Source: Streptomyces griseoluteus (lineage in GTDB: Bacteria; Actinomycetota; Actinomycetes; Streptomycetales; Streptomycetaceae). From it: DNA of 64,000 nucleotides. The stretch covers positions 12,751 through 76,750 of the forward strand of contig JOBE01000060.1 of NCBI GenBank assembly GCA_000717735.1, written 5' to 3'. The position numbers were made by a program, and so were the translations under genes. The notes below the pieces were generated by a model, which was given only the letters and a program-made list of their open reading frames with translations, did no database searches and was not told the DNA's origin. Of this stretch, positions 1 through 64,000 are shown piece by piece. The number at the start of each line of letters is the position of its first letter. Positions within the stretch are counted from its first letter, which is position 1.

Positions 1-988
1 AGTTGCCCGAGGGCGAGAGTTCCGATGCCAGGCGCATCACCACCGGAAGCAGCGGGCCGTCGCCCGGCTTGAAGCCGAGGACCCGGGCCTGCGCCGGGGC
101 GTCCTCGGCCGCGATCCGGCCCTCGGCCAGGTCGGTCAGGAAGTCGCCCCGGCCGCGCGCGGCCAGTTCCTCCTCCTGGCGCGCCTGCATGAGGACGACC
201 GCGAGGAGGCCGGCCGCCCGTTCGGCCGCCATCCGGTGGACGGGGGAGAGGGCGCCGGAGACCGAGAGGAGGACGAGGCGGGCCCGTACGGACGCGGTGC
301 CGGGGCCGCCGCCGGGCACGTCGACCAGGACCGTGCCGGTGGGCGGGCCCGATTCACGGGCCGCCCGCTGGCCGCGCAGTCCGTCCCACACCTGGAGCGG
401 GTCGGCGGGTGCCGACTCGGTGCCCGCCGCGTAGAGCAGCTGTCCGTCGGCGGTCTCCAGGAAGACCGGGTTGGCGGCGAAGTCGGAGAGGATCCGCAGG
501 ACCTGCGGGATGCCGCCACCGCCGAGCAGCGCCTCGGTGCACTGCCGGTGGACCTCCTCGGCCTGGCGCAGGAGCGCGTAGTGGCCGTTGACGATCTCGG
601 TGTGGATCTCCTCCGTGACGGCGACGAAGGGGACTTCGCGGTGCAGCTGCACCAGCGGCAGGCCCGCCGCCCGAGCCGTCTCCACTATCGTCGCCGGGAG
701 CCGGGCGAAGCGCGGGCCCAGTTCGACGACGAGGGCCGCGATGCCCCGGTCCGCGAGCCGGCGGACGAAGGCCCGCTGCTCGGCCGGACGGGTGCCCAGA
801 CCGAGGCCCGTCGTGAGCAGCAGCTCGCCGCCCTTGAGCAGCGACGCGATGTTCGGCACCTCGCCCGCGTGCACCCAGCGCACCGTGCGGTGCAGCCGCT
901 CGGCGCCGGCGACGACCTCCGGGAGCCCGCCGCGCAGCCCCGGGAGTTCGAGCGCCCGCTGCACGGTGATCCCGCCCTGATTGTCCAT
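1..988 (-). CDS. PucR-family transcriptional regulator, C-terminus cut by window edge
   Basis: Reading from an ATG at 988 leftwards gives an uninterrupted frame to the window edge (about 329 residues). The N-terminal part, with phrases such as VRWVHAGEVPNIASLLKGGE and ELLLTTGLGL, matches the PurC-like (PucR) sensory domain; a linker or GGDEF-like middle region follows (VLVDVPGGGPGTASVRARLV). The C-terminal PucR HTH that would bind DNA lies outside the window, so the protein is incomplete here rather than broken. It is divergent from the permease/amine oxidase pair that starts at 1150, the arrangement expected of a local regulator of amine or amino-acid catabolism. Family recognition is firm; the ligand is not known. 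Confidence 0.85.
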   Translation of the reverse strand, partial: MDNQGGITVQRALELPGLRGGLPEVVAGAERLHRTVRWVHAGEVPNIASLLKGGELLLTTGLGLGTRPAEQRAFVRRLADRGIAALVVELGPRFARLPATIVETARAAGLPLVQLHREVPFVAVTEEIHTEIVNGHYALLRQAEEVHRQCTEALLGGGGIPQVLRILSDFAANPVFLETADGQLLYAAGTESAPADPLQVWDGLRGQRAARESGPPTGTVLVDVPGGGPGTASVRARLVLLSVSGALSPVHRMAAERAAGLLAVVLMQARQEEELAARGRGDFLTDLAEGRIAAEDAPAQARVLGFKPGDGPLLPVVMRLASELSPSGN

Positions 989-1149
989 GGGGCGGGACGC
1001 TACCCGCGTCCGTGTTCCGGCGACATCACCCTACGGTTACGAGGCCGGACACTTCGTACGCGGGGGCGACAACTCGTCGCCCCCTGGCGCGAATTGTGCG
1101 ACCGCATGTCGATTGTGGCCTGCGTCACTCGCGAGGATGCTCTCGCGCC

Positions 1150-2667
1150 ATGGCAAAGAACTCCACCCCAGAGGTCCACCGGCTGAAGGCGAACTCGGTC
1201 GGTCTCGTCGGCGTCGTCTTCATGGCCGTGGCCACCGCGGCCCCGATCACCGCGATGACCGGCAACCTCCCCATCGCCGTCGGCTTCGGCAACGGCACCG
1301 GCGCACCCGCCGGGTACCTCTTCGCGACGCTCGTCCTGACCGTCTTCTCGGTCGGATACGTGGCGATGGCCAAGCGGATCACGGCCGCCGGCGCGTTCTA
1401 CGGCTACATCTCGCACGGTCTCGGCCGGATCGCCGGCATGGCCTCGGGCATGCTCGCGGTCCTCGCCTACATCGTCTTCGAGGCCTCCATCGTCGGCGTC
1501 TTCGCGTACTTCGCCAAGACGACGGTCGCGGACCAGTTCGGCGTGGACGTGCCGTGGATCCTGTACGCGGCGGTCATGCTGGCCGTGACGGCCGTCCTGT
1601 CGTACTTCGACATCAACCTGACCGCCAAGGCGCTCGGCGTGATGCTGGTGGCCGAGATCGCGGTCCTCTTCGCCGTCGCCACCGCCGTACTCATCGCGGG
1701 CGGCGGCCCCGAGGGCATACCCGTCGAGCCGATCAACCCCGTGAACGCCTTCACCGGCTCCTCCGCCGGCCTCGGTCTCTTCTTCGCCTTCTGGTCCTGG
1801 GTCGGCTTCGAGTCGACCGCCATGTACGGCGAGGAGTCGCGCAACCCCAAGAAGGTCATCCCCCGCGCCACCCTCGTCTCCGTCATCGGCGTCGGCATCT
1901 TCTACATCTACGTCTCGTGGATGACGATCGCCGGCAACGGCCTGGCCGGATCGGTGAAGCTGTCCGCCTCCGCCTCCCCCCTCGACCTGTTCTTCGCGCC
2001 CACCCAGAGCTTCATCGGAGCCTGGGCCGTCGACGCCTTCCAGTGGCTGCTGCTCACCGGCTCCTTCGCCTGCGGCATGGCCTTCCACCAGTGCGCCTCG
2101 CGCTACCTGTACGCCATCGGCCGCGAGGGCTTCCTCCACCCGGCGCTCGGCCGGACGCACGCCAGGCACGGCTCGCCGTACATCGCCTCCTACGTGCAGA
2201 GCGCCATCGCCGTCGGCCTCGTCGCCGCCTTCTGGCTCACCGGCCAGGACCCGTACATCCACCTCTACACGCTGCTCGCGATCCTCGGCACGATGGCGAT
2301 CCTCATCGTCCAGACCCTCTGCTCCTTCGCCGTCATCGGCTACTTCCGCAAGAACCACCCCGAGGACCGGCACTGGTTCAAGACGCTCACCGCCCCGCTC
2401 CTCGGCGGTGTCGGCATGATCGCCGTCGTGGTCCTGCTGATCATGAACATGGAGACCGCGGCCGGACTGGCCGCCGACTCCCTCTTCTTCAAGGCGATCC
2501 CCTGGATCGTCGGCCTGGTCTTCTTCGGCGGCCTCGGCCTCGGCTTCTACCTCAAGGCCAAGCGGCCCGAGCGGTACGAGATCATCGGCCGGATCGTCCT
2601 GGAGGACGCCGCCGAGCGCGACGAGGACACCCCCACCGCGCAGCCCGCCCCCGTGTCACAGATCTGA
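1150..2667 (+). CDS. APC-superfamily amino acid/amine permease
   Basis: A 505-residue membrane protein, the normal length for amino acid-polyamine-organocation permeases, with about twelve hydrophobic segments. The first helix carries the family signature GLVGVVFMAVATAAPITAMTG, and a later helix has FFAFWSWVGFESTAMYGEE, typical of the substrate-binding helix 6 region. I chose the ATG at 1150 (MAKNSTPEVHRL) because residues encoded further upstream are basic, non-homologous and would overlap the promoter. It is followed after 41 bases by a secreted amine oxidase gene, so import of the amino acid or amine and its oxidation are probably linked. Substrate cannot be read from the sequence. Confidence 0.9.
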   Translation: MAKNSTPEVHRLKANSVGLVGVVFMAVATAAPITAMTGNLPIAVGFGNGTGAPAGYLFATLVLTVFSVGYVAMAKRITAAGAFYGYISHGLGRIAGMASGMLAVLAYIVFEASIVGVFAYFAKTTVADQFGVDVPWILYAAVMLAVTAVLSYFDINLTAKALGVMLVAEIAVLFAVATAVLIAGGGPEGIPVEPINPVNAFTGSSAGLGLFFAFWSWVGFESTAMYGEESRNPKKVIPRATLVSVIGVGIFYIYVSWMTIAGNGLAGSVKLSASASPLDLFFAPTQSFIGAWAVDAFQWLLLTGSFACGMAFHQCASRYLYAIGREGFLHPALGRTHARHGSPYIASYVQSAIAVGLVAAFWLTGQDPYIHLYTLLAILGTMAILIVQTLCSFAVIGYFRKNHPEDRHWFKTLTAPLLGGVGMIAVVVLLIMNMETAAGLAADSLFFKAIPWIVGLVFFGGLGLGFYLKAKRPERYEIIGRIVLEDAAERDEDTPTAQPAPVSQI

Positions 2668-2708
2668 CCCCTTCAGAGCGGAATCCCCCTCTTCTCCAGG
2701 AGCGCCCC

Positions 2709-4364
2709 ATGGCACGCACCAACCCGATGCACCTCCTGAAGCGCCTCGCCGCCGAGCACGCCGACGCCCGACGGCTGAAGCTGCCCGTCGACGAGCTCCG
2801 CGGCATGCGGGCCGACGCCGCCGGGCGCCGGTCCCTCCTCAAGTACGCCGCCGCGGCCGGTGTCGCCGTCGGTGCCGGCGGGGCCGTCGGCCTGGGCGGT
2901 GCCGTCCCCGCCCGCGCCGGCACCCCGGACCGTCCCCTCGACGGCGCCACCGCCCGGGTCGCCGTCGTCGGGGCCGGGATCTCCGGCCTCACCGCCGCCC
3001 TCACCCTCCAGGACGCCGGGCTCAAGCCCGTCCTCTACGAGGCCAACCCGTCCAGGGTCGGCGGCCGCATGTGGACGCAGCGCGGCCACTGGGCGTACGG
3101 GCAGACCTCCGAGATCGGCGGCGAGCTGATCGACACCAGCCACAAGAAGATCCTGGAGCTCTGCCGCCGCTTCCGCCTCGACGTCGAGGACTTCCTCGGC
3201 GGCGGCCCCAACGGCGCCGAGGAGGTCCTCTGGTTCGGCGGCGCCTACTACCCGCGCCACCAGGCCGACGAGGACTTCAAGGCGGTCTACCAGTCGCTGC
3301 GCCGCGACCTCTCGGAGGCGGGCGAGGTCTTCTGGAACCAGACCACCCCCACCGGCACCGCACTCGACAACATGTCGATATACGAGTGGATCGAGACCCG
3401 GGTCCCCGGGGGACACACCTCCCCGCTCGGCAAGTTCATCGACGTCGCCTACAACGTCGAGTACGGCGCCGACACCACCGAACAGTCCTCGCTCGCCCTC
3501 GTCCTGCTGATGGGCTACCAGACCAATCCCGGCAACTTCAACATCTGGGGGCTCTCCAACGAGCGCTACCACGTGGTCGGCGGCAACGACCGGCTCCCGA
3601 ACGCCATCGCCGGGGCACTCACCCCCGGCACCCTGCGCCAGGGCTGGTCCCTGACCGCCGTACGGGCCAACGCGGACGGCACACAGACGCTGACCTTCAC
3701 CGAGGCCGGCGCCACCCGGACGGTCACCGCCGACCACACGGTCCTGTGCCTGCCCCTGCCGATCCTCAAGCAGCTCGACTTCTCCCGGGCCGGGTTCGAC
3801 CCGCTCATGACGAACCTGCTGCGCGACGCGCGGATGGGCTACTGCACCAAGCTCAACATGCAGTTCGGCACCCGCCCCTGGCGGGGGACCGGAGCCTGGC
3901 CGGGCGTCTCCGCCGGCGACTGCTTCACCGACAGCGAGGTGCAGCAGACCTGGGACACCACCAAGATCCAGGGCGGCACCGGCGGCATCCTCATCCAGTA
4001 CGGCGGCGGCACCCTGGCCAAGGCCCTGAACCCGGCCGGGCCGTTCTCCACCGAGTCCGACCCGTACGTGCGCGGCCTCGTCACCCGCTACCTCGCGGGC
4101 ATCGACGCCTTCTTCCCCGGCACGTCCAGGGCGTACACGGGCCGCGCCCAGCTCTCCGCCTGGCACAAGAACCCGTACTCCCTCGGCGCGTACTCCTGCT
4201 GGCCCGTGGGCTACCTCCACCGGTACGCGGGGTACGAGGGCACCGCCCAGGGCAACGTCCACATCGGCGGCGAGCACTGTTCGTACGACTTCCAGGGCTT
4301 CATGGAAGGCGGGGCCACGGAGGGCGAGCGGGCCGCCAGGGAGGTGATCGAAGCCTTGAGGTGA
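2709..4364 (+). CDS. Tat-exported flavin monoamine/L-amino-acid oxidase
   Basis: A 551-residue flavoenzyme expected to oxidise a primary amine or L-amino acid to the imine with release of peroxide and ammonia. Residues 40-70 form a twin-arginine signal (GRRSLLK then an Ala/Gly-rich stretch ending ARA). Residues 84-112 are the dinucleotide-binding Rossmann motif [15 protein letters not shown] ending in an acidic residue, and the C-terminus has the second FAD contact region [18 protein letters not shown] of the amine-oxidase family. The start ATG is preceded by AGGAG at 2698-2702. Upstream 41 bases away is an APC permease and beyond it a PucR regulator, so the three genes look like one catabolic unit. 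Substrate is undetermined. Confidence 0.88.
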
Positions 4365-4398
4365 CCCTCGGGCCGGTGGCCTTCGGACCCGGTGGCCC

Positions 4399-5787
4399 TC
4401 AGGCGGCCGGCGCGATGTTGTGGTTGAAGTGGAAGACGTTGTCGGGGTCGTAGGCGGCCTTGACCCGGGCGAGGCGCCGGTAGTTGTCGGCGCCGAAGCC
4501 CTCGACGACCCGCTTCTCGCCCTCGGAGCCGATGAAGTTCAGGTACACGGCCCCGGTCGACCACGGCCTCGCGTCGGCCCGCACGTCCCGCACCCACCGG
4601 ATCGCCCGATCGTCGTCGGCCGGGTCCGTCCAGGTCGCGAAGGGATGGACGGCCCAGGGCGCGGTACGCCACGGGATCGGGTCGTCGGGCCGGCCGGCCG
4701 CCACCGCGCCGCCCAGCGGGAACAGCACGTGCTGGCAGGCGGTGGGCGGCGGGATCTTCAGCGCCCGCTCGCAGTAGACGTCCACCGCCGCGTCGGGCAG
4801 TTCGCTCAGGTACTCCGCCGACCAGTAGTTCCGCAGGCCGGGCGGGTCGTCGAGCATGCACTGGAGGTCGGTGTAGGCGATGTCCATGACCACCTCGACC
4901 ACGGGGCCGAGGGCGAGCAGCGGCGCCGAGAGCTCCCGGACCCCGGCCACGGGGCCGGTGTACGTGAGGAGCGTGCCGCAGAGCAGCTCGCCGACGAGGT
5001 GCTCGGGGACGAACGGCGCGGGCGGCGCGGGGAAGTAGATGACCCCGCCGCCCACGTCGTCGGGGGCGGACCCGACGAGGTCGCGGAAGGCGCGCACCAC
5101 CTCGGGAGCCTTCTCCGGCATGAAGAACAGCATCGCGATGCTCAGCTCCGGCAGGTCGTGCAGGCGCAGGGTGAGCGAGGTGGCCACCCCGAAGTTGCCG
5201 CCGCCGCCGTGCAGGGCCCAGAACAGCTCCGGGTTCTCCTCCGCGTCGGTGTGCACGTGCTTGCCCTCGGCGGTGATCAGCTCCGCCGCCAGGAGGTTGT
5301 CGCTCGCGAGGCCGAACTTCCGCTCCAGCCAGCCCGATCCGCCGCCCAGGGTGAACCCGCCGACGCCGGTCGTGGACGCCCGCCCACCGGTGGTGGCCAG
5401 CCGGAAGGGCTGAGTGGCGTGATCGAGCCGGCTCATGGTCGCGCCGCCCTCGACCCGTACCGTCATGTGCTCGGGGTCCGCGACGACCGCGTGCATCCGG
5501 CGCAGGTCCACGACGAGGCCGTCGGCCACGACGGACGTGCCGGCGACGCTGTGCCCGCCGCCGCGCACCGCGACGGGCAGCTCCGTCTCGCGGCCGAACA
5601 GGATCGCGTTGGAGACGTCCTCCTGGGTCGCGCACTGTGCGATGACGGCCGGACGCCGGTCGATCATGGCGTTGTGGACCACCCTGGCCTCGTCGTAGCC
5701 CGGATCACCGGGTACGAACACCTCACCGGCCAGATCCTCGCGAAGTCCGGCGAGAGCTGTCTTCGGGACGCTGATCTGGGGAGCCAT
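4399..5787 (-). CDS. FAD-linked oxidase with berberine-bridge (BBE) domain
   Basis: 462 residues. The N-terminal half is an FAD_binding_4 (PCMH) domain with the segment [12 protein letters not shown], where the His is the usual site of covalent attachment to [21 protein letters not shown] is the second flavin-contact loop. The C-terminal BBE motif [15 protein letters not shown] is complete. Such enzymes oxidise alcohols, sugars or secondary metabolites. The expected partner Cys of bicovalent members is not evident in the loop, so attachment is probably through His only. It converges on the amine oxidase gene with only 34 bases between stops. No signal peptide; probably cytoplasmic. No good ribosome binding site precedes the ATG. 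Confidence 0.88.
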
Positions 5788-5886
5788 CAGGAGGCCCCCC
5801 TTTCCGAGGGGGGGACAGGACCCTCCCAGCGTATTCCCGCGGACGGCTCCCGTCGCCTCAGCCGCCGTACGCCCCCCGGCTCGCGG

Positions 5887-7689
5887 TCAGCCCCCGTACG
5901 CCCCGCTGGCCGTCAGCCGCAGTGCCGTGTCGATCAGCGGGACGTGGCTGAAGGCCTGCGGGAAGTTCCCCACCTGCCGCTGGAGCCTCGGGTCCCACTC
6001 CTCGGCGAGCAGCCCCAGGTCGTTGCGGAGCGCGAGGAGCTTCTCGAAGAGCGTGCGGGCCTCGTCCACCCGGCCGATCATCGCCAGGTCGTCCGCCAGC
6101 CAGAAGGAGCACGCCAGGAACGCGCCCTCGTCGCCCTCCAGGCCGTCGACGCCGGCCTCCTCGCCGGACGTCGGGTAGCGCAGTACGAAGCCGTCCTCGG
6201 TGGAGAGCTCCCGCTGGATCGCCTCGATGGTGCCGATGACCCGCTTGTCGTCCGGCGGCAGGAAGCCCATCTGCGGGATCAGCAGCAGCGAGGCGTCCAG
6301 CTCCTTGGAGCCGTACGACTGGGTGAAGGTGTTCCGCTCCTGGTCGTAGCCCTTCTCGCAGACGTCCCGGTGGATCTCGTCGCGCAGCTCCTGCCAGCGC
6401 TCCAGCGGGCCGTCGGCGTCCCCGGACTCGATGAGCTTGATGGTGCGGTCGACGGCCACCCAGGCCATCACCTTGGAGTGGACGAAGTGGCGGCGGGGGC
6501 CGCGTACCTCCCAGATGCCCTCGTCGGGCTGGTCCCAGTGCTTCTCCAGGTAGTTGATCAGCTTGATCTGGAGGAGCGAGGCGTAGTCGTTGCGGGAGAG
6601 GCCCGTCATGTGCGCGAGGTGGAGGGCCTCGGTGACCTCGCCGTAGACGTCCAGCTGGAGCTGGTTGGCGGCGCCGTTGCCGACCCGGACCGGGCCCGAG
6701 TTCTCGTACCCGGGGAGCCAGTCGAGCTCCGCCTCGCCGAGCTCCCGCTCGCCCGCGATGCCGTACATGATCTGGAGGTTCTCCGGGTCGCCCGCGACCG
6801 CGCGGAGCAGCCAGTCCCGCCAGGCGCGGGCCTCCTCGCGGTAGCCGGTGCGGAGCATCGAGGAGAGGGTGATCGCCGCGTCCCGCAGCCAGGTGTAGCG
6901 GTAGTCCCAGTTGCGGACGCCGCCGATCTCCTCGGGCAGCGAGGTGGTCGGCGCGGCCACGATCCCGCCGGTCGGCGCGTACGTCAGGGCCTTCAGGGTG
7001 ATCAGGGAGCGGACCACGGCCTCCCGGTAGGGCCCGTGGTACGTGCAGTGCTCGACCCACTCGCGCCAGAAGTCGGCGGTCGCCTCCAGGGCGCCCTCGG
7101 GGTCCGGCAGGGCGGGCGGCTCCCGGTGCGAGGGCTGCCAGGAGATCGTGAACGTGATCCGGTCACCGGGATTCACCGTGAACTCGGAGTACGTCGTCAG
7201 GTCCTTGCCGTGGGTTTCGACCTCGGTGTCCAGCCAGACCGAGTCGGGCCCCGCGACGGCGACCGTGCGCTCGCCCACCTTGTGGACCCACGGCACGATC
7301 CGGCCGTAGCTGAAGCGCATCCGCAGCGAGGAACGCATCCGGACCCGGCCGGAGACGCCCTCCACGATCCGGATGAGCTGCGGGGCGCCCTCGCGCGGGG
7401 GCATGAAGTCGGTCACCCGGACCGTGCCGCGCGGGGTGTCCCACTCGGACTCCAGGATCAGCGAGTCGCCGACGTAGCGCCGCCGGTCGGCCGGGAGCGG
7501 CTCGGCGTCGGCGGGCCCGGCGGGCGCCACCCGCCAGAAGCCGTGTTCCTCGGTGCCGAGCAGTCCGGCGAAGACCGCCTGCGAGTCGAAGCGGGGGAGA
7601 CACAGCCAGTCCACGCTGCCGTCCCGGCAGACCAGGGCTGCTGTCTGCATGTCTCCGATGAGTGCGTAATCCTCGATGCGCCCGGCCAC
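5887..7689 (-). CDS. Glycoside hydrolase family 15 protein (glucoamylase/trehalase type)
   Basis: About 600 residues, a standard length for actinobacterial GH15. It begins with the family hallmark [33 protein letters not shown], has an N-terminal beta-sandwich region, then the (alpha/alpha)6 barrel with [15 protein letters not shown] and the acid-containing block [21 protein letters not shown] chose the GTG at 7689 because GGAG lies 8 bases upstream; a GTG at 7698 and an ATG at 7800 lack this. Related actinobacterial enzymes act on trehalose or alpha-glucans, and sequence alone does not separate these. No signal peptide, so an intracellular role such as trehalose or maltooligosaccharide breakdown is likely. 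It is divergent from pyrG. Confidence 0.9.
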
Positions 7690-8103
7690 GTGCTTCACTC
7701 CAGTCGAACGGCCATGTCCGCCCCGCGGGGCGCTTGCTCCAGATGCTCCGGCTGGTCTCGGCCGGGTCGGCGGGCAATGTCCGAGCAGGATACGTCGCAC
7801 GCTGCTGACGCGCTGATCACGCCGGTAACGGCGTTGCTCCGATCAGGTGAACGGATCTTCCTCCCCGTTCCCCGCCGTTCACCGCCCTCCCTGTCGCCTC
7901 GTGTCGCCCTCCGTGTACACCCGACTGCCGCGTGTGGCCGGAAGCGGTCTCTCCATGTCGCTGATACCCTGGTACCCCGTGGACCGGTGGGAAACGGCGA
8001 CAGCCGAGAACCCCGAAACCGCAGCGACGGCACCCCCCGATTCTTCCGGAGGGGACGCCGGTACGCACCTCCAGAACGCGACCACGGGAGCCCCCTCTTG
8101 GCG
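7690..8103. other. Divergent intergenic region GH15 / pyrG (414 bases) with an inverted repeat
   Basis: No credible gene is present. A 9-bp perfect inverted repeat GGTGAACGG (7846-7854) / CCGTTCACC (7875-7883) with a 20-base spacer is the only clear structure; it could be an operator or an mRNA hairpin on the GH15 side. GGGAG at 8086-8090 is the pyrG ribosome binding site. I see no convincing -35/-10 pair. Confidence 0.5.
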
Positions 8104-9753
<1,650 letters not shown>

Positions 9754-9771
9754 TACGGCGCGTTAACGTTG

Positions 9772-9811
9772 CCGGGGTACGGGTCCCTTCCGGGACGCGT
9801 ACCCCGGTTTT
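9772..9811 (+). terminator. Terminator after pyrG
   Basis: Arms 9772-9781 and 9798-9807 pair over 10 bp, a further 5 bp pair inside (9783-9787 with 9792-9796), loop TTCC, then TTTT at 9808-9811. It ends 20 bases before the Nudix start, so the Nudix gene either has read-through or a promoter in the hairpin region. Confidence 0.8.
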
Positions 9812-9831
9812 CGTATGTGGGAGGACAGCTC

Positions 9832-10461
9832 ATGCAGCAGGTGCAGGACACCCCGGAGGAGTGGCGGGTCGTCGCGACCACGACCCCCTTCACGGGCAAC
9901 AAGACGAGTGTCCGCACGGACGACGTGGTCATGCCGGACGGCTCGGTCGTCCGCCGTGACTACCAGGTCCACCCCGGCTCGGTCGCCGTGCTCGCCCTGG
10001 ACGAACAGGACCGTGTGGTCGTCCTCCGGCAGTACCGGCACCCCGTGCGGCAGAAGCTGTGGGAGATCCCGGCCGGGCTGCTCGACGTGCCCGGTGAGAA
10101 CCCGCTGCACGCCGCGCAGCGCGAGCTGTACGAGGAGGCGCACGTCAAGGCCGAGGACTGGCGGGTCCTCGCCGACGTCTACACGACGCCGGGCGGCTGC
10201 GACGAGGCGGTACGGATCTTCCTCGCCCGGGACCTCGCGGAGGCGGAGGGCGAGCGCTTCGAGGTCGCCGAGGAGGAGGCCGACATGGAGCTGGCGCGCG
10301 TGCCGCTCGCGGACCTCGTACGGAAGGTGCTCGCGGGCGAGCTGCACAACAACTGCCTGGTCGTGGGCGTCCTGTCGCTGGCCGCCGCGCGGGCGGGGGA
10401 GGGGCTCGACGCGCTGCGCCCGGCCGAGGCGCCGTGGCCGGCCCGGCCGTTCGCGTCGTAG
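9832..10461 (+). CDS. Nudix hydrolase, ADP-ribose pyrophosphatase type
   Basis: 209 residues. The Nudix box is at about residues 82-104 (GLLDVPGENPLHAAQRELYEEA): the metal-binding REL.EE core is complete, but there is one extra residue between the first Gly and Glu and the last Gly is replaced by Ala, a form I associate with the ADP-ribose pyrophosphatase branch of actinobacteria. It probably cleaves ADP-ribose or a similar nucleoside diphosphate sugar. ATG at 9832 is preceded by GGGAGG. It lies between pyrG and a P-loop/TPR gene and is flanked by terminators on both sides, so it is probably monocistronic. Confidence 0.9.
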   Translation: MQQVQDTPEEWRVVATTTPFTGNKTSVRTDDVVMPDGSVVRRDYQVHPGSVAVLALDEQDRVVVLRQYRHPVRQKLWEIPAGLLDVPGENPLHAAQRELYEEAHVKAEDWRVLADVYTTPGGCDEAVRIFLARDLAEAEGERFEVAEEEADMELARVPLADLVRKVLAGELHNNCLVVGVLSLAAARAGEGLDALRPAEAPWPARPFAS

Positions 10462-10469
10462 GCGCGGCG

Positions 10470-10497
10470 CCCCCGGGGCCGGGACGGGCCCCGGGGG
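10470..10497 (+). terminator. GC-rich hairpin after the Nudix gene
   Basis: Perfect 11-bp stem: 10470-10480 pairs with 10487-10497, loop GGGACG. There is no U-tract, as is common for Streptomyces intrinsic terminators. Confidence 0.6.
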
Positions 10498-10498
10498 T

Positions 10499-10533
10499 CC
10501 GTTCGTACGGGTGTCGGGGCCCGTTCGTACGGG
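10499..10533. repeat. Direct repeat of CCGTTCGTACGGG, 22-base spacing
   Basis: Two exact copies of the 13-base near-palindrome CCGTTCGTACGGG at 10499-10511 and 10521-10533. The centre-to-centre distance of 22 bases is two helical turns, so both would face the same side of the helix. They sit 150 bases upstream of the P-loop/TPR gene and may be operator sites. Confidence 0.4.
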
Positions 10534-10681
10534 AGCCGGTGTGACCATCCGCTGATCCGATCGGGGGACGTGTCCGCCGCGCTCCGCCGGGTCCGTACCG
10601 TGCCCTGAACTACGCTCGGAATCGCCCGTGCGGAGACCCCCGCGGGATCGGCGTGTGCGCAGGTGGACGGGAGCGTGGCCC

Positions 10682-12628
10682 GTGACGGATCAGGCGGTGG
10701 CGGCGGCCGGCAGCCGGCATTTCTTCGGCCGGCAGCGGGAGTTGAAGGCCCTGCGCGCCGACATCGAGCGCACCGGCCTCGACACCCTCACCGGCCGCAA
10801 GGCCCCCCGCGCCCGGGTCCTGCTCATCGCGGGCAAGCCCGGCTCCGGACGCACGGCGCTCGCCGAGGAACTGGCCGCCGGAGTCGCCGACCGCTACCCC
10901 GACGGGATCTTCCGGGCCCGGCTCACCGAGCCAGGCGGCGACCCCGTCCCCACCGCCCAGGTCGCCCGGGAACTCCTCGCCGCGCTCGGGGTCGCCGAAC
11001 CCCCGGGCGCCGGCGAGGACGAGCTGACCGAACTGGTCCGCGACGCCCTCGCAGGACGCCGGGCCGTCCTCGTCCTCGACGACGCCGTGGACGCCGCGCA
11101 GGCCGACCCGCTGATCCCCGACGACCCCGACGTCCTGGTGGTGGGCGTCGCCCGCGGACCGCTCACCGGCATCCCCGACGTACGGCCGTGCACGCTCGGC
11201 GGGCTCGACCCCAAGTCGGCCATCGAGCTGCTCACCGCCTTCACCGGCTCCGTACGCATCACCGTCGACCCGCAGGCCGCCGAGACCCTCGTCGAGGAGT
11301 GCGGCGGGCTGCCCGCCGCGGTCGTCCTCGCCGGCGGCTGGCTCTCCACCCAGCCGACGTTCTCCGTCGCCGACCTCGCCAAGCGGCTGCGCGGACTCAG
11401 CGGCGACCCGCTCACCCGGACCTTCCTGCTCGCCCACGAGGCGCTGCCCGCCACCGCCGCCCGGATACTGCGCTACCTCTCCCTGGCCCCGCTCGGCCGG
11501 GCCGACGCCCACATCGCCTCCGCCCTGGCCGGCTGCTCCGTCTCGGCCGCCACGACCACCCTCGCCGACTTCGCCGCCCTCGGGCTCGTCTCCGGCGGCG
11601 AGGACGGGCAGTACGAGGTGCCCGGCCACCTCGTCCCCCTCCTTCGCGCCCAGCTGGAGGAGCGCGACCGGCCCGCCGAGGTGCAGCTCGCCCGGGCCCG
11701 GATGCTGGAGCGGACCGTACGGCTCCTCCAGTCCTGCCGTGCGGTCACCGAACCCGAGGGCTCGGCAGCCCGCCGGAAGCTGGCGGGTCTGCCGCGCGCC
11801 CTGCGCTTCCCGAACGCCGCCGCAGCAGCCGTGTGGCTGCGTTCCCGGCAGCCCTTCCTGCTCGCCTCCGCCCGGCTCGCGGTCGCCGACGGGGAGCTCG
11901 ACACCCTCGCGCGGCGCCTGGTGGCCTCCCTGGTGAGGGCGCTCGCCGCCCACCGGGGGGCCGAGGCCGCCGCGCCCGAGCTGTACGGGCTCCACCAGCT
12001 GGTCCTGGACGTGGCCGAGCGGCGCGGACTGCACCGGGAGCGGGCAGCCGCCCTGCTCAACCTGGCGGACCTCGACGCCCGCACCGGGCGCACCAAGGAG
12101 GCTCTGCTGCGATATCGGTTGGCTTTGGATGCCGGACGCGCAGCAAATGACCCGTACGCGACCGGCCGCGCGATGGAATCCGTAGGTGGGGCGTATCAGG
12201 AGCTGGGCGACTGGTCGCGGGCGGGCGACTGGTACGGACGGGCGCTCGCCCAGCGTCTCGCCCGGGACGAGCAGGCCGACCAGGCCCGGCTGTACGCCCG
12301 CCTCGGCGCCGTACAGACCTACGCGGGCCGGTACGGCGAGGCCCTGCGGAACTGGCGTGCCGCCGCGGCCGGCCACCGGAGGCTCGACGATCTCCCGGGC
12401 TACGCACGGGCGTTGAGCGAAGCCGGCCGGGTCCAGGAGTACGCCGGACGGCCCGAGGAATCGCTGCGGACCTGCGAGGAGGCGGTGGAGTGGGCACGGC
12501 GCGCCCAGGACACCCGGCTGCAGGCCGCGCTCCGGCTGCGCCTCGCCGACACCCTCGACCGGCTCGGCGACCCGGCTGCTGCCCGGCTGCACCGGTCCGC
12601 AGCCGAGAGACTGCTGGAAACGGAATGA
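10682..12628 (+). CDS. STAND-like P-loop NTPase with C-terminal TPR repeats
   Basis: 648 residues starting at GTG 10682 (GGGAG 8 bases upstream). Residues near 25-60 begin an NB-ARC/AAA-like module; the P-loop reads GKPGSGRTAL, with Arg where Walker A normally has Lys, followed by a Walker B-like RAVLVLDDAVDAA. A winged-helix-like middle (ARILRYLSLAPLGRADAHIASALAG) and TPR-type helices (ALLNLADLDARTGRTKEALLRYRLALDAG, GDWSRAGDWYGRAL) complete the plan of SARP/LuxR-type STAND regulators, but no DNA-binding domain is present at either end. It may be a scaffold or signalling switch; function is unassigned. It lies upstream of ald, separated by 187 bases. Confidence 0.75.
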   Translation: MTDQAVAAAGSRHFFGRQRELKALRADIERTGLDTLTGRKAPRARVLLIAGKPGSGRTALAEELAAGVADRYPDGIFRARLTEPGGDPVPTAQVARELLAALGVAEPPGAGEDELTELVRDALAGRRAVLVLDDAVDAAQADPLIPDDPDVLVVGVARGPLTGIPDVRPCTLGGLDPKSAIELLTAFTGSVRITVDPQAAETLVEECGGLPAAVVLAGGWLSTQPTFSVADLAKRLRGLSGDPLTRTFLLAHEALPATAARILRYLSLAPLGRADAHIASALAGCSVSAATTTLADFAALGLVSGGEDGQYEVPGHLVPLLRAQLEERDRPAEVQLARARMLERTVRLLQSCRAVTEPEGSAARRKLAGLPRALRFPNAAAAAVWLRSRQPFLLASARLAVADGELDTLARRLVASLVRALAAHRGAEAAAPELYGLHQLVLDVAERRGLHRERAAALLNLADLDARTGRTKEALLRYRLALDAGRAANDPYATGRAMESVGGAYQELGDWSRAGDWYGRALAQRLARDEQADQARLYARLGAVQTYAGRYGEALRNWRAAAAGHRRLDDLPGYARALSEAGRVQEYAGRPEESLRTCEEAVEWARRAQDTRLQAALRLRLADTLDRLGDPAAARLHRSAAERLLETE

Positions 12629-12815
12629 TCCGCCTACGAAATCCGCAGTGGCTTCGTCGAAGATTAGTACTTTGAAAGGCTAGACACCGGGAACTCCTTC
12701 ATTAGACTGGGTGCGCCGCGTTCGAACGTGGTCTGCCCCGGTGTGCCGCAGTGCATCCGGGTATGTATCGCAGTGCCCCAGATATCCCTCCCTGATTCAA
12801 GGACCGTGATCGACG

Positions 12816-13931
12816 ATGAAGGTCGGCATCCCCCGCGAGGTCAAGAACAACGAGTTCCGCGTGGCCATCACCCCTGCGGGTGTCCACGAGCTCGTCCGCC
12901 ACGGCCACCAGGTCTTCGTCGAGCAGAACGCCGGTGTCGGCTCCTCGATCACGGACGAGGAGTACGTCGCCGCCGGCGCCGAGATCCTCGCCACCGCCGA
13001 CGAGGTCTGGGCCACCGCCGACCTGCTGCTCAAGGTCAAGGAGCCCATCGCGGAGGAGTACCACCGCCTCCGCAAGGACCAGACCCTCTTCACCTACCTG
13101 CACCTCGCCGCCTCCCGCGAGTGCACGGACGCGCTCCTCGCGTCCGGCACCACCGCGATCGCGTACGAGACCGTCGAGACCGCGAACCGCGCCCTGCCGC
13201 TGCTCGCCCCGATGTCCGAGGTCGCGGGCCGGCTGGCCCCGCAGGTCGGCGCCTACCACCTGATGCGCTCGGTCGGCGGCCGTGGCGTCCTTCCCGGCGG
13301 CGTCCCCGGCACCCACGCCGGCGAGTGCGTCGTCATCGGCGGCGGCGTCTCCGGCTGGAACGCCACGCAGATCGCCGTCGGCATGGGCTTCCACGTGACC
13401 CTGCTGGACCGCGACATCAACAAGCTCCGCGAGGCCGACAAGATCTTCGGCACCAAGGTGAAGACGATCGTCTCCAACGCCTTCGAGCTGGAGAAGGCCG
13501 TCGTCGAGGCCGACCTCGTCATCGGCGCCGTCCTCATCCCGGGCGCCAAGGCCCCGAAGCTGGTCACCAACGAGCTCGTCGCCAAGATGAAGCCCGGAAG
13601 TGTCCTTGTCGACATTGCGATCGACCAGGGCGGCTGCTTCGAGGACTCGCACCCGACCACCCACGCCGAGCCGACCTTCCAGGTCCACAACTCGGTCTTC
13701 TACTGCGTCGCCAACATGCCCGGCGCGGTCCCGAACACCTCCACCTACGCCCTCACCAACGCCACGCTTCCCTACATCGTGTCGCTGGCGAACAACGGCT
13801 GGGTCGAGGCGCTGCGCCGCGACTCCGCGCTCGCCCTGGGCCTCAACACCCATGACGGCAAGGTGGTTTACAAGGAGGTCGCCGAGGCGCACGGCCTCGA
13901 GCACCTCGAGCTGAGCAGCCTCCTGGGCTGA
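12816..13931 (+). CDS. ald: L-alanine dehydrogenase
   Basis: 371 residues, exact family length. Catalyses reversible NAD-dependent deamination of L-alanine to pyruvate and ammonia. The N-terminus [23 protein letters not shown] carries the substrate-binding Arg and the family motif; the catalytic Lys/His region ([17 protein letters not shown]) and the NAD Rossmann fold ([22 protein letters not shown]) are intact, as is the [23 protein letters not shown] block. Stands alone with a strong terminator after it. Confidence 0.98.
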
Positions 13932-13975
13932 TCCCCGCGGCCACGCCGTCAACGCGTGCCGTCAATGCCACACGC

Positions 13976-14008
13976 CCGGCCGGACCTTGTTCGACAAGGT
14001 CCGGCCGG
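13976..14008 (+). terminator. Terminator after ald
   Basis: Perfect 15-bp stem, 13976-13990 paired with 13994-14008, loop TCG. Very stable; no U-tract. Confidence 0.8.
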
Positions 14009-14166
14009 ATGCGTGTCCGGACCCGGAGGAACGTTCGGCCAACTCGCCTCGAACGTAACCCTTTAACCGTTTCGCACACCCCTGAAACGTGTGGATGCAT
14101 GCCTGCGCACCCTTGACAGAGACGTGTTCGGTTGCCGACACATCCGGCCGGGTCCGGCGGATTGTG

Positions 14167-14196
14167 TTGCTGCGGAGCGGTGACACGCCATAGAGT
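14167..14196 (+). promoter_or_regulatory. Possible sigma-70-type promoter of the parA-scp operon
   Basis: TTGCTG at 14167-14172, 18-base spacer, TAGAGT at 14191-14196, about 77 bases before the parA start. Consistent with an HrdB promoter but based on motif match only. Confidence 0.4.
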
Positions 14197-14272
14197 CGCC
14201 AACCGTCGGCATGGTGCCACGCTGACCTATCGATAAATGTTCCTGGTGACATCCAAGGAGGTAAGACGACTT

Positions 14273-15406
14273 GTGAATGAGTCGACAATTACTCCCGGGA
14301 GCGGTGCGCCAGGTGCTCCGATCGGCTCCGTCGCGGTGCGGACCTTCGCGACGCACCAGCCCATGACGACAGCCCACACGATGAAGACGATGGACGGCCT
14401 ACACGTGAACGCCACGGCCGGCAACGAGATGGGCCGAGAGTCCACCCACTTCGCCGCCTTTGACGAGGTGCCCGAGGGGCACTTCTACGACCCCGACGCC
14501 GAGTACGAGCCCGACCCGGAGTACGCGGCCACCCTCGCACCCGACGCTGCCCGCCAGCGCCGCGAGCGGATCGGCCCCACCGGACGGCCCCTGCCGTACT
14601 TCCCGATCCCCGGTCCGCTGACCGACCACGGACCCGCGAAGATCATCGCGATGTGCAACCAGAAGGGCGGCGTCGGCAAGACCACGTCGACCATCAACCT
14701 GGGTGCCGCGCTCGCCGAGTACGGACGACGGGTGCTGCTCGTCGACTTCGACCCGCAGGGAGCCCTGTCGGTCGGCCTCGGCGTGAACCCGATGGAGCTC
14801 GACCTCACCGTCTACAACCTGCTCATGGAGCGGGGCATGTCGGCCGACGAGGTCCTCCTCAAGACCGCCGTACCCAACATGGACCTGCTGCCGAGCAACA
14901 TCGACCTCTCGGCCGCCGAAGTCCAGCTCGTCAGCGAGGTCGCGCGCGAGTCGACGCTCCAGCGCGCCCTGAAGCCGCTGATGAACGACTACGACTACAT
15001 CGTGATCGACTGTCAGCCCTCGCTCGGCCTGCTGACCGTGAACGCCCTGACGGCGGCTCACAAGGTCATCGTGCCGCTGGAATGCGAGTTCTTCGCGCTG
15101 CGCGGAGTGGCCCTGCTGACCGAGACCATCGAGAAGGTCCAGGAGCGGCTCAACCCCGACCTGGAGCTCGACGGCATCCTCGCCACGATGTACGACTCGC
15201 GCACCGTGCACAGCCGTGAGGTCCTCGCGCGCGTCGTCGAGGCCTTCGACGACCACGTGTACCACACGGTCATCGGGCGGACGGTGCGCTTCCCGGAGAC
15301 CACGGTCGCCGGCGAGCCCATCACCACGTACGCCTCCAACTCCGTGGGCGCCGCCGCCTACCGCCAGCTCGCCAGGGAGGTGCTCGCCCGGTGTCACGCC
15401 GAGTGA
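14273..15406 (+). CDS. parA: ParA-family ATPase of the ScpAB cluster
   Basis: About 377 residues. The deviant Walker A is KGGVGKTTSTINLG with the signature first Lys; Walker A' (VLLVDFDPQGALSVGLG) and Walker B-like YDYIVIDCQPSLG complete a ParA/MinD ATPase. A roughly 110-residue N-terminal extension, poor in structure and containing YDPDAEYEPDPEYA, precedes the ATPase. GTG at 14273 is the start, with AAGGAGG at 14255-14261. No parB adjoins it; instead the next genes encode a small RHH-like protein, the condensin subunits ScpA/ScpB and an rRNA pseudouridine synthase. It is therefore the second, scp-linked ParA of streptomycetes rather than the oriC-linked one. A role in nucleoid segregation with SMC is plausible but inferred. 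Confidence 0.9.
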   Translation: MNESTITPGSGAPGAPIGSVAVRTFATHQPMTTAHTMKTMDGLHVNATAGNEMGRESTHFAAFDEVPEGHFYDPDAEYEPDPEYAATLAPDAARQRRERIGPTGRPLPYFPIPGPLTDHGPAKIIAMCNQKGGVGKTTSTINLGAALAEYGRRVLLVDFDPQGALSVGLGVNPMELDLTVYNLLMERGMSADEVLLKTAVPNMDLLPSNIDLSAAEVQLVSEVARESTLQRALKPLMNDYDYIVIDCQPSLGLLTVNALTAAHKVIVPLECEFFALRGVALLTETIEKVQERLNPDLELDGILATMYDSRTVHSREVLARVVEAFDDHVYHTVIGRTVRFPETTVAGEPITTYASNSVGAAAYRQLAREVLARCHAE

Positions 15407-15891
15407 GTCTGCCCGGCGCCGACGAACTCTTCCGTACGACCGGGGGGATGGCGCTCCAGGCGTCGGCACCCCGCCGGGCCGTCCCGGCACCGGCGGGCGA
15501 GAGCGCCCCGCCGGGGGCCGAGGGCTCCGCGGAGCACACGACGGCGGACTCGGACGCGGCCGAACCGCGGGCCCGGACGGCGGAACCCGAAGGCGCCGCC
15601 GCCAAGTCCGCGCCCTCCGCACCGGTGCCCGCCCCGGCGGCGCGGCGGCGCGGCGGCCGTGCCCCGAACCGGCGGCCCAGCGGCCGTGAGCGCCACGACG
15701 AGAAGATCACGGTCTACGTCTCCGCCGAGGAGCTGATGGACCTGGAGCACGCCCGGCTCGTGCTGCGGGGCGAGCACGGCCTCGCCGTCGACCGGGGCCG
15801 GATCGTCCGGGAGGCCGTCGCGGTCGTCCTGGCGGACCTGGAGTCCCGCGGCGACGCGAGCATCCTCGTCCGCCGTCTGCGCGGCCGCTGA
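15403..15891 (+). CDS. Small protein with C-terminal ribbon-helix-helix-like region, partner of ParA
   Basis: About 162 residues from GTG 15403, whose GTGA overlaps the parA stop (translational coupling); a GTG at 15391 would add four residues. The first 100 residues are Ala/Pro/Glu-rich and disordered. The last 60 (KITVYVSAEELMDLEHARLVL ... RIVREAVAVVLADLE) have the strand then two-helix spacing of RHH DNA-binding proteins. Position after a ParA that lacks a ParB suggests it could be the DNA-binding partner, comparable to the RHH partners of some plasmid ParAs. This is inference; I know no characterised homologue. Confidence 0.7.
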   Translation: MSLPGADELFRTTGGMALQASAPRRAVPAPAGESAPPGAEGSAEHTTADSDAAEPRARTAEPEGAAAKSAPSAPVPAPAARRRGGRAPNRRPSGRERHDEKITVYVSAEELMDLEHARLVLRGEHGLAVDRGRIVREAVAVVLADLESRGDASILVRRLRGR

Positions 15892-15937
15892 AGGTAGCCT
15901 GCGGGCTGCCCGCGCTCTCCGTTCCCCCTGGACCTCC

Positions 15938-16948
15938 ATGCACCACGCCTCCGACGAAACGTCCCGCCCGCCGCGCCGCCGCCTCCTGGGCCGCGGCCGG
16001 GGGGAGGGGGAGCCCATACGGGGGGAGCCGGGGCCCGCAGGGGGCGTGGAAGAGCCTGTACGGGGCGTGGAAGAGCCCCCGCAGGCCGTGGAGCCCCTGC
16101 CGGCCGCCGGGCCGGTGGTGGCCGGGGGCGGGGCCCGTGAGGCCCCCGAGGGCGGCGACGGGCGGTTCACCGTGCGGCTCTCGAACTTCGAGGGGCCCTT
16201 CGACCTGCTCCTCCAGCTGATCACCAAGCACAAGCTCGACGTCACCGAGGTCGCCCTCTCCCGGGTCACCGACGAGTTCATGGCGCATCTGCGCGCCCTG
16301 GGCCCCGACGGCGACCTCGACCAGACCACCGAGTTCCTCGTCGTCGCCGCCACCCTGCTCGACCTCAAGACCGCCCGGCTGCTGCCCGCCGCCGAGGTGG
16401 AGGACGAGGCCGACCTCGCGCTCCTGGAGGCGCGCGACCTGCTCTTCGCCCGGCTCCTCCAGTACCGGGCGTACAAACGCGTCGCGGCGATCTTCGAGGA
16501 GCGCTGGGAGGCCGAGGGCCGCCGTCACCCCCGTACCGTCGGACTCGAACCGCACCACGCCGAGCTGCTCCCCGAGGTCGTCATCTCCATCGGCGCCGAG
16601 GGATTCGCCAGGCTGGCCGCCAAGGCCATGCAGCCGAAGGCCGAGCCGCAGGTGTACGTCGACCACATCCACGCCCCGCTCGTCAGCGTCCGCGAGCAGG
16701 CCGCCGTGGTCGTCGCGCTGCTGCGGGAGCGCGGCGCGGCGCTCTTCCGGGAGCTGATCGAGGACGTCGGCGACGACACCCTCACCGTCGTCGCCCGCTT
16801 CCTCGCCCTTCTGGAGCTCTACCGGGAGAAGGCCGTCGCCCTCGACCAGGAGACCGCCCTGGGGGACCTCACGGTCTCCTGGACCGGCGGGGAGACGGAC
16901 CCGGCCGGGGCCGTGACAGACGAATTCGACCAGGAGGACCCCGCGTGA
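15938..16948 (+). CDS. scpA: Segregation and condensation protein A (kleisin)
   Basis: 336 residues. From about residue 80 the ScpA fold is clear: FTVRLSNFEGPFDLLLQLITKHKLDVTEVALSRVTDEF, then LLDLKTARLLP and a C-terminal winged helix (VVARFLALLELYREKAVALDQE). The extra N-terminal 75 residues are Pro/Gly/Glu-rich and include a small in-frame duplication (VEEPVRGVEEP). ScpA bridges the SMC heads with ScpB. The start ATG at 15938 lacks a clear Shine-Dalgarno; a later start nearer the conserved domain cannot be excluded. Its stop overlaps scpB by four bases. Confidence 0.93.
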   Translation: MHHASDETSRPPRRRLLGRGRGEGEPIRGEPGPAGGVEEPVRGVEEPPQAVEPLPAAGPVVAGGGAREAPEGGDGRFTVRLSNFEGPFDLLLQLITKHKLDVTEVALSRVTDEFMAHLRALGPDGDLDQTTEFLVVAATLLDLKTARLLPAAEVEDEADLALLEARDLLFARLLQYRAYKRVAAIFEERWEAEGRRHPRTVGLEPHHAELLPEVVISIGAEGFARLAAKAMQPKAEPQVYVDHIHAPLVSVREQAAVVVALLRERGAALFRELIEDVGDDTLTVVARFLALLELYREKAVALDQETALGDLTVSWTGGETDPAGAVTDEFDQEDPA

Positions 16949-17547
16949 GCGACCTCAAGCCCGCCCTCGAAGCCGTCCTCATGGTCGTCGACGAGCCCGC
17001 CACCGAGGCGCACCTCGCCAAGGTCCTGGACCGCGCCCCCCGCGAGGTGGCCGGCGCCCTGCGCGAACTGGCCGACGAGTACACCGCCCAGGGCCGCGGC
17101 TTCGAGCTGCGGCTGGTCGCCGGCGGATGGCGCTACTACACCCGCCCCGAGCACGCCGAGGCCGTCGAGGCGTTCGTCCTGGAGGGGCAGCAGGCCCGGC
17201 TCACCCAGGCGGCCCTGGAGACCCTGGCGGTCGTCGCGTACCGCCAGCCGGTCAGCCGTTCGCGGGTCTCGGCGGTCCGCGGGGTCAACTGCGACGGGGT
17301 GATGCGGACCCTCCTGCAGCGGGGTCTGGTGGAGGAGGCGGGCGCGGAACCCGAAACAGGTGCGATCCTGTACAGGACGACGAACTACTTCCTGGAGCGG
17401 ATGGGCCTGCGTGGCCTGGACGAGCTCCCCGAGCTGGCGCCCTTCCTCCCCGAGGCGGAGGCGGTCGAGCCGGACTCGCTGGAAGGGGTTCCCTCGTTCG
17501 ATCCGGATGCACCGGGTCGTGAGGACGACGACAAGACGGAAGTTTGA
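16945..17547 (+). CDS. scpB: Segregation and condensation protein B
   Basis: 200 residues with the two winged-helix domains of ScpB: KPALEAVLMVVDEPATEAHLAKVLDRAPREVAGALREL and LTQAALETLAVVAYRQPVSRSRVSAVRGVNCDGVMRTLLQRGLV, ending with the typical FLERMGLRGLDELPELAPFLPE. Dimer that stabilises the ScpA-SMC complex. GTG start overlaps the scpA stop (GTGA) and the stop overlaps the next ATG (TGATG), so the three genes are translationally coupled. Confidence 0.96.
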   Translation: MSDLKPALEAVLMVVDEPATEAHLAKVLDRAPREVAGALRELADEYTAQGRGFELRLVAGGWRYYTRPEHAEAVEAFVLEGQQARLTQAALETLAVVAYRQPVSRSRVSAVRGVNCDGVMRTLLQRGLVEEAGAEPETGAILYRTTNYFLERMGLRGLDELPELAPFLPEAEAVEPDSLEGVPSFDPDAPGREDDDKTEV

Positions 17548-18899
17548 TGCGAAGCAGCAGCGGCAGGAACAGCAGCGGAAACAACGGCGGGAGCCGTGGT
17601 GGCAACAGCGGCGGCCGCGGCGGCAGCAGCGGTGGCGGCCGTGGTGGCAGCGGCTCCGGCGGCGGCGGTGGCTACCGCGGCTCCGGTGGCGGCAGCGGCT
17701 CCGGTGGCAGTGGCGGCTACAGGGGCTCCGGCAGCGGCGGCGGCAGTGGCTCCGGTGGCGGTGGCTACCGGGGCGGCAGCGGCTCCGGTGGCAGCGGTGG
17801 CTCCGGTGGCGGTGGCTACCGCGGTGGCAGCGGCTCCGGTGGCTCCGGTGGCGGTGGCGGTTACCGCGGCGCCGGTGGCGGCGGCCGTGACGACCAGCGC
17901 CCGGGCAACCCGCGCCGGCCTCGCCCCGAGGAGCGCTCCTACGACGTAGGCGGCCCCTCCGAGGCCCCCAAGAAGGGTCGAGGCGCCTCGGCGCGCGGCG
18001 GCGCCAAGGGCGGCCCCAAGGCCCCCCAGGGCATGCCCCCTCGTCGCGGCCCGCACGGCCAGCGGCAGGCGCCGGCCCGTTCGCGCGAGCTCGAGGCCAA
18101 GATCGAGCAGCGCAACCGGGAGCGGTACGAGGGCCGGCCCGAGATCAAGACCCCGAAGACCTTCCCCGGCGCCGAGCAGGAGGGCGAGCGGCTGCAGAAG
18201 GTCCTCGCCCGTGCCGGCATGGGCTCGCGGCGTGCCTGCGAGGAGCTCATCGAGCAGGCGCGCGTCGAGGTCAACGGCGAGATCGTCCTGGAGCAGGGCA
18301 AGCGCGTCGACCCGGAGAAGGACGAGATCAAGGTGGACGGCCTCACCGTCGCCACCCAGTCGCACCTGTTCTTCGCGCTGAACAAGCCGGCCGGCGTCGT
18401 CTCCACCATGGAGGACCCGGACGGCCGCCAGTGCCTGGGCGACTACGTCAACAACCGTGAGACGCGGCTCTTCCACGTCGGCCGGCTCGACACGGAGACC
18501 GAGGGCATCATCCTCCTCACCAACCACGGTGAGCTGGCCCACCGCCTCACGCACCCGAAGTACGGCGTGAAGAAGACCTACCTGGCCGCCATCACCGGAC
18601 CGCTGCCCCGCGAGGTCGGCAAGCGGCTGAAGGACGGCATCCAGCTGGAGGACGGCTACGCCAAGGCCGACCACTTCCGCGTGGTCGAGCAGACCGGCAA
18701 GAACTACCTCGTCGAGGTCACGCTGCACGAGGGCCGCAAGCACATCGTGCGCCGCATGCTGGCCGAGGCGGGCTTCCCGGTCGAGAAGCTGGTCAGGACG
18801 GCCTTCGGCCCGATCGCCCTGGGCGACCAGAAGTCGGGCTGGCTGCGCCGTCTCACCAACACCGAGGTCGGCATGCTGATGAAGGAAGTCAACATGTAA
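17547..18899 (+). CDS. RsuA/RluB-type pseudouridine synthase with long Gly/Ser-rich N-terminus
   Basis: 450 residues. The C-terminal 250 are a normal rRNA pseudouridine synthase: S4 domain (RLQKVLARAGMGSRRACEELIEQARVEVNG) and catalytic domain with the active Asp in GRLDTETEGIILLTNHGEL and the distal motif HEGRKHIVRRML. The preceding 200 residues are unusual: about 110 residues of Gly/Ser with recurring GGYRG units, then a basic Pro/Arg-rich stretch, resembling RNA-binding RGG/YRG tails. The 5' codons overlap the scpB stop. Likely modifies 23S or 16S rRNA at one position; which U is not clear. Linkage to scpAB is widespread in Gram-positive bacteria. Confidence 0.93.
   Translation: MRSSSGRNSSGNNGGSRGGNSGGRGGSSGGGRGGSGSGGGGGYRGSGGGSGSGGSGGYRGSGSGGGSGSGGGGYRGGSGSGGSGGSGGGGYRGGSGSGGSGGGGGYRGAGGGGRDDQRPGNPRRPRPEERSYDVGGPSEAPKKGRGASARGGAKGGPKAPQGMPPRRGPHGQRQAPARSRELEAKIEQRNRERYEGRPEIKTPKTFPGAEQEGERLQKVLARAGMGSRRACEELIEQARVEVNGEIVLEQGKRVDPEKDEIKVDGLTVATQSHLFFALNKPAGVVSTMEDPDGRQCLGDYVNNRETRLFHVGRLDTETEGIILLTNHGELAHRLTHPKYGVKKTYLAAITGPLPREVGKRLKDGIQLEDGYAKADHFRVVEQTGKNYLVEVTLHEGRKHIVRRMLAEAGFPVEKLVRTAFGPIALGDQKSGWLRRLTNTEVGMLMKEVNM
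17590..17885 (+). repeat. In-frame Gly/Ser (GGYRG) repeat tract
   Basis: A run of imperfect GGC/TCC/GGT-rich units encoding GGSGS and GGYRG peptides, with at least six YRG cores. It is codon-periodic and part of the pseudouridine synthase gene, not a noncoding repeat array. Prone to length change by slippage. Confidence 0.85.
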
Positions 18900-18928
18900 G
18901 GCCCTCCGGGCCCTGCCCGTAGTCGGAG

Positions 18929-18961
18929 AAGCCCGTGACCGCCCGGCGGTCGCGGGCTTTC
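18929..18961 (+). terminator. Terminator of the parA-scp-pseudouridine synthase operon
   Basis: Inverted repeat AGCCCGTGACCG / CGGTCGCGGGCT (one G-T pair), loop CCCGG, followed by TTCTCC. Located 30 bases after the stop codon. Confidence 0.75.
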
Positions 18962-19027
18962 TCCGTGTTCCGGCTTCTCCGCGTTCCGGTCGTGCCGCGC
19001 TCGGGCAGTGCCCCGTCCCTTCCGGCC

Positions 19028-19057
19028 TTGTGGCCGAAGCCCGTCCTCCTTTATAGT
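19028..19057 (+). promoter_or_regulatory. Sigma-70-type promoter of the NadR-like/NrtR operon
   Basis: TTGTGG at 19028-19033, 18-base spacer, TATAGT at 19052-19057. The best -35/-10 pair I found in the window. Confidence 0.6.
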
Positions 19058-19073
19058 CAAGGTGACTCTTAAA
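19050..19073. promoter_or_regulatory. Palindromic operator overlapping the -10, candidate NrtR site
   Basis: AGTCA (19055-19059) and TGACT (19063-19067) are a perfect inverted repeat around AGG, with further symmetric matches out to TTTA/TAAA at 19050 and 19073. It covers the -10 hexamer, so a bound protein would block the promoter. The second gene of this operon encodes NrtR, which autoregulates its operon in other bacteria; assignment to NrtR is inferred. Confidence 0.55.
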
Positions 19074-19236
19074 GGGTGGATCTGAGTCCCCATCGTGTAC
19101 GGCCGGTGGACCTGGACCCACGGGGGTGGACCAGGCTCCGGCGTCCTCCCGGTGCGCCGCACCACGCGCACCGAGGGGACGCGGTCGGTCACGGCCGGGG
19201 CGGCGGGTCCCGTACAGGGCGGGCGGAGGTGACGGC

Positions 19237-20316
19237 GTGAAGCGATACGGCCACGGCCTCGTCCCCGGCAGGTTCTGCCCGCCGCACGCCGGCCACCACC
19301 ACCTCGTCCGCACCGCCGCCGCCCGCTGCGAGCGCCTCACCGTGCTCGTCCGCGCCACCTCCGTGGAGAGCCTCCCGCTGGAGGACCGGGTCGCCTGGAT
19401 GCGCGAGATCCACCCCGACGCCCTCGTCGTCGGCGCCGTCGACGACATCCCCGCCGACGGGTGGGACGCGCGCGTGGCCGTCCTCCGGGCCGCCGTGCCC
19501 GAACCCGTCGACGCCGTCTTCACCTCGGAGCCGTACGGCACCTCGGAGCCGTACGGCGAGGAGCTCGCCCGCCGCCTCGGCGCCGAGACCGTCTCCGTCG
19601 ACCCCGGGCACACCCGCTTCCCGGTCTGCGGCGCCGCCGTCCGCGCGGACCCGGCCGGCTGCTGGGACCACCTGGAGCCGCCGGTACGGGCCGCGCTCAC
19701 CCGGCGGGTCGTCGTCCTCGGCGCCGAGTCCACCGGCGCCACCACCATGGCCCGCGCCCTCGCCGACCACTACCGGCGGCGCGGCGGGGTCTGGGCCCGC
19801 ACCCGGTACGTACCGGAGTACGCCCGCGCGTACAGGGAGCTCAAGCTCGCCGAGCTGCGCGCCGACCGCCCCGGAGCCACCTCGGCCGACGTCACCTTCC
19901 ACTCCTCCGACTTCCCCGTCATCGCCCAGCGCCAGGCCGAACTGGAGGAGGAGGCGGCCCGCGCCGGCTCGCCCGTGCTCTTCTGCGACACCGACGCCTT
20001 CGCCGCCACCATCTGGCACGAGCGGTACATGGGCACCACCAGCCCCGCCACCGGCGAGATCGCCGCCCGCGGCCGGCACCACCTCTGGCTGCTCACCGAC
20101 CACCGGGGCGTCGCGTTCGAGGACAGGGTGGGCGACGGAGAGCAGCTGCGGCCCTGGATGACCGCCCGCTTCCTCACCCAGCTCGCCCACTCCGGCCGCC
20201 GTACGGCCGTCCTCAGCGGCCCCCACGAGGAGCGGCTCGCCGCGGCCGTCGCCGCCGTGGACGCCCTGCTCGCCGAGGACCTCCACCTCGCCGACCGCCT
20301 TCCGGCGCGCCGATGA
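19237..20316 (+). CDS. NadR-like bifunctional protein (nucleotidyltransferase plus P-loop kinase domain)
   Basis: 359 residues from GTG 19237 (GGAGG 7-8 bases upstream). The N-terminal nucleotidyltransferase domain has GRFCPPHAGHHHLV, containing the HxGH motif of NMN adenylyltransferases, and ends near SEPYGEEL. The C-terminal half corresponds to the ribosylnicotinamide kinase domain: VVVLGAESTGATTMARAL is a P-loop in which the Walker A Lys is replaced by Ala, and FCDTDAFAATIWHERYMG is the substrate region. So NAD salvage is likely, but kinase activity is doubtful or unconventional. TSEPYG is duplicated in frame (18-bp direct repeat near 19532-19567). Stop overlaps the nrtR start. Confidence 0.85.
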   Translation: MKRYGHGLVPGRFCPPHAGHHHLVRTAAARCERLTVLVRATSVESLPLEDRVAWMREIHPDALVVGAVDDIPADGWDARVAVLRAAVPEPVDAVFTSEPYGTSEPYGEELARRLGAETVSVDPGHTRFPVCGAAVRADPAGCWDHLEPPVRAALTRRVVVLGAESTGATTMARALADHYRRRGGVWARTRYVPEYARAYRELKLAELRADRPGATSADVTFHSSDFPVIAQRQAELEEEAARAGSPVLFCDTDAFAATIWHERYMGTTSPATGEIAARGRHHLWLLTDHRGVAFEDRVGDGEQLRPWMTARFLTQLAHSGRRTAVLSGPHEERLAAAVAAVDALLAEDLHLADRLPARR

Positions 20317-21050
20317 GCGGCCACCGGGTGCCCGGGGGCTACGACCCGTACGCCTTCGAGCCGTTCGCCGTCACCGCCGACCTCGCCGTCCTCACCGTCC
20401 GCGAGGAGCGCCTCCACGTGCTGCTCGTCGAGCGCGGCCAGGAACCGTACGCCGGGTCCTGGGCGCTCCCCGGCGGATTCGTGCTGCCCCGCGAGTCCGC
20501 CGAGCAGGCCGCCCGCCGTGAACTCGCGGAGGAGACCGGACTCTCCGAGGCCACCGTCGCAGGACTCCACCTCGAACAGCTCCGCACCTACAGCGAACCG
20601 GACCGCGACCCGAGGATGCGGGTCGTCTCCGTCGCCTTCACCGCGCTCGTACCCGACCCTCCCGAGCCACGTGGCGGCGGCGACGCGGTCCAGGCGCGGT
20701 GGATGCCGTACGACACCGTCCGGGGCCTCGCCTTCGACCACGACCGGATCCTCGCCGACGCCCACGAACGGGTCGGCGCCAAGCTGGAGTACAGCTGCCT
20801 CGCGACCGCCTTCTGCCCGCCCGAGTTCACCCTCGGCGAGCTGCGGCACGTCTACGAGACGGTCTGGGGCGTCGAACTCGACCGCCCCAACTTCCGGCGC
20901 AAGGTCCTCACCACGCCCGGCTTCGTCCAGGCCGTGGAAGGACCTCCGCGCCTCACCGGCGGACGGGGGAAACCGGCCGCTCTCTACCGGGCGGGCGGGG
21001 CCACCACCCTCCACCCGCCCCTGCTGCGACCGGAAGGACGCCCCGCATGA
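20313..21050 (+). CDS. nrtR: NrtR-type Nudix transcriptional regulator of NAD metabolism
   Basis: 245 residues. N-terminal Nudix domain with an intact box GGFVLPRESAEQAARRELAEETGL, followed by a winged-helix C-terminus (FTLGELRHVYETVWGVELDRPNFRRKVL, then LTGGRGKPAALYR), the architecture of NrtR, an ADP-ribose-sensing repressor. It sits between a NadR-like enzyme and an ADP-ribosylglycohydrolase, both NAD/ADP-ribose enzymes, and overlaps each by four bases. A palindrome on the operon's -10 is the likely target. Because the Nudix residues are intact, residual hydrolase activity is possible. Confidence 0.88.
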   Translation: MSGHRVPGGYDPYAFEPFAVTADLAVLTVREERLHVLLVERGQEPYAGSWALPGGFVLPRESAEQAARRELAEETGLSEATVAGLHLEQLRTYSEPDRDPRMRVVSVAFTALVPDPPEPRGGGDAVQARWMPYDTVRGLAFDHDRILADAHERVGAKLEYSCLATAFCPPEFTLGELRHVYETVWGVELDRPNFRRKVLTTPGFVQAVEGPPRLTGGRGKPAALYRAGGATTLHPPLLRPEGRPA

Positions 21051-22069
21051 ACCTCACACGCACCGCGACCAAGCAGGCCGCGACCGGCTCCCTGATCGGG
21101 CTGGCGCTCGGCGACGCGCTGGGACGCCCCACGGAGTTCATCGACGTACCGCGAGCCATCAGCTGGTACGGCCCGTGGCGGGACATGAAGCTTCCCGACC
21201 CGGCCCGCGTCACCGACGACACCCAGATGGCGCTCGCCTTCGCCCGGGGGATCCGCACGGCGATGGACCGGGGCGTGCTCGCCCCGCTGCGGCTTGTCAG
21301 GCCGGTCCGCGACGAGTTCGTCGACTGGTACCGGTCGCCCGAGAACAACCGGGCTCCCGGGCGGACCTGCATGGTCGCCTGCCAGCTCCTGACGCTCGAC
21401 ACCCCCTGGCAGGACGCCAGCCAGATCGGCTCCAAGGGCTGCGGCGCCAACATGCGGGTCACCCCCATCGGGCTCGTCCCCGGCCTCAGCGAGGAGCAGC
21501 GGGCCGGTGCCGCGCAGCTCCAGGCGGCCCTGACCCACGGTCACCCGACCGCGCTCGCCGCCTCCGACCTGACCGCCCGCGCCGTGTACCTGCTCGCCCA
21601 GGGCGTCGACCCGGCAGGCCTGGTCGGACAGCTGCGCTCGTACGCGTACGAGAACCGCTCCCGCTACCACGAGCACTGGCTCGGCGACCTCTGGACCCGC
21701 TCCCAGGACCCCTCAGCCCTCTCCTTCATCCGGCGCGGCTGGGACGAGTGCCTGGCGATCCTGGAACGCCTCGACGCCGTCCAGCGCACCGCCGACCCGG
21801 AGCTCGACCCCTGCACGTACACCGGCGACGGCTGGATCGCCGAGGAGGCGCTCGCGACCGGACTGCTCTGCTTCCTCCTCTTCCCCGGCGAGCCCCTCAC
21901 CGTGCTGCGCCGCGCCGCCTGCACCCGCGGCGACTCCGACTCGATCGCGGCCCTCGCGGGCGCCTTCGCCGGCGCGCACCTCGGCGCCGACGCCTGGCCG
22001 AAGGAGTGGGAGGAGCACATCGAGTACCGGAGCGACCTGCTGACCTTCGGCGCGCTCTGGGACGCCTGA
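21047..22069 (+). CDS. ADP-ribosylglycohydrolase (DraG family)
   Basis: 340 residues. The metal-binding DDTQM motif is at about residue 58, preceded by LIGLALGDALGRPTEF, and the distal metal/substrate motif TRGDSDSIAALAGAFAGAHLG is intact. Removes ADP-ribose from proteins, nucleic acids or small molecules. Start overlaps the nrtR stop (ATGA). With NrtR and the NadR-like protein it forms an operon that releases or senses ADP-ribose and rebuilds NAD. Substrate not identifiable. Confidence 0.92.
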   Translation: MNLTRTATKQAATGSLIGLALGDALGRPTEFIDVPRAISWYGPWRDMKLPDPARVTDDTQMALAFARGIRTAMDRGVLAPLRLVRPVRDEFVDWYRSPENNRAPGRTCMVACQLLTLDTPWQDASQIGSKGCGANMRVTPIGLVPGLSEEQRAGAAQLQAALTHGHPTALAASDLTARAVYLLAQGVDPAGLVGQLRSYAYENRSRYHEHWLGDLWTRSQDPSALSFIRRGWDECLAILERLDAVQRTADPELDPCTYTGDGWIAEEALATGLLCFLLFPGEPLTVLRRAACTRGDSDSIAALAGAFAGAHLGADAWPKEWEEHIEYRSDLLTFGALWDA

Positions 22070-22094
22070 TCCGGGCTTCCGGAGTCGGTGTGTG

Positions 22095-22125
22095 CGCACG
22101 ACGTGCTGCACGACGTCGTCGTGCG
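22095..22125. terminator. Weak hairpin between convergent genes
   Basis: CGCACGAC (22095-22102) pairs with GTCGTGCG (22118-22125), inner GTGCTGCAC can fold as well. Between the DraG-family gene and the oppositely oriented nucleotidyltransferase gene, so probably a bidirectional terminator. Confidence 0.4.
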
Positions 22126-22143
22126 GGCCCGGCTGGGGTCGGT

Positions 22144-22833
22144 CTAGAGCCCGTGCAGGGCTGAGGACCGGCGGGCGCGGATCAGGAAGTCCTGGACGCG
22201 CGCGTGGTCGGGGGCGGCCGGGAGGGGGGTCGAGCCGTGGGCGTGGTCGGCCTCTTCCTGGAGGCGGTTCATCCAGGACTCGACCTCCGGCCAGGAGACC
22301 TCGCCGCGCTTGACCGCCAGGAGACGGTCGCGTTCCTCGCCGACGTCGATGCGCAGCTCGCCGGAGCGCAGCAGGTCGCGGCAGCTGGTCAGGAGCCGCA
22401 GCAGGTGCATGGCGTGCTTCCAGCGCGGGTGGCCGTACTGGCGGACGTCGGCGTCCAGCTTGCGGCGCTGGCCGCCCGCGTAGCGGACGAAGGTCTGGTG
22501 GGCCCGCCGGGAGAGGAAGGCGCCGCGCAGCGAGAGGAGTTCGCGGCCGATGTCGTCGACGTGCTCGACGACGGGGGAGTGAAGGCACTCCAGGACGTTG
22601 GGGTTGTTGCGCAGGGCCAGCTCGCAGAAGCGTTCCAGCTCCCAGCTGAACTGCTCCTCCGAGGGCCCCTCCACATGCGCGGGGGGCTTGTCGAAGTGCC
22701 AGAACAGCGGCGTCGGGGCGAGGTAGACGCCCCGGACGTCCGTGTCGCTGCCCTCGGTCGCCAGACCGAAGGCGCGCGAGCCCATCACGCAGGAGTAGAT
22801 CGTGTGCTCGCGCACCAGCTCGTCCGGAGTCAT
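22144..22833 (-). CDS. RlaP-type predicted nucleotidyltransferase
   Basis: 229 residues. The segment GSRAFGLATEGSDTDVRGVYL is the polymerase-beta-superfamily motif GS..G....SD.D, with both metal-binding Asp residues. The rest (SWELERFCELALRNNPNVLECLHSP, GQRRKLDADVRQYGHPRWKHAMHLLRLL) matches the family known as RlaP, proposed in RNA repair contexts, although no ligase or Hen1 neighbour is present here. Downstream of, and 10 bases from, the Rieske gene on the same strand. Biochemical function unproven. Confidence 0.85.
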   Translation of the reverse strand: MTPDELVREHTIYSCVMGSRAFGLATEGSDTDVRGVYLAPTPLFWHFDKPPAHVEGPSEEQFSWELERFCELALRNNPNVLECLHSPVVEHVDDIGRELLSLRGAFLSRRAHQTFVRYAGGQRRKLDADVRQYGHPRWKHAMHLLRLLTSCRDLLRSGELRIDVGEERDRLLAVKRGEVSWPEVESWMNRLQEEADHAHGSTPLPAAPDHARVQDFLIRARRSSALHGL

Positions 22834-22843
22834 GCCCGGCAGG

Positions 22844-23299
22844 TTACGCGAGGGTGATCGTGTCCTCCGAGACGATAATCCGCTCGGCCGGGAGCGGCCG
22901 GGAAGCGGGTCCCGCCGCCACCGAGCCGTCGGCGACGCGGAACTTCGAGCCGTGGCAGGGGCAGTTGATGGTGCCGTCCGCGACCTTGTTCACCGTGCAG
23001 CCCTGATGGGTGCAGATCGCCGAGAACGCCTTGAACTCCCCGGCCGTGGGCTGGGTGACGACCACCTTCTCCTTCGCGAAGACCGTGCCCCCGCCGACCG
23101 GGATCTCGGCGGTCGTGGCCAGCGGGGCGGCGCCCGCCGAAGGAGTGGCGTCCGCGGAAGGGGTGGCGGCCGGGGCGCTCGGCGTGGCCGGCGCGCTGGT
23201 GCTCGTACCGCCGTCACCCCCGTCGTCCGAGCCGCAGCCCGTCGTCAGGGCTGCTGCGGCGAACAGGACGGTACGGCGAGGGGTGGCCCGTGAAGTCAT
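22844..23299 (-). CDS. Secreted Rieske [2Fe-2S] lipoprotein
   Basis: 151 residues. N-terminus has adjacent arginines (TPRRTVLFAAAALTTGC), a Tat-like signal with a loose lipobox ending at Cys, then a 40-residue Ser/Ala/Pro/Thr linker. The Rieske cluster ligands are CTHQGC and CPCHGS, complete with the disulfide cysteines. This is a small high-potential-type iron-sulfur protein anchored outside the membrane, not the bc1 subunit, which is longer. Electron partner unknown. Confidence 0.9.
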   Translation of the reverse strand: MTSRATPRRTVLFAAAALTTGCGSDDGGDGGTSTSAPATPSAPAATPSADATPSAGAAPLATTAEIPVGGGTVFAKEKVVVTQPTAGEFKAFSAICTHQGCTVNKVADGTINCPCHGSKFRVADGSVAAGPASRPLPAERIIVSEDTITLA

Positions 23300-23461
23300 G
23301 CCGCCAGCTTGGCCGCGCGACACGCCGGGGGCCCGCAACACGCCTGGACCCGCCGCCCGGCTCCCCCGCACGGCGGTCCCGGCGGGTGTGTACGCCGAGT
23401 GGCGGAGCACCCCGGTTCGGGTGACATTGGGCCTGTTCCGAACCGGACGAAAGGCAGGACC

Positions 23462-23902
23462 ATGGCGGGTAACGACCTCGGCAGTCTCCTCGGGGGCCTC
23501 CTCGGAGGCTCCGGCGGACAGAGCGGCAGCGGCGGCGCCGGCGGCATCCTCGGCTCCCTGATCGGCGCCCTCGCCGGTGGAGGGAGCGGCGGCGCGGGTG
23601 GCGGCGCAAACGGCTCGAACCCGCTCGGCGGACTCCTCGACATGCTCACGCAGTCGGGTCTCGCCGACCAGGCGCAGTCCTGGGTCGGCACCGGCCGGAA
23701 CCAGCCGGTCAGCGGTCCCCAGATCGCCCAGGCCCTCCCCGACGACGCCCTCCAGAAGGTCGCGGCGGACGCGGGCGTCAGCCCGCAGGAGGCGGCCGAC
23801 CAGATCGCGCGGTCCCTGCCGCAGGCCGTCGACAAGCTCACCCCGAACGGCTCGGTGCCCCAGGGCTCCCTCGAGGACATCATCCGACAGCAGCAGCTCT
23901 GA
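23462..23902 (+). CDS. DUF937 (YidB-family) protein
   Basis: 146 residues from ATG 23462. A Gly/Leu/Ser-rich N-terminus (NDLGSLLGGLLGG) is followed by the YidB-like helical domain (DQAQSWVGTGRNQPVSGPQIAQAL, VAADAGVSPQEAADQIARSLPQAVDKLTPNGSVP). Widely distributed soluble protein of unknown function. Divergent from the Rieske gene and ended by a strong terminator. Confidence 0.88.
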   Translation: MAGNDLGSLLGGLLGGSGGQSGSGGAGGILGSLIGALAGGGSGGAGGGANGSNPLGGLLDMLTQSGLADQAQSWVGTGRNQPVSGPQIAQALPDDALQKVAADAGVSPQEAADQIARSLPQAVDKLTPNGSVPQGSLEDIIRQQQL

Positions 23903-23910
23903 CCGTCTTC

Positions 23911-23943
23911 GGCGCCCGCCCTCCGTCTCGGAGGGCGGGCGCC
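23911..23943 (+). terminator. Terminator after the DUF937 gene
   Basis: Perfect 14-bp stem 23911-23924 with 23930-23943, loop GTCTC. Confidence 0.8.
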
Positions 23944-24007
23944 GGGGCGCGCCGCCCCCGCCGCTGACTAGGCTGAACGGAGCACTGACGCAGGTAAGGA
24001 GCACGAC

Positions 24008-24370
24008 GTGGCGGTACGAGCGGTCCGAGGAGCCGTCCAGCTGGAGCGGGACGAGGCCGGACACATGCGCGAACAGGTCGAGGAACTGCTCACCGCCGTC
24101 CTCACGCGCAACGACCTCACCACCGAGGACCTCATCAGCATCTGGTTCACGGCCACGCCCGACCTGCACAGCGACTTCCCCGCCGCCGCGGCCCGGGGCA
24201 TCGGCATCGTCGACGTACCGCTGATCTGCGCACAGGAGCTCGACATCGAAGGCGCGATGCCGAGGGTCGTCCGGCTCCTCGCCCACGTCGAGACCGAACT
24301 GCCCAAGTCGCGGATCGCGCACGTCTACCTCGGCGCCGCGGCCGCCCTGCGCAAGGACATCGCCCAGTGA
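24008..24370 (+). CDS. aroH: Chorismate mutase, AroH class
   Basis: 120 residues, exact length of the monofunctional trimeric AroH fold. MAVRAVRGAVQLERDE gives the N-terminal strand with the active-site Arg; DLISIWFTATPDLHSDFPAAAARGIG and ELDIEGAMPRVVRLL are family motifs. Converts chorismate to prephenate. GTG start with AAGGAG upstream. The stop overlaps the prephenate dehydrogenase start, so product is passed straight to the next enzyme in tyrosine synthesis. Confidence 0.96.
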   Translation: MAVRAVRGAVQLERDEAGHMREQVEELLTAVLTRNDLTTEDLISIWFTATPDLHSDFPAAAARGIGIVDVPLICAQELDIEGAMPRVVRLLAHVETELPKSRIAHVYLGAAAALRKDIAQ

Positions 24371-25455
24371 GAACAGCGCTCGTCATCGGAACCGGACTGA
24401 TCGGCACCTCCGCCGCGATCGCCCTCGCCGGCCGGGGCGTCACCGTGCACCTGCGCGACCACGACCCGGCGCGGGCCCGCACGGCCGCCGCCCTCGGCGG
24501 AGGCACCGACGAGGCGCCCGAAGGGCCCGTCGACCTCGCGATCGTCGCCGTGCCGCCGGCGCACGTGGCCGCCACCCTCGCCGAGGCCATGACCGCCGGG
24601 CTCGCCCGCGGCTACCTGGACGTCGCAAGCGTCAAGGGCGGCCCCAAGCGGGAGCTGGAGGCCCTCGGCCTCGACCTCACCTCGTACATCGGTACGCACC
24701 CGATGTCCGGCAAGGAGCGCTCCGGCCCGCTCGCGGCGACCGCCGACCTCTTCGAGGGCCGGCCCTGGGTCCTCACGCCCGCCCGCGACACCGACACCGA
24801 GGTCCTCAACCTCGCCCTGGAGCTCGTCGCCCTCTGCCGGGCCGTCCCCGTCGTCATGGACGCCGACGCCCACGACCGGGCCGTCGCCCTCGTCTCCCAC
24901 ACCCCGCAGCTCGTGTCGTCGATGGTCGCCGCGCGTCTCGAGGAGGCCGACGAGTCCGCCGTACGCCTCTGCGGGCAGGGCATCCGCGACGTCACCCGGA
25001 TCGCGGCCTCCGACCCGCGCATGTGGATCGAGATCCTCTCCGCCAACCCCGGCCCCGTCGCCGACGTCCTCTCCGGCGTCGCCGCCGACCTCGACGAGAC
25101 CGTCCGCGCCCTGCGCTCGCTGCAGTCCGCCGACGAGGACAAGCGCAGGGACGGCGCCTCGGGCGTCGAGGACGTCCTGCGCCGCGGCAACGCAGGCCGC
25201 GCCCGCGTCCCCGGCAAGCACGGCGCCGCCCCCACGGTCTACGAGACCGTCGCCGTCCTCATCAGCGACCGGCCGGGCGAGCTGGCCCGGATCTTCGCCG
25301 ACGCGGGGCGCGCGGGCGTCAACATCGAGGACGTCCGCATCGAGCACGCGACCGGCCAGCAGGCGGGTCTGGTCCAGCTGATGGTGGAGCCCTCGGCGGC
25401 CCCGGTCCTCGGCAAGGCCCTGCAGGAGCGGGGCTGGGCGCTGCGTACCGGCTGA
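24367..25455 (+). CDS. tyrA: Prephenate dehydrogenase with C-terminal ACT domain
   Basis: 362 residues. NAD-binding Rossmann motif VIGTGLIGTSAAIALAGRG at the N-terminus, catalytic region IGTHPMSGKERSGP, helical dimerisation domain, then from about residue 288 an ACT regulatory domain (VAVLISDRPGELARIFADAGRAGVNIEDV) that probably binds tyrosine. Oxidative decarboxylation of prephenate to 4-hydroxyphenylpyruvate. GTG start overlapping aroH. Confidence 0.95.
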   Translation: MRTALVIGTGLIGTSAAIALAGRGVTVHLRDHDPARARTAAALGGGTDEAPEGPVDLAIVAVPPAHVAATLAEAMTAGLARGYLDVASVKGGPKRELEALGLDLTSYIGTHPMSGKERSGPLAATADLFEGRPWVLTPARDTDTEVLNLALELVALCRAVPVVMDADAHDRAVALVSHTPQLVSSMVAARLEEADESAVRLCGQGIRDVTRIAASDPRMWIEILSANPGPVADVLSGVAADLDETVRALRSLQSADEDKRRDGASGVEDVLRRGNAGRARVPGKHGAAPTVYETVAVLISDRPGELARIFADAGRAGVNIEDVRIEHATGQQAGLVQLMVEPSAAPVLGKALQERGWALRTG

Positions 25456-25470
25456 CGGGAACGGTCGGTG

Positions 25471-25492
25471 CGGGCCCGCGGCCGCGGGCCCG
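25471..25492. terminator. 22-bp perfect palindrome after tyrA
   Basis: CGGGCCCGCGG directly followed by its reverse complement. Probably a terminator or attenuating stem between tyrA and cmk; no U-tract, and without a loop it would form a shorter hairpin. Confidence 0.4.
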
Positions 25493-25639
25493 GCCGGCGG
25501 GGTGGGGGCGTGCCTGCGGGCCCGGTCCGACGGCGTCGGGGACCGGCTGGGCCGAACGGGTGCGTGGACTCGGTAACCTTGTGGAGGTCCCTTGCATCTC
25601 CGCCGGGTCCCGCCACTCACCCAGGAAGGTGTTCCCACC

Positions 25640-26311
25640 GTGGAATCCGTGATCGTCGCCATCGACGGGCCCTCCGGCACGGGCAAGTCCAGCACCTCCA
25701 AGGCGGTCGCCGCCAAGCTGGGGCTGAGCTACCTCGACACCGGCGCCCAGTACCGGGCGATCACCTGGTGGATGATCAGCAACGGCGTCGACGTCAGTGA
25801 CGCCGAAGCCGTGGCGAACGCCGCCGCCAAGCCGGTGATCGTCTCCGGTACGGACCCGGCCCGGCCGACCATCACCGTCGACGGCGCCGACGCCGCGGGC
25901 CCCATCCGCACCGAAGAGGTCACCTCCAAGGTCAGCGCCGTCAGCGCCGTCCCCGAGGTGCGGGCGCTCATCACCGAGCTCCAGCGGAGCATCGCCAAGC
26001 GCGCCGAGCAGGGCATCGTCGTCGAGGGCCGGGACATCGGCACCACCGTCCTGCCCGACGCCGACCTGAAGATCTTCCTCACCGCCTCGCCCGAGGCCCG
26101 TGCCGCCCGCCGCTCCGGCGAGGTCAAGGGCGCCGACGTGCACGCGACGAAGGAAGCCCTGATCAAGCGGGACGCGGCCGACTCCAGCCGCAAGACCTCC
26201 CCGCTCGCGAAGGCCGACGACGCCGTGGAGGTCGACACCACCGACCTCACCCTGGACCAGGTCATCGAGTGCGTCGTCACCCTCGTCGACGAGAAGAGGG
26301 CGGCCGTCTAG
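25640..26311 (+). CDS. cmk: Cytidylate kinase
   Basis: 223 residues from GTG 25640 (AGGAAGG upstream). P-loop AIDGPSGTGKSSTSKAVA, CMP-binding region LGLSYLDTGAQYRAITWW, and VVEGRDIGTTVLPDADLKIFLTA with the Arg/Asp that contact CMP. Phosphorylates CMP and dCMP. Coupled to the acyltransferase gene by a TAGTG overlap, and then to der: the cmk-plsC-der order is common in actinobacteria. Confidence 0.97.
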   Translation: MESVIVAIDGPSGTGKSSTSKAVAAKLGLSYLDTGAQYRAITWWMISNGVDVSDAEAVANAAAKPVIVSGTDPARPTITVDGADAAGPIRTEEVTSKVSAVSAVPEVRALITELQRSIAKRAEQGIVVEGRDIGTTVLPDADLKIFLTASPEARAARRSGEVKGADVHATKEALIKRDAADSSRKTSPLAKADDAVEVDTTDLTLDQVIECVVTLVDEKRAAV

Positions 26312-26955
26312 TGACCGTGCCCTCCGCGAAGGGCGCCGCTGTCGGCCGACGCATCGGCATCGGGCTGATGTACGGCTTCTGGAAGCCGCGCGTCCTCGGT
26401 GCCTGGCGGGTCCCGGCCGCCGGCCCCGTCATCCTCGCCGTCAACCACGCGCACAACATCGACGGCCCCATGGTCATGGGCACCGCACCGCGGCCCGTGC
26501 ACTTCCTCGTCAAGAAGGAAGCCTTCGTCGGGCCCCTCGGGCCCTTCCTGGAGGGCATCGGGCAGGTCAAGGTGGACCGCGAGAGCACCGACCGGAACGC
26601 GATAGGCAACGCCCTGGGCGTCCTGCAGCAGGGCGGCGTCCTCGGGATCTTCCCCGAGGGCACCCGGGGCGAGGGCGACTTCGCCTCGCTGCGCGTCGGC
26701 CTCGCCTACTTCGCCGTCCGCAGCGGTGCCCCGATCGTCCCGGTGGCCGTCCTGGGAAGCACCGAGCGCCGGGGACGGTTGGTCAAGGCGGCGCCTCCGT
26801 TGAGGGGCCGCGTCGACGTCGTCTTCGGTGACGCCTTCGAGGCCGGGGACGGATCGGGCCGCCGCACCCGCAAGGCCCTCGACGAGGCCACCGTACGAAT
26901 CCAGGGGAAGCTCACCGACCACCTGGAAAACGCCAGGCGCCTCACCGGGCGCTGA
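26311..26955 (+). CDS. plsC: 1-acyl-sn-glycerol-3-phosphate acyltransferase-like protein
   Basis: 214 residues. The acyltransferase motif I NHAHNIDG (HX4D), motif III FPEGTRGEG and motif IV IVPVAVLG are present. Uses acyl-ACP or acyl-CoA to make phosphatidic acid, at the inner face of the membrane. GTG start one base into the cmk stop. Could equally acylate another lysophospholipid. Confidence 0.9.
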   Translation: MTVPSAKGAAVGRRIGIGLMYGFWKPRVLGAWRVPAAGPVILAVNHAHNIDGPMVMGTAPRPVHFLVKKEAFVGPLGPFLEGIGQVKVDRESTDRNAIGNALGVLQQGGVLGIFPEGTRGEGDFASLRVGLAYFAVRSGAPIVPVAVLGSTERRGRLVKAAPPLRGRVDVVFGDAFEAGDGSGRRTRKALDEATVRIQGKLTDHLENARRLTGR

Positions 26956-27025
26956 GCGAGACTTTGAGTAGTGGGCCCCGCGGCCCGGGGACCCACCGAC
27001 CACGAATGATCAAGGAACGGACTTC

Positions 27026-28474
27026 ATGAACGACCAGCACGACCACGGAGCACTTGGCGACGCCGAGTACGCGGAGTTCATGGAGCTCGCTTCGGAAGAG
27101 GGCTTCGACGTCGAGGAGGTCGAGGGCGCGATCGAGGAGGCCGGCCACGGCCCCCTCCCCGTCCTCGCCGTCGTCGGCCGCCCGAACGTCGGCAAGTCGA
27201 CCCTGGTGAACCGCATCATCGGCCGCCGCGAGGCCGTCGTCGAGGACAAGCCGGGCGTCACCCGCGACCGCGTCACCTACGAGGCCGAATGGGCCGGGCG
27301 CCGCTTCAAGGTCGTCGACACCGGCGGCTGGGAGCAGGACGTCCTCGGCATCGACGCCTCCGTCGCCGCCCAGGCCGAGTACGCCATCGAGGCGGCCGAC
27401 GCCTGCCTCTTCGTCGTGGACGCCACCGTCGGCGCCACCGACACCGACGAGGCCGTCGTCAAGCTGCTCCGCCGCGCGGGGAAGCCGGTCGTCCTCGCCG
27501 CGAACAAGGTCGACGGCCAGTCCGGCGAGGCCGACGCGGCCACGCTCTGGTCCCTTGGACTCGGGGAGCCCTTCCCCGTCTCCTCGCTGCACGGCCGCGG
27601 CACCGGCGACCTCCTCGACGAGGTCCTGAGGAAGCTGCCCGAGGCTCCCGAGCAGCGCTTCGGCAACGCCGTCGGCGGCCCGCGCCGCATCGCCCTCATC
27701 GGCCGCCCGAACGTCGGCAAGTCCTCGCTCCTCAACAAGGTGGCGAACGAGGACCGCGTCGTCGTCAACGAGCTCGCGGGCACCACCCGTGACCCGGTCG
27801 ACGAGCTGATCGAGCTCGGCGGCGTGACGTGGAAGTTCGTCGACACCGCCGGCATCCGCAAGAAGGTCCACCTCCAGGAGGGCGCGGACTACTACGCCTC
27901 CCTGCGGACGGCCGCCGCCGTCGAGAAGGCCGAGGTGGCCGTCATCCTCATCGACACCACCGACAACATCTCGGTCCAGGACCAGCGCATCATCACGATG
28001 GCGGTCGAGTCGGGCCGCGCCATCGTCATCGCCTACAACAAGTGGGACGAGCTCGACGAGGAGCGCCGCTACTACCTCGAGCGCGAGATCGAGACCGAGA
28101 TGCAGCAGGTCGCCTGGGCGCCCCGGGTCAACGTCTCCGCGAAGACCGGCCGCCACATGGAGAAGCTGGTCCCGGCCATCGAGACCGCCCTCGCCGGCTG
28201 GGAGACCCGGGTCCCCACCGGCCGGCTCAACGCCTTCCTCGGCGAGATCGTCGCGGCCCACCCGCACCCGATCCGCGGCGGCAAGCAGCCCCGCATCCTC
28301 TTCGGTACGCAGGCGGGCACCAAGCCACCCCGCTTCGTGCTCTTCGCCTCCGGCTTCCTGGAGGCCGGCTACCGCCGCTTCATCGAGCGCCGTCTCCGTG
28401 AGGAGTTCGGCTTCGAGGGCACCCCGATCCACATCTCGGTCCGGGTCCGCGAGAAGCGCGGCCGCAAGAAGTAA
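27026..28474 (+). CDS. der: Ribosome-assembly GTPase Der (EngA)
   Basis: 482 residues. Two complete G domains: [19 protein letters not shown]; then [21 protein letters not shown]; and a C-terminal KH-like domain ending in a basic tail (REKRGRKK). An acidic N-terminal extension of about 45 residues ([27 protein letters not shown] region) is typical of streptomycete Der. Needed for 50S subunit maturation. Followed by an exceptionally strong terminator. Confidence 0.98.
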
Positions 28475-28490
28475 CACCGCCTGCTGAGGC

Positions 28491-28543
28491 GGGACACGGC
28501 TGAGGGCCGGGGCGCTGATCGCCCCGGCCCTCAGCCGTGTCCC
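28491..28543. terminator. 24-bp-stem bidirectional terminator
   Basis: 28491-28514 pairs perfectly with 28520-28543, loop CTGAT. It lies between the convergent der gene and the hypothetical gene ending at 28557 and can serve both. Confidence 0.85.
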
Positions 28544-28556
28544 CCGGTGGTGGTGC

Positions 28557-29705
28557 CTAGTGGCCCCTGCGAGGTCCTGGTGGCAGCGCCGCCTGCGCCT
28601 GCGGTTGGGGTTGCTGCGCCGTCCACGCCGGGGGATACGCCGCGGCGTACCGCTGCGCGTGTCCGTGTACGCCCGTGCTCAGCGCCGTACCGAAGGCCCG
28701 GAAGCTCAACCCCTCCTCGCCGCTGCGGTCACCCGGCAGCGTGCGGAACGACCTGCGGTACTCCGAGAACAGGGCGTCGTAGATCGGCGTGGCCGAAGGG
28801 CCCGCCGTGACGTCCTGCGCGGGGCGCATCGAAGGGATCTGACTCGGATACGGCTGGGGGAAGGGGTCGTATGCGTGCACGTAGGTGCCAACGACCCCGC
28901 CGCCCGTCGGATGCGGGCGGCTCTCCGAATGGGGTGCCCGCCGGGGACGCGGCACGGTCGGAGTCCCCGGTGTGCCCGTGGGACCGGCCGGTCCCACGGG
29001 CACACCGGGGAGCTGCTGGCCGATCGAGCCCACCGGGGCGGCGAAGACCAGCACGGTGTGCGACTTGTTGGCCGCCGCACGCCAGCCCTCGGTCACCTGG
29101 AGCGGCTGGTGCGCCTGCCACCAGGCGGCCTGACCGGCGCCGCCGGGACCCGGCTGGAGGACGGAGTGCAGCTGGCCCATGGCGACCAGGACCGACCAGC
29201 CCGGCAGCGCCGCCGGCTTCGCGTTCAGGTCCATGACCTGCTGGAAGCCCTGGTCGGCGAGGAGCGGCAGGAACTCGTCGGTGAGGCCGTCCGAACCCGG
29301 GCGGGCCACGGGGGCGGTCGGCTCCACGACGAGCGCCGGGTGCAGCTCGCCCTCGATCAGGACGAGACCGCTCGTGACGCCGAGCACGGCCTGCTCGGGG
29401 TGGGCGGCGGTGAGCGCGGCTGCGGTGTCCGTCGCCGTGATCGAGGCGACGGCTCCCTGGAGCTGCTCCTCGGCGACCCGGACGACCTGCGACGGAATGC
29501 AGCTGGCGTGGGCGAACGCCAGGACCGCGGTCTCCTCGCCGACGAACAGCACCGTGCTGGTGCGCTCCTGATCGGAGTCCCCCGGCGTGCGGCAGGAGGT
29601 GCAGTCGTAGCTGCCCGGGGCGTTGTCGCCGGCGAGCAGCCGGTCCGCTTCTTCGTCGCCGATCTCGGCGCGTACGTCCTCGCTGACGTCGAGCATGCGC
29701 GGCAC
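28557..29705 (-). CDS. Conserved Streptomyces hypothetical protein with Pro-rich C-terminal half
   Basis: 382 residues. Residues 1-200 are a folded, soluble-looking domain (VSEDVRAEIGDEEADRLLAGD, SYDCTSCRTPGDSD with a CxxC pair, HASCIPSQVVRVAEEQ). The rest is Pro/Gly/Ala-rich and ends in a Gln/Pro/Ala tract. The linker VPVGPAGPTGTPGTP is encoded by a perfect 48-bp palindrome (28964-29011). I do not recognise a characterised family. The CxxC pair with later Cys may bind zinc. Divergent from the LysM gene. Confidence 0.7.
   Translation of the reverse strand: MPRMLDVSEDVRAEIGDEEADRLLAGDNAPGSYDCTSCRTPGDSDQERTSTVLFVGEETAVLAFAHASCIPSQVVRVAEEQLQGAVASITATDTAAALTAAHPEQAVLGVTSGLVLIEGELHPALVVEPTAPVARPGSDGLTDEFLPLLADQGFQQVMDLNAKPAALPGWSVLVAMGQLHSVLQPGPGGAGQAAWWQAHQPLQVTEGWRAAANKSHTVLVFAAPVGSIGQQLPGVPVGPAGPTGTPGTPTVPRPRRAPHSESRPHPTGGGVVGTYVHAYDPFPQPYPSQIPSMRPAQDVTAGPSATPIYDALFSEYRRSFRTLPGDRSGEEGLSFRAFGTALSTGVHGHAQRYAAAYPPAWTAQQPQPQAQAALPPGPRRGH
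28964..29011. repeat. Perfect 48-bp palindrome inside a coding sequence
   Basis: Each base from 28964 to 28987 pairs with its partner from 29011 to 28988, with no central spacer; the core is GGACCGGCCGGTCC. It is in frame within the Pro/Gly linker of the hypothetical gene. Confidence 0.9.
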
Positions 29706-29913
29706 GGGGGGCTCCCTGGACTCGGTACGGGGGGACGCCGGGCCGTTCCCGGTCGTCTCATGCCGAGTTCAACGGGTCAGGCTCGGCCGGGGTCACGCGC
29801 GGAAGCGAGGCAACTTGCCTCCGGCTCGTGCGCCGGCCCCCGTGACTCCGACCGGGTGGGGTGTTGACAGTGTTCCGCGCGGCACGGGCCGGGGGTGCCG
29901 GCGGGCTGCCTAG

Positions 29914-30567
<654 letters not shown>

Positions 30568-30574
30568 TCCGCCG

Positions 30575-31219
30575 TCACGTGAGCTCGGCCGGTTCCCCGC
30601 TGAACGCGAGGGAGCCGCGCCGCAGCTCGTGCACCAGCGAGCCGGGCGGCAGCCCGTCCGGTACGCGCTGCTCGGCGAGCACCACCGCGGCCCCGCCCTC
30701 CACGGCGAGCGCCGCGAGGCGCCGGTACGTACGGGCCGCGACCGGCGGGGCCAGACCGAGCGAGGGCTCGTCGACGAGCACCACGCGCGCGTGGGCCGCC
30801 AGGAGGGCGCGCGAGAGCGCCAGCATGCGGCGCTCCCCACCGGAGAGGGTTCCGGCGGTCCGGGACAGCAGGGGGACGAGTTCCGGGTACGGGGGAGCTG
30901 CCCCGGGCGCGGAGAGCGCGAGGTTCTCGGCGACCGTGAGGCCCGCGTACACCGCCTCCAGGTCGGGTACGAAGCACAGTCCGCGGCGTGCCCGTTCGTG
31001 GGCCCGCAGCCGGGTCACGTCGTCGCCGCGCCACAGGACCCGGCCCGCGGAGAGGCGCACCGTGCCCGCGAGGGCGCCCAGGGCCGTCGTACGCCCCGAG
31101 CCGTTCCGGCCCAGGAGCACGGTGACCGTACCGGCCGGCACGGGCAGGTCCAGGCCGTGCAGGGCCTCCAGCGGGCCGTAGCGGACCCGTGCGCCGCGCA
31201 GGGCCATGGCGAGGGTCAT
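30575..31219 (-). CDS. LivF-type ABC ATPase with Arg in Walker A
   Basis: 214 residues, second ATPase of a branched-chain amino acid-type importer. Signature LSGGERRMLALSRALL (about residue 125), Walker B VVLVDEPSLGLAPP, and the LivF-typical AEQ in place of the switch His are normal. The Walker A loop at about residue 35 reads GRNGSGRTT: the invariant Lys is Arg (codon CGT on the sense strand). Start overlaps the upstream stop by four bases (ATGA). Together with the LivG domain of the upstream fusion protein it would form the ATPase pair. Confidence 0.88.
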   Translation of the reverse strand: MTLAMALRGARVRYGPLEALHGLDLPVPAGTVTVLLGRNGSGRTTALGALAGTVRLSAGRVLWRGDDVTRLRAHERARRGLCFVPDLEAVYAGLTVAENLALSAPGAAPPYPELVPLLSRTAGTLSGGERRMLALSRALLAAHARVVLVDEPSLGLAPPVAARTYRRLAALAVEGGAAVVLAEQRVPDGLPPGSLVHELRRGSLAFSGEPAELT

Positions 31220-33783
31220 GACACGATCCGGCCGCCTTCCATGGTGTGCACCGTGTGGGCGATCCCGGCGACCAGGTCCAGGTCGTGCTCGACGACCAGG
31301 ACCGTCAGGCCGTCGGCGGCCAGCGCGGCGAGGATCCGGGCGAGTGCGGCCGTCTCGGCGGTGTCGAGACCGGCGGCGGGCTCGTCGAGGAGCAGGGTGT
31401 GCGGCTGCCCGGCGAGCGCGCGTGCCAGCTCGACCCGGCGCAGGACTCCGGTGGGCAGGTCGGCCGCCGGCTCGTGCCGTACCCGTCCGGCGAGCCCGAG
31501 CAGCCGGAGGCTCCGCTCGACGGCAGCGGGGTCTGTACGGATCCTGCCCTGCTCCTGGCCGAGGCGGACGTTCTCCTCGACGGTGAGCGAGGGGAAGACG
31601 GCGAGGCGCTGGAACGTGCGGGCGATGCCGAGTCTTGTGCGGGTGTGGGCGGGGCGGGAGGTGATGTCGGTGCCGTCGAGGGTGACCCGGCCGTGGTGGG
31701 GACGGAGGGTTCCGGCGAGACAGTCGAACAGGGTGGACTTGCCGGCGCCGTTGGGGCCGACGAGGGCGGTGACGCGGGAGGGGGCGAGGCGGAGGGTGAC
31801 GTCGCTCAGGGCGCTGACCCCTCCGGGGTAGGTGACGGTGAGGTGGTGGGCGTGGAGCCGTGCGGGTGCGGGGGCGGGTGCGGGGGCCGGTGCGGCGCGG
31901 TGGGGGTGCGTCCGGCCTTCGGCCGGACCGGGGTTCCCACGCGCACCACCCGTGCTGCTTATCGACAGAGGTGTGGGTCTTCCCGTGGGGGGTGCCTCGC
32001 CGTCGGCGGCCTTCCGTGAGGGGGCCTTCCGGGGGAGCAGATTCATCAGGGGCGGGATCCGGCCCGTCAGTGCCGCCAGGAGGCCGAGGAGGAGGGCTGC
32101 CGCGCCCGCGTGCGGGCCCGCGTCCAGGGTTACCAGGAGGGTGGCCGCCGCCAGCGGGGTCAGCAGGCTGTCGGCGCCCAGGACCAGGACCGCGGCGAAC
32201 CACAGCAGACCCCGCACCGGGTCGTACGCCTCCGGCTCGTAGGCGCGCAGGCCCATGCCGAGGAGGACGCCGCCGAGGGCCGCCAGGGCCGCGCCCAGGA
32301 CGAACGCCAGGAGCTTCAGACGGGGGACGGGGACGCCCGAGGCCTCCGCGCCCGGCTCGTGGTCCCGCAGGGCGGCGAGCGCCCTGCCCGTACGGCCCCG
32401 GCGGAGCGCCGCCACCAGGGCCAGGCAGCCCGCCAGGACGAGGAGTTCGAGGGCGTAGAAGGCGCGGTCGTCGGAGAAGCCCGCCGGGCGGCCGAGGGAC
32501 AGGCCGGCCGTCGCGTACGGCTGGGTGAGGACGAAGCGGCTCACCGCCACCCCCGTCGCGAGGGTCACGAGCGCGAGCGCCAGGCCGTGCCTTCGGATGG
32601 CGGGCCGGCCCGTCAGCAGGCCCACCGCGGCCACCAGTGGCACCGCGAGCCCGAGCGCCACGAGGCCCGGCACCCCACGTGTCGTCAGGAGGGCCGTGAA
32701 GAGGGCGCCCAGACCCGCGTACGCCGCCTGCCCCAGGGCGATCTGGCCTCCCCGTCCCGCCACCACGACCAGGGACAGGAGGATCACCGCGAGCGCCGGG
32801 ACCTGGATCGCCGTGTGCAGGTCCGAGCCGGCGAACCCGAGCGGGAGGAGCAGCAGCACGCCCACGACGAGCCACACGCCCCCCGGCACCCGGCCGGAGC
32901 GCACCGGCGGCGGCAGCGCGTCCCGGCCCTTGCCGCCGATCCCCGGCAGGACGAGCGCCGCCACCAGGAGCGCCACCACGAACAGGTTCGCCCCGACGGC
33001 CTGGAGCAGCGCTCCCGCCCAGCCCTCCGGGTGCAGCCGGGTCAGCTGGGCCTGCGCCACGCCGATCGCGAGCGCGGCGGCCACCGCGACCGGCAGCGAC
33101 CGCATCCGGGCGATGACCGCGACGGCGATCACCTCGACGACGAGCAGCGGCATCCCGTACGGGTCGAGCCTCAGGTACGGGGCGAGCAGCACCCCGGTGA
33201 GCCCGGCCGTGAACGAGCCGAACGCCCAGCCGGCCGCCGCGACCCGGTCCGCGTCGATCCCGGACAGCACCGCGAGCGGACGGTTGTCGATCACGGCGCG
33301 CAGCTCCCGGCCGAACCGCGTCCACCGGGTCACCGCGCCCACCAGACAGGCGAGCGCCACCACCGCCCCGAGCTGCGCCCAGGGGTCGTCGCCGAGGAGC
33401 ACCGGAGCGTCGTCCTGTGCCCCCGGGCCCCACAGGAGCACCGCCGCGCCCACGAGCAGGACGAAGACGCCGATCGAGGCCACCAGGGTCCGCGCCGGGT
33501 CCGCCCCGCGCCGCGCGAGGGGCCGGAACACCGCGCGGTCCAGGACGAGCCCGACGCCGGGGGCGACCAGCAGGAGGGTGACGAGGGCGCCCAGGGGCAG
33601 CGGCCAGTGCCAGACGACGACCAGCTGGCGCAGTACGTACGCGCAGATCATGGCTACCGCGCCGTGCGCCAGGTTCAGCACGCCGGTCGCCCGGTGGGTG
33701 ACGACGAGGCCGATCCCGGTGAGCGCGGCCGCGCTGCCGACCGCGAGACCGGCGAGCGTCAGCTCGTACGTCAGGGAGGCCAT
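31216..33783 (-). CDS. Fused LivH-LivM-LivG: two permeases and one ATPase of a branched-chain-type ABC importer
   Basis: 855 residues in one frame. Residues 1-285 are a LivH permease (VVTHRATGVLNLAHGAVAMICAY), about 299-590 a LivM permease (GRGGQIALGQAAYAGLGALF), about 590-642 a linker with alternating Pro-Ala, and 643-855 a LivG ATPase. The ATPase has an intact Walker A (VGPNGAGKST, about residue 676), Q-loop (ARTFQRL), Walker B (LLLDEPAAGLD) and switch His (VEHD), but the signature LSxGQ is LPTGV. ATG at 33783 overlaps the upstream stop (TGATG). Usual Liv systems encode these as three genes. Substrate unknown; binding protein is on the other strand at 34840. Confidence 0.92.
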   Translation of the reverse strand: MASLTYELTLAGLAVGSAAALTGIGLVVTHRATGVLNLAHGAVAMICAYVLRQLVVVWHWPLPLGALVTLLLVAPGVGLVLDRAVFRPLARRGADPARTLVASIGVFVLLVGAAVLLWGPGAQDDAPVLLGDDPWAQLGAVVALACLVGAVTRWTRFGRELRAVIDNRPLAVLSGIDADRVAAAGWAFGSFTAGLTGVLLAPYLRLDPYGMPLLVVEVIAVAVIARMRSLPVAVAAALAIGVAQAQLTRLHPEGWAGALLQAVGANLFVVALLVAALVLPGIGGKGRDALPPPVRSGRVPGGVWLVVGVLLLLPLGFAGSDLHTAIQVPALAVILLSLVVVAGRGGQIALGQAAYAGLGALFTALLTTRGVPGLVALGLAVPLVAAVGLLTGRPAIRRHGLALALVTLATGVAVSRFVLTQPYATAGLSLGRPAGFSDDRAFYALELLVLAGCLALVAALRRGRTGRALAALRDHEPGAEASGVPVPRLKLLAFVLGAALAALGGVLLGMGLRAYEPEAYDPVRGLLWFAAVLVLGADSLLTPLAAATLLVTLDAGPHAGAAALLLGLLAALTGRIPPLMNLLPRKAPSRKAADGEAPPTGRPTPLSISSTGGARGNPGPAEGRTHPHRAAPAPAPAPAPARLHAHHLTVTYPGGVSALSDVTLRLAPSRVTALVGPNGAGKSTLFDCLAGTLRPHHGRVTLDGTDITSRPAHTRTRLGIARTFQRLAVFPSLTVEENVRLGQEQGRIRTDPAAVERSLRLLGLAGRVRHEPAADLPTGVLRRVELARALAGQPHTLLLDEPAAGLDTAETAALARILAALAADGLTVLVVEHDLDLVAGIAHTVHTMEGGRIVS

Positions 33784-34205
33784 CAGGACGGCCACGGTTC
33801 GCACACCGGGCAGGGGGCCAGGGACGCCTTGCCCGCCTCCACCGCGTCCGCCTTGCCCGCCACCAGCGGGCAGTCCGGCCGGTGCGCCAGGGTTCCGCCG
33901 GGGACCCGGAGCAGCGGGCCGTCGGGGGAAGGGGCCGCAGGGTCCGGCTCAGTCCCGGGCTCGGGGCGGATCGGCTCAGGGCGGCCCGCTTCCGGAGGGC
34001 GTACGGGAAGCGCGTACGCCGTCGCCACGAGCACCGCGCCCGCCACGATCAGTGCCGCTCCCGGCACCGTGCACGAGGCCAGATAGGGCAGCTGCCGCTC
34101 CGCGAACCGTTCGCCGGAGATCCCGTACCAGCCGAGCACGCACAGCACCGCGCCTCCGGCGGTCGCCGCGAGGCCGGCCCACAGCAGGATGCGGGATGTC
34201 GGCAC
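33783..34205 (-). CDS. Small membrane protein with cysteine-rich tail, upstream of the Liv fusion
   Basis: 140 residues from GTG 34205 (GGGAG upstream). Two transmembrane segments (ILLWAGLAATAGGAVLCVLGW and CTVPGAALIVAGAVLVATAYAL) flank a short loop; a Pro/Glu-rich linker follows, and the tail has HRPDCPLV and APCPVC, a His/Cys set that could bind a metal. I do not recognise the family. The overlap with the transporter gene (TGATG) suggests it is an accessory subunit of that system. Confidence 0.72.
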   Translation of the reverse strand: MPTSRILLWAGLAATAGGAVLCVLGWYGISGERFAERQLPYLASCTVPGAALIVAGAVLVATAYALPVRPPEAGRPEPIRPEPGTEPDPAAPSPDGPLLRVPGGTLAHRPDCPLVAGKADAVEAGKASLAPCPVCEPWPS

Positions 34206-34319
34206 GGGGTCTCCCTCGTCTCTTCCCTTCTTCCTTGCACTATGCCCCGGATATTGCGCTATGCCCTGATCCGTCCCACCCTGGAAGCATCCGGCCGTAC
34301 GGCCCCTGAGGGACACCCG

Positions 34320-34862
34320 GTGGTGAGCCAGATGGTTTTCGAACGACCCGGCCGACGTCCCCGGCTCGCGGCACTCGTGGCCGCCGCCGTCCTGGTGCTC
34401 ACGCCCGCCGTGGCGAGCTGCTCCGACGACGGAGAAGGGCGCTCCACGGACCTGGAGACATCGGCACCGCCCGGGATGACGGCCCTGCCCCCCGACGCCG
34501 ACGAGCCCGACGACCCCGCCGCCGCGGAGGCGGAGATCACCGAGAACTGGACGGCGTTCTTCGACCCGAAGACCCCCGTCGACCAGAAGGTGCGGCTCCT
34601 GGAGAACGGGGAGGAGATGCGGGACGTCCTCGGGGCCTTCGCCGGTGACAAGAACGCGGCCATGACCTCGGCGAAGGTCACGGGCGCCGAGTTCACCTCC
34701 GACACCGAGGCGAACGTGACGTACGACCTGCTGGTCGGCGGAAACCCGGCCCTGCCCGACGCGCAGGGCACCTCGGTCCTCCAGGACGACACCTGGAAGG
34801 TCTCCGTGAGGACCCTGTGCGGCCTGGTCGAGATGAGCGGTGTCACCGTCCAGGGCTGCTGA
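34320..34862 (+). CDS. Low-molecular-weight lipoprotein
   Basis: 180 residues starting from GTG 34320 (GAGGGA 6 bases upstream; GTG 34323 and ATG 34332 are alternatives). A signal peptide ends in the lipobox VASC, then an acidic Ser/Pro linker and a compact domain (AEITENWTAFFDPKTPVDQKVRLLENG, AKVTGAEFTSDTEANVTYDLLVGG) like the small Streptomyces lipoproteins with a SnoaL/NTF2-type fold. Its last 23 bases overlap the substrate-binding protein start, so it is co-translated with it. Function unknown. Confidence 0.75.
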   Translation: MVSQMVFERPGRRPRLAALVAAAVLVLTPAVASCSDDGEGRSTDLETSAPPGMTALPPDADEPDDPAAAEAEITENWTAFFDPKTPVDQKVRLLENGEEMRDVLGAFAGDKNAAMTSAKVTGAEFTSDTEANVTYDLLVGGNPALPDAQGTSVLQDDTWKVSVRTLCGLVEMSGVTVQGC

Positions 34863-36132
34863 GGCGGCAGCCGGGCTGCTCCTGGCCCTCACGCTGCTCC
34901 TCCTCACGGCCTGCGGCAGCCGGCTCCCGGAGCGCGCCTTCGAGACGCGGCCCACCGTCCACCCCTCCGGCGGTGAGCCGCTCCGCGTCGGGATCATCAC
35001 CAGCGCCACGGGCCCGGTCGGCGGGCAGGCCCTCATCGGGCCGCGCGACGGAGCCCGCGCCTACTTCGACGCGCTCAACGCCCGCGGCGGTCTCGACGGG
35101 CGCCGCATCGAGGTGGAGACCTGCGACGACGGGGGCAGCGGCGTCGGCAACAACACGTGCGTGCACCGGCTGATCGACGAACGCCGGGTCTTCGCCCTCG
35201 TCGCCACCACCGCCCTCGACTACGAGGGCGCGCCGCTCGTCGCCCGCGCCGGCGTCCCCGACATCGGCGGCCAGCCCCTCACCCCCGCGTACGACACCCA
35301 TCCGCACCTCTACGGGATCTACGGCAGCTCCGCCCCGCGTACCGGCGAGAAGCCCGGCTGGGACGGGACCCTGTACGGCGGGACCGAGGTCTACCGGTGG
35401 TTCGCGCAGGAGCGGGGCGCCAGGACCGCCGCCGTCGTCTCCTACAACCAGGCCGCGTCCGCCGCGTACGCCCGGCTCGTCACCCGGGGACTGCGTGCCG
35501 AGGGCTACCGGGTCGTCGAGGAGCAGGTGGACTTCGCCCTGCCCAACTTCCGCGCCGTGGCGGCCGACCTGCGGGCCCAGCACGTCGACGTCCTCTTCGA
35601 CGCCATGGACACCCACGGCAACGTGCGCCTGTGCGAGGCGATGGAGACCCTCGGGGTCCGGGTCGACGCCAAGGTCACCCACGTGCAGAACTGGTCCTCG
35701 TCCGTCGCCCGCGACTACGCCCGCGCCCCCGGCTGCCGGGACGCCCTCTGGGTGACCGGCGCCAGCCGCAACCACCAGGACACCGGACACCCGGCCGTCC
35801 GCGAGTTCCGCGCGGCGATGGGGGACCGGCCGCTGTCCCAGTGGCAGCTGGAGGGCTGGGCGGCGGCCATGTGGTTCACCGACGCGGCCCGCTCCTGCCT
35901 CGCCGGGGACGGACTCACCCGGGCGTGCGTCGAGGAGTACATGAACCGCCCCGAGCCGTACACCGCACGGGGACTGCTGCTGCCCGTCCGCTTCGAGCAC
36001 CTGGACCGGCCCCCCGCGACCCGGAACACCTGTCTCTCCGTGGCCCGTTGGCAGGACGGCCGGGGCTGGGTGAGCCAGGGCGAGATGACGCGGAACTGCG
36101 CGACCGTGCCCCAGCTCGGCTACCGGCCGTGA
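34840..36132 (+). CDS. LivK-type ABC substrate-binding lipoprotein
   Basis: 430 residues. Lipobox LLTAC near residue 25, then a type I periplasmic-binding fold: PLRVGIITSATGPVGGQALIGPRDGARAYFDALNARGGLDGRRIEVETCDDGG and the central lobe VDVLFDAMDTHGNVRLCEAMETLG. Binds an amino acid-like or other small ligand outside the cell for the divergent LivHMG/LivF transporter. GTG start at 34840 within the preceding gene. Confidence 0.88.
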   Translation: MSPSRAAEAAAGLLLALTLLLLTACGSRLPERAFETRPTVHPSGGEPLRVGIITSATGPVGGQALIGPRDGARAYFDALNARGGLDGRRIEVETCDDGGSGVGNNTCVHRLIDERRVFALVATTALDYEGAPLVARAGVPDIGGQPLTPAYDTHPHLYGIYGSSAPRTGEKPGWDGTLYGGTEVYRWFAQERGARTAAVVSYNQAASAAYARLVTRGLRAEGYRVVEEQVDFALPNFRAVAADLRAQHVDVLFDAMDTHGNVRLCEAMETLGVRVDAKVTHVQNWSSSVARDYARAPGCRDALWVTGASRNHQDTGHPAVREFRAAMGDRPLSQWQLEGWAAAMWFTDAARSCLAGDGLTRACVEEYMNRPEPYTARGLLLPVRFEHLDRPPATRNTCLSVARWQDGRGWVSQGEMTRNCATVPQLGYRP

Positions 36133-36199
36133 ACACCGGGGCTTCACCGGCAGTACAGTCGGGCGACCGATCAACTGACCGGGGGGAACCGGCAGCGCG

Positions 36200-37474
36200 A
36201 TGCGTATCTCCTTTCTGCTCCACAACGGCTACCACTACGGCGGCACGATCCGGACGACGTTCACCCTCGCCGAGGAACTGGCGGAACGTCACGAGGTCGA
36301 GATCGTCTCGGTGTTCCGCCACCGGGACCGCCCGCTCCTCGGCCTGCCCTCGGGGGTGACCCTGCGCCACCTCGTCGACCTGCGCAAGGACAGCCCCGGG
36401 TACGACGGCGACCACCCCGACTTCCACCGCCCCGCCGAGGTCTTCCCGCGCGGCGACGGACGCTGGAAGCAGTACAGCGCCCTCACCGACGCCCGGATCG
36501 GGGAGCACCTGCGCGGGGTCGAGGCCGACGTGCTCGTCGGCACCCGCCCCGGGCTCAACGTGCACCTCGCCCGGCAGGCCCGGCGGGGCCCGGTCCTCGT
36601 CGGCCAGGAACATTTGATCCTCGACGGCCACAGCTACCGGCTGCGCCGGGACATCGGCCACGAGTACACGCTCCTCGACGCCGTCACCACGGTCACCGAC
36701 GCGGACGCCCGCGCCTACCGGAAGCTGGGGCTGCCCGGCGTACGGATCGAGGCCGTGCCCAACAGCGTGCCCGCGCCCCCGGGACCGTCCGCCGACCACG
36801 CGGCGAAGACCGTCGTCTCGGCGGGCCGGCTGACCGCGGTCAAGCGGTACGACCTGCTGATCGACGCCTTCGCCGAGGTGGCGGCCGACCACCCCGACTG
36901 GAAACTGCGGATCTACGGCACCGGCGACGCCGTCCAGGACCTCAAGGGACCGCTGACCCGCCAGATCAAGGACCGGGGCCTCGGCGAGCAGGTCTTCCTC
37001 ATGGGCTCGGTGACCCCGCTCGAACCGGAGCTCGCCAAGGGCTCGATCGCGGCCGTGACCTCGCAGCGCGAGTCCTTCGGCATGACCATCGTCGAGGCGA
37101 TGCGCTGCGGACTCCCGGTGGTCTCCACCGACTGCCCGCACGGGCCGCGCGAGATCATCGAGGACGGGGTCGACGGCTTCCTGGTGCCGGTCGACGACGT
37201 GGCCGCGTTCGCGCGAGCACTGCGCCGGCTCGTCGAGGACGACGAACTGCGCGCCAAGACGGCACGGGCCGCGCTCGCCGCCGCCGAGCGCTTCGATCCT
37301 GCCAGGATCGCCGCCCGGCACGAGGCGCTCTGGACGGAACTCGTCGAGCGGGGCGCGGGGCGGCGCACCCACCCCCAGGGGCGGGAGTCGCTCCACCGGC
37401 GGGCCGGCCGGGCCGTCGACGCGGTCTACACCCTGAAGGCGAAGGTGGGCCGGCTGGTCCGCCGCCTCCGCTGA
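36200..37474 (+). CDS. Glycosyltransferase family 4
   Basis: 424 residues, GT-B fold. N-terminal domain MRISFLLHNGYHYGGTIRTTFTLAEEL; C-terminal nucleotide-binding domain with VSAGRLTAVKRYDLLIDAFAEV and the EX7E motif in RESFGMTIVEAMRCGLP. Resembles retaining transferases of teichoic or other cell-surface glycopolymer synthesis. The C-terminus (residues 395-424) is basic and may bind membrane. Acceptor unknown. Confidence 0.9.
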   Translation: MRISFLLHNGYHYGGTIRTTFTLAEELAERHEVEIVSVFRHRDRPLLGLPSGVTLRHLVDLRKDSPGYDGDHPDFHRPAEVFPRGDGRWKQYSALTDARIGEHLRGVEADVLVGTRPGLNVHLARQARRGPVLVGQEHLILDGHSYRLRRDIGHEYTLLDAVTTVTDADARAYRKLGLPGVRIEAVPNSVPAPPGPSADHAAKTVVSAGRLTAVKRYDLLIDAFAEVAADHPDWKLRIYGTGDAVQDLKGPLTRQIKDRGLGEQVFLMGSVTPLEPELAKGSIAAVTSQRESFGMTIVEAMRCGLPVVSTDCPHGPREIIEDGVDGFLVPVDDVAAFARALRRLVEDDELRAKTARAALAAAERFDPARIAARHEALWTELVERGAGRRTHPQGRESLHRRAGRAVDAVYTLKAKVGRLVRRLR

Positions 37475-37535
37475 ACCCCCGGATCCCGCTCATCGAGGAC
37501 AGAAGTCGTCCGCGAGGGCTGGCAGACTCGGCGCC

Positions 37536-38522
37536 ATGTTGGAGACCTCCGCACGGCTCTTGCGTCTGCTCTCGCTGCTCCAGGCCCACCGGGAGTGGTC
37601 CGGCGCCGACCTCGCCGAGCGGCTCGGGGTCACGCCCCGGACCGTACGGCGGGACGTCGACCGGCTGCGGGTGCTCGGCTACCCCGTCCACGCGAGCCCG
37701 GGCACCGGCGGCGGGTACCAGCTGGGCGCCGGCGCCGAGCTGCCGCCGCTGCTCCTCGACGACGAGGAGGCCGTGGCGGTCGCCGTCGGACTGCGCGCCG
37801 CCGCGGGGCAGGGGGTCGAGGGCATCGGCGAGAGTTCGGTACGGGCCCTTGCCAAGCTGGAACAGGTCCTGCCGGGGCGGCTGCGGCGCCGGGTGAGCGC
37901 CCTGAACGCCTTCACCGTGCCGATGCTGCGCACCCCGCGCGAGCGGATCGACCCGGCGGTGCTCACCGAACTCGCCCACGCCTGCCGGGACGCGGAGCGG
38001 CTGCGCTTCGAGTACCGCGACCACGGCGGGGCGCCCACCCGCAGGACCGTCGAGCCGCACCGCCTGGTGTGCAGCGAGCGGCGCTGGTACCTGGTCGCCT
38101 GGGACGTGGACCGGGCCGGCTGGCGTACCTTCCGGGCCGACCGGATCGTGCCGACACCGCCGCACGGCCCCCGCTTCACGCCCCGCGAGCCGCCCGCCGA
38201 GGACCTGGCCGCCTATGTGGCGAAGGGCGTGTCCACCGCCGCGTACGCCACCGAGGCGACGGTCCGGCTGCACGTGCCGCTCGCCGAGGCCGCGGCGGCC
38301 GTCGGCGCCGTCGACGGCATCCTCACGGCGGACGGGGAGGACGCCTGCCTGCTGCGGACCGGGGCCCACAGCCTCGACCTGATGGTGATCCACGTGTCGC
38401 TGATCGGCTTCGAGTTCGAGGTGCTCGACCCGCCGGAGCTGGTCGACCGGGTACGGGCGCTCAGGGACCTGTTGTCCCGTTCTCTCGACCGGCCGGCCGG
38501 CGCTCCGGCGGCGGACTCGTGA
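37536..38522 (+). CDS. HTH/WYL-domain transcriptional regulator
   Basis: 328 residues: an HTH_11 winged helix ([42 protein letters not shown]), then a WYL domain ([23 protein letters not shown]) and C-terminal extension. WYL domains bind nucleic acid or small ligands and act as DNA-damage or redox switches in other actinobacteria. Its last 62 bases overlap the 3' end of ctaD on the opposite strand. Confidence 0.92.
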
Positions 38523-40173
38523 GCCGCATCCGCTCGTAGTCGGCGAACTCGGGGTGGTGCAGGTCGAAGGCGGGCGCCTCGGAGCGGATCTGGGGCACCG
38601 CCTCGAAGTTGTGCCGGGGCGGCGGGCAGGAGGTCGCCCACTCGAGCGAGCGACCGAAGCCCCACGGGTCGTCGACCTCGACCTTCGCGCCGTACCGGTG
38701 GGTCCGCCACACGTTGTAGAGGAACGGCAGCGTGGAGGCGCCGAGCAGGAAGGCGCCGATCGTCGACACCGTGTTGAGGGCGGTGAAGCCGTCGGCGTCC
38801 AGGTAGTCGGCGTACCGCCGGGGCATGCCCTCGGCGCCGAGCCAGTGCTGCACCAGGAACGTCAGGTGGAAGCCGGCGAACAGCGTCCAGAAGTGGACCT
38901 TGCCGAGCCGCTCGTCGAGCATCCGGCCGGTGAACTTCGGCCACCAGAAGTAGAAGCCGGCGAACGTCGCGAAGACGACCGTGCCGAACACCGTGTAGTG
39001 GAAGTGGGCGACCACGAAGTACGAGTCGGTGACGTGGAAGTCCATCGGGGGCGAGGCGAGGATCACTCCGGTGAGGCCGCCGAAGAGGAAGGACACCAGG
39101 AAGCCGACGGCCCACAGCATCGGCGTCTCGAAGGAGAGCGAGCCCCGCAGCATCGTGCCGGTCCAGTTGAAGAACTTCACGCCGGTGGGCACCGCGATGA
39201 GGAACGACAGCATCGAGAAGAACGGCAGCAGCACCGCCCCCGTCACGAACATGTGGTGGGCCCAGACGACCACCGAGAGGCCGGTGATGCCCATGGTGGC
39301 GGCGATCAGCGTCGCGTAGCCGAAGATCGGCTTGCGGGCGAAGACCGGGATGATCTCGCTGACGATCCCGAAGAACGGCAGCGCGATGATGTAGACCTCG
39401 GGATGGCCGAAGAACCAGAAGAGGTGCTGCCAGAGCAGCGCGCCGCCGTTCTCGGGCTGGAAGACCACGGAGCCGAGGCGCCGGTCCGACTCCAGGACGA
39501 GCAGGGCCGCGGCGAGCACCGGGAAGGCCATGAGGACCAGGATCGCGGTGAAGAGCACGTTCCAGGTGAAGATCGGCACGCGGAACATGGTCATGCCGGG
39601 CGCCCGCATCCCGATGATCGTCGCGAGGAAGTTCACCGACGTGAGGATGGTGCCGAAGCCGGACAGCGCGAGACCCATGATCCACAGGTCGGCGCCGACG
39701 CCGGGGGAGCGTTCGAGGCTGTTGAGGGGCGCGTACGCGGTCCAGCCGAAGGCGGGCGGCCCGCTGGGCACGAGCAGCGAGGCGAGCACCATCAGACCGC
39801 CGAAGAGGAACAGCCAGTACGAGAGCATGTTCAGCCGGGGGAAGGCGACGTCGGGCGCGCCGATCTGGAGCGGCACCAGTTCGTTGGCGAAGCCGGCGAA
39901 GGTGGGCGTCGCGAAGAGCAGCAGCATGATCGTGCCGTGCAGGGTGAAGGCCTGGTTGAACTCCTGGTTCGAGACGATCTGGAGTCCGGGGCGCGCCAGC
40001 TCGGCCCGCATCAGCATCGCCATGAGGCCGGCCACCAGGAAGAAGACGAACGAGGTCCCCAGGTAGAGGTGGCCGATCTTCTTGTGGTCGGTCGTGGTCA
40101 GCCAGTCGATCAGCACGCGGCCGTGCCGGTGCCGGGTCGATTCGGCGGTCGCGGTCGCTGTCCCGTTGCCCAT
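38461..40173 (-). CDS. ctaD: Cytochrome c oxidase subunit I
   Basis: 570 residues from ATG 40173 (GGAGG upstream). Heme-copper oxidase core: heme a ligand in [11 protein letters not shown], the crosslinked His-Tyr region [13 protein letters not shown], the CuB His pair in [11 protein letters not shown], and heme ligands in [16 protein letters not shown]. Couples electron transfer to oxygen with proton pumping. It is alone here, without ctaC, ctaE or qcr genes, so it is likely an additional paralogue to the main aa3 operon. Confidence 0.96.
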
Positions 40174-40473
40174 CGCTTCCTCCGCCTCGCCGTCGTCCCG
40201 GCTCCGCGTCGCCGGGCGTCCGGACAGCGTAAGCATTGTGTAAGGGAACAGTGAGCGGCTCGGGTGCGCGTCGCCGACCCAATTCGGGGCGGACGCGGGG
40301 GAAGCGGGAATTGCGTGCGGGTTATCGGCTCTTCCGGGCCCCTTCGTGTGAACTGCTGGTGGTGCTACGGAATTACTGGAGAAGCGGCCGGAATCTGTCT
40401 CCCCGGGCGAAGGTGATCATGCCAAACATATGTCGAGAACTTGTGACACAAGCGTGACCGCCAAGGGACTAAC
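40174..40473. other. Divergent intergenic region ctaD / I78 inhibitor (300 bases)
   Basis: Less GC-rich than its surroundings. The ctaD promoter probably lies near 40230-40260, where the minus strand has TTACACAAT. AAGGG at 40463-40467 is the ribosome binding site of the small gene. No other structure seen. Confidence 0.4.
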
Positions 40474-40698
40474 GTGAGGGTCATGGCACCCACATCGCGC
40501 ACTCCCGAACCGCCCCGCGACGCCCCCGAGTCCTATGTGGGCCTCGACGCGGAAGGCGCCGCACAGCTCGCCAGGACGCGGGGCTGGAGCACCGTCAGAG
40601 CGCTGCCGCCCGGCTCGATCATCACGATGGAGTACCTGGTGGGACGCATCAACTTCGAGGTCGAGGACGGCACGGTCACCCGCTGCTGGATCGGCTGA
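40474..40698 (+). CDS. I78-family peptidase inhibitor
   Basis: 74 residues (or 71 from ATG 40483; AAGGG is better spaced for GTG 40474). The conserved core AAQLARTRGWSTVRALPPGSIITMEYLVGRINFEVEDGTVTRCWIG matches the I78 inhibitor fold, whose reactive loop blocks serine proteases. No signal peptide, so any target is cytoplasmic or the protein has lost the inhibitory role. A 12-bp-stem terminator follows. Confidence 0.85.
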   Translation: MRVMAPTSRTPEPPRDAPESYVGLDAEGAAQLARTRGWSTVRALPPGSIITMEYLVGRINFEVEDGTVTRCWIG

Positions 40699-40720
40699 CG
40701 GGCGCGTCCCGGGCACGGCG

Positions 40721-40751
40721 AAGGCCCCGGCCGATGACGGCCGGGGCCTTT
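40721..40751. terminator. Bidirectional terminator
   Basis: AAGGCCCCGGCC (40721-40732) pairs with GGCCGGGGCCTT (40739-40750), loop GATGAC; the flanking A and T runs serve both convergent genes. Confidence 0.85.
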
Positions 40752-40777
40752 CGCGTACGCGTGACGGTCGTGGGCGG

Positions 40778-41674
40778 TCAGCCGCGGGCGACCGGGGAGC
40801 GCCGGCCGCCGGCCACCCCCACCGGCTCCCTGGCGGGCTCCCGGGCGGGCTCCTCCGGGCCGGCCGGACGCGGCGGGAACAGGCCGGGGCGCGGTCCGCC
40901 GGAGGCCACGGGCAGCGAGGGCACGAGCCGACGACGGTCCCGCAGCCGCTCGCGCAGCCGGTCGCGCAGAGTCAGGATCCACGCCTCCGCCACGGCGATC
41001 ACCGGCTCGCACCAGGGCAGCGCGAGGAGGACGAGCAGTCCGGCGGCCCAGCCCAGGAGGACGTCGCTCAGCCAGTGCGTACCCAGGTAGACGGTCGTGA
41101 GGCCGACGCCGAGCGCGACCACGGCGGAGAGCGCCGACAGATAGCGCCTGGCCCGCGGGGTGGTCGCCAGATAGGCGAGGATGCCCCAGGTCACCACCGC
41201 GTTGGCGGTGTGACCCGAAGGGAATATGTCACCGCCCGCGAAGAGCTCGGCCGAGCCGACCTGAGTCGCGTAGTGGGGTCCGAGGCGGCCGAGTCCGAGC
41301 TTGACCGCGCCGACCGTGACGTTGAGCAGCAGGAGGGCGGCGCCGAGGCAGAGCAGGGGCCGCAGCGTGTGCTGGCGCCAGGAGCGCCAGCCCAGCCAGG
41401 CGGCCACCATGACGGCCGTGGGGCCACGCTGGCCGAGGACGACGTAGTAGTCGAGGAAGCCGTGGATCCCGGGCCACTGCTGGTACGGCCGGAAGAGCAT
41501 GATCTTCCAGTCGAGGGTCACCAGCCAGGTCGACAGCAGCACGGCCACGACGATGGCCAGATAGAACGCCGACGTCCCGCCGAAGAGGGCGAGACGCGTA
41601 CGGGTCATCCCCGGGACCTCTATCTTCGGCGGTTCCGGCTCCCGGTCCAGCCGGGCAAAGATGTCGGTACGCAC
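40778..41674 (-). CDS. PAP2-superfamily membrane phosphatase
   Basis: 298 residues from GTG 41674. About six membrane segments. The phosphatase motifs are KLGLGRLGP (a KX4R variant of motif 1), PSGHT (motif 2) and GTHWLSD (motif 3 with the nucleophilic His). Dephosphorylates a lipid phosphate such as undecaprenyl pyrophosphate or phosphatidic acid at the outer membrane face. The C-terminus has a repeated AREPAREP Pro-rich tail. No clear ribosome binding site; other start codons upstream would lie in non-conserved sequence. Confidence 0.88.
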   Translation of the reverse strand: MRTDIFARLDREPEPPKIEVPGMTRTRLALFGGTSAFYLAIVVAVLLSTWLVTLDWKIMLFRPYQQWPGIHGFLDYYVVLGQRGPTAVMVAAWLGWRSWRQHTLRPLLCLGAALLLLNVTVGAVKLGLGRLGPHYATQVGSAELFAGGDIFPSGHTANAVVTWGILAYLATTPRARRYLSALSAVVALGVGLTTVYLGTHWLSDVLLGWAAGLLVLLALPWCEPVIAVAEAWILTLRDRLRERLRDRRRLVPSLPVASGGPRPGLFPPRPAGPEEPAREPAREPVGVAGGRRSPVARG

Positions 41675-42079
41675 CCAATCGACGTTACAGGGAGTGAGAA
41701 GCAGACCCGGTCGATCCGCTCCCTTCGTGATGTTGATGTGATGTGGAGTAGGTCTCAGCGACCGGCCTATTCGAGACGTCCGTCGGGAAATCCGATGACC
41801 TTCCGCCCTATTGCCGGAGGGGTCATTGTCGGAAGAGTGTTTGAGCCGGTGGAATTCCTTCAAACACGCGTCCGTGCGGAATTCCATGCGACGCGCGGAC
41901 CGACCCGAGTGGCGTACGCCACACCCGGAGCCCCGCCGGGGTGAGAGCTGCACCACGCGCTCGGGGCTCGGACTCGCGTACGCTGACGGCTCACTCGCCC
42001 GTCGATGCCGGGCCGCCCCAGGGGCATAAGCCCTGGTCGGGGGCCGCCGAGCGCGAGAGCTTCACCGGGAGGTACGCAC
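41675..42079. other. Divergent intergenic region PAP2 / DHA2 exporter (405 bases)
   Basis: No gene. Contains an 8-bp inverted repeat GTGTTTGA (41837-41844)/TCAAACAC (41860-41867) with an EcoRI-like GGAATTCC inside, and GGGAGG at 42067-42072 before the exporter. The repeat may be the binding site of an unlinked regulator; none is encoded adjacent. Confidence 0.45.
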
Positions 42080-43816
42080 ATGTCGCGGACGAACACGGCC
42101 CAAGAGCGAACGCCCGCCGCCACCGGCGCCGGAGTCAACCGCTGGGTTGTCCTTCTCGTCCTCTGCGTGAGTCTCCTCCTGGTCGCCCTCGACGCGACCA
42201 TCCTCCACGTCGCCGTCCCCTCGCTCACCGAGGACCTGCGTCCCAGCTCCACCGCGCTGCTCTGGATCGTCGACGCCTACCCCCTGATCTGCGCCTCGCT
42301 CCTCATCCTCTTCGGCACCCTCGGCGACCGGGTCGGACGGCGGAGGATCCTCCTCCTCGGATACGCGCTCTTCGGCATCGCCTCCGCGGTCGCCGCGCTC
42401 GCCACCGAACCCGGTGTCCTCATCGCGGCCCGCGCGCTGCTCGGCGTCGGCGGCGCCATGATCATGCCCGCCACGCTCTCCATCCTCCGGGCGGTCTTCC
42501 CCGACCGGCGGGAGCGCGCCACCGCCATCGGCGTCTGGACCGCGGTCGCCGCGGTCGGCGCCGCCGCAGGACCCGTCCTCGGCGGCTTCCTCGTCGAGCA
42601 CTACTGGTGGGGCTCCGTCTTCCTCATCAACATTCCCCTGATGGCACTGATCCTGCCGCTCGGCCGCCGCCTCCTCCCCGAGTCCCGGGGAGCCGCCGAC
42701 GGACCCTGGGACGTCCTCGGCGCGCTCATGGCCGCCGCCGGTGTGCTCGGCTGCGTCCTCGGCGTCAAGCGCGCCGGGGCCGGCGACCCGCTCCTCGCCC
42801 TGCCGACCGCGGGGCCGCTGCTGCTCGGAGCCGCGCTCCTCGTCCTCTTCGTACGGCGGCAGAGGCGGCGCCCGCACCCGCTGATCGACATGGGGCTCTT
42901 CTCCCGGGCGGCCTTCACCACCTCGGTCGGCTGCATCGTCATCGGCATGCTGGCCCTGGTCGGCCTGGAGCTGATCGCCGTGCAGTACCTCCAGCTGGTC
43001 CTCGGGCTCAGCCCCCTGGAGACCGGGCTCCGGCTGCTTCCGCTCACCTTCGCCGCCATGGCCGCCGGCGCCACCGGCTCCTACACCCTCCGAAGGATCG
43101 GACCGCGCCGGATGGTCGGCTGGGGCTTCGTGCTCACCGCCGCCGCCGTGCTGCTGCTCACCTTCATGGGGCAGCACGACCGGCCGCTGCTGCTCACGGT
43201 GGGCTTCGTGCTGCTCGGCTTCGGTCTGCAGACCACGCTGTTCTCGGCGTACGAGTCGATGCTGAGCGAGGCGCCGCAGCGCAGCGCGGGCGGCGCCGCC
43301 GCGATCGGCGAGACCTCGTACCAGCTCGGTGCCGGCATGGGCATCGCCCTGCTCGGCAGTGTGATGAACGCGGCGTACGCCCCCGGGCTGGCCGCCGTTC
43401 CCGGGGTGCCCGCGGAGGCGAGCAGGGCCGCGGCGAACTCGCTCGGCGAGGCCTACCAGGTGGCCGACCAGCTCGGCGGCGCGGCGGGCGGCGCGTTGCA
43501 CCAGGCCGCCCGGCATTCCTTCGTGGACGGGCTGCACGTCACGCTCTTCGTGAGCGCGGGGCTGCTGCTCCTCGGCGCGGTGATGGCCCGGCGGCTGCCC
43601 CGGATGATGGAGTGCCCGGAGGATTCGGCGGAGCCGGTGGCGGCCGAGTCCGCGGTGAGGGGTCTTTCGAAGCGGGCGGAGTGCCCGGGGCCCTCGGGGT
43701 CCCCCGAGGCGGTCGCGACCGCGGAGCCGTCCCTGCTCGCCCGGGCGTCCGAGCCGCGGGTGCCCACGACCCGGGAAGCGATCGAGCCCGCCGGTTCGGG
43801 GCGTCCGGCACACTGA
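42080..43816 (+). CDS. DHA2-family (14-TM) major facilitator drug/proton antiporter
   Basis: 578 residues. Motif A GTLGDRVGRRRILLLG and motif C AAGPVLGGFL of drug antiporters, LDATILHVAVPSL in helix 1 typical of EmrB/QacA. The last 75 residues are hydrophilic and Pro/Ser/Glu-rich, an unusual cytoplasmic tail with no predicted domain. ATG 42080 with GGGAGG. Exports toxic or secondary-metabolite compounds; substrate unknown. Confidence 0.9.
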   Translation: MSRTNTAQERTPAATGAGVNRWVVLLVLCVSLLLVALDATILHVAVPSLTEDLRPSSTALLWIVDAYPLICASLLILFGTLGDRVGRRRILLLGYALFGIASAVAALATEPGVLIAARALLGVGGAMIMPATLSILRAVFPDRRERATAIGVWTAVAAVGAAAGPVLGGFLVEHYWWGSVFLINIPLMALILPLGRRLLPESRGAADGPWDVLGALMAAAGVLGCVLGVKRAGAGDPLLALPTAGPLLLGAALLVLFVRRQRRRPHPLIDMGLFSRAAFTTSVGCIVIGMLALVGLELIAVQYLQLVLGLSPLETGLRLLPLTFAAMAAGATGSYTLRRIGPRRMVGWGFVLTAAAVLLLTFMGQHDRPLLLTVGFVLLGFGLQTTLFSAYESMLSEAPQRSAGGAAAIGETSYQLGAGMGIALLGSVMNAAYAPGLAAVPGVPAEASRAAANSLGEAYQVADQLGGAAGGALHQAARHSFVDGLHVTLFVSAGLLLLGAVMARRLPRMMECPEDSAEPVAAESAVRGLSKRAECPGPSGSPEAVATAEPSLLARASEPRVPTTREAIEPAGSGRPAH

Positions 43817-43858
43817 CCCGATCCTTCGGGGGGTGCCCGGCCGGACCGGCGGACCCGC

Positions 43859-44293
43859 TCAGCTCTGGTTGAAGAAACCGTCCTGCCGGCGCCGGCCCGT
43901 CTCGCCGGTGACGATCTGGGTGTCGGCGGGGGTCAGCAGGAAGACCCGCGTCGCCACGCGCTCGATCGAACCGCGCAGGCCGAAGGCGAGGCCGGCGGCG
44001 AAGTCCACCACGCGCTTGGCGTCGTTCGGCTCCATCGCGGTCAGGTTCACGATCACCGGAACACCGTCCCGGAAGAGCTCTCCGATGCCCCGGGCGTCCC
44101 GGAAGCCGTCGGGGGAGACGGTGGCGATCCGGCGGCCCCGGTCCTCGGCGGTGTCCGTGGCGACCCGGACCCGGGGGTCCGTCACCCAGGCGTCGCCGCC
44201 CTCGGCACCGTCGGCGTACTCGTCGTCGTAGTAACGCTCGTCGTTGTCCTCGACGAGTCCCAGCCAGGCACTCGCCTTGCGCACCGATCCCAT
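43859..44293 (-). CDS. SepF-like cell-division protein
   Basis: 144 residues. N-terminal membrane-binding amphipathic region [26 protein letters not shown], acidic linker, then the SepF fold ([59 protein letters not shown]). Streptomyces have SepF plus two SepF-like proteins (SflA, SflB) that act on FtsZ and Z-ring placement in sporulating hyphae; from neighbourhood (der ... this gene ... dnaE2) I think it is SflA, but this is from memory. AAGGAGG ribosome site. Confidence 0.88.
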
Positions 44294-44604
44294 GGACGCC
44301 TCCTTTCAGCGCGGTCACTTGTGGTTCCGCAATCCCTATCGTCCTTCATGATGCGGATCGCGCGCCAAGTGGATAGACGGCGCGCAGGGGATTCGTGACG
44401 GGACTGGTGCAGAACGTGAGCACCGTTTCCTGGCGATTCGTCAGGAAACTTGCGGTATGCGGGGCCTGAGGGAGGGCCATGTAGCTGAAAATATGAAAGT
44501 CGGGCCGGAAGGGTGACGACGGGCGCGTACGGGTGAACGCGCCCGCTCGCTACGATGCCGCCGAGGCCGCTCCGCGGCATCGCGCGCAGCCCACGGGGGA
44601 GTCT
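44294..44604. other. Divergent intergenic region SepF-like / DUF5685 (311 bases)
   Basis: Contains an inverted repeat GGGCGCG (44521-44527)/CGCGCCC (44538-44544), a possible -10 TACGAT (44551-44556) without clear -35, and GGGGGAG at 44596-44602 directly before the TTG start. No gene seen. Confidence 0.4.
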
Positions 44605-45864
44605 TTGTTCGGAATCGTCAGGCCCTGCACCCACCGCCTCACGGACGGCCTGAAGGTCGAGTGGATGGCCCACCTCTGCGGCCTCTGCCTGGCGCTTCGC
44701 GCCGACCACGGGCAGTTCGCCCGGGTCGTCACCAACTACGACGGGCTCATCGTCTCCGTCCTGACGGAGGCTCAGACCGGCCCGGTGGCAAGCGGACGGC
44801 GCACCGCGGGGCCCTGCCCGCTGCGCGCGATGCGGACCGCGCCCGTGGCCCGGGGCGACGGCGCCCGGCTCGCCGCCGCCGTCTCCCTCGTCCTCGCCTC
44901 CGCGAAGGTGCGCGACCACGTCGCCGACCGGGACGGCCTGTTGGCCCGGCGGCCCGTCGCCGCCGCGGCCCGCCGCGTCGCCCGCTCCTGGGACAAGGCC
45001 GGAGCCAGGACCGGCCGCTCCCTCGGCTTCGACACCGCCGTCCTCGTCGACGCCGTCGACCGCCAGACCGGCATCGAGGCCCTCGCGGGGCCCGGCACCT
45101 CCCTGCTCGCCGTCACCGAACCGACCGAGACGGCGACCGCGGCCGCCTTCGCGCACACCGCCGTCCTCGCCGGACGGCCGGAGAACGCCGAGCCGCTCGC
45201 CGAGGCGGGCCGGCTCTTCGGCCGCCTCGCCCACCTCCTCGACGCCGTCGAGGACCAGACCGCCGACACCGAGGCCGGCGCCTGGAACCCGCTCACCGCC
45301 ACCGGCACCACCCGGGAGGAGGCCCGCCGGCTCGCCGACGACGCGCTCCACGGCATCCGGCTCGCCCTGCGGGACGCCGAGTTCACCGACGACAAGCTGG
45401 TCCACGTCCTGCTCGCGCACGAGCTGCGCACCTCGGTGAACCGCGCCTTCGGGACGACGACCTGCGCGCACGGGGCGCCGGGGCCGGGGCAGGGTCCGGT
45501 CCCGGGCAATCCGTACGCGGGCGGGACGCCGGGCCCGTACAACCCGTACGGGGGCGGGGGGAACCCCTACGGGGGCGGGCCCATGGGACCGGGCGGACCG
45601 GGTGGCACCGGTGGGCCCGGCGGACCCGGGGGGCTGCCGCCGCAGTTCGGCGGCGGGGCGCCCCAGGCCCCCAAGCCGCGCGGCTTCCTCGCCGGGTGCG
45701 CCATGTTCACCTGGCTCTTCTGCACCTGCCGGATCTGCTGCGCCAAGGAGTACGAGGGTCCCTGGTCCCGCAAGAAGCGCGAGGGCTGCTGCCGCGACTG
45801 CAACTGCAACGGCGACTCCGGCTGCGGGAACTGCGACTGCTGCTGTCCCTGCGACGGCTGCTGA
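44605..45864 (+). CDS. DUF5685-family protein with Cys-rich C-terminus
   Basis: 419 residues starting at TTG 44605 (LFGIVRPCTHRL; homologues begin MFGIVRPC). The N-terminal 280 residues are helical and contain conserved Cys (RPCTHRL, HLCGLCLALR, GPCPLRAM), suggesting metal or redox chemistry. A Gly/Pro/Tyr-rich tract (NPYGGGGNPYGGG) connects to a final 56 residues with 16 cysteines (CTCRICC, GCCRDCNCNGDSGCGNCDCCCPCDGC without repeats of the same spacing), metallothionein-like. Function unknown. GGGGGAG is only 3-4 bases from the TTG; a start at 44533 is possible but less conserved. Confidence 0.82.
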   Translation: MFGIVRPCTHRLTDGLKVEWMAHLCGLCLALRADHGQFARVVTNYDGLIVSVLTEAQTGPVASGRRTAGPCPLRAMRTAPVARGDGARLAAAVSLVLASAKVRDHVADRDGLLARRPVAAAARRVARSWDKAGARTGRSLGFDTAVLVDAVDRQTGIEALAGPGTSLLAVTEPTETATAAAFAHTAVLAGRPENAEPLAEAGRLFGRLAHLLDAVEDQTADTEAGAWNPLTATGTTREEARRLADDALHGIRLALRDAEFTDDKLVHVLLAHELRTSVNRAFGTTTCAHGAPGPGQGPVPGNPYAGGTPGPYNPYGGGGNPYGGGPMGPGGPGGTGGPGGPGGLPPQFGGGAPQAPKPRGFLAGCAMFTWLFCTCRICCAKEYEGPWSRKKREGCCRDCNCNGDSGCGNCDCCCPCDGC

Positions 45865-45900
45865 CGCCCCGTCGGCCCGGCGCCCCGGCCGGGCACCCCC

Positions 45901-46023
45901 TCACTTCTTCGGTGCCGGGAGCTCCGGCGGGGAGATCCGCGACGTGGGGATGCCCGACGCCGTCACCCCCCACTTCCGCAGGATCCTGTCGTACGTCCCG
46001 TCCGCCTTCAGGCCGTTCACCGC
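45901..46023 (-). pseudogene. C-terminal remnant of a family-3 solute-binding protein
   Basis: Only the last 41 codons survive: AVNGLKADGTYDRILRKWGV is the typical penultimate segment of amino acid ABC binding proteins, then SRISPPELPAPKK and a stop. Upstream the frame hits a stop at once and joins monooxygenase sequence on the other strand. A deletion scar. Confidence 0.8.
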
Positions 46024-46573
46024 TCCATCTCGCCGCCCACTTCCCCGGCGTCAACTCCACCACCGTCTGGTCCGATCCGCGTTCGGGGTCGCAGATCGAC
46101 TTCTCCTCCTTCGAGCACCTCGCGAGAACCGCGGAGCGCGGTCTCTTCGACTCCTTCTTCCTGGCCGAGGGGCTGCGACTGCGCGAGCACAACGGGCGGA
46201 TCCACGACCTCGACGTCGTCGGCCGACCCGAGTCGATCACCGTCCTCAACGCGCTCGCCGCCGTCACCGACCGGCTCGGCCTGGCCGGCACGGTCAACGC
46301 CACCTTCGACGAGCCGTACGAACTGGCCCGCAGGCTCGCCCCGCTCGACCACCTCAGCGCGGGCCGGGCCGCCTGGAACATCGTCACCTCGTCGGACGCC
46401 TTCACCGGCGAGAACTTCCGACCCGGTGGCCGTGGCCAGGAAGTGGCGGGCGCTCTCCGAGGCGAAGGGCCTGTCGATCCGGCAGGCGGTCATCGAGTCC
46501 GCCGGCCGGGCAGTCCTTCGTCGGCAGTCCCGCGACGGTGGCGGCGGCCCTGATGTGGTGGGAGTTGGGATGA
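46023..46573 (+). pseudogene. Degraded SnaA/NtaA-type flavin monooxygenase
   Basis: The N-terminal 133 residues read clearly (LHLAAHFPGVNSTTVWSDPRSGSQIDF onwards, to SSDAFTGENFR) without a start codon. At about 46425 the frame changes and sequence jumps to the C-terminal domain (DPVAVARKWRALSEAKGLSIRQAVIESAGR), then another frame change leads to QSFVGSPATVAAAL and a stop at 46573. So the start is lost, roughly 200 or more central residues are deleted and there are two frame changes. The parent was an LLM-class monooxygenase, often linked to sulfur-compound or nitrilotriacetate use. Confidence 0.88.
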
Positions 46574-46639
46574 TCCGGCGATAGGGTCTATCCTGCCCGG
46601 TCGGCGAAAACCAAGCTGGCCGGGTCTACCGCCGGGCTG

Positions 46640-46789
46640 GCGGGAAGTCAGGTCTGTGGAGCTGATGTAAGACCGATGGGCGGCACACCGTCCCTTGCTG
46701 GTAACCCAGGTCGGCAACCGGTTGTGAAGCAGAAAGCCCAACCCGCGAGGGAAGGGGTCCTCACCGTTCGCGGAGGGGAGGATGTCAAC
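46640..46789 (+). mobile_element. Right-end/omega-RNA-like relic of an IS200/IS605-type TnpB element
   Basis: The string TTGTGAAGCAGAAAGCCCAACCC near 46722 and GGAGGGGAGGATGTCAA ending at 46788 are the recognisable terminal features of the right end of Streptomyces TnpB elements, where the omega-RNA scaffold is encoded. Between them CCGCGA (46743-46748) pairs with TCGCGG (46768-46773) and CCTC can pair with GAGG to form the terminal stem. No tnpA or tnpB remains upstream. If transcribed, bases from about 46789 onward would be the guide. Recognition is from memory of the motif. Confidence 0.6.
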
Positions 46790-47058
46790 TGCCCGTTCCC
46801 GCCGCCTGGGAACATGCACGACACCGCAGTTCTGGTGGAGGGGTAGCGGCCGAACCGGCCTGACCGGGGCTACCCGCAAGGTATGGACGACGGGTGCCCC
46901 CGGCCGGGACGGCGGGGGCATCCGTCCGTTCGGCGGTCTTGTGCGTCCGCTCCGAGGGGGCCACTATCGCTCACGGTGCATGTCAGGAACACGTCACCTG
47001 ATAGCGCCTCACGGGCCCGCCATCCACGGGCCCCTCCGCTTTTCCCAGAAGGAGAATT
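46790..47058. other. Noncoding stretch before the S1 protease pair
   Basis: Contains a hairpin TGCCCCCG (46895-46902)/CGGGGGCA (46913-46920) and AAGGAG at 47049-47054 before the first protease. Nothing conserved is seen in any frame. Confidence 0.45.
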
Positions 47059-47925
47059 GTGAGGAGCACAGTGAGGAACACCCGCACCCGTCTGCTCGCC
47101 CTCGTCGCCGGAATCGCGGCCGTGACGGCCATCGGACTCCCCGGAGCCCAGGCCGCCCCCGCCCCCGGCCCGGCCGGAGCCGCCCAGCTCGCCCGCGCCG
47201 ACGCCGCCGTCGACGCCGCAGGGGTCGGCGGCACCGCCTGGTACGTGGACAGAGCGGCCGGCCGGGTCGTCGTCACCGCCGACTCCACCGTCACCGAGGC
47301 GGGGATCGCGAAGATCCGCGCGGCGGCCGGTGCCGACGCCGGAGCCCTCCGCGTCCAGCGCACCCCCGGCGTCTTCAAGCCCCTGCTCGGCGCGGGCGAC
47401 GCCATCTACGGCAGCGGCTACCGCTGTTCGCTCGGCTTCAACGTGCGCAGCGGCAGCACGTACTACTTCCTCACCGCCGGCCACTGCGGCGACGTCGTGA
47501 AGACCTGGTACGCCAACTCGGCGCAGTCCACCCTGATCGGCGCCACCGTCGGGTCCAGCTTCCCCGGCAACGACTACGCGCTCGTCCGCTACGACAACAC
47601 CTCGCTCGCCCACACCGGCGGCTTCACCGCCGCCGACGCCTACGTGGGGGAGCCCGTCAAGCGCTCCGGCTCCACCACCGGCACCCGCAGCGGCACCGTC
47701 ACCGGCCTGGACGCCACCGTGCACTACTCCGGCGGCGGCACCGTCCGCGGCATGATCCAGACCAACGTCTGCGCCGAGCCCGGCGACTCCGGCGGCGCGC
47801 TCTACGACGGCACCAAGGCGCTCGGCCTCACCTCGGGCGGCAGCGGCAACTGCTCCACCGGCGGCACCACGTTCTACCAGCCGGTGCCCGAGGCGCTCGC
47901 CAAGTACCGGGTCAGCCTCTACTGA
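47059..47925 (+). CDS. Secreted S1 serine protease (SGPB/alpha-lytic type), first of tandem pair
   Basis: 288 residues. Signal peptide (basic start, hydrophobic core, ending AQA) and a propeptide up to about residue 115 including [20 protein letters not shown]. The mature protease has its triad at H142 (TAGHC), D172 (GNDYALVR) and S244 (PGDSGG), and Cys pairs CSLGF...HCG and NVCAE...NCST. Chymotrypsin-like, secreted as an inactive precursor processed by itself. Shares the gene plan with the next gene, 51 bases downstream. Confidence 0.94.
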
Positions 47926-47976
47926 TCCCCGCGCACCGATCCGCACCTTCCCCCCCCCACTCAGGAGGAACGAGAA

Positions 47977-48882
47977 GTGAGGAACCAGCGCACCACCCGC
48001 ACCCGCACCCGCACCCGTACGATCCGGACGCTCGCCGTCACCGCCGGGCTCGCCGCCGCAGCGGCCCTGGCCGTCCCGACGGCGAGCGCGGGCACGACGC
48101 AGACCTTCGGCGCCTCCCAGCTCTCCGCCGCGAGCGACGCCGTGCTCGCCGCCGACGTGGCGGGCACCGCCTGGCACGTCGACACCGCCGGCGGGAAGGT
48201 CGTCGTCACCGCCGACTCCACCGTCTCCCCGGCCGAGATCGCGAAGATCAGGCAGCAGGCGGGGGCCAACGCCGGCGCGATCCGCGTCGAACGGACCCCC
48301 GGGAAGTTCACCAAGCTGATCTCCGGCGGCGACGCGATCTACGCCGACGCCGGCTGGCGCTGCTCGCTCGGCTTCAACGTCCGTGACAGCGCGGGGACGT
48401 ACTACTTCCTCACCGCCGGTCACTGCACCGACGGAGCCGGGACCTGGTACTCCAACTCCTCCCGCTCGACGGTCCTCGGCTCCACGGCAGGATCGAGCTT
48501 CCCGGTCAACGACTACGGGATCGTCCGCTACACCAACAGCACCGTCACCAAGTCCGGCACCGTCGGCAGCGTGGACATCACCAGCGCCGCCAACGCCACG
48601 GTCGGCATGTCGGTCACCCGCCGCGGCTCCACCACCGGCACCCACAGCGGCTCGGTGACCGGTCTCAACGCCACCGTGAACTACGGCGGCGGGGACATCG
48701 TCTACGGCATGATCCGCACGAACGTGTGCGCCGAGCCCGGCGACTCCGGCGGCCCGCTCTACTCGGGCAGCCGCGCCATCGGCCTCACCTCCGGCGGCAG
48801 CGGCAACTGCTCCTCGGGCGGAACGACGTTCTTCCAGCCTGTGACGGAGGCGCTGAGCGCGTACGGGGTCAGCGTCTACTGA
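47977..48882 (+). CDS. Secreted S1 serine protease, second of tandem pair
   Basis: 301 residues. Signal peptide begins with a run of TRT repeats (encoded by cgcacc units) and ends ASAG. Propeptide contains [26 protein letters not shown], nearly the same as in the upstream gene. Triad H149, D179 and S257 in TAGHC, NDYGIVR and GDSGG. The two mature domains are clearly paralogous, so the pair arose by duplication. AGGAGG is well placed for GTG 47977. Followed by a bidirectional hairpin. Confidence 0.94.
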
Positions 48883-48893
48883 TCCCCCGGACC

Positions 48894-48921
48894 GATGGCC
48901 CCCGCCGCGGCGGGGGCCATC
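48894..48921. terminator. 28-bp perfect palindrome, bidirectional terminator
   Basis: GATGGCCCCCGCCG immediately followed by its reverse complement, between the convergent protease and membrane-protein genes. Confidence 0.75.
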
Positions 48922-48931
48922 TCCGTGTGTC

Positions 48932-49969
48932 CTACGCGCGGGCCTCGTCCAGCTCCCCGGCGATCGGCTCCGCCTCCGGCTTGCGCTTCAGCGAGGACAT
49001 CACCAGGGTGACCGTCGCGCCGACGACCGCCCAGGCGGAGAGGACCAGCATCGAGCCGGTCATGTCGTTGCCCTTGAAGTACGCGATCGAGCGCGCCGCC
49101 CAGGTGCCCGCGCCCGGCGGGAGGGCCGGGCCGATCGCGTTCCAGAAGGGGGGCAGCATCGGCAGCGGGAAGGCGCCGCCCGCGCTGGGGTTGCCCGCGA
49201 TCACGATCAGCAGGATCGCCAGGCCGATGCCGACGATCCCGAAGACCGACTGCAGGGCGAGGGTGGCGCAGCCGACGGCGAAGACGACGAGGGCGCCGAG
49301 TCCCCACAGGGCGGCGACGCTGCCGGGCAGGGCGCCCAGGATCGGGCCGACGATGATCGCGCCGCCGAGGCCGCCGAGGATCGAGTAGACCGCGAGCGCG
49401 CCGAGGCGGATGATCGCGCGTTCACGGTTCGCGGGCCGGGAGCCCGCGCTGATCGCCAGGATCGCGGCGCAGATGTAGCCGCCGACGCACCAGCCGACGA
49501 CCAGGTAGAAGGCCGAGAGTCCGTCGAAGTCCTCCGCCGAGGCCGGGGCCACGTCGACCGTCCGCACGGTGCGCTGCTGGGCTTCCTCCACCTGCGTGAA
49601 GATCGTCTGCAGGGCGGAGGAGAGCACGGTGCCGCCGCCGGAGGCGACGAGCAGGGTGTCGGTGCGGCCGGTCGGGGCGACGATCAGGGCGCCGTCGATG
49701 TCCCGGTTCAGGATCTGCTGCCGTGCCGCGGCCTCGTCGGTGACCGTGCGGGGGTCGAGCGGGTCGCCGGGGAGCTTCTCCAGCTGCCCGACGAGCTGGG
49801 CCGAGACCTGTGGTGGCGCGACGACGCCGAAGGGCACGTCCCGTGGCTTGGGGTGGTGCAGGGCCCCGACGTACGAGGCGATGAACAGGAGCTGGAGGGC
49901 GAAGACGCCGACGACGAGCAGGGCTGCTCGGGGGGTGACGGCGCTTTTCAGTTCATCGACGAGACTCAT
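48932..49969 (-). CDS. ABC-2/YhgE-like multi-TM membrane protein
   Basis: 345 residues from ATG 49969. One N-terminal membrane segment, an extracellular domain of about 150 residues (FGVVAPPQVSAQLVGQLEKLPGD and IDGALIVAPTG), then five or six C-terminal helices, the plan of ABC-2-type permeases and YhgE/Pip or DUF3533 proteins. No ATPase neighbours it. Possibly an export component; function unknown. Confidence 0.8.
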   Translation of the reverse strand: MSLVDELKSAVTPRAALLVVGVFALQLLFIASYVGALHHPKPRDVPFGVVAPPQVSAQLVGQLEKLPGDPLDPRTVTDEAAARQQILNRDIDGALIVAPTGRTDTLLVASGGGTVLSSALQTIFTQVEEAQQRTVRTVDVAPASAEDFDGLSAFYLVVGWCVGGYICAAILAISAGSRPANRERAIIRLGALAVYSILGGLGGAIIVGPILGALPGSVAALWGLGALVVFAVGCATLALQSVFGIVGIGLAILLIVIAGNPSAGGAFPLPMLPPFWNAIGPALPPGAGTWAARSIAYFKGNDMTGSMLVLSAWAVVGATVTLVMSSLKRKPEAEPIAGELDEARA

Positions 49970-50051
49970 GCCCCCACGCTCCGGGGCGGGGGGTGTTCCC
50001 GCAGGTGGGATGGGTCCGAATGGCTGACGGAGGGCAGGCCTGCCCGGCTTA

Positions 50052-50067
50052 TCGTACAGACGTTCGA
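50052..50067 (+). promoter_or_regulatory. LexA (SOS) box upstream of dnaE2
   Basis: TCGTAC-AGAC-GTTCGA differs at one base from the actinobacterial LexA consensus TCGAAC-N4-GTTCGA. It is 72 bases before the dnaE2 start. Confidence 0.75.
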
Positions 50068-50138
50068 AATGGGTTAAGGTGAAGAGCAGGGGGTGGGAAC
50101 ATACGTACGAATCGATGCGGGAGTGCGGGAGGTGCGCC

Positions 50139-53100
50139 ATGCCGGGTTTCACGCACCTGCACACCGCGTCGGGCTACTCCCGGCGCTACGGCGCCTCCCA
50201 CCCCGAACGCCTTGCCGCCCGCGCCGCCGAACGCGGCATGGACGCGCTCGCCCTGACCGACCGCGACACCCTCTCCGGCACCATCCGCTTCGCCAAGGCC
50301 TGCGCGAAGGAGGGCATCCGCCCCCTGTTCGGAGTGGACCTGGCGTACGAGGCGCAGACGCCCGGATCGGCGCCCGGGCCCGGCGGTCCGGGGCGCGCGC
50401 AGGACGTACGGCGGGTACCCGTCCGCGGCGGGGCCTTCGTCGACGAGTCCGCGCCCCGCGCCCTCTTCCTCGCCCGCTCCCGTACCGGCTGGGCCTCCCT
50501 CTGCGCCATGATCACCGCCGCCCACGCCGGAGGCGGGCAGCGGCCCCTGCTGCCCTGGTCCGCCCTGGGCGACGACGTGTTCGTCCTGCTCGGCCCCGCC
50601 TCCGACGTCGGCCGCGCCCTCGCCGCGGGCCGCCCCGACCGCGCCGCCCGGCTGCTCGCCCCCTGGCGCGAGCGGTACGGCGACGCACTGCGCCTGACGG
50701 CCGTCGACCACGGCCGCACCGGTACGGGGCCCGGCTCCCTGCGGCTCGCCGCCCGTACCGTCGGCTTCGCCGCCGAACAGGGCGTCCGGCCCGTCCTGAG
50801 CAACGCCGTCCGCTACGCCGACCCCGGCCAGGGCCCGGTGGCCGACGTCCTCGACTCCGCCCGCCGGCTCGTCCCCATCGACCCCCGCAGGGAGCTCGAC
50901 AGCGGCCAGGCCTGGCTCAAGGGTGCCGAAGGGCCCGACGGGATGACGGCCGCCGCCGAGCGGATCGTCGAGGCCGCCGGCTTCCGCAGGGATACCGCCC
51001 ACCGGCTCCTCGAACAGACCGCGGCGGTCGCCGCCGCCTGCCTGGTCGACCCCGAGGACGACCTCGGCATCGGCTCCGCCCACTTCCCCGAACCGCACCT
51101 CGTCGGCGCCGAGCACCGCACCGCCCAGCGCGTCCTCGCCTCCCGGGCCGCCGCCGGCATGATCCTGAAGGGGTACGAGAAGCGGCGCGGCTACTGGGAC
51201 CGGATGCACCGCGAGCTGGACGTCATCGCCCACCACGGCTTCGCCGCCTACTTCCTGACGGTCGCCCAGGTCGTCGACGACGTACGGGGCATGGGCATCC
51301 GGGTCGCCGCCCGCGGCTCGGGCGCCGGTTCCCTCGTCAACCACCTGCTCGGCATCGCCCACGCCGACCCGGTCGAGCACGGCCTGCTGATGGAACGCTT
51401 CCTCTCCAAGCGCCGCACCGTCCTGCCCGACATCGACATCGACGTGGAGTCCGCCCGCCGCCTGGAGGTCTACCGGGCGATCATCGACCGCTTCGGCACC
51501 GCCCGCGTCGCCACCGTCTCCATGCCCGAGACCTACCGGGTCCGCCACGCGGTACGGGACGTGGGCGCGGCCCTCTCCCTGGACCCGGCCGAGACCGACC
51601 GGATCGCCAAGGCCTTCCCGCACATCCGGGCCAGGGACGCGCTCGCCGCCCTCGACGAACTGCCCGAGCTGCGCGCGCTCGCGGGGGAGAAGCAGAAGTA
51701 CGGCAGGCTCTGGGAGCTGGTCGAGGCGCTCGACGCCCTCCCGCGCGGCATCGCCATGCACCCCTGCGGAGTGCTGCTCTCGGACGCCTCGCTGCTCGGC
51801 CGTACCCCCGTGGTGCCCACCAGCGGCGAGGTCCCCCATAGCCTTAAGGGCATGGGAGGTGCCCCCATCCCCATGTCCCAGTTCGACAAGGAGGACGTGG
51901 AGGACCTCGGGCTGCTCAAGCTCGACGTCCTCGGGGTGCGGATGCAGTCAGCGATGGCCCACGCCGTCGCCGAGGTCGAGCGGGCCACCGGGACCCGCCC
52001 GGACATCGACGCGGTACCGGAGGGCGACCCCGAGACGTACCGGCTCATCCGCTCCACCGAGACCCTCGGCTGCTTCCAGATCGAGTCGCCGGGCCAGCGC
52101 GACCTGGTCGGACGGCTCCAGCCCGCCACCTTCCACGACCTCGTCGTCGACATCTCGCTCTTCCGGCCGGGCCCGGTCGCCGCCGACATGGTCCGCCCCT
52201 TCATCGAGGCCCGGCACGGCCGCGCCCCCGTCCGCTACCCGCACCCCGACCTGGAGGAGACGCTGAGGGAGACGTACGGCGTGGTCGTCTTCCACGAGCA
52301 GATCATCGAGATCGTGCGGATCATGACCGGCTGCCGCCGCGACGAGGCCGACCAGGTGCGGCGCGGGCTCTCCGATCCCGAGTCGCAGGGCCGGATCAAG
52401 CTCTGGTTCGCCCGCCAGGCCTCGGCGCGCGGATACGCGGACGAGGTCGTCGCCCGGACCTGGGAGATCGTGGAGGCCTTCGGCTCGTACGGCTTCTGCA
52501 AGGCCCACGCGGTGGCCTTCGCCGTACCGACGTACCAGTCCGCCTGGCTCAAGGCGCACCACCCGGCGGCCTTCTACGCCGGGCTGCTCACCCACGACCC
52601 CGGCATGTACCCCAAGCGGCTGCTGCTCGCGGACGCGCGGCGGCGCGGGGTGCCGGTGCTGCCGCTCGACGTGAACCGGTCGGCGGTCGCCCACCGTATC
52701 GAACTGGTGTCTGATTCAGGCTCCGGGGCGAGGTGGGGCCTCCGGCTCGGCCTGACCGACGTCCACGGCATCAGCGAGAACGAGGGCGCCCGCATCGAGG
52801 CCGGACAGCCCTACGCCTCCCTCCTCGACTTCTGGGAACGGGCCCGCCCCCGCACCCCCGTCGCCGAACGGCTCGCCCAGGTCGGCGCCCTCGACGCCTT
52901 CGGCGCGAACCGCCGCGACCTCCTCCTTCACCTCACCGAACTCCGGCGCATCCGGCGGGGAGCCGCCTCCCACGGCGGGCAGCTCCCGCTCGCCCAGGGC
53001 GGGAAGACCGCCCCCGTCGGCCTGCCCGACCTGGACGAGACGGAACGCCTCAGCGCCGAGCTCGGCATCCTCGGCATGGACGCCTCCCGCCACCTGATGA

Positions 53101-53633
53101 GCGACCACCGTGCCTTCCTCGACGAACTCGGAGTCGTCTCCGCGCAGCGTCTCCGCGACACCCCGCACGGCAGGACCGTCCTCGTCGCGGGCGCCAAGGC
53201 CGCCACCCAGACCCCGCCGATCCGCTCCGGCAAGCGGGTCATCTTCACCACCCTCGACGACGGCACAGGCCTGGTCGACCTCGCCTTCTTCGACGACGCC
53301 CACGAGCGCTGCGCCCACACCGTCTTCCACTCCTGGCTGCTCCTGGTCCGGGGCGTGGTGCAGCGGCGCGGCCCCCGCAGCGTCAGCGTGGTCGGCGCCG
53401 CCGTCTGGAACCTCGCCGAACTGGCCGGACTGCGGGCCTCCGGCGGCCTCGACGCGGTGGGGGAGCGCCTCGCCGAACCCACGCCGCCGTCCGCCGGAAG
53501 CGGCGACTCCGGCCGTCGCATCACGATGCCCACCGGCTACGAGATGAACCCCTGGGCCGACCTCCGACCGGCGGGCGAAGGGGCCCCGAGCGGACGGAAG
53601 TTGTGGCACAGCAGTCCGGGGAGTGCGGGATGA
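50139..53633 (+). CDS. dnaE2: Error-prone DNA polymerase III alpha-like subunit DnaE2
   Basis: 1164 residues from ATG 50139 (GGGAGG). PHP domain at the N-terminus (FTHLHTASGYSRRYGASHPERLAARAAERG), polymerase core with LPDIDIDVESARR (metal-binding acids) and DLGLLKLDVLGVRMQSAM, tandem HhH and an OB fold near the end. C-terminal signature DLRPAGEGAPSGRKLWHSSPGS. Length and motifs are DnaE2/ImuC, used for mutagenic translesion synthesis after DNA damage, in agreement with the LexA box. Residues about 565-579 (VPHSLKGMGGAPIPM) are encoded by an inserted palindromic repeat (see separate entry). Confidence 0.95.
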   Translation: MPGFTHLHTASGYSRRYGASHPERLAARAAERGMDALALTDRDTLSGTIRFAKACAKEGIRPLFGVDLAYEAQTPGSAPGPGGPGRAQDVRRVPVRGGAFVDESAPRALFLARSRTGWASLCAMITAAHAGGGQRPLLPWSALGDDVFVLLGPASDVGRALAAGRPDRAARLLAPWRERYGDALRLTAVDHGRTGTGPGSLRLAARTVGFAAEQGVRPVLSNAVRYADPGQGPVADVLDSARRLVPIDPRRELDSGQAWLKGAEGPDGMTAAAERIVEAAGFRRDTAHRLLEQTAAVAAACLVDPEDDLGIGSAHFPEPHLVGAEHRTAQRVLASRAAAGMILKGYEKRRGYWDRMHRELDVIAHHGFAAYFLTVAQVVDDVRGMGIRVAARGSGAGSLVNHLLGIAHADPVEHGLLMERFLSKRRTVLPDIDIDVESARRLEVYRAIIDRFGTARVATVSMPETYRVRHAVRDVGAALSLDPAETDRIAKAFPHIRARDALAALDELPELRALAGEKQKYGRLWELVEALDALPRGIAMHPCGVLLSDASLLGRTPVVPTSGEVPHSLKGMGGAPIPMSQFDKEDVEDLGLLKLDVLGVRMQSAMAHAVAEVERATGTRPDIDAVPEGDPETYRLIRSTETLGCFQIESPGQRDLVGRLQPATFHDLVVDISLFRPGPVAADMVRPFIEARHGRAPVRYPHPDLEETLRETYGVVVFHEQIIEIVRIMTGCRRDEADQVRRGLSDPESQGRIKLWFARQASARGYADEVVARTWEIVEAFGSYGFCKAHAVAFAVPTYQSAWLKAHHPAAFYAGLLTHDPGMYPKRLLLADARRRGVPVLPLDVNRSAVAHRIELVSDSGSGARWGLRLGLTDVHGISENEGARIEAGQPYASLLDFWERARPRTPVAERLAQVGALDAFGANRRDLLLHLTELRRIRRGAASHGGQLPLAQGGKTAPVGLPDLDETERLSAELGILGMDASRHLMSDHRAFLDELGVVSAQRLRDTPHGRTVLVAGAKAATQTPPIRSGKRVIFTTLDDGTGLVDLAFFDDAHERCAHTVFHSWLLLVRGVVQRRGPRSVSVVGAAVWNLAELAGLRASGGLDAVGERLAEPTPPSAGSGDSGRRITMPTGYEMNPWADLRPAGEGAPSGRKLWHSSPGSAG
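51833..51867 (+). repeat. In-frame palindromic repeat of the Streptomyces GGGAGGTGCCCCC type
   Basis: CCCCCATAGCCTTAAGGGCATGGGAGGTGCCCCCA with central CCTTAAGG and outer CCCAT/ATGGG pairing. From memory this belongs to a widespread class of Streptomyces repeats ending GGGAGGTGCCCCC. It stays in frame within dnaE2 between the HGVLLSD-type block and PMSQFDKED. Confidence 0.55.
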
Positions 53634-53671
53634 TCCCCCTCTTCGGCGACCGCCTCAGGCAGCCGTCGCGG

Positions 53672-54226
53672 TCAGGGCGCCGGCACGCCGGCGACCGCCG
53701 CCTCGACGGAGGCGTACGTCACCCCGTGGTCGGCCAGGGCCTCCGCGACGACCCCGCCGGTCGTGGTGAGCGCCAGGAGGATGTGCTCGTCGCCGATCTC
53801 CCGGTCCTTGCGGGCCAGTGCCACCCGGAGGGACTTCTCCAGGATGCCCTTGGCCTCCCGCGAGAAGGGGCGGCGGCCCGACCACCGGCCGGAGTCCTTG
53901 CGGTCACCGGCCAGCGCGCCCTCGCCATGGGTCTCCTCCACCCGGGCCACGATCGCGCCGACGTCGATGCCGAGGTCCGCCAGGGCCTCCTCGTCCGCCC
54001 GGGAGAGCCCCGCCCGGCGCCGGGCGTCGGTCAGGGTGGCCACCAGGGACGGCCTGCGGTCCGGCGGGCACAGGGCGCGCAGCGCCTCCGTCGCCCGGGT
54101 GCCCTCCCCGTCGAGCAGGGCGAGCAGCAGATGCTCCTGGGTGACGGCCGTCGCACCGCCCCGCTCCGCGTGCTCCGCCGCGCCCTTCACCACGGCGCGT
54201 GCGGCCTTCGTGAACCGTTCGAACAT
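53672..54226 (-). CDS. ClpN-domain (double Clp_N repeat) protein without ATPase
   Basis: 184 residues from ATG 54226 (GGGAGG). Two Clp N-terminal repeats: FERFTKAARAVVKGAAEHAERGGATAVTQEHLLLALLDGEG and FSREAKGILEKSLRVALARKDREIGDEHILLALT. No AAA+ domain follows, so it is a stand-alone substrate or adaptor-binding domain, perhaps feeding proteins to ClpC. Stop of the upstream HTH gene overlaps its start (TGATG). Confidence 0.9.
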   Translation of the reverse strand: MFERFTKAARAVVKGAAEHAERGGATAVTQEHLLLALLDGEGTRATEALRALCPPDRRPSLVATLTDARRRAGLSRADEEALADLGIDVGAIVARVEETHGEGALAGDRKDSGRWSGRRPFSREAKGILEKSLRVALARKDREIGDEHILLALTTTGGVVAEALADHGVTYASVEAAVAGVPAP

Positions 54227-54435
54227 CACTGCCTCCCGTACTTCTTGTGGACGGCCTGCCGGCTGACTCCCAGTTCGGCCGCGATCTCCTGCCACGACCA
54301 CCCCTGGTTGCGCGCGCTGCGCACCTGGACGGCTTCCAGCTGTTCCAGTAGTCGCCGCAGGGCGGAGACGGCCCGTAGTCCGACCCGTGGGTCGCGGTCG
54401 CCCGCCCGTGCGGCGAGATCGGTCGCATCGGTCAT
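54226..54435 (-). CDS. 69-residue HTH DNA-binding protein
   Basis: A complete small protein. The C-terminal helix-turn-helix WSWQEIAAELGVSRQAVHKKYG is convincing; the N-terminal 45 residues are helical with leucines (ALRRLLEQLEAVQVRSARNQG), suitable for dimerisation. It is the first gene of a two-gene operon with the ClpN protein. Two GTCAAC-N4-GTTGAC sites lie in the 66-base gap before the opposite gene, suggesting autoregulation and control of the divergent gene. Confidence 0.88.
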   Translation of the reverse strand: MTDATDLAARAGDRDPRVGLRAVSALRRLLEQLEAVQVRSARNQGWSWQEIAAELGVSRQAVHKKYGRQ

Positions 54436-54438
54436 GCC

Positions 54439-54454
54439 GTCAACTTACGTTGAC
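54439..54454. promoter_or_regulatory. Operator 1: GTCAAC-TTAC-GTTGAC
   Basis: Perfect 6-bp inverted repeat with 4-base spacer, 4 bases from the HTH start codon. Confidence 0.65.
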
Positions 54455-54462
54455 ACCCCCCT

Positions 54463-54484
54463 CGCGTCAACCTTGGTTGACGCG
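54463..54484. promoter_or_regulatory. Operator 2: CGCGTCAACC-TT-GGTTGACGCG
   Basis: Perfect 10-bp inverted repeat with 2-base spacer whose core is again GTCAAC-N4-GTTGAC. Its centre is 27 bases from operator 1 and 29 bases before the ImuB-like start codon. Confidence 0.7.
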
Positions 54485-54501
54485 CCCCGGAGGAGGGCGA
54501 C

Positions 54502-55461
54502 ATGATCCTCTGTGTACGGTTCCGGCTCGAACCGATGTGGGAAGCCCTCTTTCCCCAACTGGTCGATCTCCTCGGTGGGTTCACGCCGATCGTCGAGGCC
54601 GCCCCGTCCGGTGAGGCGCTCGCCGACGTCCGGGGCGCGCTGCGCTACTTCGACCGGACCCCGGCCGAACTCGCCTCGGTGATCCGGGTCAGGGCGCTCG
54701 CCCTGTACGGCGTCGACTGCGTCATCGGCGCCGGGCCCAACCCGATGCTGGCCAGGATGGCCGCCCGCGAGGCCCGGCCCGGCGTCACCCTCGTCGTCGA
54801 GGACCCCAGGGCCTTCCTGCGCGACCGGCCGGTCGCCGCCCTCGACGGCGTCGGCCGCGCCACCGCCCGCACCCTCTGCGGCTACGGGCTCGACTCCGCC
54901 GGCCGCGTCGCGGACGCGCCGCTCGCCGTACTCCAGCGGCTCGTCGGCGCCAAGACCGGCCGTGACCTGTGGGAACGGGCCCGGGGCATCGACCGCACCC
55001 CGGTCGTCCCGCACGCCGCCTCCCGGTCGGTGGCCGCCGAGCGCGCCTTCCCGCGCGACGAGACCGACCGTACGGAACAGCGCAGGGCCCTCCTCTCGCT
55101 GGCCGAGGAACTGGGCGCCCGGCTGCGGACCGAGGGGCAGGTGTGCCGCGGGCTCGCCGTCACCGTGCGGTACGCCGACCGGACCACGACCAGCCGGAGC
55201 CGCACCCTGCCCGAACCCACCGCCCACTCGGCGGCGCTCACCACCCTCGCGTACGCCGTCCACGACTCCTTCGGCCTCCAGCGGGCCCGCGTCCGGGGCA
55301 TCGCCCTGCGCGCCGAGGGCCTGACGGGCGCCGAAGGGGCCGGACACCAGCTGTCCCTCGACCCGGCGGACGAGAAGGCCCGGCGGATCGAGGCGGTGGC
55401 CGACCGGGCACGGGCGAGATTCGGCCCCAGGGCGATCCTTCCGGGCTCGCTGGCGGCCTAG
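54502..55461 (+). CDS. ImuB-like Y-family polymerase protein lacking catalytic acids
   Basis: 319 residues, GGAGGAGGG before ATG. The fold is that of a DinB-type polymerase with reduced N-terminus: palm-like VRGALRYFDRTPAEL, HhH thumb LDGVGRATARTLCGYGLDSAGRVA, and little finger VRYADRTTTSRSRTLPEPTAHSAALTTLAYAVHDSFGLQRARVRGI. The Asp in the first strand (DxD...FFASVE of Pol IV) and the SxDE motif are absent. Such catalytically dead proteins act as adaptors with DnaE2. Operator sites lie just upstream. Confidence 0.85.
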   Translation: MILCVRFRLEPMWEALFPQLVDLLGGFTPIVEAAPSGEALADVRGALRYFDRTPAELASVIRVRALALYGVDCVIGAGPNPMLARMAAREARPGVTLVVEDPRAFLRDRPVAALDGVGRATARTLCGYGLDSAGRVADAPLAVLQRLVGAKTGRDLWERARGIDRTPVVPHAASRSVAAERAFPRDETDRTEQRRALLSLAEELGARLRTEGQVCRGLAVTVRYADRTTTSRSRTLPEPTAHSAALTTLAYAVHDSFGLQRARVRGIALRAEGLTGAEGAGHQLSLDPADEKARRIEAVADRARARFGPRAILPGSLAA

Positions 55462-55662
55462 GGGTGTCCTCTGGATGCCCTAACGGCCCTGCCGTCGCCC
55501 CTTCTTGGCGACACGGCACTTTTTACCGACGCGTAACTTCCCAGCCGAGGCTACCCGTGCGTAGCTTGGCTGAAGCGCATCCCCATCGCGCCCCCCCACT
55601 TGTGGTCCGGACCGCAGGGCACAGCACCCCACCTTCCCCTTGAGCCGCAAGGAGATCGCCCG

Positions 55663-56544
55663 ATGCTGCCCCGCAACCCCTGGAAGCACGCGGTCAGAGC
55701 GCTGTCCGTCCTGCTCCTCGCCGCCGCCGCCACACTCGCCCCGACCACCGCCGCCTCGGCCCAGGTCGAGACCGTCACCGCCACCAGCCGTGGCTGGAAC
55801 GACTTCTCCTGCAAGCCCTCCGCCGCACACCCGCGCCCCGTCGTCCTCGTCCACGGGACCTTCGGGAACTCCGTCGACAACTGGCTCGGCCTCGCGCCGT
55901 ATCTGGTCAACCGCGGCTACTGCGTCTTCTCCCTCGACTACGGCCAGCTGCCGAACGTGCCGTTCTTCCACGGGCTCGGCCCCATCGCCGCCTCCGCGGG
56001 ACAGCTCGACACCTACGTCGACCGGGTCCTCGCCGCCACCGGCGCCCCCGAGGCCGACCTCGTCGGACACTCGCAGGGCGGCATGATGCCCCGCTGGTAC
56101 CTCAAGTTCCTCGGCGGGGCCGCGAAGGTGAACGCGCTCGTCGGGATCGCCCCCGACAACCACGGCACCACCCTCCTCGGCCTCACCAAGCTCCTGCCGT
56201 ACTTCCCCGGCGCCGAGGACCTCGTCAGCGCCGCCACCCCGGGCCTCGCCGACCAGATCGCCGGCTCGGCCTTCCTCACCAAGCTCAACGAGGGCGGCGA
56301 CACCGTGCCCGGCGTCCGCTACCACGTCATCGCGACCCGGTACGACGAGGTCGTCACCCCGTACCGCTCCCAGTACCTGTCAGGCCCGAACGTCACCAAC
56401 GTCCTCATCCAGGACAAGTGCGCGCTCGACCTGTCCGAGCACGTGGCGATCGGCACGGTGGACCGGGTCGCCTTCCACGAGGTGGCCAACGCCCTCGACC
56501 CGGCCCACGCGACCCCGACCACCTGCCTCTCCGTGATCGGCTAG
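55663..56544 (+). CDS. Secreted triacylglycerol lipase
   Basis: 293 residues, signal peptide ending about ASAQ. Alpha/beta hydrolase: oxyanion VVLVHGTFGNSVDNW, nucleophile GHSQGG, acid in TRYDEVVTPYRSQ and His in LSEHVAIGTVD. Four Cys (FSCKPS, GYCVFS, DKCALD, TTCLSV) may form disulfides. Hydrolyses esters outside the cell; class I lipase of Streptomyces type. AAGGAG before ATG. Confidence 0.92.
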   Translation: MLPRNPWKHAVRALSVLLLAAAATLAPTTAASAQVETVTATSRGWNDFSCKPSAAHPRPVVLVHGTFGNSVDNWLGLAPYLVNRGYCVFSLDYGQLPNVPFFHGLGPIAASAGQLDTYVDRVLAATGAPEADLVGHSQGGMMPRWYLKFLGGAAKVNALVGIAPDNHGTTLLGLTKLLPYFPGAEDLVSAATPGLADQIAGSAFLTKLNEGGDTVPGVRYHVIATRYDEVVTPYRSQYLSGPNVTNVLIQDKCALDLSEHVAIGTVDRVAFHEVANALDPAHATPTTCLSVIG

Positions 56545-56563
56545 GACCTGAAGGTGCCTTGAC

Positions 56564-57592
56564 CTACCGGGCCGTCCGCCCCCGGCGGACGACCCCGAAC
56601 AGGACGGCCGCGCCGAGCGCGAGCAGGGCGGCGCCGCTCACCGCGAGGTACGGGGTGACGGTGTCGCCCCCGGTCTCGGCCAGCTCCACACCGGAGCCCG
56701 AACCGGCGGCGGGAGCGGGCGCGTTGGGGGCGGCCTCCTGCGCGGGAGCCGTGGAGGCCGCCGCCGACGGGACCGGAGCGGCCGTGGTGGCCGCCGGGGC
56801 CGGGGCCGCCGCCGTCTCCCCGGCGCCCGTCGCCGGGTCGCCGTCCCCGTGCCCGCCGTGCTCGACCGAGGACTCGTCCTGGCCCGCCTCGATCTGCTCG
56901 TCGCTCGGCGCGGAGGCGCTCGGCGCCGGGGCCGTACCGCCGCCGTCCTCGCCGAACACCACGTCCGAGCAGGTGTAGAACGCCTCGGGGGAGTCGGAGC
57001 GCTGCCAGATCGAGTAGATCAGGTGCCGCCCGGACCTCTTCGGCACCGTGCCCTCGAAGACGTAGTCACCGCTCTCCATCCGCGGGTCGGTCACCGTCGC
57101 GAACGGCTTCTCCTCCAGGTCCGACCACCTCAGCGGCTGCGAAGGGTCGTACCCGTCCTTCGTCACGTACAGCGCGAACGTGCCCCGGTGCGGCGCCGTC
57201 CCCTTGTAACGGAAGGTGTGCGCACCGGACTTCATGGCGCTCGCCGGCCAGTCGGCCCGCGCCAGGTCGAGCCCCCGGTACTTGTCGTTGCCCGCGCTGC
57301 ACAGCTTGCCGTCCGGGATCAACTGCCGGTGCTGCCCCGCGGCGTTGGCGATGTTCACCGCGTTCCAGTCGTAGAACGCCTGCGCCCCGCTCGCCGCCAC
57401 CGCCGCCTTGCACGCCGCCGACCGCGGGGACTCCGGCCCCTCCGCGTAACAGGCCGAGACCCGGCTCACCGGATCCGTCATCGACCCGTGCGCGGACGCG
57501 GGAACCGAAGCGAGCCCGGAGAACGCCAGAACCGCGGTGACGGCGACGGCCGTGCGGCGAGAAACCGGGCGAGAGGTCGGGTGAGAAGTCAT
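56564..57592 (-). CDS. Sortase-anchored lytic polysaccharide monooxygenase (AA10)
   Basis: 342 residues. Signal ends at ASA so that His35 (HGSMTDPVSR) is the mature N-terminus, one half of the copper His-brace; the other is in SGAHTFRY. Cys in CYAEGPES, ACKAAV, LCSAGN and YTCSD make disulfides. After the AA10 domain an Asp/Glu/Pro/Ala linker of about 100 residues leads to LAETG, a membrane helix and a basic tail (RRGRTAR): a class E-type sortase signal. Oxidises chitin or cellulose while covalently attached to the cell wall. Confidence 0.93.
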   Translation of the reverse strand: MTSHPTSRPVSRRTAVAVTAVLAFSGLASVPASAHGSMTDPVSRVSACYAEGPESPRSAACKAAVAASGAQAFYDWNAVNIANAAGQHRQLIPDGKLCSAGNDKYRGLDLARADWPASAMKSGAHTFRYKGTAPHRGTFALYVTKDGYDPSQPLRWSDLEEKPFATVTDPRMESGDYVFEGTVPKRSGRHLIYSIWQRSDSPEAFYTCSDVVFGEDGGGTAPAPSASAPSDEQIEAGQDESSVEHGGHGDGDPATGAGETAAAPAPAATTAAPVPSAAASTAPAQEAAPNAPAPAAGSGSGVELAETGGDTVTPYLAVSGAALLALGAAVLFGVVRRGRTAR

Positions 57593-57752
57593 GGGGGGAC
57601 AGCTCCTTCACGAGGGTGGGACGCGGGGGGTCGCAAGGAAGCTAGCCGCCACCGTCCGCGAAAGAGCCCGTGAAGAAGGCGGGACGCCGATTCTTAGGAC
57701 CGCTTTAAGGCACAGGTAAGAAGCGCCTGAGAAACAGGCCTCCGCCCGCCGC

Positions 57753-58421
57753 CTACCCCAGCCGCCGGTAGCGCCGCTCCGGGCGTCCCGTGCCCCCGTA
57801 CCGCAGGGTGATCTCCGCCCGGCCCGTCTCCGCGAAGTACTCCAGGTAGCGGCGGGCGCTCACCCGGGACAGGGAGCCCGCCTCCGCGCACTCCGTGGCC
57901 GAGAGGCCCTCCGGGTGGGCGCGGAGGACCGAGTCGACCAGGTCGGCCGTGTGGGCGGCCAGGCCCTTGGGGAGTTCGCGGGAGCCGCGCGGGCGGGTGC
58001 CGAAGATCTGGTCGACGTCCTCCTGGCGGGCCTCGTCCAGTTCGTCGAGGCGGCTGCGCAGCGAGGCCACGTGCCGGAGCTGCTCGTGCAGCGCCGCCTG
58101 GCTGAACGGCTTGATCAGATAGTGCAGCGCCCCCGCCCGCAGCGCCGCCCGGATCGTGCCCACGTCCCGCGCCGCCGTGATGAAGAGCGCGTCCATGCCC
58201 AGGCCCGCCGCGCGCAGCTCCCGCAGCACCTGGATGCCGTCCATGTCGGGCAGGAAGACGTCGAGCAGCACCAGGTCGGGCCGGAGGCGCTCGGCGGCCC
58301 GCAGCGCCTCGGCGCCGCTGTGCGCGACCCCGGACACAGAGAAGCCCGCCACCGCCGACACATAGCGGCAGTGCAGCTTGGCGACCATGAAGTCGTCGTC
58401 CACCACCAGCACGTTCGTCAC
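57753..58421 (-). CDS. CitB/DpiA-type response regulator
   Basis: 222 residues from GTG 58421. Receiver: VVDDD, phospho-acceptor Asp54 in LVLLDVFLPDMDG, Lys in LIKPF. A C-terminal winged helix follows (GLSATECAEAGSLSRVSARRYLEYFAETGRA). The family usually senses citrate and related acids with a paired histidine kinase, but none is in this window. Its start is divergent from the tctC gene. Confidence 0.92.
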   Translation of the reverse strand: MTNVLVVDDDFMVAKLHCRYVSAVAGFSVSGVAHSGAEALRAAERLRPDLVLLDVFLPDMDGIQVLRELRAAGLGMDALFITAARDVGTIRAALRAGALHYLIKPFSQAALHEQLRHVASLRSRLDELDEARQEDVDQIFGTRPRGSRELPKGLAAHTADLVDSVLRAHPEGLSATECAEAGSLSRVSARRYLEYFAETGRAEITLRYGGTGRPERRYRRLG

Positions 58422-58440
58422 GACGACCCACGCTAGGTCC

Positions 58441-58467
58441 CGACCACAACGACCACAACGTCCGTTG
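58441..58467. promoter_or_regulatory. Tandem CGACCACAA repeats with CAACG-TC-CGTTG, candidate operator
   Basis: CGACCACAA at 58441-58449 and 58450-58458 in direct repeat, running into the inverted repeat CAACG (58456-58460)/CGTTG (58463-58467), in the 135-base gap between the response regulator and tctC. Confidence 0.45.
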
Positions 58468-58556
58468 GTTGCGGAAGGGAGACAGCTTCTTAACGCGCGG
58501 GCAACATGTGGGCCACCTCACATCCCCCCTTCCCTCCTACCTGAGAGGCGGCACAC

Positions 58557-59540
58557 GTGCGTCTGCGCACCCCCTTCGCCCTCCTCGGGGCCGCGCTGCT
58601 CGTCCTTGTGGGTCCGCCGCTGCTCAGCCCCGGCAGCGACAGCGACAGCGGCACCCGGATACCCGGCCTGCGCTTCATGGTCCCCAACACGCCCGGCGGC
58701 GGCTACGACATCACCGCCCGAACCGCGGCCAAGAACGCCGAGGAGGCCGGTCTCACCGGCGACGTCGAAGTCTTCAACCTGCCCGGCGCGGGCGGCACCG
58801 TCGGCCTCACCCGGCTCGTCGGCGAACGCGGCAACGGCCGTCTCGCCATGTCCATGGGCCTCGGGGTCGTCGGCGCCGTCCACACCAACCAGACCCCCAG
58901 GACCCTCGCCGACACCACCCCGATCGCCCGGCTCACCGAAGAGCAGGACATCGTCGTGGTCGGCAAGGACTCTCAGTACAAGACCATCCAGGACCTGCTC
59001 ACCGCCTGGAAGAAGAGCCCCGGCAAGCTGCCCGTCGGCGGCGGCTCCTCGCCCGGCGGCCCCGACCACCTCGCCCCGATGCTGATGGCCCAGGCCGCCG
59101 GGATCGCCCCGAAGGACGTCAACTACGTGCCCTTCGACGGCGGCGGCGAGCTCCTCGCCTCCATCCTCGGCGACAAGGTCGCCTTCGGCGTCTCCGGCGT
59201 CGGCGAGTACCTCGACCAGATCAAGGCGGGGCAGCTGCGCCTCCTCGCCGTCACCGGCCCGAAGCGGGTCCCCGGGCTCGACGCCCCCACGCTCCGCGAG
59301 GCCGGCCTCGACACCGAGTTCACCAACTGGCGCGGCATCGTCGCCCCGCCGGGCCTCTCCGACGCCGAGCGCGAGAAGCTCGTCACCCTGGTGACCGAAC
59401 TGCACGACTCCCCGCAATGGCGCGAGTCGCTGAAGACCCACGGCTGGAACGACGCCTTCCTGCCCGGCGAGGAATTCGGCACGTTCCTCGCGGAGCAGGA
59501 CCGGCGCGTCGGCTCCGTACTGAAGGAGCTGGGACTGTGA
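58557..59540 (+). CDS. tctC: Tripartite tricarboxylate transporter substrate-binding protein TctC
   Basis: 327 residues, N-terminal signal anchor (FALLGAALLVLVGPPLL). The Bug-type binding fold: IPGLRFMVPNTPGGGYDITARTAAKNAEEAG and INYVPFDGGGELLASILGDKVAFGVSG-like segments. Delivers a carboxylate such as citrate or tricarballylate to the TctAB membrane part. GTG start. Stop overlaps tctB. Confidence 0.93.
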   Translation: MRLRTPFALLGAALLVLVGPPLLSPGSDSDSGTRIPGLRFMVPNTPGGGYDITARTAAKNAEEAGLTGDVEVFNLPGAGGTVGLTRLVGERGNGRLAMSMGLGVVGAVHTNQTPRTLADTTPIARLTEEQDIVVVGKDSQYKTIQDLLTAWKKSPGKLPVGGGSSPGGPDHLAPMLMAQAAGIAPKDVNYVPFDGGGELLASILGDKVAFGVSGVGEYLDQIKAGQLRLLAVTGPKRVPGLDAPTLREAGLDTEFTNWRGIVAPPGLSDAEREKLVTLVTELHDSPQWRESLKTHGWNDAFLPGEEFGTFLAEQDRRVGSVLKELGL

Positions 59541-60037
59541 GCCCGAAGACCTGGCTGCGCGAGCGCTCCGAACTCGGCTTCGGCGCCCTCCTGTTCCTCC
59601 TCGGCGTCCTCGTCCTCACCGACGCCCTCACCCTCGACGCCGACCTCACGGGCCGCGGCCCCGTCGGCCCCGCCACCGTCCCCCTCGTCGTCGGCTGCGG
59701 CCTGGTCGTCGTCGCCGTGCTCCTCTCCCTCGACGTCCTGCGCGGCGGCCGGGGCGAGGCCGAGGCCGGCGAGGACGTCGACCTGAGCGAGCCCGCCGAC
59801 TGGCGTACGGTCCTGCTCCTCGCGGGCGTCTTCCTCGCCTTCGCCGTCCTCATCGGCCCCGTCGGTTTCCCCGTCGCGGGAGCACTCCTCTTCTGGGGCT
59901 CGGCCTATGCCCTCGGCAGCCGTCACCTCCACCGCGACCCGCTGATCGCCGCCACCCTCTCGCTCCTCACCTACGTCGTCTTCGACAAGCTGCTCGGCGT
60001 CCCGCTGCCCGGCGGCCCGCTGATGGGAGTGATCTGA
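59537..60037 (+). CDS. tctB: Tripartite tricarboxylate transporter small subunit TctB
   Basis: 166 residues, four membrane helices (GALLFLLGVLVLTDAL, TVPLVVGCGLVVVAVLLSL, VLLLAGVFLAFAVLI, VAGALLFWGSAYALG). GTG overlapping the tctC stop by four bases. The acidic loop EAEAGEDVDLSEPADW between helices 2 and 3 is cytoplasmic. Confidence 0.9.
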   Translation: MSPKTWLRERSELGFGALLFLLGVLVLTDALTLDADLTGRGPVGPATVPLVVGCGLVVVAVLLSLDVLRGGRGEAEAGEDVDLSEPADWRTVLLLAGVFLAFAVLIGPVGFPVAGALLFWGSAYALGSRHLHRDPLIAATLSLLTYVVFDKLLGVPLPGGPLMGVI

Positions 60038-60040
60038 CCC

Positions 60041-61534
60041 ATGGATTCCCTGAACTCCCTCATCGACGGCTTCGGGACCGCCCTCACCCCGATGAACCTG
60101 CTGTGGGCCGCGATCGGCGTGCTCCTCGGCACCGCCATCGGCGTGCTGCCCGGCATCGGCCCCGCCATGGCCGTGGCCCTGCTGCTCCCGGTGACCTACG
60201 GGCTCGAACCCACCGGCGCGTTCATCATGTTCGCCGGCATCTACTACGGAGCCATGTTCGGAGGCTCGACCACCTCGATCCTCCTCAACACCCCAGGGGA
60301 GAGCGCGGCCGTCGTCGCCGCCATCGAGGGCAACCCGATGGCCAAGGCGGGCCGCGGCGCGCAGGCCCTCGCCGCGGCGGCCATCGGCCACTTCGCCGGC
60401 GGCATGATCGGCACGATCCTGCTCGTCGTCCTCGCCCCGACGGTCGCCGCGCTCGCCGTCGACATCGGCGCCCCCGACTACCTCGCCCTGATGGTCCTCG
60501 CGTTCATCGCGGTGACCTCGGTCCTCGGCTCCTCCCGCATCCGGGGCCTCGCCTCCCTGCTCATCGGCCTCACCATCGGCCTGGTCGGCCTCGACCAGAT
60601 GACCGGACAGCAGCGCCTCACCTTCGGCTCCCTCCAGCTCGCCGACGGCGTCGACGTCGTCATCGTCGCGGTCGGTCTCTTCGCCATCGGCGAGGCCCTG
60701 TGGGTCGCCGCGCACCTGCGCCGGACGGCGGGCGAGGCCATCCCGGTCGGGCGCCCCTGGCTCGGCAGGGACGACGTGAAGCGCACCTGGAAGTCCTGGC
60801 TGCGCGGTCCCGTCATCGGATTCCCGTTCGGCGCGATCCCGGCCGGCGGCGCGGAGATCCCGACGTTCCTCTCGTACGTGACGGAGAAGCGGCTCTCGAA
60901 GCACAAGGAGCAGTTCGGCAAGGGCGCCATCGAGGGGGTGGCGGGACCGGAGTCGGCGGCCTCCGCCTCCGCGGCGGGGACGCTCGTCTCCATGCTGACC
61001 CTGGGGCTGCCCACGACGGCCGTCGCCGCCGTGATGCTGGCCGCGTTCCAGCAGTACGGCATCCAGCCCGGCCCGCTCCTCTTCGAGCGGGAGCCCGACC
61101 TGGTGTGGGGCCTGATCGCCTCGCTGTTCGTCGGCATGGTGCTGCTGCTCGCGCTCAACCTGCCGCTCGCGCCCGTCTGGGCCAAGCTGCTGCGCATCCC
61201 GCGCCCGTACCTCTACGCCGGCATCCTCTTCTTCGCCGCCGTCGGCGCGTACGCGGTCGGCGGGGAGGCGCTCGACCTGGTCATCCTGCTGGTCATCGGC
61301 CTGATCGGGCTCGGCATGCGCCGCTACGGCCTGCCGGTGCTGCCGGCCGTCATCGGCGTCATCCTCGGCCCGGCCGCCGAACAGCAGCTGCGCCGCGCCC
61401 TGCAGATCAGCGACGGCTCGGTGACCGGTCTGGTCGACACCCCGTTCTCCGTCACCGTGTACGCGGTCGTCGTGATCCTGCTCGCCTGGCCGCTGCTGAG
61501 GAAGGTGATCATCCGGCGGGGCGGGACGAGGTAG
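60041..61534 (+). CDS. tctA: Tripartite tricarboxylate transporter large subunit TctA
   Basis: 497 residues, about twelve helices. Family signatures [51 protein letters not shown] and [27 protein letters not shown]. Three bases after tctB, so a tctCBA operon in the usual order. Transports a tri- or dicarboxylate using the sodium or proton gradient. Confidence 0.95.
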
Positions 61535-61672
61535 GGACCCGGGCGGACCGTACGACGGTATGTGCGGTCCGTCCAACTCGCCCCCAAAGGGGTGAGTTTC
61601 GGACAGGTGACGGCCGGATCCGGTATCCCTGGCGGGCAGTACCTTCCCCCCCACTCCGAAGGGACCCCGCTC

Positions 61673-62107
61673 ATGCGCGTCCGACTCGTCATCGCCACAG
61701 GCGTCCTGCTCGCCTCCGCCCTCGCCCCTCTCGCCCACGCGGACGTCGTCCCTCCCACCCACGTGGGAGGGATCGACGACCTCTCCGTCCACGGGTACGG
61801 GACGGTCGGCGAGGACAGCACGGTGACCCTGACCGGCTCGTACCGCTGCCTCGACGACAGCGCGGGCCCCGTCTTCGTCAGCTCCACCCTCGTCCAGGGC
61901 GACCGCTCGGCCGGCATCGGCGGCACCCGGGCCGTCTGCGACGGACACCTCCACGAGTGGGTCAACACCTCCGTCGTGAAGGACCCCGCCTACCAGCCGG
62001 GCGAGGCCCGGGTACAGGCCACCCTCATGCAGCTCACCACCGGCGAGGCGGGACTGCCGACGCCCGACTTCCTCGCGGTCGAGGAGTCGACCGTCGAACT
62101 CCGCTGA
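61673..62107 (+). CDS. Small secreted protein (DUF6299-like)
   Basis: 144 residues; signal peptide ending AHA, then a beta-rich domain (DDLSVHGYGTVGEDSTVTLTGSYRC and CDGHLHEWVN) with two Cys in a probable disulfide. I relate it loosely to DUF6299; no function known. It follows tctA at 138 bases and is probably separately expressed. Confidence 0.78.
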   Translation: MRVRLVIATGVLLASALAPLAHADVVPPTHVGGIDDLSVHGYGTVGEDSTVTLTGSYRCLDDSAGPVFVSSTLVQGDRSAGIGGTRAVCDGHLHEWVNTSVVKDPAYQPGEARVQATLMQLTTGEAGLPTPDFLAVEESTVELR

Positions 62108-62123
62108 CGCCGGCCCGGGAAGC

Positions 62124-62606
62124 TCACCGGCCAAGCAGCTCGATCAGGCCCTCGCGGCCCAGTACCTCCAGCTCGTCGAGGGCCACCACGGCACGCGCCG
62201 CCGCCTCCGGATCGGAGGCGGTGAGCCCGCTCGCCGCGAACTCGTCCTCGTCGAGCCGCAGCACCTCGCTGCCGTCCGCCGACACCCACAGGTCCAGGTC
62301 CAGATCCTCGATCACCACCCCGGAGCCGTCGAAGACGGCCGGCCGGGTGATGTCGCAGTACCAGCCCTTGAGGGCGCCGTCGGCGGACCACACCTCCTTG
62401 ACCGTGAACCAGCGGTCGCGCCAGTAGTGCTCCACGAAGACGTCACCCGGCTCGAACCGCACGAAGCCGAAGTCCCGTACCCCCTCGGCCGCCCACGGGG
62501 CACGCACCGAGAGCCGGGCGCCGTCCTCCGCGAGGACCTCGGCCGGATACCGGATCTTCGTCCGCCCCGCCTTGGTCAGGGTGACCTCAACCGATCGTCC
62601 GGACAT
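62124..62606 (-). CDS. DUF402 protein
   Basis: 160 residues. The DUF402 core is seen as WFTVKEVWSADGALKGWYCDITRPAVFDGSGVVIEDLDLDLWV. DUF402 proteins are related to FAU-1/RNase AU-like RNA-binding or nucleoside diphosphate/triphosphate phosphatases. The start overlaps the GNAT gene stop by 20 bases. Confidence 0.88.
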   Translation of the reverse strand: MSGRSVEVTLTKAGRTKIRYPAEVLAEDGARLSVRAPWAAEGVRDFGFVRFEPGDVFVEHYWRDRWFTVKEVWSADGALKGWYCDITRPAVFDGSGVVIEDLDLDLWVSADGSEVLRLDEDEFAASGLTASDPEAAARAVVALDELEVLGREGLIELLGR

Positions 62607-63510
62607 GCCGCACCTCCGTCGCCCCGATCTCGTAACCGAACCACCTGTTGATCGCCAGCATCGGCCCGTTGCCCGCGTCGTTCCCCGTGAACGCCTCCGT
62701 GCAGCCCGCGGCCCGCGCCCGGTGCAGCGACGCGTTCTTGGCGAGCTTGGCGAGACCGCGCCCCCGGAACGCCGGAGACGTACCCGTCATCCCCGTGGCG
62801 TACCGGCCGAGACCGTCCGTCTGCGCCGCGCTGAACGCGGCCGGGACCCCGTCCACCACCGCGACCGTCGTCAGCGCGCGGTCGAGCAGCGGATGCTCCC
62901 ACGTCGTCGCCAGCCAGTGCGCGTAGTCGGCGAGCTCCGCGCCCACATCGCCCGGCTCGTCGGCCGTCGTCACCGCGTCCAGCTCGAACAGCGGCCGCGG
63001 ATCGGCCGCGAAGTCCTCGGCCGTGCGCAGTTCCACCCCGGCGGGCGGCTCCTGGAGCGGCGGCAGTTCGGCCGTCGTCAGGTCGAGGCGGAGGAAGTGC
63101 GCGGAACGGCTCGGCGCGTAGCCACGGCGCTCGGCCCAGACACGGTTCTCCGGCGCGTCCAGGACCCAGCTGTACAGCGTCCGCGCGCCCCGCTCGGCGA
63201 GGTGCTCCTCGGCGGCGCGCAGCAGCAGCGTCCCCGCCCCGCGGCCCGAGTGCGCCGGGTCCACGTACACGTTGACATAGCCGATGCCGGGCTCCGGGGC
63301 GTCGTGGGCGATACCCACCTGGGCGGTCCCGATGATCCCGCCGTCCTCGGTCACGGCCACGAGCGGGCGGTAGTGGCTCTCGGGGTGGGCGTGCCCCCAG
63401 TCGAAGGTGAGCTGCTCGGCGGTCGCGAGCATGAAGGGCAGCGCGGCCCGGCGGACCCGGGCGAAACCGCCGGCGTCCTCGGACGTCACGTCACGGACGA
63501 TCACAGTCAT
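62587..63510 (-). CDS. Tandem GNAT-family N-acetyltransferase
   Basis: 307 residues from ATG 63510. Two GNAT domains: the first with the acetyl-CoA loop VDPAHSGRGAGTLLLRAAEEHLAERG, the second with SPAFRGRGLAKLAKNASLHRARAAG, the mycothiol synthase-like double plan but general. Likely acetylates a small molecule. Divergent from the GntR gene and upstream of DUF402 in one operon. Confidence 0.9.
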   Translation of the reverse strand: MTVIVRDVTSEDAGGFARVRRAALPFMLATAEQLTFDWGHAHPESHYRPLVAVTEDGGIIGTAQVGIAHDAPEPGIGYVNVYVDPAHSGRGAGTLLLRAAEEHLAERGARTLYSWVLDAPENRVWAERRGYAPSRSAHFLRLDLTTAELPPLQEPPAGVELRTAEDFAADPRPLFELDAVTTADEPGDVGAELADYAHWLATTWEHPLLDRALTTVAVVDGVPAAFSAAQTDGLGRYATGMTGTSPAFRGRGLAKLAKNASLHRARAAGCTEAFTGNDAGNGPMLAINRWFGYEIGATEVRHVRTIG

Positions 63511-63583
63511 GGGGCCGCACGCTACGGGGGGAGGGGCGCAGCCGCCTCCCATTTTCCGGTGGGGTGGGGGCAGAATCGGCGGG

Positions 63584-63958
63584 GTGACACTCACCATCGC
63601 CGTGAACCATGAATCCACCACCGCTCCCTACGAACAGCTGCGTGCCCAGATCTCGGAGCGGGCCCGGTCGGGCGGACTGCCGGTCGGGTACAAGCTGCCG
63701 ACGGTGCGGGGGCTCGCGGAGCAGCTGGGCCTCGCCGCGAACACGGTCGCCAAGGCGTACAAGGCGCTGGAGGCGGACGGGGTGATCGAGACCCGCGGGC
63801 GGCACGGGACCTTCGTCGCCGCGGCGGGCGACGCCGCCACCCGCCGGGCCGCCACCGCCGCCGCCCAGTACGCCGAGGAGGCCCGCCGCCTGGGCCTCAG
63901 CCGGGAGGCCGCGGAGGCGGCGATGAGCGAGGCCCTGCGGGCCGCGTACGACAGCTGA
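63584..63958 (+). CDS. Short GntR-family regulator (YtrA-like)
   Basis: 124 residues from GTG 63584. Winged helix PYEQLRAQISERARSGGLPVGYKLPTVRGLAEQLGLAANTVAKAYKALEADGVIETRGRHGTFV, with a short helical C-terminus instead of a large effector domain, as in the YtrA subfamily. May repress a nearby transporter, not in the window. The 42 bases after it show nothing. Confidence 0.9.
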   Translation: MTLTIAVNHESTTAPYEQLRAQISERARSGGLPVGYKLPTVRGLAEQLGLAANTVAKAYKALEADGVIETRGRHGTFVAAAGDAATRRAATAAAQYAEEARRLGLSREAAEAAMSEALRAAYDS

Positions 63959-64000
63959 CGGCCGGGCGGGGCGGGGGCGGCCTCACGGGCTCCAGGCGGG

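Follow-up and report, generated by a model that had tools for sequence, protein, structure and literature searches.

Does a Liv-type importer of Streptomyces griseoluteus hydrolyse ATP at two sites or at one? The question is raised by a locus on contig JOBE01000060.1 (GCA_000717735.1), within an analysed stretch of 64,000 nucleotides that is referred to here as the window. A first-pass annotation of this locus described a fused protein in which the LivG domain combines an intact Walker A (GPNGAGKST) with the signature LPTGV, and a separate LivF protein with the signature LSGGE and the Walker A GRNGSGRTT, i.e., Arg for Lys. With the Walker A of one subunit paired to the signature of the other, one ATP site would be canonical and the other would carry both defects. 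The annotation took LSxGQ as the standard for LivG, regarded asymmetric sites as known mainly from heterodimeric exporters, was aware of none in Liv importers, and proposed a homologue alignment in which Lys in the LivF Walker A, or LSxGQ in the LivG signature, would speak for sequencing error or scattered drift. When the sequence was re-read at the locus, motifs, translation and coordinates agreed with this description (Table 1).

Three minus-strand genes overlap here, namely, those for a small membrane protein, the fused livH-livM-livG protein and livF, and the start of livF overlaps the end of the fused gene by ATGA. Two BPD_transp_2 domains are thus encoded together with LivG- and LivF-type ATPases, and a linked gene encodes a Peripla_BP-type protein, the predicted binding partner. 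On these domains, the transporter is probably a Liv/HAAT-type ABC importer. The best NCBIfam matches were UrtD and LivG for the ATPase part of the fused protein, and UrtE and LivF for LivF; none of the four equivalog cut-offs was reached by either ATPase. An ordinary LivF/LivG pair is also present in the same genome, along with other LivF/LivG-type genes. A scan for sigma-70 promoters and terminators found no site, which carries little weight at this G+C content.

Table 1. Genes of the importer locus and sequence motifs of its two ATPases (window positions)
Feature	Positions	Strand	Basis
livF, separate ATPase subunit, 214 aa, ATG start	30575..31219	-	Translation; Pfam, one ABC_tran
livH-livM-livG fused gene, 855 aa	31216..33783	-	Pfam, two BPD_transp_2 stretches and one ABC_tran
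Small membrane protein of 140 aa, first of the three overlapping genes	33783..34205	-	TGATG overlap with fused gene
Substrate-binding lipoprotein, Peripla_BP_6, likely partner	34840..36132	+	Pfam
LivF Walker A GRNGSGRTT, Arg43 replacing Lys (altered)	31085..31111	-	Sequence and alignment
LivG signature LPTGV (altered)	31444..31458	-	Sequence and alignment
LivF H-loop stretch LAEQ, Gln replacing His (altered, family-wide)	30668..30679	-	Sequence and alignment
LivF Q-loop stretch VPDLEAVY, Asp at Gln position (altered)	30947..30970	-	Sequence and alignment
LivG Walker A GPNGAGKST (intact)	31732..31758	-	Sequence and alignment
LivG H-loop stretch LVVEHD, His retained (intact)	31282..31299	-	Sequence and alignment
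LivF signature LSGGE (intact)	30833..30847	-	Sequence and alignment

The alignment of orthologs comprised 118 loci, from which 98 distinct LivG/LivF pairs were retained after dropping 20 exact duplicates, and near-duplicates within one species may persist among them; L022, L031 and L039, with an unreadable LivF, and L133, with no LivG in its short stretch, were left out. Position 7 of the LivF Walker A was found to be Arg in 97 pairs and Cys in one, and the LivG signature reads L-x-T-G in every pair, so that both changes co-occur in 98/98. Neither a Walker A lysine in LivF nor an LSxGQ signature in LivG was seen in this clade, and conservation across the 98 pairs rules out sequencing error or scattered drift as the origin of the changes. 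The fifth position of the LivG signature is T in 81 pairs, V in 8, A in 7 and L in 2, which makes the Val of the window a minority form. Arg43 is encoded by CGC (43), CGT (36) or CGG (18) and belongs to the 52 of 214 LivF columns that are conserved at ≥97%, with LivF identity to the window ranging from 57 to 97%; the use of three codons, and a conserved column despite 57% identity, indicate that the residue is kept and has not merely stayed unchanged. The exceptional Cys occurs in the LivF Walker A of L179 (genome G527), which reads GPNGSGCTT with the codon TGC. Among the database matches listed, the pattern GRNG[SAC]GR[TS][TS] fits 120/120 for LivF (of 3389), and those for the fused protein (120 of 1693) have LPTG in 118 and LPTR in one, with the search pattern unmatched in one.

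All canonical residues come together in one composite site, formed by the Lys, Gln, Glu and His of LivG and the LSGG of LivF. The LivG Walker A lysine is kept in 95 and the Q-loop Gln in all of the 96 readable pairs (LivG is truncated before Walker A in 2 of the 98), the H-loop EHD with its His is found in 98/98, and the LivF signature is LSGGE in 91 pairs and LSGGQ in 7, i.e., LSGG in all. The second site has both an altered Walker A and an altered signature in each of the 98 pairs, and the H-loop position of LivF is Gln in 97 and Arg in one. A change of the catalytic Walker B Glu, which would also mark a degenerate site, was not observed; LivF keeps Asp-Glu in the form DEP in 98/98.

To what extent this is unusual depends on the ordinary members of the family, for which 30 actinobacterial loci were taken from the 54 matching among 80 genomes, chosen by likeness to the ordinary LivF of this genome. 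Ordinary LivF has the Walker A Lys and an H-loop Gln in 30/30, and in 29/30 its Q-loop position is occupied by Glu. Ordinary LivG has the H-loop His in 30/30 and the signature L-x-Y-G in 25/30, with LSGG in none, and LSxGQ is for this reason the wrong yardstick for LivG. The Thermotoga LivF-type structure 1ji0 aligns with the same Glu and Gln as ordinary LivF, and it is also the best Foldseek match. Given these motif states and 1ji0, ordinary members too have their odd site where the LivF Walker A meets the LivG signature. The locus shares with ordinary LivFGHM systems its permease and ATPase families, a LivF without the H-loop His and a LivG without LSGG, and differs from them in the lost Walker A Lys and in L-x-T-G instead of the prevailing L-x-Y-G. 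Judged by these motifs, the Streptomyces pair takes one step beyond an asymmetry that ordinary LivF/LivG pairs already have. The composite sites described by the first-pass annotation stand, and the two changes occur together as it asked, but the idea that such asymmetry is foreign to Liv importers is not supported. A literature search with partial coverage of titles and abstract beginnings returned no entry on LivF/LivG site asymmetry.

In the LivF tree, for which 78 of 140 pairs were used, one branch separates the 42 rows with Lys from the rest (support 100/97). With all Lys rows on one side of this branch, a single loss of the lysine suffices, and the co-occurrence is one inherited state that provides no statistical test of coupling. 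The nearest group with Lys, L171-L178 from another family of the order, keeps the LivF lysine in 8/8 loci and has LivG signatures of the form LPTGT in 6/8, with LPGGT and LPIGT in the other two. The LivG signature change is consequently not tied to the loss of the LivF lysine, and it probably came before it. The LivF proteins of this sister group also have Pro at the H-loop position (AEP) and a Walker B reading DEL, not DEP, both in 8/8.

Fusion of LivG to the permeases was considered as a cause of the site changes and ruled out, as the changes are also found in orthologs whose LivG is separate. Of the 68 ortholog loci over 9 kb, 57 have LivG and the permease part in a single frame and 10 do not have LivG joined to the complete permease part, among them L096, whose permease is itself split between two frames; the remaining locus, L116, lacks a permease. 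In intact loci only LivF has lost the Walker A lysine. The one LivG exception is L116 (genome G080), with GPNGAGRST and hence Arg there too; it has no permease match within 30 kb, and the small protein, the binding protein and the other tested neighbours are absent, so that L116 looks like a relic or a relocated copy. The loss of the LivG lysine alongside the permease suits the notion that the important site is the one on LivG, as a single case.

An ortholog of LivF was found in 143 of 392 Streptomyces genomes (E up to 1e-45, own genome counted; weakest 5e-60), and all 143 reading frames are open throughout, with no internal stops; 72 of these places were read (30 loci, 20 of the next 27, 20 of the weakest 22, and two more), and the other 71 are known by scores alone. 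The relatives that carry a name belong to Streptomyces or Wenjunlia, and an order-wide search at E up to 1e-36 gave matches in 109 of 293 genomes, spread over 4 of 9 genera. Relative to the window, this system has a median identity of 75% (LivF) and 72% (LivG); the ordinary proteins of two Streptomyces genomes share 89.5% (LivF) and 76.3% (LivG) identity. Selection on both proteins is purifying, though not tight, with median dN/dS (NG86) of 0.36 for LivF and 0.35 for LivG over pairs that are non-independent and include duplicates. The predicted LivF has a complete ATPase fold (pLDDT 95.7, from an alignment including distant ATPases), with an ordinary P-loop followed by an ordinary helix; an earlier prediction from 39 close relatives reached pLDDT 70, with parts after Walker A below 50.

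The neighbourhood was compared over 9 kb in 75 loci (67 orthologs and 8 nearer relatives, the window excluded). Of these, 72 have the small protein upstream, 66 the binding protein and 59 der. Pfam and NCBIfam give no match to the small protein, whose core GWYxxSGE...QLPYLAS...PGAALIV is nearly invariant among 76 distinct homologs; it has 1056 database homologs, and the names among the 120 listed are hypothetical, uncharacterized, secreted protein and lipoprotein. Ortholog small proteins add HRxxCPLV...CPxC, absent from the sister-clade rows shown, which looks like a metal-binding pair. It is possible that the small protein is an extra subunit of the transporter. Beside livF, a plus-strand gene (29923-30567) encodes Transglycosylase-like (PF06737) and LysM domains and is nearby in 61/75 loci, and a minus-strand open reading frame (28557-29705) is near livF in 62/75.

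Comparable site pairs exist in other ABC transporters. The families that NCBIfam places nearest to a sugar-importer query are AraG, XylG, RbsA and MglA, all below cut-off; these are sugar importers of the CUT2 type. Thirty of 45 places were read for this type. The Walker A residue is Lys in the first domain and Arg in the second in 30/30, the second-domain signature is LSGGN in 30/30, the H-loop His is found in the first domain only, and LSGGQ occurs in none of the 25 first-domain signatures shown. A view of asymmetry as mainly an exporter trait is not supported. These importers share with our locus the cross-paired arrangement in which the second Walker A has Arg; unlike it, they take up sugar, have a second Walker A of the form G-x-x-G-x-G-R-[ST]-x and carry both ATPase domains in one protein, whereas here LivG is fused to permeases and LivF is separate. 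A degenerate site has been reported in RbsA; the literature search, in its partial coverage of titles and abstract beginnings, returned none on RbsA ATP sites.

Nearly the same pair of changes is found in human ABCG5/G8, where the ABCG5 signature ISTGE and the ABCG8 Walker A GSSGCGRAS form one altered site (PMC7756502, PMC7756269). Sterol export is unimpaired when this site is scrambled, the other site being sufficient (PMC8403869, PMC7756502), ATP binding to ABCG8 with its P-loop Arg is markedly down (PMC8403869), and a changed Walker B Glu is the second most frequent alteration in human degenerate-site cases (PMC7756269). ABCG5/G8 is a eukaryotic sterol exporter of a different family, and we infer that the resemblance must be convergent. 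Functional asymmetry in an importer is described for E. coli DppABCDF, for which one report states that, when DppA was absent, ATP analogues bound DppF only, and that both Dpp ATPases have functional motifs and hydrolyse ATP once DppA is present (PMC12136057). In these motifs Dpp differs from the pair studied here.

The explanation that we consider likely is that the importer has one hydrolytic site, its second site being an interface without hydrolysis. ATP would be hydrolysed between the Walker A, Q-loop Gln, Walker B Glu and H-loop His of LivG and the LSGGE of LivF. The opposite site, with Arg in the LivF Walker A, neither Q-loop Gln nor H-loop His, and LPTG[TV] from LivG, would most likely bind nucleotide weakly or hold it unhydrolysed, and may serve as a structural hinge. 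This model is supported by the near-invariant Arg and the invariant L-x-T-G next to the retained residues of the intact site, by the single loss of the lysine and its restriction to LivF in intact loci, by the complete fold predicted for LivF, and by ABCG5/G8, for whose sterol export the altered site is dispensable. Counting against it are the retained Walker B Glu of LivF, a residue that unconstrained decay would not have to spare and that could mean residual hydrolysis, and the ability of Arg to replace Lys in some cases.

These two points lead to the strongest of the competing explanations, an unlikely one in our judgement, in which Arg replaces Lys, LPTG closes on ATP and two ATP are used per cycle as in a symmetric transporter. 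The kept Asp-Glu, the ordinary P-loop and helix of the predicted fold and the ordinary LivG signatures, which differ from LSGGQ in 30/30 loci, fit such a cycle, as do the Dpp ATPases, which both hydrolyse with the binding protein although one bound analogue without it. Against it, both the Q-loop Gln and the H-loop His are missing from this site as well, the Cys of L179 cannot functionally replace Lys or Arg, and ABCG8, whose P-loop has Arg, binds markedly less ATP.

It is considerably less probable that LivF is a relic and that its substitutions reflect relaxed drift in a dispensable transporter. The limited distribution in Streptomyces, the loose dN/dS values, the lost permease of L116 and the ordinary pair elsewhere in the genome would suit decay, but Arg persists through varied codons with all other intact-site residues in place, gene order is kept for the small protein and the binding protein, and the frames remain open. 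Other LivF/LivG-type genes in the genome would also allow the fused protein to dimerize with itself, or LivF to join the ATPase of another system, in which case the composite sites would not exist; the ATGA overlap, and the presence of LivG in the same stretch at all 94 loci with LivF above 240 bits (first set), make this very improbable.

A wider form of the one-site model, which we put forward as tentative and lean against, is that all Liv/HAAT importers are single-site with LivF as an evolved pseudo-ATPase half, this clade being the end state in which the ATP-gripping lysine of LivF is gone too, with one ATP per cycle and the conserved small protein, which has two helices, as an extra subunit. 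If the one-site model holds, it would provide a bacterial importer for testing the one-site cycle, which has so far been studied mostly in exporters, and its close relatives would allow comparison with a sister clade that has Lys and LPTGT and with ordinary pairs that have Lys and L-x-Y-G. It would also point to a family-wide LivF/LivG asymmetry that has parallels in AraG/RbsA-type importers and ABCG5/G8.
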